This document shows positions 1 through 64,000 of a stretch of DNA of 64,000 nt, in pieces. The DNA is taken from assembly GCF_038396675.1 (NCBI RefSeq), contig NC_088931.1:70698501-70762500 (forward strand), written 5' to 3'. A program made the position numbers and the translations under genes. Each line of letters begins with the position of its first letter. The first letter of the stretch is position 1. The DNA comes from Hydra vulgaris (Eukaryota; Cnidaria; Hydrozoa; Anthoathecata; Hydridae). The notes under the pieces were generated by a model. It was not told the DNA's origin. It did not search any database and worked only from the letters and a program-made list of their open reading frames with translations.

Positions 1-346
1 TTATATATCGCTTCTTTAATTTTGTCTTTTAGTCTCTATCGTGGACTTCAGGACTTCAAAATATTCTCTTCGTATTCTCCGTGGGCTCCATGTTGTAGTA
101 CTTAAGAGTGGTATACAACGAGTTCAATTTATTAATATATTAAATAATATTATTATACAAATATGCGATAAACACAAAGAAGATTGTAGATCACAGCTAG
201 AGTTGCTCGAGTCCGTTGTTGTTTGATAGGTTACTTCAAGAGAGCGAGACTTCAATAAACTCGCTATTTATACAAATTCCCAAGGGGGACATTAATTGTT
301 ATATACAAACAGCCAATCCAAATGATTTACGTTTATTACGATTTGA
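1..346. other. AT-rich stretch, no gene seen
   Basis: A short open frame (41-226 +) has no recognisable domain, and I do not support it as a gene. The stretch ends in a possible splice acceptor (ATTAG at 346-350) just before the fragment that follows. Confidence 0.4.
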
Positions 347-829
347 TTAGCGCAACACCAACAACTTGCTGAAAAAAATTCTGCAATTCTTGTACTGCAA
401 AATGAAATTCAGAATTTACAGGAAGAGTTGGAGGAAATTAAGCAAGTAACACAAAACACCAATAATGAAATATGCTACTCAGCAGATATTAAGAGACTGA
501 TATATGACATGCTTGTGTGCCAAGTTCCTACACAAAGTGTGCCATCTCTGCTCCGTAAAATTGGGGAACATACTGGCTATCGATTTAGTCAAATTCCACA
601 TCGTACAACTGTAGAACAAATGATGGGTGAGCTTGATGTGCTTTCAGACTTGCAGGCTGCTGAGATAGCATTTACAACAAAAGATCTGACACTTGGTTTT
701 GATTCAACAACCCAGGAGGGTGTTCATATAAATGCTGTGCACTTGACAACGGAATCAGTATGTATGGTTGTAGCTATTGATCAACTTCCTGGAGGTACAG
801 CTTATGACTATTAGAGTCATATTACAAAG
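347..829 (+). pseudogene. Transposase-like exon fragment
   Basis: The open frame is continuous from about 347, not only from the in-frame TTG at 428. It begins with a glutamine/leucine-rich coiled-coil-like segment (LQNEIQNLQEELEEIKQ) followed by a globular part. The motif GFDSTTQEGVHINAVHL and the later IDQLPGGTAYDY look like the first acidic-residue region of a DDE/RNase H-type transposase-derived protein. This family is repeated in cnidarian genomes, but I cannot name it. An in-frame TAG at 813-815 interrupts it. The frame then continues as SHITK to a possible donor (AAAGTAATA). No downstream exons are recognisable, so this is probably a decayed single exon of a mobile element. Confidence 0.45.
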
Positions 830-3565
830 TAATAAATTTTACTATTACGTTTTAACCATTAAAAATATTTTGTTACTTAAATTCGAAACTTTTTTTATCT
901 TTTAAATACGTTTTTTAATCGTTTTGCACATTTCACTATGCAAAATCAAGCGCAAATTAACAATGATTCTATTACAAAGCTGCCGTTAGCCGAACGCGAG
1001 TTTTATACGTAAGTTGCATTTTTCTTAAGCAATGCTTCATAAAAAGTAATGTTACTTAAATGAGCATAACTTTTTTTGTAATGATTCTTTTTTCATAATG
1101 TTTTCACCATTTTATTACAAATTTAAAGCTCTTCCGAACCATATATAAAACTTGAATAAATAAATGGTTTGAAATTTTTACACACATACCTACTTTAAAA
1201 GTTGTTCTTAATGGCGGTGGAAGAGTAGGTATTAAACTAGGTTTGATACATGTAAAAACTGATGGAGGATCACGAGGTCTTTTATAGCCAAATTTGGTTT
1301 CTGTTGAATATTCAGATGGAAAGTTCCTTTCGCAAACAGTTTATCTAACTGTCAGGCATATTGTCTTGCGGTATAATATTCACCTACGAATATATTCTAC
1401 TTTTTCATGAGGAAGCCAGAAAACTTTTCCTTTATTTTCCTTATTGTTTTTAATAAGTTCATAGATCCCATTTTTTGGATCTATGAACTTATTAATAGTT
1501 GTACTTTAGTTAAAAATTTAGTTAAAGACGTTGCTTGCAATTATTAAACAAAATAACTTTAGAATATTGTTGGCCCCCAGCGCCAGGCCTCTATATACGC
1601 GTTTGCGAGGTCTTTTAGTATAGACGGCTATTCTTTTATTTTAAAGTACCACAAGTGGTTTAAAGTACCAAAAATGATCTAAAGTACTCGAACAATACAA
1701 ACTACAAGTGCTTCCAAATACTCTCGAGCCCTTAATACAAGGAAGGAAAGGGGGTTGGGAAAGCAGTAGTATGTCCTCTCAAATGTTGCAACATAAGGCT
1801 TTGACGCAGACGTAGAGGTGGGTTTTACTTGCTTGTTTTGAGGATGACACCTCGACGGGGATTTCTAGGAATCAGCATTAAAATATTCAAAACGTCACAT
1901 ACCACAGTGTTACATCTTTGTAAAGGTCAATATTATATCCATTTCTTGACGAGAATCTGGTATTTTACTACATAATTTACAATTTATTTTTAACGCTGAT
2001 AAACTTTTATACTCTTTCTGTAAGTTATTCCGCGCGTACTTTCCTTTTTATATTATGTGTATATTGTCACTGTTTATTATAATACTGCTGTTGTTTTGCT
2101 TTAGGTATAATAAAATGAGTAATTTTGTAGTATTATGTTATTTGTTTATCACATTATCCTCATCACAATGATGGCAATCTTATTTGTTTTGGTTTTAACA
2201 TTTAAAGTACTTATAGCCAGATTTCTAATTAATTTTTTTTTTCTACCTCATTTCTTCATTTATTAATACAAGTTTTTACATAAACACAAGAAAAAGTTAT
2301 GTGGTTTCTTTCTTGTGGAAGTCTTAGGTTGAAAGGTAGTACCTACTCTTCCCATGTATCCAATTTACTACGGACCTTAAGCGTTCAAATCATACAAACT
2401 AATTTTAGACTAAATGAATTGGACTGTACTGTATGAAGTAATTAAAACTAAATAAAATTTAAACATAAAAAACGAATATTTTTTTAAACCATTTAAAGTA
2501 AATTAAATGTAAAACAAATAAGAATTAAACCACGTTAATTAAATTTAATTATATATATGCTAAATATAAAACGAACTGCTGCACCACACCATATATACGT
2601 AATTTAAATATAAACAAAAGCTTAAGCAAATAATTTCAATATACCGTATAAAATTAAAATAAATATAAACTAAAAACAAAACGCCATCACTAAATCGCAC
2701 AACTAATACAATAAATTTAATACAAAACTGATATTTATAGTACACCGCATTAATTTAAATTTAAACTAAATACTAAAAGAATAACTATACTAAAACGTAA
2801 ACATTAATTTGCGTATAAACTGATTATAAAACTAGTATGAAAATAGACTATATAAATTGAACTAAGTAGAAACTAAATTTGAAATGAATTGTTTTACTAA
2901 TAACCGTATAAATTAAACTAAGTTTAAAATTACACCAAATATTTGTATTCAAGTACACAAAAGTTAGTCTTAATATAAATTTAAAACCAAAAACCGCATT
3001 AAAACATATTGACTAAATGGAAATTAAACATAACACAAACAATTCGATCTAACCATATCAATATAATCATTTTGAACCAGATGAATCCAATTTACGCTCT
3101 ACATTAACAACTTTTTTTTATTATCACAATAGTAAATGACTTTTACTTTCCTTGGCTATGGTTTATTATTTTTGTTTATATTTACTACATGTATCTATGA
3201 TTTATTTTCATTATTTCTCTTTTTAGAGGCTCTTTGTTTTTCACTGGGCATCTGTCCTTTTGTACTTTTATCTCAATCTGCTACACTCTTTTAACTTGTT
3301 ATTCTTCCCTAAGGCGTTTACTGCTCAGAGCAGTTCTACTAGAATGCATTGCATTCAACACAAAAAGTATTTACAAACACACTGATTCATACAAATAAAG
3401 GCATTAAATGACATACAAAACTTAAACATTTAGAACACTACAAACACCAAACACAATAACTTACACAACTTAGAGAACACTTAAATAACACTTACTTAAC
3501 TCTAACTTAACCACTAATAATACTTCCATTTCAAACACCACCTCTCAATATTGTACATCTATCCA
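830..3565. other. Gene-free AT-rich DNA
   Basis: No supported coding region was seen. The segment 2380-3065 is almost devoid of G on the plus strand and repeats loose TAAACTAAAT-like words, suggesting a decayed minisatellite. A perfect hairpin at 1451-1494 is listed separately. Confidence 0.5.
1451..1494. repeat. Perfect 18-bp inverted repeat (hairpin)
   Basis: Arms at 1451-1468 and 1477-1494 are exact reverse complements separated by 8 nt. It could be a tiny foldback element or cruciform. No gene context suggests a terminator. Confidence 0.7.
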
Positions 3566-3689
3566 AATATTATAATTTGTCTAGTACTCTCTTGCACATA
3601 AATAAAATATTTCTTCCTTCTTTTAAGACTATTACGGCCTGATGGTACCATATAAGTGGTGGAACTTTAATAGCTTCCACTGCAAAACA

Positions 3690-4330
3690 ATAGCAAACAA
3701 CATCTGTAAATATAATGAGGTATAATAACATCTGTCCAAAAACATCTGAAATTTCATTGATGTTTAATAACATCTGTCCAAAAATATCTGAAACTTCATT
3801 GATGTTTAATAACATTTGTGCTAAAATTAAATGAATATTACAGATGCATCTTTTAAATTATCTAAGTGTAATAATATCTGTACAACTTCATTTGTGGATT
3901 CTACAGATGTAGATACATCTTTTAAATTATCAGTGTAATAACATCTGTGCAATTACATCTGCAGATTTTAAGATGAAGTTATTTTTAAGATAAATTAACT
4001 AATAATGCATAATTTCAATAAGATGTTGTTACATATAGAGATTTTTGCAGATGTAACTTCATCTGGAAAAAAATACTAACTAATAATGCATTATTTTAAC
4101 CAGATGTTATTACATATAGAATTTTTTTCAGATGTAACTACATTGGAGAAAGTTCTTCCAGATGTTATTGGTGAAAAATTACATGATGTAGTTACATCTT
4201 TCTAAAAATGTTGTCAGGGATCGTTGAATTTTCAGATAATATCGGGCAGATGTTATTAGAGTAAAAGAATAATACAGATGATCTTGGACTACTCAACAGA
4301 TGTTGTTGGACAGATGTAGTAATCTTTTAC
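3690..4330. repeat. CAGATG/CATCTG-rich repeat field
   Basis: The hexamer CATCTG or its complement CAGATG occurs about 17 times in roughly 630 bp. Part of this is tandem: a 42-bp unit beginning TAATAACAT recurs at 3723, 3765 and 3807, and an approximately 81-bp unit containing ACTAATAATGCA recurs near 3997 and 4078. A short minus-strand open frame across the 42-bp units is a by-product of the repeat. CAGATG fits the E-box consensus CANNTG, but repeat expansion explains the density without regulation. Confidence 0.6.
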
Positions 4331-4399
4331 CAAAAATTTGAGTTTATTAACCCAAACTAATATCTTTTACAAAACACACATAAAACTATTTCAATCTAG

Positions 4400-5300
4400 C
4401 ATGGCTTGCAGTTAAATATGTGCATTTTCTAAGAGCTGTTTTATAATAATTTCAATAGGATTTCATTTGCTGATATAATTTTTATACTTAGGTAAGAAAA
4501 AAATTAAAAGCTCATTTTCGACAAATCAAGATTTTCTTGGTCAGCCGTTTTTAAACCCTGTTTACACTGAAAGTTTTTGTTTTTATTAATGACTGAAATA
4601 ATTATTTTCTAATTAAGACTGATTCTAAATAAGACTGATTTCCACTGATTTTTTTTTTTTTTTTTTTTTGATAACAAGTAAAAATTAATAAACGAGGGGG
4701 AGGGGAGGGGGAGGGGGTCCTAATAAGCTTAGGATAACGCCTCTTTTATCTATGATGGAGAGATTTGAAATAATAACGTTTCTACTTAGATAAATAAGTC
4801 TGAACACCTAAAAGTAAAAATTTTTTTCTTGAAAAATAAATAGTGCGAAACCATTTTTTATTTAATTACTCTCGGGTGCGTAACACAAGGAAGGGGTAGG
4901 AGGGAAATATAGTCTAGAGTGTGGCTTGCAGTCAAATGCACATTTTTTTACAGCTGTTTTAATATAATTCAATAGAATTTATTATGCTGACATGATTTTA
5001 AAATTATGGTGAGAAATAAACGTTTATTAATTTTGAACTATCGAAATTTTTTAAAAGTCGAATTTTTAAAGCCTTAATACACTTAAATTTTTTATTCTTA
5101 ATAGTGACTGACATATATTTTTTGAATTTTTTTTTTTTAAAGTTTTGTGATATGGTTTTTTTTGTTGATAATAAGTAAAAACTAAAAAAACGTCCTTCAA
5201 CCGCCCCTTTTTCCCTGATACTTGTGTATAATTCACCTATGAGTTTCTACATTAAAACTCATAAGCAATAAGAGGGGTGAGAGAAGAGGGAGTCGGAAAA
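4400..5300. repeat. Two diverged copies of a ~350-bp repeat
   Basis: Segments 4400-4720 and 4918-5300 share order and wording: GGCTTGCAGTYAAAT, AGCTGTTTT, a TTGATAAYAAGTAAAAA block, then a G-rich AGGGGAGGG-type block. They look like decayed copies of one dispersed or tandemly duplicated repeat of unknown class. The flanks at 4331-4399 and 5301-5980 hold no gene that I can see. Confidence 0.45.
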
Positions 5301-5983
5301 AAGATATTAGTTTTAGGCATCCAACCCGGGTGTTTATTTAAAGATATAAAGTCAGTTTAAATTTATAAAGTATCAATCTTTAACTCAGAGTCGAGATGAA
5401 TAATTTTCTGTCTTAATTGAAATAAATAGACTAAAATATATATATGTAGTTATATATGAAACAAAGCAAAGTGATTCATCAACAACAAATATTCTGAGTT
5501 ATTCCTTCTCGAGACAAAACAAACTGATTAATAGGGGACATGGGGTATACATTTATAGTCATGAAGCAATCATTTCTTTTAATTTGACTAATAGTTATTT
5601 ATATAATGACAAAACTGAGTAAATGTGGTGCTCAGTTTGTACAGTTTCAGAAATAATTTTTTGTGGGTCTATCTAAAGAGTAGAATCAATTACTCCAATA
5701 AGTTATAATAAAAAATCGAAATTCAGGTTTGCATATATGTGGTGACTTTAAACACTCAAAATGTAATCAACTCAAAATGTAAATCAACCAATATTTTAAA
5801 TAAATAACAAGAAAATAACAAACTTATTAGACTTAGTGATATCAGAAGCTTTGGCTTGAGTTTTTTAAGTAGAACGATATTACATCTTTTTCTTGAATAT
5901 TTCTTTAATATTTTAATATTCTTCTTTATATATATACATATATATATATTTATTTATTTTTTAAAGTTAAGTGAGTAAAAATG

Positions 5984-6190
5984 ACGGGTAATTACCCGTT
6001 ATATCAGGGTTTCAAACACAACGCTTACATAACGCAAACATAGCGCCAGATTTCGTGTTTTATGACGGTTAATTACCGTTATGTTTAATGTATTATTCTA
6101 AGTGTTTTTCATATGAGTAATATATTGAACATAACGGCAATTACCCGTTATAAAAACACGAAATCTAGCGTTATTTTCAAAATATAACAG
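5984..6190. repeat. Foldback/MITE-like inverted repeat
   Basis: Arms at about 6044-6088 and 6125-6170 are near-perfect reverse complements, centred on AGATTTCGTGTTTT and TAATTACCGTTATG, with a 36-bp spacer. A further small palindrome ACGGGTAATTACCCGT lies at 5983-5998. The structure fits a foldback MITE. Superfamily and target-site duplication are not resolved. Confidence 0.6.
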
Positions 6191-6219
6191 GTATTTTTTT
6201 ACTGTGTATGTATTAACAA

Positions 6220-7740
6220 AAAGTAAAGAATTTTCAAGTTTCTTTGTGATAAAAATGATATAGCTTTGAAAAGTAAACCAAGATTTTTAGATATTTGAGT
6301 GTTGATGGCCTTTATGTGGGCTGTCCATGAAACACTTTTGTCTATAACCACTCCAATAAATTTAATTGTCTGGGTTCTTTCAGTAATGTTGTAATTGATA
6401 CTTACAGAGGGAGAACTGATGAAAGTGTCATTTTTTTTGCTTTGAATGAAATAAAATATAAATAGTTATGTGTACGTTTATTGATAACTTATTAGGACTG
6501 AACCATATTTTAAGTTGTTGAAGCTCAAGTTTTACTCTATCAAAAAGATCATCAGTAGAAGAAGATGAATAAGACAGATTTGTACTATCAGCAAACATGC
6601 AATTGAGATTTGTATATGCTTTAGTAATGTCATTGATGTATGTAAGGAATAATAAGGGGGCAAGAATTGATCAATGTGGAACACCGCATTTGTATTTAAA
6701 TAGCTTTGAACTAGGAATATCGTCGATTATGACACATTGTTGTCTGTTATTTAAATAACTGGTAAACCATTTAATAGCTTTGTTTTTTATACCATATTTT
6801 TTCAATAAGAATTTTTTGGTTAATCGTATCGAAAGCTTTTGTAAGAATAAAGAATCCCAATACAAACTGTCCTTTATCAAAAGATGAGCTGATGTTGTTC
6901 ATGAGGTCTATAGTTGCATGTTCTGTTGAATGATTCGTTAGAAAACCGTACTAATATTTACTTAAAATTTTGTTAATTATTAGATATTTATAGAGACTAT
7001 TGTAGATTATTAATTCCAGAAGCTTGTAAAATACTAGAAGAATGAGATTTTATAATTGGTTTATAATTGGTAAATGATGTCGTGTCTCCAGTTTTAAATA
7101 TTGGTAAAATTTTCTCTATTTTAAATTTTTCTCGTACAGCTCCCGTTCGAATCGATTAAAAATTAAAAAGAGGATTTTTTATATATTAATTTTTTTTTTT
7201 TGCTTCTTTGAATTCCTCTAACTTTAGATCATTACCAGTAAGGTGGTATGGTCAATAAAATAGTTATTAAATGATTTAATCGAATTGTTTATTTGTGATG
7301 CTAGGATTGGGCCAACATTTACAAATTAAATTATTAAATTTTTCGGAGATCCATTTTCCTCGATTATGGAGGGTAAAGTTTTTGATTTTAATTTGTTTTT
7401 ACCAATAATTTCATAATATTCCATGTTTTTTTAACACTACCACTATGTTCATGTTGAAAAAAACTTTTTAGATTTTTTAAAAATTTTTTTAAAAAGAAAT
7501 TTGTATTGTTTATAGATCGTAAGTAATTATTTGATTCCTATTTTTTTAAATACTTGTTGCATAATTTTAGTTTTTTCTTCGAGGATTTTTTTATTCCTTC
7601 TGTAATCCATGGACATGTATTTCAAGTATATAGTTTCATGTATTCAAGTATTTAATTTTTATTTCTTTTTCTGTAAGTGGAAAGTGGTTATTGTATTGTT
7701 CAAGAAAAATGTTTATAAATGTGTTATAGGCAGTATTTAT
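6220..7740 (-). pseudogene. Inverted 5' part of a LINE (linker + RT)
   Basis: Read on the minus strand from 7740 downward, pieces in several frames spell a CR1/L2-like LINE ORF2. They are: a linker (YNTFINIFLEQYNNHFPL, ITEGIKK-like), KILPIFKTGDTTSFTNYKPI, NHSTEHATIDLMN, then YGIKNKAIKWFTSYLNNRQQ and CGVP near 6671-6880. These are followed by SILAPLLFLTYIND, MFADSTNLSY (the RT catalytic box, FADDT decayed to FADST), FIGVVIDKSVSWTAHI and ISKNLGLLFKAI at the left end. Numerous frameshifts and stops make it non-functional. It is the head of the same LINE whose tail continues on the opposite strand from about 7741. Confidence 0.75.
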
Positions 7741-8345
7741 AACCCTTTGGTTGCATTGAATATAAACAAAAATAAACTTAAATATCTTTATCAGCATCAG
7801 AAATACGCAGCTTGCTTAATTAATTTTGTAAATCGTTTTTCAAATTCAAAACCAGTTCTGAGAAAAATGAAAACCTTAAATGTATACAAACTAAATGTTT
7901 ATAATATTTTATGTTTTATGTTTGAATGTAAAAATCATTTGTCTCCTAATGTGTTTACAAATCTTTATAACAAACAAATACAATTTTTGTAATGGAAAAA
8001 ATCTTTAAGAACTCTTCTGCCAAACTAAATTTGAACAACTTTTTATTTTTTATCATGGTCCTTTTTATTGAATAAAATAGTTTTGCCTAATTTTGATTTG
8101 TCTTTGACTTTTACTTCTTTTAAACAAAAATAAAAAAATATATGTTTTGTTTTTATTTTTTTTGTTGCATATATTTTATCCAGTATATTCATATTTTAGA
8201 TGCACAGTTATATGTAGTTTATGTTGATTTATTTTTATTCGTTAATTTGATTCTTTATTATTACATTTGACATTGTAAAGGGATTCATGAAAAGATCATA
8301 TGGTCTTCTGGAAGTCCTGCAGATTATATTTTTAATAAAGCTGTT
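7741..8345 (+). pseudogene. Sense 3' part of the same LINE (C-terminus + 3' UTR)
   Basis: From about 7741 to the stop at 7990-7992 the frame reads as the C-terminal tail of a CR1/L2-like LINE ORF2 (NKLKYLYQHQKYAACLINF, then SKPVLRKMKTLNVYKLN). This segment normally follows the GLLFKAI region found at the far end of the inverted piece at 6220. A 3' UTR of about 350 bp follows, with AATAAAG near 8333 and then (TA)n. Reading upstream of 7741 in the same frame gives the antisense of the linker, so the junction is near 7740. Confidence 0.7.
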
Positions 8346-8469
8346 CTGTAATTGTATTTTCTTTTTTATTGGTATATATATATATATATATATAAATTAG
8401 TAAAAAACACTTATCTAACTTTTTTCTTCAACTTTAAGTTTCACCATTGCTGGATCATCAGGAAGAGTT

Positions 8470-8591
<122 letters not shown>

Positions 8592-9116
8592 CTGGTTCAT
8601 TTTGATGTCATGAAAAGATTTAAAGTACCATGGAGTTTTATCTGTTGCGCAGACCCCTATTTTAGTAGTAGATTTTTTTATTTTTTGAGTTTCAACCAAT
8701 TTTAGGGGTTGCTCAAGTGCCCCAATCGTCTAATTTTAGACTTTTTTACTCTTTTTTAAGCATATTTTCATTACATTTGAGCGAGTTCTAAAACTCAAAA
8801 TAATTCTATTTTTTTTCTTTCCAGAGTTTCTTCTAAGTTAGTAGAAAAAAATAAAAATGCATGATAATTTAATTTGCTTATAATATTTTGTCTAAACCTA
8901 ACTAAAAAATTGCATAGTTATGCGGATTTTTACCAATTTTTACGTTTTGCGTTTACTTTAATACTTTTGCGTCCTTGCTTAAACACGTTATGCAAATTAC
9001 TTTTTAGTAAAGACGATATTTAATTTTCATTTAAAAGCGCGGGATATAATTGTTGATAACTTTCATGATATACTTACTTCATATGCTTATTAGAGCTATT
9101 TACTACAGTTTTATTC

Positions 9117-12270
<3,154 letters not shown>

Positions 12271-12727
12271 AAATATAACATAATATTTGTAAAAAATAAC
12301 ACTATTATCAAGAAATTTTTAAAATGAAATTGCTAGACGTTTTATGCAACATATCTGGTGTTTTTTCCAAATGACTTAACATATCAAAAAAGTTATTACG
12401 TTGCGTAAAAATTGGAAAAAATTGCATAAACTTGCAATTTTATAGATAAAATTGCATGAAAAATTTCAGATAAATAAAAATACCATGCATTTTTATTTGT
12501 TTCTTCTAACTTAAAAGAAACTCTGGAAAGAAAAAAAATTAATTATTTTGAGTTTTTAGAACTTGCTCAAATATGCCAAAAATAGGCTTAAAAAAGTCTA
12601 AATTCAGGCAATTGGGGCACTTGAGCAACCCCTGAAAATGGTCAAAATTAAAAATAAAAAAATTCTATTAATAAAACTCCACGGTACTTTAAATTTTTTT
12701 ATGACCCCAAAATGTAGCAGTCTATTT

Positions 12728-12848
<121 letters not shown>

Positions 12849-13080
12849 CTCTGGTACTCTAAATTACTTAATACTCTAAACAGTTTTGATATACATATGT
12901 AAATTTGGCACATGTGTAAATAAAAATAAATAATTATCTCGTCATATTTGAAATAGCAAAATTCAATTATTTAGTTTAAATAACTTTTATAAGTAATATT
13001 TTTAAGTAAGAGAAATAATGTTGATTTAACTTCGATTTTATGAAGTAAGATCAGTTAGTTTTCCACTTCATATAGTTATT

Positions 13081-15822
13081 CTATGGAAATGATAAGAATT
13101 TTTCTTCCAATAAACATTGTTTATAAGATGAATTTTTGCTCCATCGGCATTTTTCGTAAGATTTTCCGCACGTTAAATGTTTATATACACAGTCTTCAAA
13201 TGGTTTATCCCAAGAGATGTTCCATTTGCATGAATTTTTTTTTTCGCAATAACCATTCATACAGTTTGTAACCTGACAAGCGCAATCATACTTTCCACCA
13301 ATACCTTTAATTATTTCATTTGTTAAATGGTGCCATTTCATATGAAAATCGCAAAAGCTCATTTGAAGTTTGGTGTTGTCAAACTTTCCTGTCAGCAAAT
13401 AAGGTTTTCCAATTTCAAGTCGAATTCCACAACTGCTTTCTACTGCAGGTGTATAAAGGGAATGAATTTGTTGCAAGTTAAATTGATATGATGATTTTGC
13501 ATTTTTCAACACAGACTTGATCAGTATTTTATAAACAACATGATGAGAAATAAGAATGTCCAAGTTTAGAAGGTTTTCGTCAGTATAATTGACTTTTATA
13601 ATTTCCTTTGAAAGAATCCTTGCTTTGATAACTAAATTAAATAAAAGAAAAAATTATAAAATTTAAACAAAGTGCGTTATCTTTTTTACACTATTATTAC
13701 ACTAATTTAAGATTACTGCGTTCTAAATAAGATTTGAAAAAACTAACATTGATTTCAAATATTGTTTTTTAAAAGATAACATGTTACTTATAAAAGGCAA
13801 TTTTTGCTTGATGTGCAATAGCGTAGAAAATCGGTGATATCACGAATTAATTTTGAATGCATATCAATCCCATAATGATTTGCGTTACACTTATTTCAAT
13901 TTGTAGAACTCTACGGTATTTAGTGTGTGCTTTTAAAATTAGCGGGAATGTGCCAATTACAAAGAGATAATATTTCATCCACTAAGAGAGTGATTATAAA
14001 TAATATGTATTATATACAACACTATATATATATATATTTTTTTTTTATTTAGTTATAAGTTTGCCGTTTAAAATAATTACAACTCTCGTAAATATACACA
14101 TGGCGGGGGCAAGAAGAAGACAAAATAGTCTTATCGCCAGGCTCCCAATAATCCGTAAATAATATAGCTATAAAATCTTGTCTTTAAAAATGTTATCAAA
14201 TATAAAAAGAAAAAAAAAGGAAGAAAATTTTTTTTTTTTAAAAAAAAAAAACAACAAAAAAAAAACAAAAAAACATAACAAAAAACAAACAAACAAAAAA
14301 AAAAAGACAAAAAAATAAAGATAATAAATTCTAAAACTTATTTTCAAATATAATTGAACACAAAGCAAAAATAAAAAAGAAACAAACAAAAAAGATATTC
14401 GAAACTATATATAATATTTTAATTATAGCGATTAAGAATTCTTAATTAGGAAATATATTAAAAAGAATTTAAACTTCTATAGCAAGATATATAGTATTGC
14501 TTTTGACTAGAATTACTTGATGTAAATACTTTTTTTCAAAATAAGTAGAAATTTGTTTTCTGTAATTGCACGATATTAATTGACTTGAATATGAAAGTTG
14601 AGGCCATTTATTTTTAAGAAACACAACACAACTTCGAGTGCTCCTTGAAAAAAATAGTTTTTATGCTCCGCTTGAGGTTTTGGAAATAGCTGATCGAGAG
14701 TTTTTATGGTCAATAAAAATCTTTGCATGTATTTCTGGTTTTGATATCTGGCTTTGAAAAATTTTGATTAAATTATTGAATAAATAACTTTCTTTTTATC
14801 TTTTACTCAAAGCAATTGCTTGTGAGCAATTGCTTTTTTTAAAACTTAAGCAGTATTCGATCCCTCATTTTTTAGATGATATTAAAAATGAATTTAATAT
14901 TCAATAAGATACGCATGTTTAGTTATAATACCGGAATAGTAGTTCAGTTTTTGTTAATAAAATTTTTTTATTAATCTAAAAATAAATAAAAAATATGGCG
15001 AATAACTATTTAAGGTACTAGTCAATAAAGTACCGATTGTTATTGCAGTCAATGGATCAAATGTTAATTTTCACAATGTCGTTATAATTTGTGTTAAATC
15101 AGTACAAAGCAAATATGTAAGTGATTCAGAAAATAAATTACATGAAAATAATGTGTTTGATTAAAATAATCAAATGTTTTTTGAAAATAATCAAATGAGT
15201 GTCCAAGGGCAATCCTTTTGGCTACTTCATGCCTTATAGTTTAAAAAAAGTGAAGGTACTTTTTTAGCACGTGTTAAAGGTAATCTTTTAAAATACTCAA
15301 CTAATACTCTTTTAAATGACTAGAAAACATATTTTCTACTAAAATAGTCACATTTTATTACAAAGTAGCTATATCGTTAAATAAAAACTATATAACTAAA
15401 TAAAAACTAGACAATATCCCAGCAAGCACAGAATGTTCGCTAAACGTTTTAAGGACGTCCAACGGACTTGTGACGTCCACAAGACGTCGTATAGACGTCC
15501 AACGGACGTCTGTGCCGGCTGGGGTAATATAAATTTAGTGTTTTTTGGAGTAAGTATAAAAGCTGTTGGTTTCTTTTTAAGATTTTAGGATACAATTACC
15601 CCCTAGTTTATGCTTTCCTAAATATAAAACAAAAATTTTATTGTATAAATGAAATAAACCTTTAAAAATTGAAATGTTTTTGAATAGTAAAAAGAACTTA
15701 CTGAATTCTGTTTTACAGAAAACGTTCTGTGGATGAATAGGCATGCACATGCAGCTAACAACAACTTTAATGCCACAACTTGCTAAAAGTAGATAAAAAC
15801 AAAGACCATATGTATTCGTCAT
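13081..15822 (-). CDS. TIMP metalloproteinase inhibitor (two exons)
   Basis: This is a secreted inhibitor of matrix metalloproteinases, of the netrin-like (NTR) fold family. Exon 1 is 15822-15702 and exon 2 is 13631-13081, joined across a 2,070-bp intron (donor GTAAGT, acceptor TTTAATTTAG, phase 1), giving 223 residues. Residues 1-23 form a signal peptide. The mature chain starts C-M-C, with C24, C26 and C36 at TIMP spacing (1, 3, 13) followed by a FxIKARILS strand. In TIMPs the N-terminal Cys chelates the protease zinc. The remaining framework cysteines are seen at 108, 134, 157, 159, 164, 169, 175, 195 and 202, so all twelve TIMP cysteines are present. TPAVESSCG and YLLTGK are family motifs. 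Cysteines 188 and 213 are additional. No stops or frameshifts were found. Host gene; the product call is by motif, not by search. Confidence 0.9.
14020..14400 (-). repeat. Decayed retroelement tail plus A-rich tract in TIMP intron
   Basis: About 14035-14160, read on the minus strand, runs CTTCTTGCCCCCGCCATG, then TAAACGGCAAACTTATAAC, then an A/TA tail. It resembles the 3' end of a LINE-type element. Next to it, 14205-14330 is a homopurine, A-rich tract. The element class is inferred only from the tail structure. Confidence 0.35.
15417..15524. mobile_element. 108-bp palindromic MITE (CCCAGC...GCACA ends)
   Basis: The ends TCCCAGCAAGCACAG and CTGTGCCGGCTGGGG are imperfect inverted repeats flanked by TA on both sides, suggesting a TA target duplication. 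The interior is a run of GACGTC-type palindromes. It sits in the TIMP intron and is related to the 109-bp element at 32510. Confidence 0.7.
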
Positions 15823-16640
15823 TTTTCGTCTTTCTTATTTTTAAAATAAAAATTGTCGAAAAATTAATTTAAAGCAATTAGTTAGGTAAATAGTTTTTTT
15901 TTTTATTAATCTAATGCTATTGTTTATTTTATTTATTATTATTTTTTTTTATCTCCATGAAGATGTTTACTTGCGTTAACAATGTCTCCATGAAATTTTG
16001 TCTCCATGAAACTTTGAATAAAATAAAAAAAATCTTGTAATATGTCAATGGGTTTTTGATTTAGATGATAAAATTAATCGTATTAATTGTTTGACATTTC
16101 TATTTTTATAAATGTTTGGCATCAAAATTAATTGTTTAAGAATAATAAACTTTTTTATATTGTTGCTAAGGTATTTTGTTTACGATTTGCTTCGTCAACA
16201 AAGAAAATCTTTAACTGAATATCTTTAAAATAATATAAAAAGAACAATGTAACATTTAGGAAAATTACGAACAAAATACGTCAGCAAAAAAGCTTTGTAC
16301 GTGCTTATTTATCACTATCGTAACGTGTCGTGACAATGGTCGCGATAAATTTCTGTTCTAATTTAAGTTTGAGACAGAAAGTATTTAAAAAATAAAGTAA
16401 ATCATAATAAAAAATTTTCCCTCCCCCTCTTTTCAAATAACATTGAGTAACTTATTTTTATACGCAGTTAAATTTTAAAAAGTTTTCACTCATTTGTGGA
16501 ATTTTCACACACTATTGTAAGTTTTCACACATTTGTGGAATTTGCTGACACTATTATAAAAAGAATTCTTTAGAAATGATTACTTATGCTTTTTTGATAA
16601 ATATTTTTCAAAATGGGAATTTAATGTAACTATCATTTGA
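15823..16640. other. Upstream region of TIMP, no gene seen
   Basis: AT-rich DNA upstream of the TIMP start codon. I see no unambiguous promoter element or other gene. Confidence 0.4.
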
Positions 16641-16642
16641 GC

Positions 16643-17035
16643 TCATTTGTTTTTATAGTTTTTTAGGAGAAACTTATTTTCGTGCCTACATTTAGAAATT
16701 AAATAAGATTTTTTGTTTAATAAGCATTCTTGGTTTGCATGAGTAATTATTTCAAATTTTTCTTGTTGGCATAGTAAGCATTTTTTGGAAATATTGTTAT
16801 ATGCAGGCGCTGTTTTAAGGATGGAACAATTCAGTATAAAATCATCAATATTTTTACTTTTTAATTCCCATATATATATATTTTGACAACATGGTGTCTT
16901 TTGAATACTTTTTAATTTTGAAAGATTGCTTATGATTGGCAAAACGTTTTTTCCATTCACCCTTTGTTATGCCAAAATGTTTTTTATCAGGTACATTCTT
17001 AGAGGAAACAATACATTTATATACCACATTTTTTA
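16643..17035 (-). pseudogene. Penelope-like GIY-YIG endonuclease fragment
   Basis: Minus-strand frames spell NVVYKCIVSSKNVPDKKHFG, then ITKGEWKKRFANHKQSFK and YSKDTMLSKY. The other frame continues with IWELKSKN, the CLLCQQEK zinc-knuckle-like pair and the terminal SKCRHENKFLL. This matches the GIY-YIG domain and Cys-rich tail of Penelope-like retroelements. The frame break falls exactly at ATATATATGGG, where an extra TA separates SKYI from WELK. No RT domain remains upstream, so this is a 5'-truncated copy. Confidence 0.7.
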
Positions 17036-17229
17036 TGAATTGAATTGAAATATAAGCTCATAATTTTTTAAAAAAATTGTTCATATTAAATGTCAATCTA
17101 AAATATAAATAATGTCTTAAAATAACTTTTACAACACTTTTTCATAATATGAAATCACAAAATTAGAAATGGATGCAACAAAGCATGGAGCACGCCGTCG
17201 AGGACCGTTTTGCTTACCAGGCCTTTTTT

Positions 17230-20200
17230 TTATATGAAACGAAAGCTTTCATTAAATGAAATCAAAGCATCTCATCATAAGCTAATATATTTAAAAAAAA
17301 AAATTTAATTCAATCTTCGCTTTCTCAAATTAATCTTGGAAACTTTTGCATTTTTCTCAAGAAAACAACTTTAACGAGCTTTTTCTCAAGAATATAATGT
17401 TAATGATCTTTTTCTTAAGAACCGGCAACGTTAAGAGTTTTTAACTTGAAAGAGAAAAGATGATGATTGTAGAGCAAGATAACGATTGACGGACGACTTA
17501 AAAGATTGCAAACCATATGAATCAGGAAAGCAAGATGAAGGAAGCGATTTCCAAAGAACTGATGTTCGAGAAAAAAAACTAGACGAATAAGCGTTTTTGG
17601 AGCACTTAGAAACAGTCAAAGAAAATGGATGACACTTAATTGAATGACGAGTAACACGAGAATGAATTTTAGTAGATGGCACAAAAGACGCTAGCTCTTT
17701 AGAGCAGTGCCCATTATAGTATTTGTAGAAAAGAGAAAGAGAAGCAACAATATGACGATGTGATAATGGTTAGAGGTTGGCTGCAAGAGCAGGTCCAACT
17801 ATGTTTACAATGTGTTTTTGCACCTTGTCTAAAAGAGAAAGGGCATCATTAGAAGATCCGCCCCAGATATGGCAACAGTATTCCATACAAGGCCGGATTT
17901 AAGATTTATAGAGATAGAGAATAGAATCCGAAGTAAGAAAGTGACGAGCTCAATAAAGAGATGCAACCTTAGCAGATGCTAATTTTGCAACTGATTTGAT
18001 ATATGGTTTCCAAGAAAGATTAGAAGTAGGAGTTAATCCTAGAAGATGAAGAGTAGGAGACTCATCGAGTACATCACCGTTTATAAATATAGGAAGATCT
18101 AAATTATTGCGATAACGATTGGCTGAAAAAAATTGAGTTTTATCTGAATTAAAGTTCACCAGCCTCTGTGAGCCCCATGCTGTAGCAGAAGTGAGATCCT
18201 TTTCAAGCACAAATGCCCCCTCCAAGCAATCAGAGGGTGTTGGTTTCATATCACGACAAGAATAAATGGTAGTATCATCAGCAAACAATGCCACCTTAGA
18301 TGTGAGAATATCTGGAAGATCGTTAATGTAAATTAAAAAAAGTATAGGGCCAAGGATAGAACCTTGAGGAACCCCTGAAGTTACAGAATAAGAAGAAGAG
18401 TGTTGTCCATCGAGGACAACATTTATGCTACGATTGGAAAGGAAGGATTCAATGATCTTAAATATGTTGCCAGATACACCATAAGAAGAAAGCTTATGGA
18501 GAAGACCAGCATGCCAAACTTTATCAAAAGCTTTTGAAATGTCAAGAGCGATGGCCTTAACCTCTCCACCTTCATCTAATGCACGATAAAACCTGTCAGT
18601 TATTACTGTTAGCAAATCAGCTGTAGAACAAGAAGATCGAAATCCATATTGATGGTCAGAAAGTAAGTTATTAGATTCAAGATGAGAAATTAAGTGATTG
18701 TTAATTAAAGATTCAAAAACCTTGCTAATGATAGGAAGAAGACTTATGGGACGGTAGTTAGACGAATCAGATTGCTCTCCAGAATTTTTGAAAATAGGAA
18801 TAACAGATGCCGCTTTCCATCAGGCTGGAAAACAAGACTCTGATAAGCACTTTGAGAGTATAGAGACAGCTGCGGAGAACACTTCTGCAAGACAATAATA
18901 GGTATGTTGTCCGGGTCACAAGCTGTAGAAGATTCTACGCAGGAAATCACTTTAGATACAGATGCTGGAGTTATATGAATGTCAAGCAATGGATCAACCT
19001 GTTTGTTGGCAATATCAGGTAGAACGCAACTAGTGGAATCAAGAGATGATATTGATGAAAAGTTTTTAGCAAACAACTCGGCTTTGTCTTTTGGTGTGGT
19101 GACAAAGTCTGAACTATACAAGAGAGGTAAAATTAAAGATTTACCCTTATTATTAATACTATTAAAGATTCTCCAGAAGTCACGAGAGCCTAATTTTTGA
19201 GTGGAGATACGAGATTTCATGACCTGAGAATAGCGGGTTTTGGTTTTTTTTCTTTAAAATATATTAGCGTTAGACAATACCTTTTTACAATTGTTTCTAG
19301 CAGTAATAAACAGACGTCTGTTTTCTGGAGAATTGTTTTGCTGATAAATATGGAAGTAACGGTTTCGATTGGCAATCGCAGCAGCACAGTGAGAGGAAAA
19401 CCATGGAGAAGAGTGAGGCTTGACCTGGAATCTTCGAGAGGGAAAAAAAGATTGCATGCCAGCCCGAATCCACGAAGTTATGTAAGAAGCACATTTTTCG
19501 ACAGGAAGACGAAAGATTTCTACCCAAGGGCCATCACGAAGAAAATCACGGAAAGAATCCCAGTCAGCTTTACTGTAGTTGTAAGAGGTTCGATAATAGG
19601 GGGATTCAGGTGATGAAGAAGAATGAGATATTAGTTTTAAAGAGATCAAACTGTGATCAGAAGAACCTAAAGGTGAATGTGGAGAAACTGAGCACTGACT
19701 AGGATCAGAAACAAGACATAAGTCGAGTAGAGAAGGTAGATGATTCGGGTTGTTAGGAAAGCGAGTTGGAAAGTTGACTATTTGAGTTAGAGATTGAGAA
19801 AGACAAAAGTTGAGGGCTTTAATGCCTGCAGAGTCACTGACACTAGAGCCAAGCCATTCAGAGTGGTGAGCATTAAAGTCACCGACAACAACTATATTAG
19901 CTGATGGATAAAGAGAGAGGGCTTGGTCAATATGATCAGAAATAACATCAAAAAGAGTGCAGTCTTGAGATGAAGGAGAGCGATATAGAACAAAGAGAAA
20001 AGCAATAGAGTGAAGTGGTGCTAAACGAAAACACATGAAACAATAGTCTGTGGATTCAAACCTAGTTTCACGACAAATGGGTAAATTCTTACGAATGTTA
20101 ATGCCCAGGCCAAGTATGTGACTATTGGAGTCTTTATGTTTTAGAGGCAGATAACCATCAACACTAAGATCACAAGATGAGACAGCCGAACTCAAATTAG

Positions 20201-21050
20201 TCTCACAAAGAGCGAGTAGGTCTGGTGAACTTTGCAAGAGATAAGACTCAACAGAAGAAGAGTTACTTCGAAGACCACGAATATTAGTGAATGATAGGTT
20301 TAGAGAACTTGGTGATGATGATGGTTTTTTGTGTTTTATAGTTTTCGGTTCTTTAGTCATTTTAAATTTGTTGAAGAACTTGACTCAAAGCATAGATAGT
20401 ACTCAGAACACCATTTAATAGCCCAAGCAATTGCCTCATTACAACTAATAAACCCTAAGCCGTAAACGCAGGGCTTCAAATGTGGCCTCCGCAATGCACA
20501 CCAGAAGTACAAGCAGGGATACCATCCATGCGCAACATGGCACTGTTAATGCTTTGATATTTTTCAGCTGTTGATGGAATCAGCCTCTCTGAGAGCTACC
20601 ACAGAGTTCGGGAAACCTGACTACCAGCCAGCCTCAGAACCATAAAACTGAGTTTTAGAGCTGTACCCTCATTCGGAGATATTAGAATGAGTTGCCTAAT
20701 CATAAAATCAGAGACACAATGTATTAAAAATACATCTGCGCCAGCCTAATAGATGAAGAAAGGATGCGAGGCTTGTCAACAGATAGAATCTGTGTACCCC
20801 TTAAGTCTTTGCCTAGGAGGCCTTCTACAAGACAGTAGCCGGGTGCATTTAACATCTGCCCAAGATGAGTATCTTTATCGAGACACCATCTCTAGCCTTT
20901 ACTCAACCAAGAGCCCTAAGGCAGGGGGTGTTTTAAATTTGAGTTGGCATCTCCTAGCCTTTGCCTAAAAAGGCGTATCCTACAAGGCAGCAGGACATGA
21001 AGCAGATTGTACTGGGTTACATGTTACCAGTAGCAGGATAACCTAATCTG
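17230..21050 (-). mobile_element. Decayed APE/RT LINE, nearly full length
   Basis: One minus-strand non-LTR retrotransposon of about 3.8 kb. It has a structured, less AT-rich 5' region at 20361-21050, an APE endonuclease frame, an RT frame, a C-terminal tail and a 3' UTR running to about 17230. The boundaries are estimated from composition and coding extent. No target-site duplication or poly(A) tail was resolved. The clade is not assigned (jockey-like/CR1-like organisation). Confidence 0.75.
17431..20360 (-). pseudogene. LINE ORF2 remnant: endonuclease + reverse transcriptase
   Basis: The endonuclease part (20360-19254, 368 codons open) has NLSFTNIRGLRSN, LLALCETNLS, VVVGDFNAHHSEWLG and GSSDHSLISL, the APE-type nuclease motifs. 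The RT part runs through 19220-18744 and, after a frameshift, 18615-17950. It includes VKAIALDISKAFDKVWH, SGVPQGSILGPILFLIYIND and the catalytic FADDTTIY. The tail has MEYCCHIWGG, PSSCFPDSYGLQSFKSSV and a stop near 17431. Between 17760 and 17960 three codons read as stops where Arg or Gln is expected (Y-stop-A, S-stop-I, L-stop-P), all explainable by C-to-T change. There are at least three frameshifts. The element supplied target-primed reverse transcription when active and is now dead. Confidence 0.85.
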
Positions 21051-21055
21051 ACACG

Positions 21056-21850
21056 TTGGTAAAACGTTTGAATAATGTTGCGCGTCGCGTTGACCCAACA
21101 TCAACCACCAACGTTGTTTTTATATCAATTTAATTACAAATGCATTTGTAATCAAAGGCATTTATAAACAAATGCATATATATACAAATTTACAATTTAT
21201 TTGTAAACAAATGCATTTGTTATTTTGGTTGTTGGCGACGTCGCATTCGAAGTCGCCAACAACCAAAAAACAACGTTGGCTCAACGGAGTATTTTAATTC
21301 GGAATTGCGTAATATTTTACATCGATTCAATGTTGTATTTTGCGTTGGCCCAATGTTGTATTTTACTTTGTCGAAACGTTGTGTTTTACGTTGTCGAACC
21401 GTTGTATTTTAAGTTGGTTTAACGTTATATTTTATGTTTACACAACTGATCCAATGCATATAATCCAACGTTAATCAATACACATTGGATTAACGTTGAG
21501 TTATAAACAATGTATCAACGTTAATCCATATATATTGGATCAATGTGGGTTACACATTTGGTCACACTTGGTCAACGTTGATCAATACACATTTGGTCAA
21601 CGTTGACTCATATACATTGAATCAACGTTGATCCCAATACATTGGATAAACATTGGGTTTAAATAGGGTAAATAACCAATTTTTGCGGTATTTTTACGTT
21701 GGAACAATGTAGTCTTCCTAACTATTTTTAATCACGTTATTAAGTTTTTTATTAATATAAATACGATAAAGCTAACATTGGATCAACTTTGTACTTGCAT
21801 CGGAGAAAACAACCGACCTGCGCGATGTATTTACATTCGTTGGCCCTACG
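21056..21850. repeat. AACGTTG-rich repeat element
   Basis: Dozens of AACGTT-centred words recur. From about 21440 to 21670 they form loose 36-40-bp tandem units (ATTGGATCAACGTTGA type). A perfect 13-bp-arm hairpin, GGTTGTTGGCGAC, lies at 21228-21265. The right end reads GCGCTAGCTGGGG, resembling the CCCAGC...GCAC ends of the small MITEs at 15417 and 32510, but no matching left end was found. Probably a larger or composite member of that MITE group. Confidence 0.5.
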
Positions 21851-21880
21851 TAAGTGCGCTAGCTGGGGTCTTCCTTTTAA

Positions 21881-24600
21881 CTGAGTTTAAATAAATTATT
21901 TATGTTAATTAACTTTGTTTTGTTTTTTATCGTAATTAAGCAAAAGTAATTAAGTCAACTTTTACTAGCATAAAAATCTTACTATTCAAACTATTTTCAA
22001 ATTGACCTTTGAACTTGTTTGATTAGTTTTGTTCAGAAAAAGATAAGTCAAGTAGGAAAACAATTTAGTTATGTTGACCAAAAAGTGTCTTAATATATTG
22101 CAATGATTTACAAAGGCAGTAAAGTACATCAAACTAAGATTTTTGTTCTATTAGATTTGTGTGATTCAGTTTATTAAGTTTTTAGCAAAATTTAAAATTC
22201 TTTATGCCTAAAAAGAATCTTAAAAATATTTTATATGACATTTTCCTGAAAAATATTTTATATAACATTTACCCAAAAATATTTATTATGACATTTTTTA
22301 AATTTGCTTAGTAAACTGAAATTAGACATTAAAAATTTAAAAATGGTCCGCAAAATGGAATAAAAAAGTTTCTAAAATTAGTTTGAGAAAACGATTATTG
22401 AATTACATTATTATTCCTTAAAATATATTTGTTTTTATTTAGCTCGTAATGAGATCGTATAATGAAAGCTATAAATAAAGCTTGACGGAAATATAAGCTA
22501 TTAATTTTTAACAAAAATTAATAGCTTATATTTCAATTGAATTGTAAGTATTCATTTTGTTTTAATTACATAAAAATACTAATACTCATCAATAACTTAA
22601 GACGTCATGAATGAGGATGTTAGACGTTAGGATAGGCGAAATGAGGATAAGCGTTTGATAATTTAAGAATCCAAAAATATATCGTCACATGGGAATTATA
22701 AGATTTTATCTAACATTTTTTATGTTGTAAGATTTTTTTAAATACTGCATTGTTAAAATGCTTTACTGCTGTTATTTTTTATAAATATTAACTATAATAT
22801 TATATTTGTACGAATGGTATAGTTACTATATTATAGTTTTACGAACTTTATTATAAGTTTTACGTATACTTTATTATAAGTTTTACGTAATAATAGTATA
22901 AGTTTTACTATATTATACTATATTATAAGTTTTACGTATACTATATTATAAGCTTTACGTAAAGTTGGTACACGTCGTTTATGTTATTTCTGTTTCATGA
23001 TAAAACTTATGATGTGATTTGTATAACTATTAAGATGTTTTTTTTTTTAATAGTTGTTAATCAAAACCTCAGTTCCTAAATTCTTATAACATAAAAAAGT
23101 ACCCTTTAAGTTTTCTGGGACGATATAGAAGTAAAGTATATCCTAAATTCCAAAATTAAAACACGCTTTAGAAGAAATTGACCGTTGAAATTTTTTGATT
23201 TTTTTACATTCCCAAATAATGACCCATTAAGGTCAATTTAAAGCAACAAGTTGTATAATTTTTTATTAATTAAATTTTTTTTAAAAGATGTTAAAAAGGT
23301 TAAAAATGAGTTAAAAACTTAATTACTTACAAATATTTAAATATTCGTAAGTAATTAAGTTTTTATATGATAATTTAATAATATAAATAAATAACATAAT
23401 TACAAAAATAATATAAAATAATTTTATAACTATAAAATTATGTTATTAAATCGTTTACTTTAAAATCAAGTAAAAAAATGGAAAACTGAAAATTTAAAGA
23501 AGGCGCAATAAACGAAAGGGAAAAAAGGCAAACTGTGTCACGCTCTAGGGAGAGGAGGGATTAGTGGTTTTGAGAAGATTCGTTTGGGACTTGTTACTAA
23601 AGAGTTACGATGTTGTGACGAGGGGATTGGAGGGGATCAAAGACGATTATTTTTTTGCATGACGTAGTTTATGAACGACTCCCAAGTATCTATTTATTCC
23701 CCCAGTATCTTTTCTTATTTTATTTATTATTTTGTCCTTATTTATACTTAATAAAATGTTTTCGTCCATTCTCATAAACATAGCGAAGAGTTTATTTTTA
23801 GAAATTTGATAATAATCTACATTAACAATATTGTTTATCTTGCCAACTACAAACACGTCTATCGTTTATTTAAGAATGTTGAAGAAAGTTTGCAAGCTAA
23901 TTTATTTATCATGTCTTTATTTGTTTGTTAATCTACTTCAATGAAATAAAAAGAATAAAAAATACTCTTTCCTATAATTTTGCCGTTTTTTTTTTTTATT
24001 TGCTAGTCGATTTTTTAAGATTACGATTTAAAAACGTGATTTCTACTGGTTGGCTTTTGCTCTAAAATATTCCAATAATGTAACATCCATTTGATAAATA
24101 TTTTTTGTTTATTTCTTTTTAAAACTCATTATTTTTAGTTTTGACTTTTTAAATTGCTCATTATTAAAAACAATATTAGTTTTAGCTTATTTTAAAAAAC
24201 AGGTTATATCTTCGCATATATAAGACTAATTATATATCTGAAAAAATTGATTCATGGTTCTTTAGTTTAACTCAAGATAACGTGTTCTTTAGTTTAACTC
24301 AAGATAAAATTTTTCAAACTGTTTTTTCTCGCATAAACATTCTTTTTTCCTCTTTAGTGATTTCTGCGCACTTTTAACACTTTTTTTTTATCTTACTAAA
24401 AAGTGTCTCCTCTCCCTATCTTTCTTAAAAATGTCTCCTCTCCCGATCTTTCTTAAAAGTGTCTTCTCTGCCGACCTTTCTTCAAAATGTCTTATCTGCT
24501 GAGCAACTTTATTTGCGTATGCAATTATTCAGCAAAAGTAACCATATCATATTGAGCTTTTCTATTATATTCAAGAAACCTTTTTTACAAAAAAATATAT
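21881..24600. other. Gene-free AT-rich DNA with minor repeats
   Basis: No recognised gene. It includes a hairpin at 22488-22534, a roughly 25-bp minisatellite (TTATAAGTTTTACGTA words) at about 22840-22975, and a 30-bp, 3-4-copy repeat (AAGTGTCTCCTCTCC type) at about 24400-24490. A 69-codon minus-strand frame at 23647-23856 has no recognisable motif and is not called. Confidence 0.45.
22488..22534. repeat. Perfect 22-bp inverted repeat, 3-nt loop
   Basis: Arms at 22488-22509 and 22513-22534 are exact reverse complements around AAC. The perfection suggests recent formation. Confidence 0.8.
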
Positions 24601-24610
24601 ATAGTTTTCA

Positions 24611-24713
24611 TATTTTTCAAAATAATTGATATAGGGCTTATAAATTGATTTTTTGGCTAAACATAAAAGTCTGCATAGTTGTAGTCTTTAATAATTATAT
24701 TTTTAGAAGATGA
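24611..24713. repeat. ~100-bp inverted-repeat partner (left)
   Basis: This is the reverse complement, with few differences, of 31398-31488 (shared TTTTTGGCTAAA, AAAGTCTGCATAGTTG, CAAAATAATTGATATAGGG). The pair brackets the LINE and 76-bp satellite region. Confidence 0.7.
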
Positions 24714-25059
24714 CTTTACCGTATTTTTAAGATCTTTAAAACTATAAAGATTCTTTTCTTTTCAATAGCTTATTTTAATCTATGGTGAAATGAATAAATA
24801 AACATGATATGTATGACTGTTCCTAATATAAAATGTTTTATTTTCTTTAGTTTTGGATTCTGCAGAATTGAATATTAACGAAAAAGCTTGGATTTGATTT
24901 GACTGCTGTAATTAATTGCAATCAAAACTAATGCTGATAATAGTATCAAAAGAAAATAAAGTTTCTTATTTTTAAAGCTTTTTCAAGGCGCCATAAATAA
25001 AGGTTATTATATTTTTTTCTCTTATCGAAACAGAAGTTTTATGATATACAGTCAAATGT

Positions 25060-25286
25060 CTTAATTTACAAGGTAACAAACTGGTTCAAAAGATATTTAT
25101 CAAACCAAAAATAATATGTTTCCTCTAATGATGTTTATCAAAAAAGATTTATTAGATATATCCTGTGGTGTTCCGCAAGGTTCTATATTAAGACCATATC
25201 CCTTCTTGATTTATATAAATGACATGAATAAAGCCTCAAATCTACTTAGTATTATGTTTGCGGACGACACTTAACTTTTTTTTTTC
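25060..25286 (+). pseudogene. LINE reverse-transcriptase fragment upstream of satellite
   Basis: The plus-strand reading gives WFKRYLSNQ, then ISCGVPQGSI, FLIYINDMNKASNLLSIM and the catalytic FADDT at about 25255-25272. It runs directly into the first satellite monomer. The first-monomer sequence continues the same reading frame (FSNN, then ICKLFSTMFK), with stops where codons have decayed. CR1/L2-like. Confidence 0.75.
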
Positions 25287-28200
25287 TAATAATTAAATTT
25301 GTAAACTTTTTTCTACTATGTTCAAATAAAACTTTTCTACCAGCTTCAAATGTAACAAACTTTAATAATTAAATTTGTAAACTTTTTTCTACTATGTTCA
25401 AATAAAACTTTTCTACCAGCTTCAAATGTAACAAACTTTAATAATTAAATTTGTAAACTTTTTTCTACTATGTTCAAATAAAACTTTTCTACCAGCTTCA
25501 AATGTAACAAACTTTAATAATTAAATTTGTAAACTTTTTTCTACTATGTCCAAATAAAACTTTTCTACCAGCTTCAAATGTAACAAACTTTAATAATTAA
25601 ATTTGTAAACTTTTTTCTACTATGTCCAAATAAAACTTTTCTACCAGCTTCAAATGTAACAAACTTTAATAATTAAATTTGTAAACTTTTTTCTACTATG
25701 TTCAAATAAAACTTTTTTACCAGCTTCAAATGTAACAAACTTTAATAATTAAATTTGTAAACTTTTTTCTACTATGTTCAAATAAAACTTTTCTACCAGC
25801 TTCAAATGTAACAAACTTTAATAACTAAATTTGTAAACTTTTTTCTACTATGTTCAAATAAAACTTTTCTACCAGCTTCAAATGTAACAAACTTTAATAA
25901 TTAAATTTGTAAACTTTTTTCTACAATGTTCAAATAAAACTTTTCTACCAGCTTAAAATGCAACAAACTTTAATAATTAAATTTGTAAACTTTTTTCTAC
26001 AATGTTCAAATAAAACTTTTTTACCAGCTTCAAATGTAACAAACTTTAATAATTAAATTTGTAAACTTTTTTCTACTATGTTCAAATAAAACTTTTCTAC
26101 CAGCTTCAAATGTAACAAACTTTAATAATTAAATTTGTAAACTTTTTTCTACAATGTTCAAATAAAACTTTTTTACCAGCTTAAAATGCAACAAACTTTA
26201 ATAATTAAATTTGTAAACTTTTTTCTACTATGTCCAAATAAAACTTTTCTACCAGCTTCAAATGTAACAAACTTTAATAATTAAATTTGTAAACTTTTTT
26301 CTACTATGTTCAAATAAAACTTTTCTACCAGCTTCAAATGTAACAAACTTTAATAATTAAATTTGTAAACTTTTTTCTACAATGTTCAAATAAAACTTTT
26401 CTACCAGCTTCAAATGTAACAAACTTTAATAATTAAATTTGTAAACTTTTTTCTACTATGTTCAAATAAAACTTTTCTACCAGCTTCAAATGTAACAAAC
26501 TTTAATAATTAAATTTGTAAACTTTTTTCTACTATGTCCAAATAAAACTTTTCTACCAGCTCCAAATGTAACAAACTATTATAATTAAATTTGTAAACTT
26601 TTTTCTACTATGTCCAAATAAAACTTTTCTACCAGCTCCAAATGTAACAAACTTTAATAATTAAATTTGTAAACTTTTTTCTACAATGTTCAAATAAAAC
26701 TTTTCTACCAGCTTCAAATGTAACAAACTTTAATAATTAAATTTGTAAACTTTTTTCTACTATGTTCAAATAAAACTTTTCTACCAGCTTCAAATGTAAC
26801 AAACTTTAATAATTAAATTTGTAAACTTTTTTCTACTATGTTCAAATAAAACTTTTCTACCAGCTTCAAATGTAACAAACTTTAATAATTAAATTTGTAA
26901 ACTTTTTTCTACAATGTTCAAATAAAACTTTTTTACCAGCTTAAAATGCAACAAACTTTAATAATTAAATTTGTAAACTTTTTTCTACTATGTCCAAATA
27001 AAACTTTTCTACCAGCTTCAAATGTAACAAACTTTAATAATTAAATTTGTAAACTTTTTTCTACTATGTTCAAATAAAACTTTTCTACCAGCTTCAAATG
27101 TAACAAACTTTAATAATTAAATTTGTAAACTTTTTTCTACTATGTTCAAATAAAACTTTTCTACCAGCTTCAAATGTAACAAACTTTAATAATTAAATTT
27201 GTAAACTTTTTTCTACTAAGTTCAAATAAAACTTTTCTACCAGCTTCAAATGTAACAAACTTTAATAATTAAATTTGTAAACTTTTTTCTACTATGTCCA
27301 AATGAAACTTTTCTACCAGCTTCAAATGTAACAAACTTTAATAATTAAATTTGTAAACTTTTTTCTACTATGTCCAAATAAAACTTTTCTACCAGCTTCA
27401 AATGTAACAAACTTTAATAATTAAATTTGTAAACTTTTTTCTACTATGTTCAAATAAAACTTTTTTACCAGCTTCAAATGTAACAAACTTTAATAATTAA
27501 ATTTGTAAACTTTTTTCTACTATGTTCAAATAAAACTTTTCTACCAGCTTCAAATGTAACAAACTTTAATAATTAAATTTGTAAACTTTTTTCTACAATG
27601 TTCAAATAAAACTTTTTTACCAGCTTAAAATGCAACAAACTTTAATAATTAAATTTGTAAACTTTTTTCTACTATGTCCAAATAAAACTTTTCTACCAGC
27701 TTCAAATGTAACAAACTTTAATAATTAAATTTGTAAACTTTTTTCTACTATGTTCAAATAAAACTTTTCTACCAGCTTCAAATGTAACAAACTTTAATAA
27801 TTAAATTTGTAAACTTTTTTCTACAATGTTCAAATAAAACTTTTCTACCAGCTTCAAATGTAACAAACTTTAATAATTAAATTTGTAAACTTTTTTCTAC
27901 TATGTTCAAATAAAACTTTTCTACCAGCTTCAAATGTAACAAACTTTAATAATTAAATTTGTAAACTTTTTTCTACTATGTCCAAATAAAACTTTTCTAC
28001 CAGCTCCAAATGTAACAAACTATTATAATTAAATTTGTAAACTTTTTTCTACTATGTCCAAATAAAACTTTTCTACCAGCTCCAAATGTAACAAACTTTA
28101 ATAATTAAATTTGTAAACTTTTTTCTACAATGTTCAAATAAAACTTTTCTACCAGCTTCAAATGTAACAAACTTTAATAATTAAATTTGTAAACTTTTTT

Positions 28201-30758
28201 CTACTATGTTCAAATAAAACTTTTCTACCAGCTTCAAATGTAACAAACTTTAATAATTAAATTTGTAAACTTTTTTCTACTATGTTCAAATAAAACTTTT
28301 CTACCAGCTTCAAATGTAACAAACTTTAATAATTAAATTTGTAAACTTTTTTCTACAATGTTCAAATAAAACTTTTTTACCAGCTTAAAATGCAACAAAC
28401 TTTAATAATTAAATTTGTAAACTTTTTTCTACTATGTCCAAATAAAACTTTTCTACCAGCTTCAAATGTAACAAACTTTAATAATTAAATTTGTAAACTT
28501 TTTTCTACTATGTTCAAATAAAACTTTTCTACCAGCTTCAAATGTAACAAACTTTAATAATTAAATTTGTAAACTTTTTTCTACTATGTTCAAATAAAAC
28601 TTTTCTACCAGCTTCAAATGTAACAAACTTTAATAATTAAATTTGTAAACTTTTTTCTACTATGTTCAAATAAAACTTTTCTACCAGCTTCAAATGTAAC
28701 AAACTTTAATAATTAAATTTGTAAACTTTTTTCTACTATGTCCAAATGAAACTTTTCTACCAGCTTCAAATGTAACAAACTTTAATAATTAAATTTGTAA
28801 ACTTTTTTCTACTATGTCCAAATAAAACTTTTCTACCAGCTTCAAATGTAACAAACTTTAATAATTAAATTTGTAAACTTTTTTCTACTATGTTCAAATA
28901 AAACTTTTCTACCAGCTTCAAATGTAACAAACTTTAATAATTAAATTTGTAAACTTTTTTCTACAATGTTCAAATAAAACTTTTTTACCAGCTTAAAATG
29001 CAACAAACTTTAATAATTAAATTTGTAAACTTTTTTCTACTATGTCCAAATAAAACTTTTCTACCAGCTTCAAATGTAACAAACTTTAATAATTAAATTT
29101 GTAAACTTTTTTCTACTATGTTCAAATAAAACTTTTCTACCAGCTTCAAATGTAACAAACTTTAATAATTAAATTTGTAAACTTTTTTCTACTATGTTCA
29201 AATAAAACTTTTCTACCAGCTTCAAATGTAACAAACTTTAATAATTAAATTTGTAAACTTTTTTCTACTATGTTCAAATAAAACTTTTCTACCAGCTTCA
29301 AATGTAACAAACTTTAATAATTAAATTTGTAAACTTTTTTCTACTATGTCCAAATGAAACTTTTCTACCAGCTTCAAATGTAACAAACTTTAATAATTAA
29401 ATTTGTAAACTTTTTTCTACTATGTCCAAATAAAACTTTTCTACCAGCTTCAAATGTAACAAACTTTAATAATTAAATTTGTAAACTTTTTTCTACTATG
29501 TTCAAATAAAACTTTTTTACCAGCTTCAAATGTAACAAACTTTAATAATTAAATTTGTAAACTTTTTTCTACTATGTTCAAATAAAACTTTTCTACCAGC
29601 TTCAAATGTAACAAACTTTAATAATTAAATTTGTAAACTTTTTTCTACTATGTTCAAATAAAACTTTTCTACCAGCTTCAAATGTAACAAACTTTAATAA
29701 TTAAATTTGTAAACTTTTTTCAACTATGTTCAAATAAAACTTTTCTACCAGCTTCAAATGTAACAAACTTTAATAATTAAATTTGTAAACTTTTTTCTAC
29801 TATGTTCAAATAAAACTTTTCTACCAGCTTCAAATGTAACAAAATTTAATAACTAAATTTGTAAACTTTTTTCTACTATGTTCAAATAAAACTTTTCTAC
29901 CAGCTTCAAATGTAACAAACTTTAATAATTAAATTTGTAAACTTTTTTCTACAATGTTCAAATAAAACTTTTCTACCAGCTTAAAATGCAACAAACTTTA
30001 ATAAATAAATTTGTAAACTTTTTTCTACAATGTTCAAATAAAACTTTTCTACCAGCTTCAAATGTAACAAACTTTAATAATTAAATTTGTAAACTTTTTT
30101 CTACTATGTCCAAATAAAACTTTTCTACCAGCTTCAAATGTAACAAACTTTAATAATTAAATTTGTAAACTTTTTTCTACTATGTCCAAATAAAATTTTT
30201 CTACCAGCTTCAAATGTAACAAACTTTAATAATTAAATTTGTAAACTTTTTTCTACTATGTTCAAATAAAACTTTTCTACCAGCTTCAAATGTAACAAAC
30301 TTTAATAATTAAATTTGTAAACTTTTTTCAACTATGTTCAAATAAAACTTTTCTACCAGCTTCAAATGTAACAAACTTTAATAATTAAATTTGTAAACTT
30401 TTTTCTACTATGTTCAAATAAAACTTTTTTACCAGCTTCAAATGTAACAAACTTTAATAATTAAATTTGTAAACTTTTTTCTACTATGTTCAAATAAAAC
30501 TTTTCTACCAGCTTCAAATGTAACAAACTTTAATAATTAAATTTGTAAACTTTTTTCTACTATGTTCAAATAAAACTTTTCTACCAGCTTCAAATGTAAC
30601 AAACTTTAATAATTAAATTTGTAAACTTTTTTCTACTATGTTCAAATAAAACTTTTCTACCAGCTTCAAATGTAACAAACTTTAATAATTAAATTTGTAA
30701 ACTTTTTTCTACTATGTTCAAATAAAACTTTTCTACCAGCTTCAAATGTAACAAACTT
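25287..30758. repeat. 76-bp satellite, 72 monomers, LINE-derived
   Basis: A unit starting TAATAATTAAATTTGTAAAC recurs every 76 bp from 25287 until the last TAAT at 30759. The span of 5,472 bp is exactly 72 x 76, so there is no net insertion or deletion. Diagnostic variants are ACAATG versus ACTATG, GTCC versus GTTC, TTTTTACC versus TTCTACC, TTAAAATGC, TCCAAATG, AAATGAAAC and ACTATTATAATT. They recur in blocks, giving higher-order repeats. Read in the frame of the flanking RT, one monomer gives ICKLFSTMFK, a stop, then NFSTSFKCNKL, which is the LINE segment after FADDT. Since 76 is not a multiple of 3, the array cannot be coding. Confidence 0.97.
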
Positions 30759-31178
30759 TAATAGTAATAAGCATAGTTTTTTTCATTCGCTTAAAAAAAA
30801 TCCACTCATAAATCTGACACTTCATTTTTATTGACCAAATTGAGATTAAAAGAGACTGTGTTACAAAATTTTTTTAAATATTCTTGTAAAGACACATTTC
30901 ATGGAAATATCACATTAATTAAATCTGAACAAAAATTTCATAAATATTGAAACTTTGTATAAAACTAAAGATTAAATAAAAAGAGCTTACCCCAACTTTT
31001 TTGCTCGTTTATTCATAACTAATTAAGTTATGCAAATATTACCTGGGGAAGTACTAACAAAAATAGAATGAAACGTCTTTGTAACCGTCAGAAGCACGCA
31101 ATTCGTATTATTAATTTGCGGATCGTCATCCTTAATCAAAGCCTGCATCCAACGTAATGAGATATCTTAGTATATATA
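30759..31178 (+). pseudogene. LINE RT downstream of satellite
   Basis: The reading resumes where the array stops: after FKCNKL comes a decayed segment, then STHKSDTSFL, TWKCHI-like text, and ANITWGSTNKNRMKRLCN and RQKHAIRII-like words. This order is that of a LINE thumb and C-terminal tail. Frames are broken by several stops. With the piece at 25060 it makes one LINE copy split by the satellite. Confidence 0.65.
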
Positions 31179-31759
31179 TAAAGTAAATGTATTCGATGAC
31201 TTATGTTTTGTATACATATGGAAAACAAGAAATAGTCAGATATGTCATTTGTGATTTTTAACTTCAAGTTATTGCAACGACTTTATTTTCATATAAAACT
31301 GGTGAAGTAATACGACTTTTCATATTAAACAGGTGAAGTAATACAATTTTTCATATTGGTACAGGATGTTATTTCATGAAATGAAATAACATCCGGTAAA
31401 AATATAATCCTTAAAGACTGCAACTATGCAGACTTTTATATTTAGCCAAAAAATTTAAGAAACCCTATATCAATTATTTTGAAAAATGTAACAAAATCAA
31501 AAAAATCTGTACAAAAATTTTATAAATATTGAAACTTTGTATAAAACTAGAGGTTAAACAAAAAGAGCTTGTCCCGACTTTTTTGCTCGTTTATTCATAA
31601 CTAGTTAAGTTATGCAAATATTGCTTGGGGAAGTACTAATAAAAATAGAATGAAACATCTTTGTAACCGTCAGAAGCACGCAATTCGTATTATTAAATTG
31701 CGGATCATCTTACTTAATCAAAGCCTTCATCCAACGTAATGAGATATCTTAGTATATAT
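30925..31759. repeat. Direct duplication of LINE tail (two ~254-bp copies)
   Basis: Segments 30925-31178 and 31507-31759 are about 90% identical by eye and in the same orientation, both covering the LINE C-terminal coding tail. Between them are a 14-bp-arm hairpin (31364-31394), a doubled GGTGAAGTAATAC sentence, and the inverted-repeat partner of 24611-24713 at 31398-31488. Confidence 0.8.
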
Positions 31760-31907
31760 TACATCCTACATACTCTAGATGTTGGATTTTGGATGTGCAT
31801 ATAATGAAAAAATAATTTTTCTAAGAAACGTTTTTATTAAAAATGGGGATTTATAAAAGCAAAAAATACTCAAAAAAGATACAAGAAGTCACCACAATCA
31901 TAGAGCC

Positions 31908-32207
31908 AAGGCCGGTGCGATGTGGCTTGTGTGACACCCTCCATCAATGAAGTTTTTGTTCATTTAGTCGGCAAATTTAATCCTTTTAGACAATTCAGTC
32001 GGCAAATTTAATCTTTTTAGACAAGTCAGTCGACAAATGTAGACCCGTTAGACAAGTTTGCCGGTAAATTTAGACAGTTAGTCGGCAAATGTCAACTAAG
32101 CAGTCGACAAGTTTCAAAACACAAAAACCTTTTTTTTTTGGTCGGCAAAAGTTGTAATGGCACACCACCCTCCCCTACCCCATGTAACACCTACTCGCAT
32201 CGGCCCT
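31908..32207. mobile_element. 300-bp MITE (GGCCGRTGCGA ends)
   Basis: The left end GGCCGGTGCGA and the reverse complement of the right end GGCCGATGCGA form short TIRs. Inside, GTCGGCAAATTTA-type words repeat about six times. The right tip read outward-in (GCAGGGCCGATGCG) resembles the CAGGGCC ends of the elements at 34655 and 53987. Confidence 0.55.
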
Positions 32208-32509
32208 GCATAGACCTCCTATGAAATAAGGTTGTTCAAAAATTTATGTATGACTCCGTTACAATATAAAGAAAAAATACTTTTAAAAACATTCAATTAA
32301 AAAAAGTAATTATTAAAATAGTCGATCGTCATTTAAATAAACTGAAATAAAGTCTCAGTTAAATATAAAGAATAAATGAGAATAAAAACAAACAAAAAGA
32401 AATTCTAACTAAACAATAACAAAAAATTGGAATTAAGTATTCATTTAAAAATAATCATTGATCTAGTTTAAATATTTCAACTTTTACTATTAACTTTTTA
32501 TTTACTTTA
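32208..32509. other. AT-rich spacer, nothing seen
   Basis: No open frame, repeat or structured signal that I can support. Confidence 0.4.
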
Positions 32510-32618
32510 CCCAGTGGGCACAGGACCTAAATAAGACGTCTTTTGAACGTTCAAAAGACGTCCAAAACGTTCAAAAGACGTTTAAAAGACGTCTTTTTTA
32601 CGTCCTGTGCCCACTGGG
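32510..32618. mobile_element. 109-bp palindromic MITE with perfect 17-bp TIRs
   Basis: CCCAGTGGGCACAGGAC at the left is exactly reverse-complemented at the right, with TA directly outside both ends (TA target duplication). The interior consists of AAAGACGTC and AACGTTC palindromic words. The perfect tips suggest a young insertion. Confidence 0.85.
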
Positions 32619-32879
32619 TAGATTATTAAAAAACTCTTTCATCTCTTCTTGGCTTTGTAGTACATGTTCACACAATATCTTTCCGTTTGCTTATTTATCT
32701 GAACTGATGAAGTGCCTCGGCAAACATTTGTTGACATTTGAAAGAACTCCCAAATCATCTTAGACTCTTTCCTAGATGTCAAGGTCCTTATGTTTTCATT
32801 CAACAATATAACTTACATATCAGTTCAATAACAAAGATGGTTGTTATTTATTTGATAAGTAAATAACAACGATGGTTGT

Positions 32880-33020
32880 TATTAATACCCAAAAAGCACA
32901 TAATTTAATTTCAACGTTTAGGTGTGATTTATATATGGTTGAAAAATAAAGATCTAAATTCAACGTAAGCTCAACGTTTAAAACAAACGTTGAAAACTTC
33001 AACGTTAATTCAAGTTTATT
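32880..33020. repeat. AACGTT-rich repeat remnant
   Basis: Several CAACGTTTA / AACGTTGAA words appear within 140 bp, like the interior of the element at 21056. Confidence 0.4.
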
Positions 33021-33289
33021 TTTAATTACTTTCTAACATTTTTAAATACCGAACTTGTTTTTGTTTTTATATTTTGCTGCATTATTAAATAAAATAAAGA
33101 TGGCTTGCGTAATAAAAAGACAAGGAAGATAAAGAGAGACTTTAATAAAAAGACTAGGGACGCAGAGCTAAAAAGAGGGACATGTCTGGGTACACTGGGA
33201 CATGACCTAGTAGAGATAAACAGGAATTACAAAAGTTCCTTTTTGTGGAATTTCTACAAGTTCAAGTAATCACAAATAAATAAAGATGT

Positions 33290-33930
33290 TTCCAATGTTC
33301 ATCTATTATTTCATGGAATGTGATGACCTAAAAGTTAATCTCCTTGAGAAACAAACCTTGCCGAATGAAACCGTTGACGCAATATCTGCGTTTTGTAGAG
33401 TACATTGAACAGTTATAATATTCCAGCAAAAAGCTTTGTGACGTTTGGGGCTGATAACACTAATACTAATTTTGGAGGGAGAGAAAAGCATGGAATAGGT
33501 AATGTATTTTAGATATTAAAAGAAACGTTGTCTGCAAATATAGAAGGAGTCGGTTGCCCTGCACACATTCAAAATGCAGCTTCTATACATCGGCTCTTGC
33601 GGTCGATGTCTTATTGATTTTATAGAATATTTAGCTTTAAAATTGTTTAAATTGTTTTCAATATACACAGTAAGGATTGAAATTTTCAATATACACTGTG
33701 AGGAAAGAAAAACTTTAATATTTCTGCAAGTCCGTTGAATTAAAATAAAACGATATAATCACATTCAAAAAATAGGTGGTCATCATCCTTTCCAGCAATT
33801 GAAGGAATGCTAAAGTTGTAAAATCCTTTGAAAAATTTTTTCTTGGAAGAAGAAAATCCCCAAAAATCGATATTAGATCTTTTCTAAAATCCATTATCAG
33901 AAGTATACACATTTGTACACAGTCAAATAT
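33290..33930 (+). pseudogene. hAT-type transposase remnant
   Basis: Plus-strand frames contain DDLKVNLLEKQTLPNETVDA, then FGADNTNTNFGGREK, a stop, ILKETLSANIEGVGCPAHI, and further on HSKNRWSSSFPAIEGML and FFLEEENPQKSILDLF. DNTNTNFGG (second acidic residue) followed by CPAH (CxxH) and a downstream SKNRW block is the arrangement of animal hAT transposases. Several in-frame stops and frameshifts make it non-functional. No TIRs could be paired with it. Confidence 0.75.
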
Positions 33931-34654
33931 TTTTTGTTTAAAAAAAAGTAAAGAAACTCAAAAAAATCGATTATAACTGCTATTGAAGTAAAAAGTATTT
34001 TAGAATACATAAAAAAATAGTTAACTAAGATTAAGTAATAAATATTTAAACGATTAAGGCATTTAAGGCACGGTATTTAAACGATTCAGGCATACAATAA
34101 AATAAAAAGTTGCAAATAAATTACTATGAAACAAGAAAAAGAATTTGAAAATGTGGAGAATTTTTTTAAGGTTGAAATTATTTGGCGTTTAGTTCCAATA
34201 GCTTAAAATATTTTTTCATCGGATTTTCATCAGACAACTGCATTTTGCATTCTATCAACACAGCGAAATGTATAAATCAATGCGTCATAAATGTTAAACT
34301 GTTGTGAAGTGACTTCTACAATTATGTTAAAGAGAAAAAAGAGCTGCAATCAAAAAACCAGAACATCTGAAAAATATGATTGGGAAAAGTAGAGCAATAA
34401 TGAAGTCAGGTAAGTGTAAAGGTGAGTGAAGAATGAATGTAATAAAATGTTTTGGTAAGTGGATATGTCGTTAGGTTGTGTTTGGTTATTTAAATTTAGT
34501 TGAATTGCTAACTAATTTATAGTTTTTTTAGCTTTGGTACATATGCACCCACAAAAAAAATGCAAGTTTTTAGCCGTTGGAATACCAATAATTTAATCAC
34601 TATTTCTTTTTTTTTTTTTTTTTTGTTAATAATAAAGCTATGGTTATTTGAATA
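33931..34654. other. Gene-free AT-rich DNA
   Basis: Only AT-rich sequence and a poly(T) tract near 34608-34624. Nothing supported. Confidence 0.4.
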
Positions 34655-34790
34655 TGCAGGGCCGACGACACGGGTTTTGAAATAAATGACGCAAGTGTTG
34701 ATTTCTAATAAAAGTCCTCTATATCTTAAAATTTCTGGACGAAAAAAGACGGTATTTTAGAAAAAAAGTGGGGAGAGCACGTGCACCCTG
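34655..34790. repeat. Partial CAGGGCC-type MITE end
   Basis: CAGGGCCGACGACACGGG and the following AAAGTCCTCTATATC...AGAAAAAAAGTGGGG layout parallels the element at 53987-54133. The expected right end is replaced by the hairpin at 34795. Confidence 0.5.
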
Positions 34791-34794
34791 GCGC

Positions 34795-34850
34795 AAAAAA
34801 CAACAACAACACATCATGGCGTCAGCCATGATGTGTTGTTGTTGTTTTTT
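34795..34850. repeat. Perfect 26-bp inverted repeat, 4-nt loop
   Basis: Arms at 34795-34820 and 34825-34850 are exact reverse complements (CAACAACAACACATCATGGC and its complement) around GTCA. Open frames on both strands here are artefacts of the palindrome. Confidence 0.85.
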
Positions 34851-35637
34851 TTGTGTGTTTATTGTTTTTTGTTTTTTTTGGGGGAGAGGTGGGGTGGTCC
34901 GGTTATCCAACATTTATGGCAGCTTTATACATAACTATCTCGGATTTTTCAGTATTGCACCATTCATGAAACAGCCTTCTGCTTACAATTTTAAATCATC
35001 AAGTTACTTAGTTGGTAAATTGTTAACTCTCTAATTTTTTTTTACTCCCTGATTTTTATCAAGTTTTTGCTGTTTTGAAGTCTGTTTAAGGAAATCTTAG
35101 CTCTAATTTAAGCATGCTATTAGCAATTTTTAAAAACTTTTTCCTTTTTTATGTGTTTCCAGAATAAACTATAATACCAAGACTACATTACAAAAAAAAA
35201 CTTACAATATCAAAACTTTAAGACAAGACTTACAATATCAAGAGTTCAATTAGGTTTTAAATAGCTTTAAATAGCTTGTAAATAGATTTGATAATTGACG
35301 ATGTCAAACAATTAGGACAAATATCACAGTTTTATTTTAAAGTCATATTGCAACTTTATTGTAAAGTCATTTTGCAATTTATTTATTTAGCCTGCAGAAA
35401 GAGCAGACATATTTAAAGACAAGATGTGTTTGTTTAAGATGTGATTTGAGTGTATTTTTACCGTATTTTCTTGAATAAATTTATTCCGTCTTTACAGGTT
35501 AATGGTAAATAAATTGCAAGCAAAGTTCAATTTGACTGGGTCTAATACAAAACAAGCTAAAAAGATTGAGTTTAAAACTTTAAATATTTACAGAGGTGTT
35601 ATTGTTATGTATATTATATTTCTTTGGAGAGCTCCCA

Positions 35638-35893
<256 letters not shown>

Positions 35894-35896
<3 letters not shown>

Positions 35897-36010
35897 CATA
35901 GTCTGACTTTACAATGAAATACCCTGCTGCCAGGGCTTCAGTACATGCATCAACCATCTTATAGTCTGCTGCTGCAGGAGAGAGGCGCTACATCAACTTA
36001 GGTTTTGGCA
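35894..36010 (-). repeat. Microsatellite-adjacent dispersed repeat
   Basis: On the minus strand GCATGTACTGAAGCCCTGG, CAGCAGGGTATTTCATTGTA is close to 56958-57000 on the plus strand (GTACTGAAGCCCCCAGCAGG, TATTTTAGTGTGACATTAG). Both copies lie next to a simple-sequence tract. Class unknown. Confidence 0.45.
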
Positions 36011-36666
36011 TGAGGAAGCAATCTTTTTTTTTCATTATTCTTCATCTTTTTTTTTCTTTTTTAGAAAACTTCGTATGCTATATATACATGTGAGCATAAC
36101 CTAAGATCAACAAGTAAACAAGAAATTATTTACATAACATATCAGTGTATCCTTTCTTGGAACTCCCTTCCGAGCACTCCAAACCCTTCCTTTTTTTTTC
36201 ATTTAAACATTGCTTCATTAGTTAAACATTTTAATGATTTAAGTTCACTCTTATCTCTGATAAATTATGAATTCAGCATTATTGAAAAATTAAATTAAAA
36301 ATTGTTTTACTTCCAATAATCTTAATAAATCATGTTATGTTTATGAACATAATCCAGTGTCTTCTTTTTTTGTAGAAATCATTTTTCTTATAAATTCTAA
36401 TGCTAATGTAGGCTGTGTTTATTTTTTTGTTCTAGTAAGTTAATAGTAAAGAATTTAGGAGTGAGTTCTTAAAAAAAAGATATCAATGCTTTCAATGGTG
36501 ATCAAAGTTTTTCAATAATGATACTAATATATTATATTTAAATTAAATTTTCTAACATACTTTTGTTCTATTTTAGACAAACTTGTTCCTTAAAAAAAGT
36601 CAGAAATTAGGCTAAACTTATAGGCCTAAATTTTGAATAGCAATCTTAACTTCTATAAAAAAAAAC
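36011..36666. other. Gene-free AT-rich DNA
   Basis: Nothing supported. Confidence 0.35.
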
Positions 36667-38549
36667 GGGAACCTATTGTACCTAATACAGTTTTTTAGAT
36701 AAAAAATTTTCATTGTGGCGTACAGCACACAAATCATATTTGGATATTTTGAAAGGTCAAATATTTGGGTACTCACCACCAAAATATCAAAAATATATAT
36801 TTCATACTTAAAAAAAGCTTTTAAAGTTAAAAAAAATGGTAATTAAGGCAAAAGAACAACATACTCTATGTACCTGGGCCAGAACTTCGGTGTACCTAGG
36901 ACACATTGAGAATTTGGAGGTAATTTAAGTAAATTTTTAATTTTTCTTAACTAAAATCGTTTTATTCGGTCTATTACATTAATTAACAAAACACCTTAGA
37001 AATTTTGAACAAAATCAAAATAATACTCAAAAAAATTTTTTTGATTTTTCAACAAATCTTTAAACAAAAACAACAAATTTTTAATTACTATTTTGTCACA
37101 TCACAAACTTTAAAATTAGTAGGTACATAAACCTAGGTAGGTACATTTGAACATTTCACATTTTGTATTTATCGAAAGAATTCCATCTTACAAAGCATAA
37201 AAAATTAAATATTTAAACAATTAACTTTATAAATGATTATTTCTCTTTAATTTTTTAATCAGTGATTGGGACTAGCTTTTATAAGAAAACTATCCATGTG
37301 AAGATATATTATTCAGGCTTATACATTTAGTAGAAATCGAAGTACTTCTGCATCTCTGGAATATAATAAATTTCTCTGGTCTTGTAAACTTTTTGCGGGG
37401 TTTTAATTTTTTCTGTTGTTGTCGGAGGCAACTTCAGATGTGTCACTCGTTAAATAGTTGTAAAAACCTTCACTAGTTTCTGTTTTGGATTGAATTCTTC
37501 TTTTTATCTTTATTGCATTATCTTTTTTCATTCATTAAGCTATTTGAAACAATTTTTTAGTTTTTATATTTTCAATTTCTTGCTTTTCTGGTGTATCAGT
37601 CAAAATTCTGGATCTTCCTTTTCGTGTTTCTTTACAAAGTTCGGCTTTTGAGTGAGGGCGTTTTATACCCGGCAATATTAAAGTTGGCGATTACGTTATT
37701 ATAGTAAATATGTTATAGCCTGTTTGTATTTTATATTATATAATTAGAAATTTTTCAAACAGAGATATAGTCTAGATTAAACAACACTCTAAAATGTAGC
37801 AAATCACAAAAAAGTTATAAAATGCAAAATAAAAACCTAAACATTCTCTTTAAAAAAAATCTAATTATACAGTGTAAAATACATTCAGGTAAGTTAATAT
37901 TAAAAAAAAACTTTTTTATCTAAGAAAATAACTTTTTTAAATCTATTTCTATAATCTAATTTCTCTTCAGTGATATTTTCTCATTTCGGACTTTTCTAGA
38001 AATGTCCATGTCAAAAAACGTACGAAGTGACACTAATAAAACTAATAAAAATTGTTTAGTATTATAATATATAGATAAATGTTAAACAATTTAATAAAGT
38101 ATTCTAATAGGCCAAAGTGCAACATCCAGGTTGTACCTTGGTCACTAAACAAGGATCAACTGATCGACTGTGACCGAGTTACAACACTACTCCAACTTCA
38201 ACAAAATGATTGATTTTGAACAGTTTTCAGGTTACTTATCTCGTAAGTTTTTTATTGTTTGGACACTTGTTAAATAAAAGAATCCATAGCATAAAAAAAT
38301 TGACTACTATAAAACGTTTAAAACTATCAGACTTCAAAATATATTAGAAATACTTACTTTTTTTGCCGCAAAAAGTTTTAAAGTCGATAACAGCACACAT
38401 CGGCTAATGACTGTATGTGACTAACTTCATACTGAATAGTCGGTAGTGAGGTACCGAATACCATAGACAGTAAAATTTAATACTGCACAAATATTTGAAA
38501 CGAGCCCAGTGGCCTAGATACACATAGTACCAAGGTTCAACAGGTTCCC
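36667..38549 (-). mobile_element. 1.9-kb degraded DNA transposon, GGGAACC ends
   Basis: The left tip GGGAACCTATTGTACCT and the reverse complement of the right tip GGGAACCTGTTGAACCT match at 15 of 17 positions. Further GTACCTAGG/GTACCTTGG words lie just inside. The interior keeps only the C-terminal coding part of a transposase (37330-37668 minus). Confidence 0.6.
37330..37668 (-). pseudogene. Transposase C-terminal tail remnant
   Basis: The minus strand reads KRPHSKAELCKETRKGRSRI then LTDTPEKQEIENIKTKKL. This is the basic-then-TDTPEK tail seen at the C-terminus of pogo/CENP-B-type (DDE_1) transposases. A stop follows, then an acidic/serine-rich segment (KRRIQSKTETSEGF, SDTSEVASDNN). The catalytic core is not recognisable in the rest of the element. 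Confidence 0.5.
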
Positions 38550-39125
38550 CTATTTAAGAAAAGTTATTCAAACAAAAAATCTAAATAATATAATAATTAT
38601 TGAAAAAAATTAGAAAACTTATAGAAATTTTCTCGTGACTCTAATCCCATAAATCAAAAAGAACCATTTTCCATATTTCTTTTCTAATAATGCCAATAGT
38701 TTAAGGGTTGCGTGGACAAGCATCATAAAGAAAATTAGTTATTTCTATTATTATTGTTCTATTTTATTATTAATTTATTATTACTTTTATTAATCTTGTT
38801 CTTATAAATTTTCTTTTAATTAAATTCTTTGTTGGTCCCATTATTAATACTATTTATTATAATGTTAACAATAATTTTATGATAGCAATAGCTGTATTAT
38901 TATTTTTTTTTTTTCTATATATCATTTTAACAATTGTTACATTTATTTACTTTTTTATTTTGTCAAATATTGATTATGATTATTTTTTAATACTATTATT
39001 TTTATTTATAAAAATATTTTTATAACTAAAAACTACATCTAATTGTTTTTTTGTTTTTTTATTTGTCAGTATTTAAATTAGAGTTATTATACAATACGTT
39101 ATTTCTATTCATTATCATTTATAAA
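38550..39125. other. Gene-free, extremely AT-rich DNA
   Basis: TTATTATT-type low-complexity text. Nothing supported. Confidence 0.4.
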
Positions 39126-39617
39126 ATGGGTGGTTAAGCGCCAAACCAGCCTATACAAACAAATAGGTTGAAATGAGATAGCTTGACGCAAAGTTTAAAA
39201 GTCTTTAACAAAAGCCACTAAACCGAAAAAATTAAAAGTAATTGCAGTTCAGGGGCCGTATTTTCATTTCTCCGTTAAGCTTAACGGAGCTTTTGTCTGA
39301 AATTTTATTACAATATTTTTAAGTAATGACGAAAGTTTATATAAATTCGTTAAAATAAAACTTATACCAAAATAAAACATTTATGTTTAAAAAATTATAA
39401 TTTAAAAAAAAATTTTTTATTAATGTAATTTAAAAGAAATTTTTGACTAACGCTCCGTTAAGCTTAACGGAGAGATAAGATTACGGCCCAGCGCACTTCA
39501 AAATTTTAATTATAGTATTTTGGTGTTTGCAAAGAAACACTAAATAAATAATTTTTTAATATAAACTATTTTTTTTCAATTTTGTTGTATAGGCTGGTTT
39601 GGCGTTTAACCATCCAT
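39126..39617. mobile_element. MITE with ~30-bp TIRs (outer of a nested pair)
   Basis: The left end TGGTTAAGCGCCAAACCAGC and the reverse complement of the right end TGGTTAAACGCCAAACCAGC, both continuing CTATACAA, are nearly perfect TIRs. A second MITE sits inside it. Confidence 0.8.
39253..39489. mobile_element. Inner 237-bp MITE (GGGCCGTA ends, TCCGTTAAGCTTAACGGA)
   Basis: GGGCCGTA at the left and TACGGCCC at the right form the tips. The 20-bp palindrome CTCCGTTAAGCTTAACGGAG occurs near both ends, so each end is itself self-complementary. A diverged relative is at about 47567-47840. Confidence 0.8.
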
Positions 39618-40540
39618 ATCATGGTATATGATGATGTACTTTACGTTTTTCATCTCTTCAAATAACTTTTTTAGACCAATCAATATCGAAAGTTTTCTGC
39701 GAGTGGTTTCTATAGATGCAGGGGTTTCGCGATAAACCTAAATTTGAATTATAAGAAAACAAAGCGTATGAATCATAGGTCTATATACCTCCTATATACA
39801 TCTTAACAGTATCTAATGTGTCTTGAGATAAAACTCTCAAATGATAACTTAATATCAAATTGATATTTGCAGAAAAAATATTACCGAAAATGGACACAAC
39901 AATTATAATTATACTTCTGTATAAAAATTTATTATTAAAAAACTAAAAATCCATAGGTAAAATAATTTTTTAAACTTAAAATTTTGCAAAAAGCCAACAT
40001 TAAATAATCTTCAAAAATAATTTAAAGAAATTATAAAAAATAAGTCATCTTAATAAAATAAAAGGCTAATTCTTTTTAGAACACGCTGCTATGAAAAGTA
40101 TTTTAAGTTGGCTTGTAGTTGGAGGTCTTTTTAACCTCGTTGCAGGAAGGTAAATCGTCAGTAGAGCCTGCCAATACCTAAAAAGCAAAAAAGAATTACT
40201 ACTGTCCTATCAATCTATCACACATGTTCTATTTTCATTCAGTTTGTAAACTCTTTTTCACAAATCTACACACTGTAATTTGCATGGCTTGTTTAACAGC
40301 CTAGCTTTAGATATGTTGTGGATTACTAACTTTAAGGTGGTAAGCGGGTAAAAAAACATGAAAAATTAGGATTTTTTTTAACTGTTTTGTATTCAATATT
40401 TATCATAGATTTCAAAAATATATATTGTCATTGTGTTTTTTTTATTTTTTGTTTAAAAAAACAAGGTTTTTTTAGGGTATGGTTAAAATTTTGATTTAAA
40501 AATTTTTTAAATATTTTCTTCATCTATTGAAAAATATAAT
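39618..40540. other. Gene-free AT-rich DNA
   Basis: One 70-bp open, AG/GT-flanked stretch at about 40080-40150 reads HAAMKSILSWLVVGGLFNLV. It could be an orphan exon but has no partner, and I do not call it. Confidence 0.35.
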
Positions 40541-40542
40541 AT

Positions 40543-41245
40543 TCGGTACTCCCATTACATTGGCGATGGCGATACTGAATCCTTTAAAAAAGTTAAAGAA
40601 TCAAAGCCATATGGTGAAGATTTGGAACCTATAAAATCTGAATGTGTTGGCCATGTTCAAAAGAGACTTGGCACACGGCTCCGCAAACTTCGTGTTAGCA
40701 TGGAGTTCCTGGAGTTCGTCACCAGTTTTGTCCCCGCTACTAATGATAGTTGGTGTAACCCGCACTAATGATAGTTGGTGTATTTACTGGAAAAATATCA
40801 AGCGGTACAAACCATCAGTTAATTTACCAATTGCAGTGAAAACTGCAATCTATCCAATTTTTAAGGATTTACGTAGTGATGATCTTTTGAGTCGCTGTTT
40901 AGATGGATCCACTCAAAACCCAAATGAGACTCTGAATCAAATTGTGTGGAAAAGATGTCCAAAAGATACTTTTGTTTCAAAAACCACTGTAAAAATTGAA
41001 GTTGTATCTACAATAATAAGTTTTAATGATGGTATATCTGGACTTGTACAACTTTTTAATTAAAATGAAATTGTCTTTTGGAACAAAAACAATTATAGGT
41101 TCAATCAAATAAGACACACTTCAAAATATAAATAAAAAATCAACCAAAAAGAGTATGGATATAAGAAAATTGATTAGAGCAAAGAGAAAAGGATATTTGG
41201 ACAAAGAAAAAGAACTAGAAGAAGAGGATTCATACCAACTTTTTT
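40543..41245 (+). pseudogene. Mutator-like transposase-derived fragment
   Basis: The plus strand reads YIGDGDTESFKKVKESKPYG, then SECVGHVQKRLGTRLRKL. After a frame break come DSWCIYWKNIKRYKP, PIFKDLRSDDLLSRCLDGST and QNPNETLNQIVWKRCPKD, and then KLSFGTKTIIG and a basic acidic-mixed tail to about 41245. The order (GDGD..., GHVQKR, CLxGxTQNPNE, W..CPK) is that of Mutator-like transposase-domain proteins repeated in cnidarian and arthropod genomes. An ACTAATGATAGTTGGTGTA sentence is duplicated in tandem at 40738-40780 and contributes to the frame break. No TIRs were found. Confidence 0.65.
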
Positions 41246-43674
41246 TGAGATTTTTTTTTTTATGTAATGTTTTCTTGGTTTTTTTAAATCTTGTTGTAGG
41301 TTAACGAAAACATAGATTTTGGAAGATCTATTTGAGCTTTCATCTTGAAATTTTCAACTCTTGTTTAAATTATAGAGCACTAGTGCCTAAAGCAGAATAA
41401 ACCTATATACTCAAGTACTTAATGAGAAACCAGTCACTGAGCATTGAACTGTTTATCTAAAAAATTCATAATTAAAAGAATCTTCGCCATTTTGAAACGG
41501 TTGATTAATTTTTAAAAATTTTGCTTTAAGCACTAGATAATTATGTATTATTTTACAGTAGCAAATTTCATACTGATACTAGTTATAGATCTCTTAATAC
41601 CCATGTTTTGCTTTTTAGCTTATTTTTAAAATTTTTGCTGACTCATCAAAAAATAATTAATTTTTTGAAGATTTTTTTGTAATATTTATTTTTATGATGA
41701 CTGTTGTGTGTGTTAATTTCAGTCATCTTATTAATATTTTTATAACAGGTAATATTTATCAAAACTAATAGAAACAAATTATTTTTATATTTTGAATATG
41801 CTATCTTTTTTATAAAGGTTATATTAAAATATCTTGAAATTATATAAAAAAATCCAAGTCTAAAAAAAATATTAACTATTATGAATAAAAATAATTTCTA
41901 AAATCTAGATTTAATCAAAATGCAAAAGTATTTTCAGAAATGAACCTAAAAAATTTGTTGTTTGTAAATTTTATTTTATTTGTCAGCGCAATTTTTTTAA
42001 TAAAAAGGCTATACAACTGAATAGCTTTGCAAACCACAATGCTTGCAGTACCAATTTTGCAAGTCATTGCAATTGTGATATCTATTTTGAAATTCACAAT
42101 ACTTGTTTGGATCATGGCTTTACTTAGATACTATTAACCCAAACATCAAGGTTTATAATAATCTGATACCCTGTATCAGATATAACCTGATACAAGGTAT
42201 ATCTGATACTATGAATCAGATGTTAATCAACATTAAAAAACAAACTGCAAAATGCTTTTGTTTTTGAACACGCAACATTTAAATGGATTTTAATGAATAT
42301 AAATGAGATAAATACAGTTTTTTAAGATATACAACAACATATGTATGAAAAATTATTAATTGAAAACATTAAAATCTGTAAAAATAGAAAATTCTGTTAA
42401 CATATCAGTTCATTACCAATATAATGTAACATCGTTCAAACAGTCAGTTTAAATATATAGAAAAAAACACAAAACAAAATTGTAAAAGTAAAAATATTAA
42501 TCAATATAAACAATTATGAAGATCTAATAATAAAAAGATAAAACTTCGAACTTCAAAAATTTTCAAGCAGTTTTTTTTCCCACCAAGCCTGCATATCTCA
42601 GCGAAGTAAAGTGAAAAGTAATCTTTAGTGTGTTTAAATATCCTAAAAACACGATAAAGTAGAATAAACATAAAATTACTTTATAAAATGATCTGATTGC
42701 AATTCTCGGTTAAACATGAACAACACTGATGTATAGCTAGTTACACGATGCAAGTTAAGATATTTGTAAACATTTTTTCATACTATTTTAAATATCTACA
42801 AAAAATATTTTAATGCAAGTATCAATTTCAAATGTAAAACCATGTGCATTGAAGAGCTAGCATAGTGGTTTATTGAGCATCTTTTTGTAGACTTATTTAT
42901 CATGATTTAAATAATACGAAGAATGTGTAAAAATACATAAATTCTTCCATGAACAAAAAGTATAACTTATATTTTAACATATTGAAACATTCACTTTTTG
43001 ACCAATTAAGCCATAAGCCTTCATTACTTAACAGCATATTTTAGTGTAGACTGAACCAAACGTAAAATTATTCCAGTCTACACGACCTTTGCAAAGAAGA
43101 CAAGCCTCTTTGCAAAGGGTAGTAACTGCAATATCTGATAATGAATGTGTTAATATGGTAGTAAAGGCAAGCACTCTTTTGGATGTAAAGCATGTAAAAA
43201 TAAAAAGGGTTTACTTTAATATGTGTTATGGAAAATTGATCACCACTTTCAAATAAATCATGAAAAATCCTCTAATGCTATGAAGCCATCTGTTAGTTAT
43301 TAGGCGCAATCTAATTTATAAAAAAATTCTTGAAGGCAGTGATACTTCATTTTTAACAAAGTTGTCATATCAGAACTTTACTTAAAACATAACACAACAC
43401 CAATTAAGCTCGAATGTATTGAACATAAGCAGAAATGCTAAGGAACACGATTACGCAACCTCGTTATATATTACAAAAGCGTAAAACACTCAAGCCTAAA
43501 CAATCTTTACGCTATGAAAAAAGCCGTATGTGTCCAATATTGTTTCATTTTAGAAATACGAATGATCGTCACAAATTTTGCCAATGAGATACTAAAAATT
43601 ACAAGTACCAAAAGTACAGGTACTGGTATTAAGTCCAGAATGATAACAAACATTGCAACAAAACCTCTTTTTGC
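41246..43674. other. Gene-free AT-rich DNA
   Basis: No supported gene. A small imperfect hairpin (CCTTTGCAAAGAAG ... CTCTTTGCAAAGG) is at 43087-43120, and a GATAC/GTATC-rich patch at 42160-42220. A 66-codon minus-strand frame at 41915-42115 has no motif. Confidence 0.4.
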
Positions 43675-43862
43675 AATGGCCTTAGCGCAATGGTTAGAGC
43701 GCTTGTTTTATAAGCAAGAGATCCAGGGTTTGAAGCAAGCCCTTGGCATGTAGCACCATTGGTGAGGAAAGAGGTGTGAACTTTCTAGTTAAATGCTCTT
43801 CTGCGGTGCTCTGTGACAAGACCGTTAGGTTTTCTTGGGGTACCTAAAACAAAATTAAAAAA
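43675..43862 (+). mobile_element. tRNA-derived SINE
   Basis: The head at 43676-43745 has a tRNA-like A box (TTAGCGCAATGGTTAGAGCG), D arm GCGC...GCGC, anticodon arm CTTGT-TTTATAA-GCAAG (loop anticodon TAT, Ile-like) and a damaged B box (GGGTTTGAAGC instead of GGTTCGANNC). A body of about 100 bp follows (GCGGTGCTCTGTGACAAGAC, GGTTTTCTTGGGGTACC) and then an A-rich tail near 43845-43862. The layout is that of a Pol III SINE. The damaged B box suggests this copy is inactive. Confidence 0.7.
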
Positions 43863-44937
43863 AAAATTACTGAAGATTTGCTAAATAAATGCTAAATAGC
43901 GCAAATGAAGCCCTAAATGGACTTATATAGCCAAGGATACCAAAAAATGTATTTTTCAGTAAAATACCATAGAAACAAGGTATTATCCTGTTATTATTCA
44001 TTTCAATAATGGAGACAAAGAATTATTAAAGGTTTTAAAACACTGGTTTAAAAGGGAAAATTTCAAAAGCTGCTTTTGCAATAAATTTAGATGATTCGCG
44101 CATTAGGCGAATGAAGAAGAACTCTACAAATCCAGAGAAGATGAGTAGAAAAGAAATGAGCGAAAATAAAAAAATTGATAACAAATGGTAAGAAAAAGAA
44201 ATAGTAGATTTATATCAAACTGTTGCATACAGACTAGAGAACTTATTTTTTATTATTTTATTTTTGCTTTGCATTATTCTCTATTTTTTGGATAATTGCT
44301 CAAACTCAAAACACGATAACTCGAGCATGAGCCTCGAGTTATCATGTTTTGATAATTGAAATTTTGACGTTCTGTTTAGATTGATTTAATACTTCGGACG
44401 ACATTTTACATAAAACACTGAATATCTGATGAAAGTTTGGTTAAAGTACAAATTTGAATAAGAATTTTTTTGAAAAGTAGCAGCAGTTTCGCAAAAACTG
44501 CAATAAATCTTTGAGTAAAAAAATTTATCCATTCGATCATCCAAAACATATTTACCGTTTATTTTGAAAGTAGCAAAGTCACATTTTCAAAAAAATCAAG
44601 TTATTGATAACAATGACTACAATGTAACGGTGTCTCTTCATTTGTGAAAAAATTTAAATCAATTGTGTTGAAAATTGAGATATTTTGGAAGTAAGTTTTG
44701 CTATTTAACGGTATATGTTAAAACATAAACCTTTAAAAATCTCTCTTTAAAAACAGAGTGACTTATGCCACCTTCAAATTAAACGGCTCATATCATGTTA
44801 TACATATATACAATGAGATTTGGCCTTAATTTGGCCTTCATTTTATTAAATTATGTTTTGATAATACAGTTTTAATGATCAACATTTACTTTTCCCGCTA
44901 ATATAGATTTCCGGTTTAAAATTTCAAATGGATATTA
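43863..44937. other. Gene-free AT-rich DNA
   Basis: No gene. It holds the 19-bp-arm hairpin at 44307-44351 and a GTGACTTATGCCACC / GGCTCATAT segment near 44758-44800 that resembles one end of the MITE at 48534. Confidence 0.4.
44307..44351. repeat. 19-bp inverted repeat (one mismatch)
   Basis: CAAAACACGATAACTCGAG at 44307-44325 and its complement at 44333-44351 differ at one base, with a 7-nt loop. Confidence 0.75.
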
Positions 44938-46226
44938 TTAGGTAACCAAAAAAGTTCGTGCGGTTTTTGGTAATTGAATTGTTTTTAGCATTTTTTACAA
45001 TACCCACATCGCACAAGGCAAGTAGCTTTGTTGCGAAATAGAACGCGAGTGTCACGCGCAGTTGCTGCATATATAGTGTAGGCTTGTAACGAGCTTACAG
45101 GAAAGGTTTTGTGTAAAGAAAGGATGGCAACCCAACCAACGATTATTCGATCTTGCTTACTTTACGAGTTCAAACTTGGAAGGAATGCAACACAAGCGGC
45201 CAAAAACATCTGCACAGCATTTAGAGAAGGTACAGTAAGTGAACGCACAGCACAGAAGTGGTTTCAGCGATTCTCTTCGGGAGATGAGTCCATTGAAGAC
45301 CTGCCGCGTTCTGGACGCCCATTGTTGGTTGATGAGGATGAACTGAAGGACGCTGTCGAGTCTGACTCCAGCCAAACTTGCCAAGAACTTGCAGTGAGGT
45401 TTGCTGTGAGTGTTGAAACCATCCGCCTGCATCTGCATGCGATTAGGAAAGCGTGGAAGCTGAGTCGGTGGGTTCCGCACAAATTGTCGATCGACAACAA
45501 GAAGCAACGGCTTACGATCTGCACATCACTCTCATCACGCCACAATGTTGAGCCTTTTCTTGATCGTTTATTGACATGCGACGAAAAATGGATTGTGTAC
45601 AACAATACTAAGCGTTGCTATCATTGGTTGTCCCCCGATGACCCCATCCCAAAGACACCCAAGCCCAATATCCACGAGCGGAAGGTTTTGCTCTGCATTT
45701 GGTGGACTACAGCTGGTGAGGTGCATTACGAGCTGCTCCCAACAGGCCAAACCATTACTGGGCTGGTCTACTCAGCACAGCTGCAACGAGTTCACGACCT
45801 GTTGCTTGTAAAGCAGCCTGCACTGGTGCACAGGAGAGGAGTTCTGCTTCTCCACGACAACGCGAGACCGTACACCGCTCGCGTGACTCAGGACAAGCTC
45901 CAAAGCCTTGGTTGGGAGAGTTTGCCTCATCCACCATACTCGCCAGACCTCTCCCCTACTGATTTCCATTTTTTCCTTTCCCTGGGAAATCATTTAAAAG
46001 GACAACAGTTCCGAGACCAGGACGCGGTTGAAATGGAGTTGAAAGCTTTTATAGACTCAAAGGACCGAGAATTTTTTAGAAGTGGAATAAATAAGCTTGT
46101 TTTACGTTGGGAAAAGGTTTTAGATGCTAATGGTGACTATTTTAATGAATAAATGTACTTACTTTTGTCGTTTTGTGTGTTTTTATTATATACGAAAAAA
46201 CCGCACGAACTTTTTTGGTTACCTGA
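44938..46226 (+). mobile_element. Complete mariner transposon (1,289 bp)
   Basis: TIR tips TTAGGTAACCAAAAAAGTTC (left) and TCAGGTAACCAAAAAAGTTC (right, reversed) continue to GTGCGGTTTTT, with 1 mismatch in 31. TA flanks both sides. The length is typical of mariner. The internal sequence is visibly richer in G+C than the surrounding DNA. The single transposase frame is intact. Confidence 0.95.
45109..46152 (+). CDS. Mariner transposase, intact
   Basis: This enzyme is a cut-and-paste DDD transposase that binds the TIRs and inserts at TA dinucleotides. The frame opens at 45109. The Met at 45124 (MATQPTIIRS) is the likelier start, giving 342 residues. The N-terminal HTH region (NATQAAKNICTAF, TAQKWFQRFSSGDESIEDLP, SGRPLLVD) is followed by WVPHKLS and the catalytic motifs TCDEKWIVYNN, LLHDNARPYTA and YSPDLSPTDFHFF. 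Counting from the D of HDNAR to the D of SPTD gives 34 intervening residues, so this is D,D34D, the mariner signature. No stop or frameshift is present. With near-identical TIRs this copy looks recently inserted and could be active. Confidence 0.95.
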   Translation: MCKERMATQPTIIRSCLLYEFKLGRNATQAAKNICTAFREGTVSERTAQKWFQRFSSGDESIEDLPRSGRPLLVDEDELKDAVESDSSQTCQELAVRFAVSVETIRLHLHAIRKAWKLSRWVPHKLSIDNKKQRLTICTSLSSRHNVEPFLDRLLTCDEKWIVYNNTKRCYHWLSPDDPIPKTPKPNIHERKVLLCIWWTTAGEVHYELLPTGQTITGLVYSAQLQRVHDLLLVKQPALVHRRGVLLLHDNARPYTARVTQDKLQSLGWESLPHPPYSPDLSPTDFHFFLSLGNHLKGQQFRDQDAVEMELKAFIDSKDREFFRSGINKLVLRWEKVLDANGDYFNE

Positions 46227-47156
46227 TACTTTATTTAATGCGTTTGACAGTTTTAATCAACCAAAAAGAACTACAACGGCTCGTTAGAAAAAAACAAAAA
46301 AAAAACTTCGGCAAGTTTTTGCAAGAAGTATATGAGTTAGAAAAAAAAAAAATTAAAAATTGTCTTATATTCGAAAGTCTTGAGCTTCAATTCAAAAAGT
46401 TTACTTCCAGTGTGCTAGAGTAAGGGTGTATTGAAACGCGTTAGGTGAATATTTAGTAATTTGTATTCTGAAATCTACTAATCCATCATTCATACTCATT
46501 TACTCCATTTTTGACTACGCCTTTCTACGGGAAAGTACTCAAGCAAACTACTGACTACGTTGATGTCTCTTGGCGGGGGAGTATTTTAAAAAAGTGAACA
46601 AATTTCTCACCTAGATCATTCCTTATAAAGAGTTGTTCTTATTTAAGAAAAAGCCTCACGGTATTTTTTTTTGTTTTTTCTGAGATTTTCGGCTAGGAGG
46701 TTTCTAGGTTTTAGGAGGAAAACGATTCTTTATCATACGTATTCTTTTTTTAAATTAATAATAAGTCATTTATTTTATAAATGAATTTGGACATTAACAG
46801 TTGCATACAACAAAAAATAAAAATATATAAATATACGGTTACTGAGTATATTATTTATAATAAAATGTTGACATTTGCTTTTTTAAGCAAAAATCATTTT
46901 GCGTTTGTTAACAATTTTTTTTCAATTACTGTATAACTAATTTTAACAAAAAAAAAACTTTAACACTATTTTGAATATGCATAAAACCAGCTTTTCTTTT
47001 GATGTAAATAATATGCAGAACATGATAACGAAGATAAACACAGCATAGTAGTTTTCCCAAGCTTAATTCAAATAAAAAAGTTGATTAAAAACACAAAATA
47101 CTTATATTAAATATCAAAATAATAAACCAAAATAAGTTATACTTTTTTTGATGAAG
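46227..47156. other. AT-rich DNA downstream of ARMC1
   Basis: No supported gene. A small plus-strand frame extending past the mariner end (to 46423) is lysine-rich and has no motif. Confidence 0.4.
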
Positions 47157-50100
47157 TTACCAATAAAGTGTATTGCTTATAAAGCTTTTTACACCTCCAA
47201 ACCAGCCGGAGCTTCCACTATCTTTATCTCCTGGGCGAGCAACAGCCTGTGAACAGACAAGGATAACTTAAATTAAAAGTAACTACGATCTATAAATATT
47301 TAAATTTTAATATATAACACGTACTGTTTTAGAGGTTTCAACAGGATCTTCCTCTGGTAAATAATCTGGAAAATCTTCTTCAATATCTAGTTTTGCTTTC
47401 TCTTCGTCCGGAATATCAACTTTGCGGCCACACAACAATAAAACCTTGAAGTATCAAAATATTATTTAGTTTCAAAAACATAACTGCTGATTGAATAGAA
47501 GTTAGGTTTTATCACTTTTTTTTTTTTTTTGAAAGTGCAGAAGTCACAAATAAAGAAAAATCATGTTTTGGGGCCATATTCGAGATGATAAATCAATTTC
47601 AGTAATCTAGGGTCGTCGTCTCCGTAATGCATAACAAAGCAATAAAAAATTTATTAAAGCTTTTTTTATGCGACAAAATGTTTAAAATTTAAACTAAATT
47701 TAAAATATTTTAAAATCTAAACTAAATTAAACATTTTTTAAATTATTAAAAAAAAAAAAACGTTTCAAAAAATTTATTAATAAAGTAAAAATGAAATTTT
47801 TGACTAATGCTCTATTAAATGAGAACAGGGTGATAGAGACGCCAAAGCCAAAAGATGTGACTCAACATTACTTTTTACTACCTTTTTAATGACCTATTTA
47901 TACCCTATAGTTGTTATAAACAGGAATGTGTTAATATACCTGATAGCTGTTATACACATGAATGTGAAATATAAGTAACGTTGTAAGTATTTTAAAAAAT
48001 TTTTTAAAATCTTCAAGTTTTAATTACACTTTGAAAAATTCAATTAACATAAAACTTATACGATAACATGTCATAAAAATTATACAACTTATACTATGAA
48101 TTTATTGATTTTAAGTTTTAAAATTTAGCATTCCAACTTTTTGACAGAAGCAAAAATAATGTAAAAGCTATTAACTAATTATATATTTTTTTAATTATAA
48201 TTATATTATAATTAAGATTATATGAAAAAAAAAAAATTATAATATATATTATATTATAATTAAGATTATATGAAAACTAAAATATATTATAGTATATATT
48301 ATATTATAATTAAGATTATATGAAAACTAAAATATATTATAGTATATATTATATTATAATTAAGATTATATGAAAAATAAAATATGTATTTTAAGTTGAA
48401 AAATATTGACAAAAATAACTAATTGCCTATACAATAACCAAAGCTGTTCCAAAATCATTTATCCACTTCTCAAAAAGTGTTTAAAAGCGAAATACTTCAC
48501 AATGTTATTTCTATTAAAAAACTAATAAACATCATATGAGCCCCTGAAATGCATAGTGGTATAAGTCACTCATATCTAGTTTTGAGATACAGAGGCATTT
48601 AGTAGACATCATATCATAAATCATCAAACTGTTTTAGAGGAAGTAAAAAAAAATAGCATCATTATCGATATCATTAGACTTATACCACTCTGCCATGTAA
48701 TAGAATAAACAAAATGCTAACCATTGGTGGCAATAACTCAAAATATTGAAAAAAGTGACTTATACCATCTTATGACTTATGCATCTCATGGGCTCATATA
48801 TACCTGATATAATACTGACAAAAAGTCAGTCTCAGAAAAAAGATTCTAATACCAAACAATAATGAAAAAGAAAAGGTCTTTCAACTAATAAATCTACGTT
48901 TCCATGCACTACACCTTTTCAAGATGTAATAGAGAACTTGAAAGTTGTAATTAAGGAAAGCAAGATGTAATAGAGAAGATGAAAGCTGTAATTAAGAAAC
49001 GTCAGATGAAAAAGGCATTTGAGGTTTAAAGCGTGTACAACAAATAAATGTGAAAGTAACAAACAACTAAAAAAAGTACTCCTCAATTTTTATTTCGAAC
49101 CAAGTAATAATTTTAATACAATAATATAAGATCAAACACTAAAAAATAAAATTAATTATTCCTGTGGGAATCTAATAAAATTTTGAGCTTTTGCTTTAGT
49201 GGTACCCATAAGCATGAGCACAGAATAAGAAACAAAATTATTTGATGCTTTTTTAAATGATATTTTAATATCTTTAATGTTTCTGCAAAGCTTTTTTTTT
49301 TTTTTTTTTTTTTTATTTTAATAATAGCCCAGTACTTTTCAATAACTCTCAATTCTGGGCAGTTTGGAGGATTTTCTGTTTTAGGCACAAATTTCACATT
49401 ATTCTTTTTATACCATTCCATAGCTAGTTTACAATAATGAATTGAAGCTAAATCAGGCCAGAACACAGGTCTGTTATTGTGTGATTTAATGAGAGGTAAA
49501 AGGCATTTTTGTAAACATTCTTTAACATATATTTGACCAGAAAGTGTGGACTGAGAAATATAAGGTGCTGATTTTTTGCCACAACTGCAAATAGCTTGCC
49601 AAATCAAAGCTTTTTTAGCGAAATGGTCATGTTTTGTGTATTCAAACTTCTTATATGCTTTTCCTCTATATTTGGCAATATAATAAACACCGCTAGGAAT
49701 TTGTTGATGATCGTACTTGATACAAGTTTCATCGTCTTCAATAATACAGAAAATTTTAGAAATAAAATTGTCATACAACTTTCTGCCGCGGGTTTTTGCA
49801 CCTTTTTGTTGAGTTTCAGAACGGTTGGGCACTTTTAGTGCTTTAAAAGAATGAAAACCATGTTTGTTTCTAACTTTTGCAACAAAACTATGAGAAAATC
49901 CATATATTTTTGTGCATTCCCTTAGTGAAAGGCTTGGGTTATTCTTAAAACTGTTAACCAGTTTTCTAACTAGTTTTATATCTTTCACCATCAGATTTGT
50001 GTTTGATCGATTTTGTTCGAGAAAAACGTTGAAAAACACTACTAACGGTGTATGGATGTTTTTGCAATAATTTTGCTATCGAATTGTAGCTACTATTAGG

Positions 50101-53100
50101 ATTTTGTAAATATTTGTGCATAATTTTTTCTCTTCTTTTTCTCGTCTTCTTCTTTTGTCATTTTTAAAACTAATTTCAAGTTAAATCCAAAAACTAACAT
50201 ATTTTTTTTGAAACCACAACACATTGTAAACAAAATACAAAACAATTAAAAAGATTTTAATACAACCACTGAAAAAAAATGATGTGCTTATTCTTTCACA
50301 TTTATTTTGCGTACACTAGACCATTTCAAAATTGTATATAAAAAAAATAATTTTTGAACTTTATTTGGGCTACCCTTTGATGTGGTTTGTGGTCAGGAAA
50401 ATTAGTTCAAAATTGCAAACTTAAATAATGTGTTTTAGGGACAGCTCAATTAACTTTACTTTTAAACAGGTCCCTATTACTTTGAAAAAAGAAGTTTTTT
50501 CAAAAGTATGTCATGTTGGATCTTAAAAGTAGCGAAATTATATAAAAATTTCAAAAAAAAAGATAATTTCATACTACAATTATTATTTTAAATTTAATTG
50601 CACAAAAACTGTGGTTTTTTAACTAGAAATAAAAAAAGTACATTTTTACAAGATTTTAATAAAAATAAAAATTTTTTAATTTATTTTTTATAAAACAATT
50701 ATTATTTTTGAAATTTATATATTATTTTGCTTCTTTTGAGTACCAGGTTGACCTACTTTTAAGAAACTTTTTTTTTTAAATTTAGGACCCCATTGAAAAG
50801 TAAACTTAATTGAGCTGTTACTAAATACTGGAATAACGCTTTGAAACTTTAATGATTTACTTTTTTTCATCAATTAAACATCTAGCCACTTAATTATGAA
50901 AAAATATTTTTTTTGAACTGGTCTAGTGTACGCGCTTTAGGCAGTAACTGAAAAAATTCTATTGGGCGTCAATTAAAACTTTCTTTTATTTTTGTTTGTG
51001 AAAAATTTAATTGAGATTTTAGATGAATAATAAGTAAAACAAAAATAATTTATTTGCATAAAAATTTAAAATTTAAATTTAAACAACAGTATTAAAAATC
51101 ATTGCATTATTCAGTTAAGCACCCACTTGGATGTCATCTATATTTAAAATTGTTGTGTAATGCATGGTCATATGTTGTACAGGGCGTGTACAATCACCTC
51201 CCATTATTGTATTTTTTGCCACAGTAACAATTCTTTCTAAATACTGCATTCGCTGTTCCATAATCCCAGCACCTAATACAGGTGGAACGTGAATAACATT
51301 TTTGTTTTGAACGGGTTTAACATTGGACTGTAGGGTCCTAATCATAACAACTGAGCAAGTTTCCATCATGACGACATTTGTTGTTGATATAGCTGCAATC
51401 AAATACAAAAAGTGCAAACATACAAATGTATGTTTGCACTTTTTGAAGAAGGTATTTTCATTATGGCTCTTTTCCCCTGTTTGGTGTGTTTTTCTACAAA
51501 AAAAGATTAAAATTTGTTTCATCCAACCAACCTATCTGATGACCATTTGTGATGTGTTCGTTAATGTCCCTTACATATTCAGCTCTTTTTTGCTTGTTCT
51601 CAATACTACATCATAGTAGGCTCCTTGTGCACTTTTTTAAATGAAAATAGACTGCCTTCAAAGTTATTGGCAATTGTGGTTGTTATAATTTGATATTGCT
51701 GACGCTAATATCAAATTATCTAATATCCTTGTTTTAACGGCCACTAATGCCAACTGACAGTCACTTACAATCCATATTTGTGTTTCTTGGATTGGATCAT
51801 CAATATTTTTTTGATTTAAAATAAAATTTAAATTTTCGCTGCGGACCCATTTGTATGCTATCTTATATTTGACACCTAAATTTCGCTCAGCACATTCAAT
51901 AACTGTTCTATCATTCGATGTTTTCTTTCGATGTTTTCTTTCAACTTGTTCAATTGTATGCACTTCATGTCTATAAATTGTACAAGGTGGTTCTGGTTGT
52001 TCCAGAAGTGGATGTAAACAAATTTGGTGAAATAAATGCTTTCACGGATTCAATTTAATAACAGACTTTCTGTTCATAGTGTATTGACAAATAACATAAC
52101 GATCTTTAAATTGCATTACTGTATTGCTGTATTGCTGGTGCATACAAATGCTAAATTTGATATTAATAACTTATGAAAATGCATGTCCAAGAAGATCTTT
52201 TATAATAACCTTTAAGCTTACATTGTGAATTCGCAATTACAAATAATGTATTCTCATTTACATATTACGATTTCTTAATTACAACTTTTGTTTTTCTAAT
52301 TACACATTGCGACTTCTAAATTGTTGTATTTTTCAATTACATATTATGATATCTAAATTACATGTTCTATTTCTCTATTAACACCTCATAAATAAAATTT
52401 TGGACAAAATTTAAAAATTAATATTTTAAGAACTAATAAGTTTTATTATTTAATATTTCAACTGTTAATATGTTAGTTTATAAATATATTAAATAATTAT
52501 TTCAAATACCATACTTAGCAATATTATAAAGTTTTTTTGAAAGATGTTTTATTAGAGTAAGGAAAATTTCTTTATTCATCTTTGAATAACAATATCTAAT
52601 TCTTGCTTCAAGCTCTTCCAAATTCTCAGCTTTCTAATTATTCTCGTACACTAGCCGTTTTAAATCACCCCAAAAGTTTTCAACTGGTCTTGCTTCTGGA
52701 ACATTAGCTGGGTTTGTATCTTTGGGTATAACTTTGATTTTTTTCAATTTTAAAAATTCGATGACCGACTTTGCGTAATGTGATCGAGCTAGATCAGGCC
52801 AGAAGATAAACTCATTATCTTTTTTATAATATTCTGATACTAGAGGAAGTAAAGTTTTTTCTAGTATCTCTTTATAAGTGTACCGGTTGATTGCGTGCTT
52901 ACTGTGATGAGTATAAAGAGGGCTTATTCCACGGGGGCTGATGCAGCAAGAAACTAAGAGCTTGTCCTCGTACTTTTTACGCAAATTGTATCTTACTTGG
53001 TCAGAACATTGAGAAGGATCAGTGGCATAAAACCTATCATTACCAGCTAATGTGCTTTTGTTTAGCTTTCATCATCCATAACAAAATCCAAGTTTTTATA

Positions 53101-56100
53101 ATTTCCGTACAATTTACGACATTTAGGACACATAGCTTTTTTCTGCTGATGGCTACAATCTGGACGATTTTTTTTTTTAAAGTTTGAATGTTAGTCATTG
53201 TTTTTAATACTTGGGAAATTCTAGTTTGATTACAGTTAAAAACTTGAGCTACTTTCTTTTGGGAGCACCCTGACTTATTTTCAAAAAATGCAGCAATCTT
53301 TGGAATATTTTCTTTAGTAGCTACCTTAGCGATTCGACCACTTCCAACTTTTCTTTTTAGAGATCCATTCTCTAATTTTACGATTTTATCATAAGCAGCT
53401 GATCTGGGTAAACCCCATTCCATAAACTGCTTAGCAACAAACGCTTTACCTTTTTCTTGATTTTTTTGGAAAAATATTTCCATAATTTTTTAGAGGTCCT
53501 TTACTTTGACATTTTTATTTTCACTATTTAAATAATATTTTTAGCTTAATTAAATAAAATTTAAATAGATAATAAAATCCTCTTTCAAATAAGTATAAAG
53601 GTTTATTGCGTGCATGAAATAAATTACATAATAAATGCAATTAAAATTTGTCCGAAATTTTATTTATAGGGTGTTACATCTTACTTTTTTTAATTACAAC
53701 TTTCAAGTTCTCAATTACATCTTGAAGAGGTGTAGTCTAGCCAAAAATAAAACACGACAATCAGATGTTTGGCAAGCAGTTATAAAAAATGATGTAGAAA
53801 TTTTTTTATAAAAACCATTTTTACAAATTATGATTTTCAAGAAGTCTTTTTAAAGATCTCATTAAAAGAAAGCAAACATTAAAATATAAAAGCAAGTAGT
53901 TACAAGATTATTTCAATGAAGTAAAAATTTAAATGAAATTGATGCACAAAAATGATTTAATTTCTTGTGAATAAAATTCAATGATCCAGGGCCAACGACA
54001 CAGGTTTTGAAGTGAAGGGGCACAATTATAAATTTAAAAAATCTAGAATTTTCTTTAAAAAAAAAAGGTCCTTTAGAAAAAAAGTAAAGGGGAATAGGGG
54101 GGCGGCATGATCCCCCTGGTGTCATCGGCTCTGATAGATGATAGATGGTTGCCAACATCATTGTATAGCACCACAGAAAATGTGACAAGCTTATTATAAA
54201 CAGCTGAATAAGTGATTATCTTTTTTTATATGTCCATAGTGTAGGTATGTAGCTTTTTATTGCCAATGAATACATAAATATGAAAATTTACTCCCTAATT
54301 AAATAAAGACATAAAATTTCAGATTTAAAATTTAATACTAAGCCCCAATATGGCCAAAAATGTATATACATATTATTACAATTTACCTAACAATTTATTA
54401 TATTTTAATTATTTATGCTTATTACTGCAAAATAAATTTGGTTGTAATTTTTCTTTAGAGATTTATTAAAAGTAGCCTGGTAGGTAAAGTTTATGAACGC
54501 AAACATGTATCAATTATAAAATTTAACAAACGAAATCAATTAAAGTCTAGTGGAATATCCATTAAGTAGTAATAAAAATTATAAATGCATATGATATTTA
54601 TATATTTTATACTTTTAGAGTACTTTATAAAAGCTGAGAGGTATCTCTACTGATCCTCTACAATTTCATTATTACTCCATTTCATAGAGTTGCATAACTC
54701 TATGAAATAGAGTAATAATGCAAGACTGATGCTGTTTTCAGAGAATATGTATCATTTATTTTAGGGATAGTACCATCCATTTTCAGTATCATTTGATTTC
54801 AATAAAATATTATAACTGGAGATACAAATAACCAAGTAGCACTTATAATGCAAATTCTTGCCATGCACATATGGTTGTAATCTTTACAAAACTAATACTC
54901 ATCTAATTTCCAAATTGTCACACAATTTGTTCTTGTCTCTTTTTTTTTTGAACATTTGTTGACATAAACTAAATAAAACAAAAAATTGTAAACAAGTTTA
55001 CAAAATTTTGAAATAAAGCATATTGCTTTGACTGAACTTTAAATTAAATTGAAAAAAAAAAACCTAAGACAAATTTGGCAGAACATTTGAGGCATTTTAC
55101 AAGGAGAAACAAGAGTGATAGTTATGTGTGTTCTGAATTTTTGGCAGCTATGATAAGGTGGTAATAGAAAATAAATTTTTAATTGTTTAAAGTCTTACCT
55201 CTTCTCCAAATTTATTTTTAATAATTTGATCAGCTGTGATCACCTTAGATTTTGCTATAGCATTGCATAAAGCTTCAGCAGTGACACTTTGGACAGTGCG
55301 AACCATGCATCGCAACTTTGTCATGTCGAATGTAAAGCTCACAACACCTCTAACCTAACATAAAAAATTTGTTTTTCTTACATGTTTATCTTAAGGAACA
55401 CTTTACCAAACATGTAAGGTAAAACACAGAAAAACCATTTAGTTTTGACTGGAGTATACTAAAAATATTCCTTATGATAATGAAATAATGATTGAAACAA
55501 TTTGAAAAAAAAATTATAAATAGGAGTTTTGTTATTTTTTAAATGAATTCATTAATTTTTTGACTTAATGTATAACAAAAAATTTTATTTACAGTTTTTT
55601 ATATAAACCTATACTTTTATTTTTGTTGTTATTGTTGTTGTTAATTTACAGTTACTTGTATTAATATAGTAATTATAATAATTGTAATAATATTAGTAAT
55701 TACTAATAATATTTAATTGTTATTACCATAAAGTATTTACTTAAAATTTGTTTAAAATCATTTGTAAATGATCTAAACTTTAAGATTATTTGACTTTATT
55801 ATTTTATTAGATTATCAGTCAAAATAATTGTAACAAGAATAAAAAATCACAACTATAGAGTTATGTAATTATTACTTTGATTTGAAAATTATTTGTCAAA
55901 ATAATTATAACAAGAGTAAAAAACTAAAATTTTGTATCAAATGCTTAGTTTATATATCCAATTAGTCTAAATTAGTGCTACACACTTTGAAGTAACATTC
56001 TAATTAGTTTAATTGGTGTACACTCTAAAGTATATATCTACTCTAAATTACTTTTTTAATTAAAAATAGTATTCAATGCAAGTGCCCCAATGTAGTGTAC

Positions 56101-56795
56101 TTGTTGATATATAGTGACATGCTGATATATAGTAACATGCTGATATATAGTGACATGCTAATATATAGTGACATGCTGATATATAGTGTACTTGTTGATA
56201 TATAGTGACATGCTGATATATAGTGACAGGTTTAGACAATCATTAACTTTTGTTAAGTACATCATTGTTTCTTATAAAAACTATTCTAAAAACAAAGTTG
56301 CAAATTTTAAAATTCTAAAATTTCAATTTATAAAACAAGTTTCTTATAAAAAAAAAAAAAACTTTAAATGCATAATAAAATATAACTGTTTTCTAGTTAA
56401 AATATGTTCTCTTGAGAGATATACTGACTGTATTGCCATAATACATAAAAAAAATTTATTAATACAACTGGCTAATCAGCATTAACTACCAAAAATGAGT
56501 TTTGAGAGTTTAAAATAGAATTTTTTAATTAAAAAATAATAATTTAAATTAGTTTACTGTGAGTAAATACTCTTCACATGTTTTTTTTGTTGCTTCGGTC
56601 AAACCATTTATTTGTAAAATAATCAGCTTTGCTTTCTTATTTGATGAGCCAACAAAAAATTTTTGTGATGTGGGAGGTGCTTTATGTATTCTCTGCATAG
56701 CAGCCGCCCTATCTGTAGATCGAGAAGTAGAACGACCTTGCAAATGATTTAATAATAAAGATGCCTGCTGTTTAATTTCTGGTGTGTTTGAGAAT
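47157..56795 (-). CDS. armc1: ARMC1-like protein, C-terminal exons (partial)
   Basis: Four exons are read on the minus strand: 56795-56558 (79 codons plus 1 nt), 55354-55199 (52 codons), 47444-47325 (40 codons), and 47246-47157 (29 codons plus stop). All have GT-AG borders, and the last three introns are phase 0. The first visible exon holds the end of the armadillo part, then a fold like the heavy-metal-associated ferredoxin fold: KKAKLIILQINGL and CEEYLLT join VRGVVSFTFDMTKLRC and VTAEALCNAIAKSKVITADQ, parallel to ARMC1's KxAK...LHIDGL...GVISFTF...AEALASAIASTKV. The end has DFPDYLPEEDP and SSGWFGGVKSF...LYW, like ARMC1's PDYLPEDE and terminal YW. ARMC1 is a cytosolic/mitochondria-associated protein linked to outer-membrane complexes. 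The N-terminal exons are not visible and probably lie beyond the window. Confidence 0.85.
47567..47840. mobile_element. Diverged copy of the GGGCCGTA MITE
   Basis: GGGGCCATATTCGAGATGA at the left and GAAATTTTTGACTAATGCTC near the right parallel the MITE at 39253-39489 (GGGGCCGTATTTTCAT, GAAATTTTTGACTAACGCTC). It lies in ARMC1 intron 3. Confidence 0.5.
48195..48380. repeat. 50-bp minisatellite, about 4 copies
   Basis: ATTAAGATTATATGAAAA recurs at about 48211, 48259, 48309 and 48359 (spacing 48, 50, 50), with nearly identical ATATATTATAGTATATATTA filler. Confidence 0.85.
48534..48800. mobile_element. 267-bp MITE (ATATGAGCCC ends)
   Basis: ATATGAGCCCCTGAAATGCA at the left and the reverse complement of the right end, ATATGAGCCCATGAGATGCA, are TIRs. 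Both are followed inward by GGTATAAGTCAC. Located in ARMC1 intron 3. Confidence 0.75.
48912..49035. repeat. Left TIR with subterminal repeats of a DD37E-type element
   Basis: After TA at 48910-48911, CACCTTTTCAAGATGTAAT, GAGAACTTGAAAGTTGTAA and AAGATGTAATAGAGAAGATG are nearly the reverse complement of the right end at 53670-53732, which is also followed by TA. This could be the far end of one 4.8-kb element or a solo end of a second family member. Confidence 0.6.
49038..50311 (-). mobile_element. Tc1/mariner-class DD37E element (1,274 bp)
   Basis: TIRs are CAACAAATAAATGTGAAAG (left) and CGCAAAATAAATGTGAAAG (right, reversed), each flanked by TA. The element shares its right-hand TA directly with the MITE at 50314. 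It carries the transposase below. Confidence 0.75.
49152..50160 (-). pseudogene. DD37E transposase, frameshifted
   Basis: From the likely ATG near 50160 (MTKEEDEKKRK) the N-terminal HTH reads YNSIAKLLQKHPYTVSSVFQ. A frameshift near 49990 moves into DIKLVRKLVNSFKNNPSLSL and the second HTH (CTKIYGFSHSFVAKVRNKHG). The catalytic core has IEDDETCIKYD, FWPDLASIHY and NPPNCPELRVIEKYW. Between the second D and the E of VIEKYW there are 37 residues, hence DD37E. A poly(T) tract at about 49291-49313 encodes an abnormal run of lysines (IIKIKKKKKKKSF) where the family has a mixed basic helix. It is probably inactive because of the N-terminal shift. Confidence 0.7.
50314..50930. mobile_element. 617-bp foldback MITE (CACTAGACC ends, TA flanks)
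   Basis: CACTAGACCATTTCAAAA at the left and the complement of TTTTTGAACTGGTCTAGTG at the right are flanked by TA. Inversion extends inward over more than 150 bp (GACAGCTCAATTAACTTTAC versus AACAGCTCAATTAAGTTTAC). A Tc1/mariner-type non-autonomous element abutting the DD37E copy. Confidence 0.8.
51115..52080 (-). pseudogene. Unrecognised reading frames inside the element cluster
   Basis: Two minus-strand frames are not recognised. The upstream one can be read from about 52115 (MQFKDRYVICQYTMNRKS), has a stop, and continues as HTIEQVERKHRKKTSNDRTV, YKIAYKWVRSENLNF and WIVSDCQLALVAVKT to 51664. The downstream one (to 51115) reads MEQRMQYLERIVTVAKNTIM and HYTTILNIDDIQVGA. The codon texture is protein-like (few low-complexity runs), yet I cannot assign a family. 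Being between the two DD37E-related ends they may be cargo or another nested element. Confidence 0.35.
51407..51444. repeat. Perfect 18-bp inverted repeat, 2-nt loop
   Basis: AAAAAGTGCAAACATACA at 51407-51424 and its exact complement at 51427-51444. It lies at the edge of the unrecognised frame and may have disrupted it. Confidence 0.8.
52190..53732 (-). mobile_element. Second DD37E element with repeat-built TIRs
   Basis: The right end (53732 inward) and the left part near 52380-52430 share AACACCYYATAAATAAAATT and YGGACAAA in inverted orientation. Outside this, both ends consist of AATTACA/AAGTTGTAATT-type subterminal repeats. TA follows the right tip. The exact left tip is unclear. The element may be one 1.5-kb unit or the right part of a 4.8-kb unit starting at 48912. 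Confidence 0.55.
52634..53483 (-). pseudogene. DD37E transposase with zinc-ribbon-like insert, frameshifted
   Basis: The N-terminal frame from 53483 reads KAFVAKQFMEWGLPRSAAYD and KKVAQVFNCNQTRISQVLK (HTH). The frame is lost in a T10 tract near 53165-53176. In the other frame NRPDCSHQQKKAMCPKCRKL carries C..H/C..C residues, followed by DFVMDDES (first D) and an immediate stop, then NDRFYATDPSQCSDQVRYN. The last part (52984-52634) has LLVSCCISPRGISPLYTHHS, FWPDLARSHYAKSV and NPANVPEARPVENFWGDLKR. Thirty-seven residues lie between the second D and the E of PVENFW. Two breaks make it inactive. Confidence 0.7.
53987..54133. mobile_element. 147-bp MITE (CAGGGCC ends)
   Basis: CAGGGCCAACGACAC at the left and the complement of GTGTCATCGGCTCTG at the right form 15-bp TIRs with 2-3 mismatches. 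CAGGG ends are typical of hAT elements. It lies in ARMC1 intron 3. Confidence 0.65.
54134..55198. other. ARMC1 intron 3, remaining part
   Basis: AT-rich, no gene. Contains a 21-bp-arm inverted repeat at 54671-54716 (one mismatch, loop GCAT). Confidence 0.5.
56097..56230. repeat. 18-bp minisatellite, about 7 copies
   Basis: TGCTGATATATAGTGACA and close variants repeat with alternating TGTACTTGT units. It lies in the ARMC1 intron between 55355 and 56557. Confidence 0.85.
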
Positions 56796-57042
56796 CTAAA
56801 AATAAAACAAAATAACTAATCTAAAACGTAACTAAAATATTTGTTAGAATGTGTGTATTTATAGATTTTAAAACTTTGCATTGTTTAGATTTATAATTTA
56901 CATCTGTCTATAGATATTTAATTTAGCTCAAAAGCATCACCAGGCTATAAGATACTAAATGTATGTACTGAAGCCCCCAGCAGGAGTCTATTTTAGTGTG
57001 ACATTAGCGATTTTATCTAAACAAATATTTATAGTTGTCTTT

Positions 57043-57187
57043 ACATGTATGTATGCATGTATGTATGTATGTATGTATGTATGTATGTATGTATGTATGT
57101 ATGTATGTATGTATGTATGTATGTATGTATGTATGTATGTATGTATGTATGTATGTATGTATGTATGTATGTGTGTATGTATGTATA
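57043..57187. repeat. (ATGT)n microsatellite
   Basis: About 35 tetranucleotide units with one GTGT variant. It is preceded at 56958-57000 by the repeat shared with 35894-36010. Confidence 0.95.
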
Positions 57188-58984
57188 TAAAATTGTTAAA
57201 AGTGATCAGAGTAGAAAAAAAAAAGAAAAAACATACGTGTTATAAAATTGAATTGGTTTTATAAAATTGAAATTTGGTATTGGACTAATATAAAAGAAAC
57301 TCCGAACTAAATACATTTATTTATGATGATTTGGAGATAAAAAGTAGCATCAATCATCAGAAATGTGTTTTCTATTTTTGTCCTATGATTGAAAATATTA
57401 TTATTTAATTGCTTATGTCTAAAGTGTATGAAAGACTACAATGAGCACAAACTTTGATTTTATTACCATTGCATAAAACTTGTTTTTATTGAGACAGAAT
57501 CAAAAAAATTTATATTTTCATTTATTTGGTCTGGTAAGAAATAATAATTGCATATTGAATAGAAAAGGACCTGTAAAATTCTCGGAAATGGGCTGATTTT
57601 ATAGATTTTTAAGTGTACTGTAAATCACATTTGGGTCAGATCATTATATTTCAACCAATTTCAAGAAAACTTTGTGGGGTACCATCTCTGATTTTCCTGA
57701 TTTTTACATATCATTATCTAAATGATGTAAATACGTTGAATGTGCAATTTCAGAGTTCCAAGTGCAACGGTTTAGAAATTATAGCCTTACAAACACTCTC
57801 AGGTAGCCCCCCTCGGTTCCTCGAATGGTAAAAATAGACAACTTTAAGGCCTTATAACTTTTTTCTAACTTTCAGCAAGTGGCTCATTTTTTCTAGAACT
57901 ATTTTCTAGATATTTCTGTCTTAAAATTTGTGATTTTCATTAGCTTGTATCATGTTAGAAAAAAACTACAGCCTCCTAAACTTTGGAAAAATTCTGAAAA
58001 ATGCTAAATAAAGGCAAAATGAAGTTAACCGTAGTATTTTTCTATTCATCAACAAGTCCTTACATGTTAGTTTTCTAATTAGCTACAATGGTCTACAACA
58101 AATTGGCAAAATATAAGCAGTTTGTTACATTTTAGAAATCAGTTTTATCTAAAAATATATAGTCCACTTTACTAAAAAGTCCCATTTTCAGCCATTTGGG
58201 GATGGCTCGTAAATTTTTCTAACACTTTGTATTGATCTGATATTAACAGCAAATAAGGCCATTAGATCTAACTATATAAAAATGTAAACATTACAAACTT
58301 GTCATGTTCACAACAAAAATGGCAGCATTTTTTATTAACCTTATTTTTCAATTATCAGGGCTGAATAATGTTATTGGAAACCAGTGCCCCTCCAACCTGC
58401 TTTTTGGCCCATGTGAGGGATGTAGCCTATCATAAGTCATTTCTTAAAAAAAAAAGAGATATGGTTGGTTACTTTCTCCCTGATCTGGACTTTATACCGG
58501 ATAGGAGCACAACTAAAGGGGTAATAACTATATAGAGCCTGCATTATTTTTAAAAGGTGACACTCAAAAAAAAATTTAGTTAATCATAAAATTGCGATTT
58601 AATCTTTATTATGATGATTTTTTTATAGTTGATTGAATTGCTAATAATTCAAGGCAATAGTAGGACAGTGGGTTCATACATTACTGGCAATATGAAGTAT
58701 AACAAGACTAATCAAGCCATTACAATATTGATTTAATGTTTTGTTTAAATAAGTTTTTTAACAAAGTATGAGTTTCAATTTTATTAGTTAATTTTAACTA
58801 TTTATAATAATTTTATCTAAAAATGCAATGATTCTATATAATATACCCTTTTGCAAATGTAAATATATAAGCATTTATAACTCAAAATAACTTACCTTGA
58901 TATTTTTCTGTTCAATAAACTTTGTTATTGCAGTTTGTTTCCATTTTTTTCATTACATTATTTGTATATGTTTTTAATTGTTGG

Positions 58985-59182
58985 ATCTTATGTATGTATG
59001 TATGTATGTATGTATGTATGTATGTATGTATGTATGTATGTATGTATGTATGTATGTATGTATACATACATACATACACAAATACAAACATACATACATA
59101 CATACATACATACATACATACATACATACATACATACATACATACATACATACATACATACATACATACATACATACATACA

Positions 59183-59271
<89 letters not shown>
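58985..59271. repeat. (TATG)n-(CATA)n-(TA)n compound microsatellite
   Basis: About 20 TATG units (58989-59063) are followed by about 35 CATA units (59064-59210, one short interruption with CACAAATACAAA) and then about 30 TA units. TATG and CATA are reverse complements, so the tract can fold into one long hairpin. Confidence 0.95.
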
Positions 59272-59274
<3 letters not shown>

Positions 59275-59376
59275 ATCAAATCATTATTGAACTTACTTCT
59301 CCTATATAACTTCATAGAAAATTATACATAAGAAGGTTCAATAATATTTCATCTTAATTAAATTTATTAGATAAAC

Positions 59377-62207
59377 ATGAATACTTGTTCTATTGGTATT
59401 GAACTAAAGTTAGATTGTCATAAAAATACATACTGCAGTCAGTCTGAAATTTCAGAAATAGTAAATGAAGATAAATACCTGCTGACCTTAAGAACTGGAA
59501 TAAGAAATATTCATTTGCATACAATTTGCACTCACCATAGGTTACAATTTATTAATTACTATTCAACATACCATAAATCATGTGGTGACCCGTTCTCAAT
59601 TCATTCAAAGATTGTTAAAGGAAACCTGACAACTGTCACTCTGGAGCATAATCAACTGGACTCTAATTTAATTCCTGGGAAAAAAATATGTTTTGGTTGT
59701 GTAAGAAAAATCAAGAATGTTGAAGAAGTTGACAAGAGACATGATCCAGATTACATATCACCTGATAACTCTGTCACACAAATTGATACTATAAATCCTT
59801 GTCTTGTTAAATTTGGTGTGTCTCCTTTTAAAAGATCATCGAGCATGAGTATGCTACAAATAGACAATAAAATAAAAAAGAAAATTAAGTTGCTAAATGA
59901 ATCATTGAATGCATCTGAACTAGATGAGCTTCAAATTAGTATGCTCAAAAGTTCCTCTTTAGATTTTATTGTAGAACAGCTTAAACAAAAGTTTCGTAAT
60001 GAGATCAATATTTCACAAAAAATAAAATTGCTCACTTTAGCTCCAGTCCATTGGACTATTCAGGAAACAATAAATGAATTTAAAACAACACAATATATGG
60101 TGAAGCAAGCTAGAGCTTTGCGGGATGTTAAAGGAATCCTTGGTGAGAGATCAACAGACATAAGAAATCCTAAAAAATTGACTACTGAAGTTGTAAATCA
60201 AATTGTCAACTTTTATGAGGATGATAGTAACAGCAGGTTATTGCCAGGAGCAAAGGATTACATTAGCATAAAGACAGTTGATGGTAGACAGCACATTCAG
60301 AAACGACTCATACTATGCAATCTTTCAGAACTTTACCAGAAATGGTTAGAAGAATCAAAATCTAATGGTGTAGTAAAGGTGGGACTGACATCATTTGCTC
60401 TTTTAAGGCCACAACATTGTATTGTTGCAGGAAAATCTGGCACGCACACAGTCTGTGTTTGTATTGACCATCAAAATCCAAATCTTATGGTTAAATCATT
60501 AAAAAATGAAATAAAGTCAAAAGATCTGATGGCCTTAGCTGTATGTTCAATAGAAAATAAACCATGTATGTTTCATGAGTGTGAGAAGTGTCCTGGAAAA
60601 AAGAGAATTGAAAAAAAGTTAAATGAACTTTTAGGGGATTCAGCAAATGAAATAACTTATAAGCAATGGTTGAAGACTGATAGATTCTCCTTGGAAACTA
60701 TAGTTAAAAGTCCTGATGAGTTTCTAGACGAGTTAACAGACAAGTTATATAACCTCACAAAACATCATTATGTCAGCAAATCACAGACATTCTTTTTAAA
60801 CCAGCTCAAAGAAAACATGAAGCCAAATGAATGTATTATGCAAATGGATTTTGCTAAAAATTTTTCATTTATTACACAAGATGAAGTTTAGTCATCCTTT
60901 TTTTCCAAAAATCAAGCAACTCTCCATCCATTTGTCATATATGTGCAATCTTTAAACGGAAACCAATCACCAGAAAGCAAATGTTATTGTGTTATATCTG
61001 ACAATCTAATTCACAATACTGAGGCAGTTTTCAGTTATGTTTCCAAAATCATACCAATTCTGAAAGAGAAATATCCACAAGTTCAGAAGATCAATTATTT
61101 CACTGATGGTGCAAGCAGCCAGTATAAAAATAGGTTAAATTTTCATATCACAATATTTTTAAAAAATTTTGATAACAATTACCTATTCTAGACAAACTAT
61201 TTTCAGCCCTTGAAATGATGTTTTTGAAATTGGATACAAAATTGATAATCTTTAACTGAATAGATTTTTTTCTTATTGTATTTTAGGTTTAATTTGAAAA
61301 ACCTGTGTTTTCATGAAAAAGACTATGGACTAAAAGCAGACTGGCATTTTTTTGGGACTGCACATGGAAAAAGTGTATGTGATGGAATAGGTGGTACAGT
61401 GAAAAGAGTTATTCATAACCTATCCCTTCAAAGGCCAATTGGCAATCAAATTTTGACACCGAGGGACATGTTCTTAGTTGCTAAAGAAAAAATTAAAAAC
61501 ATCAGGTATATATCATGCTATTGTCAAAGTGTATGTACATTTAGGTTATGATATTTTTTCAAATAATTGATGTCTAGTATCCTATATCATAATAGGCATT
61601 TAAACAAAAATAATAAAAATAACATATGAATGTTTAGTTATAAAAAATCAAATAGTATAGAAAAGGATTCCTTAAAACAACACCTTACTAAATACATATT
61701 TGGAAATAGAATTATGATTTATGTTAACTCTTTTTCAGATTTATCTACATTTCTGAAACCGAAACAGCTGCTATTACACATGAAGTGCTTGCTAAACGAT
61801 TTGAGAATGTTCCTGCCATCAAAGGTACTCGCTCATACCATTATTTCTCACCTCAATCATGCTGTTTAAAAGCTTATGTAACATCAATGAGCAGTACATT
61901 TGACTCTTTTCACATGCTGGAAGATACTTGCATTAATACACAAAAATCGATGAATACTGATATCAATATTAATGATTGGGTGTTAGTGAATTATTTTGGT
62001 GAATTCTTTCCTGGAAAGATAACTGATCTTAAAGGTGACACAGTTTGTATTAGCTGTTTACAAAAAGCAGGCAATTATTTCAAGTATCCAACAACCACAG
62101 ATATCCATTGGTATCCAGTTAGTGACATTATTGCCACGTTACATGACCCTGAGCTCAAAAACACTAGAGGATTTTACTCTTATCTTATTAAAAAAAGGAT
62201 GAAATGA
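59377..62207 (+). pseudogene. Three-exon transposase, one nonsense codon
   Basis: Exons 59377-61133, 61287-61505 and 61739-62207 (GT-AG borders; codons split as AAT-AG|G-TTT and ATC-AG|A-TTT) join to 815 codons. Codon 505 (60889-60891) is TAG in DEV-stop-SSFFSKNQ and the frame then continues, so a single change separates it from a full-length 814-residue protein. An N-terminal Cys/His region (KICFGCVRK) is followed by HWTIQETINEF and a Cys cluster (CVCIDHQNP, CMFHECEKCPGKK). Probable catalytic acids are D491 in MQMDFAKNF and D577 in YFTDGASSQYKN. Exon 2 holds DWHFFGTAHGKSVCDGIGGT, and exon 3 a C-terminal domain (NDWVLVNYFGEFFPGKI, IHWYPVSDIIA). This family recurs in cnidarian and arthropod genomes. 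I cannot name the superfamily with certainty; the layout resembles MULE-type DDE proteins. Confidence 0.75.
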
Positions 62208-63167
62208 ATTATCATATATAATTGTTTTCAACTACATTATTATGTATTGCCATTTTTAAGGGAGAATACAAGAACTTTGTAAAAAAGATAACTATGCTTT
62301 TCACATAAACAACAATGCTGGGCTAGAAATGGTTTTTATAGCAATTATATAAAATTTTGTAAAACAAATTACAGATAGTGGGTTACATCCCTCACATGGG
62401 CCAGAAAGCAGGTTGGAGGGGCACAGGTTTCCAATAACACTATTCAGCCCTGATAATTGAAAAATAGGGTTAATAAAAAATGCTGCCATTTTTGTTGTGA
62501 ACATGACAAGTTTGTAATGTTTACATTTTTATATAGTTAAATCTAATGGCCTTATTTGCTGTTAATATCAGATCAATACAAAGTGTTAGAAAAATTTACG
62601 AACCATCCCCAAATGGCTGAAAATGGGACTTTTTAGTAAAGTGGACTATATATTTTTAGATAAAACTGATTTCTAAAATGTAACAAACTGCTTATATTTT
62701 GCCAATTTGTTGTAGACCATTGTAGCTAATTGGAAAACTAACATGTAAGGACTTGTTGATGAATAGAAAAATACTACGGTTAACTTCATTTTGCCTTTAT
62801 TTAGCATTTTTCAGAATTTTTCCAAAGTTTAGGAGGCTGTAGTTTTTTTCTAACATGATACAAGCTAATGAAAATCACAAATTTTAAGACAGAAATATCT
62901 AGAAAATAGTTCTAGAAAAAATGAGCCACTTGCTGAAAGTTAGAAAAAAGTTATAAGGCCTTAAAGTTGTCTATTTTTACCATTCGAGGAACCGAGGGGG
63001 GCTACCTGAGAGTGTTTGTAAGGCTATAATTTCTAAACCGTTGCACTTGGAACTCTGAAATTGCACATTCAACGTATTTACATCATTTAGATAATGATAT
63101 GTAAAAATCAGGAAAATCAGAGATGGTACCCCACAAGCCATTGGTTGAAATATAATGATTTGACCCA

Positions 63168-63882
63168 TTTATGAAAAAGCCCCAAAATAAAGTTTTCAAA
63201 AAAACTCAAAAATTCTTGAGACTTCTGGACTATTCTAGCAGTTAAAGAACATTTTAGAGAATTGCTCAGCATTCAATATGAATCACAAACTTTATTAAAA
63301 ACTTACTAATGTTAAATTCCTTACTAATTTTAAACTAAGACTTCGTGAAACAACAACAAACAACAATAATACTTATTACATTTTTGTCTAAACAGGTTAA
63401 GAAAACACTCTTTCAATCCATGGACAAAGCAAAATTAAACATTTGTTACATTGTGTTATCATAAAGAAAAGTATACCAATAAAGATATGGTCAGGAATGC
63501 TGTGCAATTGCACGTTATTCATGACCCCGCATTTAATATTTTGTTGCATATAATGTTCAATCGTACACCATTTCCATACAAACCTGGGAACATTTGCATA
63601 GTTCAATAAATACCTAAATGTTTTAGACCATTTGTGATCAAGATATGGTCAGGAATGGCGTACATTACTCATGATATCTATTATATTGTTGCAACAATGT
63701 GACCACTGCTTTTCAGAAGTTTTGAGACCATTTCAAATATGTGTTAAAAGAATTAACTTTAATTTTTTCTAATCAAATGTTTTTATATCAACAAAAAGCT
63801 TTTAAACAATAATTTACTTTTATCGTTTACAAAAAAAAAAAAATTTAAATCCTTTTTTTTATTACTAAAGTTTTGTAAAGTT

Positions 63883-63891
<9 letters not shown>
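63168..63891. other. AT-rich DNA with a partial ~160-bp repeat
   Basis: AAGATATGGTCAGGAATG recurs at about 63483 and 63642 with partly similar downstream text (TTATTCATGA / TTACTCATGA, TATTKTGTTGCA), suggesting a decayed 159-bp tandem duplication. No gene seen. Confidence 0.45.

Positions 63892-63969
<78 letters not shown>
63892..63969. repeat. (TA)n microsatellite
   Basis: About 39 TA units near the window end. Confidence 0.95.
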
Positions 63970-63972
<3 letters not shown>

Positions 63973-64000
63973 TAGTAAGTTATGTAAAGTTAAAATTATG

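Follow-up and report, generated by a model that had tools for sequence, protein, structure and literature searches.

A 72-unit tandem array inside a decayed LINE copy of Hydra vulgaris and its probable origin in place

For most satellites the origin of the repeat unit has been lost. The window analysed here, a stretch of 64,000 nucleotides from the genome of Hydra vulgaris, holds a 5.5-kb array of a 76-bp unit beside the catalytic FADDT box of a LINE reverse transcriptase (RT), and raises the question of where such a unit came from and how it multiplied. Satellites from LINE coding regions are on record, the cases described in PMC9659126 being HinfI of chicken, from CR1, and PROsat and Pvc 20, from LINE-1 ORF2; a table in PMC6947457 likewise pairs HinfI with CR1 and PROsat with LINE-1. 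Hence, the kind of event considered here is already known. For Hydra, PMC12220107 describes a local spread of some TE subfamilies that suggests tandem duplication. We found no description of the 76-bp array in the titles and abstract beginnings of the open-licence papers listed.

The array and the LINE copy that holds it

The locus consists of the following parts:

25062..25286, + strand: 5' part of the LINE copy, an RT fragment running to the catalytic FADDT; relatives align from about 25062, with identity up to 88%
25287..30758, + strand: tandem array of 72 head-to-tail 76-bp units, from TRF and from cutting every 76 bases
25287..25291, + strand: TAATA, microhomology copy at the left breakpoint, from the breakpoint comparison
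30759..30763, + strand: TAATA, microhomology copy at the right breakpoint, where the LINE resumes, from the breakpoint comparison and the TRF end at 30763
30759..31225, + strand: decayed 3' continuation of the LINE; relatives align over the left flank, one monomer and the right flank

TRF delimited the array as 25287-30763 with a period of 76, 72.1 copies, 97% matches and a score of 10429, and cutting 25287-30758 every 76 bases gave exactly 72 units with 0 indels. These units fall into 16 types with 14 variable columns, 30 of the 72 being identical to the consensus, and the mean pairwise divergence among the 72 monomers is 2.4%. The first three and the last four units hold the consensus sequence, and outer monomers equal inner ones in their distance to it, so that homogenisation and recent growth are not distinguishable by this measure. 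The copy number comes from a single assembly, and in the published assembly that is most like it, raw Nanopore reads served to close gaps ahead of polishing (PMC12220107), a procedure by which the array, or its length, might have been created as an artefact. However, distinct variant units recurring in ordered runs (see below) are unexpected from noisy gap filling, as is the freedom from indels across all units, and we regard an artefact as very unlikely. Within some units TRF also picked up a weak 24-bp period (TTCTAC...TTCAAAT; 59-79% matches).

A single LINE copy riddled with stops, spanning about 25062-31225, encloses the array, which shares its orientation and register. To the left of the array, in the frame 24900+3n, RT text runs to FADDT at the array's very edge and is followed directly by a stop, which bears out the original prediction that the array breaks one LINE copy right after this box. 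On its right, where the same prediction had the LINE text resuming past the last monomer, LINE-like text is indeed found; though decayed and in broken frames, it aligns to the relatives of the left part. For most relatives the alignment to the window copy begins near 25062 and extends to about 31225 or ends sooner. The left RT piece itself scores 17.1 bits against Pfam RVT_1 (E 0.0048), short of the curated threshold of 29.6. With the same model the young relative L038 reaches 104.1 bits in its open frame, whose best solved-structure match is an R2 retrotransposon protein (E 5.7e-8). With an RT carrying the FADD box and a dispersed family of copies, the parent is a non-LTR retrotransposon (LINE), whose clade we take, as a guess, to be CR1 or L2. 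Both CR1 and L2 are named among the active Hydra elements in PMC12220107.

Several other features of the window lie around this copy. An inverted repeat (24612-24705 and 31397-31487, 89% over 94 bp) flanks both the array and the LINE copy, and a query of 24590-24780 gave 6 listed genome matches, two of which are the arms themselves. We considered these arms as transposon ends carrying the array and rejected the idea, having seen no evidence of their moving it. A 257-bp LINE 3' piece occurs twice, at 30921-31177 and 31503-31759, with 93% identity and 582 bp apart, and the right arm of the inverted repeat lies between its two copies. A second, less decayed LINE at 17431-20384 on the - strand has long open frames that include an RT and, beside it, one that resembles an endonuclease. 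The 356-aa open frame at 45082-46152 on the + strand resembles a mariner-type transposase.

The amplified segment in related copies and in the genome

To what does the unit correspond in copies of the same LINE that carry no array? The genome searched was the window's own (911.5 Mb, 15 contigs), in which the window occupies 70,698,501-70,762,500 of contig 12. When the 5' flank alone was used as query, 1203 first-look candidates came up, of which 40 were scored and listed, namely the window and 39 others; together with L012, recovered by the monomer search, these 39 make up the 40 related copies examined. The 3' side was compared only via relatives recovered with the 5' flank and the monomer. 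As a measure of spacing we projected bases 25281 and 30786 onto each copy and took the distance between their homologues, which is 5,504 bp in the window and 108 bp once the array is reduced to one unit. Among the related copies it is 113-144 bp in 30 of 40 and 40-75 bp in four (L019, L024, L034 and L037), while in two a deletion makes the projected value negative, with the segment kept in L033 and lost in L048; four more (L022, L023, L028 and L046) have no 3' anchor from which it could be measured. No spacing above 144 bp was found in any of the 36 measurable copies.

Direct matching of the monomer gave the same picture: at the DNA level exactly one in-place match is present in 24 of the 40 related copies, none in 16 and two or more in 0. 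Thus the original prediction's test, that relatives should carry the segment once, turned out in its favour, and a tandem repeat of the amplified segment is absent from all 40 copies examined. A model of flank, one monomer and flank aligned over the monomer as a single stretch to 26 of the 28 loci tested; with 5 double fetches set aside, 21 of 23 distinct copies align across it, four of these (L019, L024, L034 and L037) with a large gap within the segment. Against 500 dinucleotide shuffles of the monomer the real score tops all in 21 of the 40 copies, is reached by 1 shuffle in L019, 2 in L030 and 11 in L024, and in the remaining 16 is reached by 43-459. Eleven of these 16 form a diverged young subfamily in which the segment survives at the protein level, as SNSDIYLLFSVMNKELQNISKWFKSNKL in 8 of the 11 and with slight differences in the other 3; identity within the subfamily is 96.5-99.6% for the five members compared, and its identity to the 5' flank of the window copy is about 75%. 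The other five are L022, L023, L034, L037 and L048; much of the segment is missing from L034 and L037, and L048 has lost it through a deletion beginning just upstream. In L022 and L023 the alignment ends within the first ~15 bases of the segment. Relatives lacking the segment had been named beforehand as evidence that would speak against the prediction: all or part of it is indeed lacking in L019, L024, L034, L037 and L048, and the single match in 24 of 40 copies stands on the other side. We also considered a hot spot of deletion or insertion at the segment, whose 30-base bins have about 5-11% deleted positions among 28 related copies, and dropped the idea because several bins elsewhere show 6-9% and one as much as 22%.

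The likeness extends to the translated text and to the detail of the alignment. The protein of L026, NNDVCKLFSTMNDELKNISTWFKCNKL, parallels the ICKLFSTM...NFSTSFKCNKL of the monomer, and the unit is homologous to a defined internal part of the mobile element, as in other arrays derived from TEs. In relatives including L026, L016 and L035 the anchors stand 124 bp apart, 16 bp further than the 108 bp of the one-unit model. The alignments split this surplus in two, with about 6 bp falling mid-unit and about 10-11 bp at the 3' end. Both short stretches are missing from all 72 monomers, and these losses, like the stops, are common to every unit; hence, the unit is a decayed LINE segment rather than a verbatim one, and the losses predate the amplification or were spread early. 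The earlier description of the monomer as the next LINE segment therefore holds for its homology and register and not for its exact text. As 76 is not a multiple of 3, the reading frame shifts between successive units.

Outside the array the unit was found, among the matches listed, only as part of the LINE. A search with 214 bp of the array listed 41 matches, 32 within the array and 9 elsewhere, the best of the latter with E 6.6e-10, and all 9 of these listed off-array matches are single monomer copies aligned to LINE flank too. A 29-base piece of the monomer, scanned against the genome with as many as 3 mismatches tolerated, hit 73 sites. Of these, 72 lie in the array, one per unit, all units falling within the 3 mismatches, and the 73rd lies in the LINE relative L010 on the array's own contig. 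The counts from both the monomer search and the scan are lower bounds. The reversed 29-base control pattern had 0 hits in the genome, and a scan of viral contigs with a monomer pattern found no match. L027 and L040 each have an extra monomer match, which we rejected as copies: these are only 45-46 bp long, partial, AT-rich and away from the expected place. All but one of the 73 pattern hits fall within the array, and each of the 9 matches listed elsewhere belongs to a LINE copy; on these results the array occupies one locus rather than forming a dispersed satellite, and neither the monomer search nor the pattern scan of the genome found a second array of the unit. The dispersal free of LINE flanks that would have contradicted the original prediction was thus not encountered in these searches. 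The word satellite, as used there, is generous for one 5.5-kb locus, given that satellite DNA forms many arrays or very large blocks, and fits the structure alone.

These results bear on the possibility that a pre-existing satellite was captured by, or interrupts, the LINE copy and resembles it by chance. The translated match of the monomer is short and AT-rich, in 16 of 40 relatives its score does not clearly exceed the shuffles, and the partial matches in L027 and L040 lie elsewhere, all of which such a capture would accommodate. Yet the scores in 21 relatives lie above every shuffle, the monomer occupies the homologous place in an in-register alignment that contradicts capture, and the genome searches showed no other array; we consider capture extremely improbable. 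Single-copy relatives, one genomic locus and the anchor spacing together indicate instead that a single dead LINE copy gave rise to the array where it now stands, as had been proposed for this LINE-internal piece.

Breakpoints, repeated runs and a proposed course of growth

In the one-unit model the two edges of the segment share 5 bp, TAATA, and relatives without the amplification, L035 for one, likewise have a TAATA word at either edge. At least 5 shared bases occur at 2.3% of the 58,108 76-bp breakpoints tested in the rest of the window and at 0 of 272 within the LINE part alone. Given the 2.3% chance rate, TAATA lends modest support to the microhomology start that had been suggested from these words: they are present at both edges as described, and the start itself is plausible on the strength of 5 bp.

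Later steps left a record in the order of variant units, where two runs recur:

26047..27186, + strand: monomers 11-25, a 15-unit run recurring 19 units later (15 consecutive units identical at lag 19)
27491..28630, + strand: monomers 30-44, partner of the 15-unit run (lag-19 identity)
28251..28858, + strand: monomers 40-47, an 8-unit run recurring directly (identical to the next 8 units)
28859..29466, + strand: monomers 48-55, partner of the 8-unit run (lag-8 identity)

The 15-unit run includes 8 non-consensus units and the 8-unit run 4, and such repetition is the trace that unequal exchange or block duplication would be expected to leave.

We propose the following course of events: 1) One LINE copy, its 5' part missing and probably truncated, would have inserted and then decayed through stops and small deletions. 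2) In this dead copy the 76-bp stretch just past the catalytic FADD box would have been duplicated head to tail, probably via template switching or end joining at the repeated TAATA. 3) Unequal exchange, or an equivalent block duplication, would then have carried the array to 72 units and left the runs at offsets 19 and 8. Alternatively, the first tandem copies might date from retrotransposition, made as the RT slipped or jumped along the RNA, and not from a subsequent event in chromosomal DNA; template jumping between the TAATA words could give a first duplication. Against this, the units differ by 2.4% on average versus the 12% that separates the 5' flank of the window copy from its nearest listed relative, losses and stops are common to all units, and the repeated runs came afterwards, so that we consider an origin during retrotransposition unlikely. 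Taken as a whole, the account in which a 76-bp segment of a dead LINE was duplicated, probably at TAATA, and then grew in place to 72 units is very probably correct, and the array looks like one caught near its birth.

Small tandem duplications were also found, by TRF and by direct reading, among the 40 related copies, either within the aligned LINE or at its margin. These are a 20-bp duplication in about 3 copies (L025 1881-1940), 21-bp duplications in about 3 to 5.5 copies (L030 1113-1201, L031 1123-1210 and L047 1140-1255) and a 26-bp duplication in two copies (L035 1655-1706). Possibly they are earlier stages of the same process, which may be a common one with the 72-unit array as its extreme.

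Known systems and the meaning for Hydra

Single-locus minisatellites or VNTRs share with this array the confinement to a single place in the genome, a unit length of tens of bp and variant units in repeated runs. To our knowledge few of them have a unit of known origin, in contrast to the present case, where the origin is known. Among LINE-derived satellites, HinfI (SCR1) of chicken is likewise a tandem repeat that holds part of a LINE, CR1 including partial ORF2 (PMC9659126). According to the account in PMC9659126, it covers the CR1 3' UTR and partial ORF2, whereas the Hydra unit consists of 76 bp of RT coding sequence only; the Hydra array is, moreover, still within its parent LINE copy at one locus. 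PROsat of Phodopus roborovskii and Pvc 20 of the harbour seal, like the present unit, are similar to LINE ORF2, and for PROsat the similarity to LINE-1 ORF2 is described as limited to a small region (PMC9659126). PisTR-A of pea and the central repeats of Drosophila DINE resemble the Hydra case in that their units were amplified from inside a mobile element, but as described in PMC9659126 these units come from repeats already present in the element, while no relative examined here has the segment tandemly repeated.

What is unusual about the Hydra locus is that the parent, the breakpoints and the later steps are all readable at one place. As a tentative and rather doubtful extension, dead LINE copies of this genome might repeatedly yield short tandem duplications, mostly remaining at 2 to 5-6 copies, with this locus a rare one that has run to 72, and the family might thereby form a graded series of satellite birth inside a single genome, possibly still changing in clonally propagated animals. 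With the parent copy, breakpoints, unamplified relatives and later runs together, models of how arrays start and grow can be checked on a concrete case, and if copy number differs among strains or cell lineages of Hydra, the growth of an array would become directly measurable.
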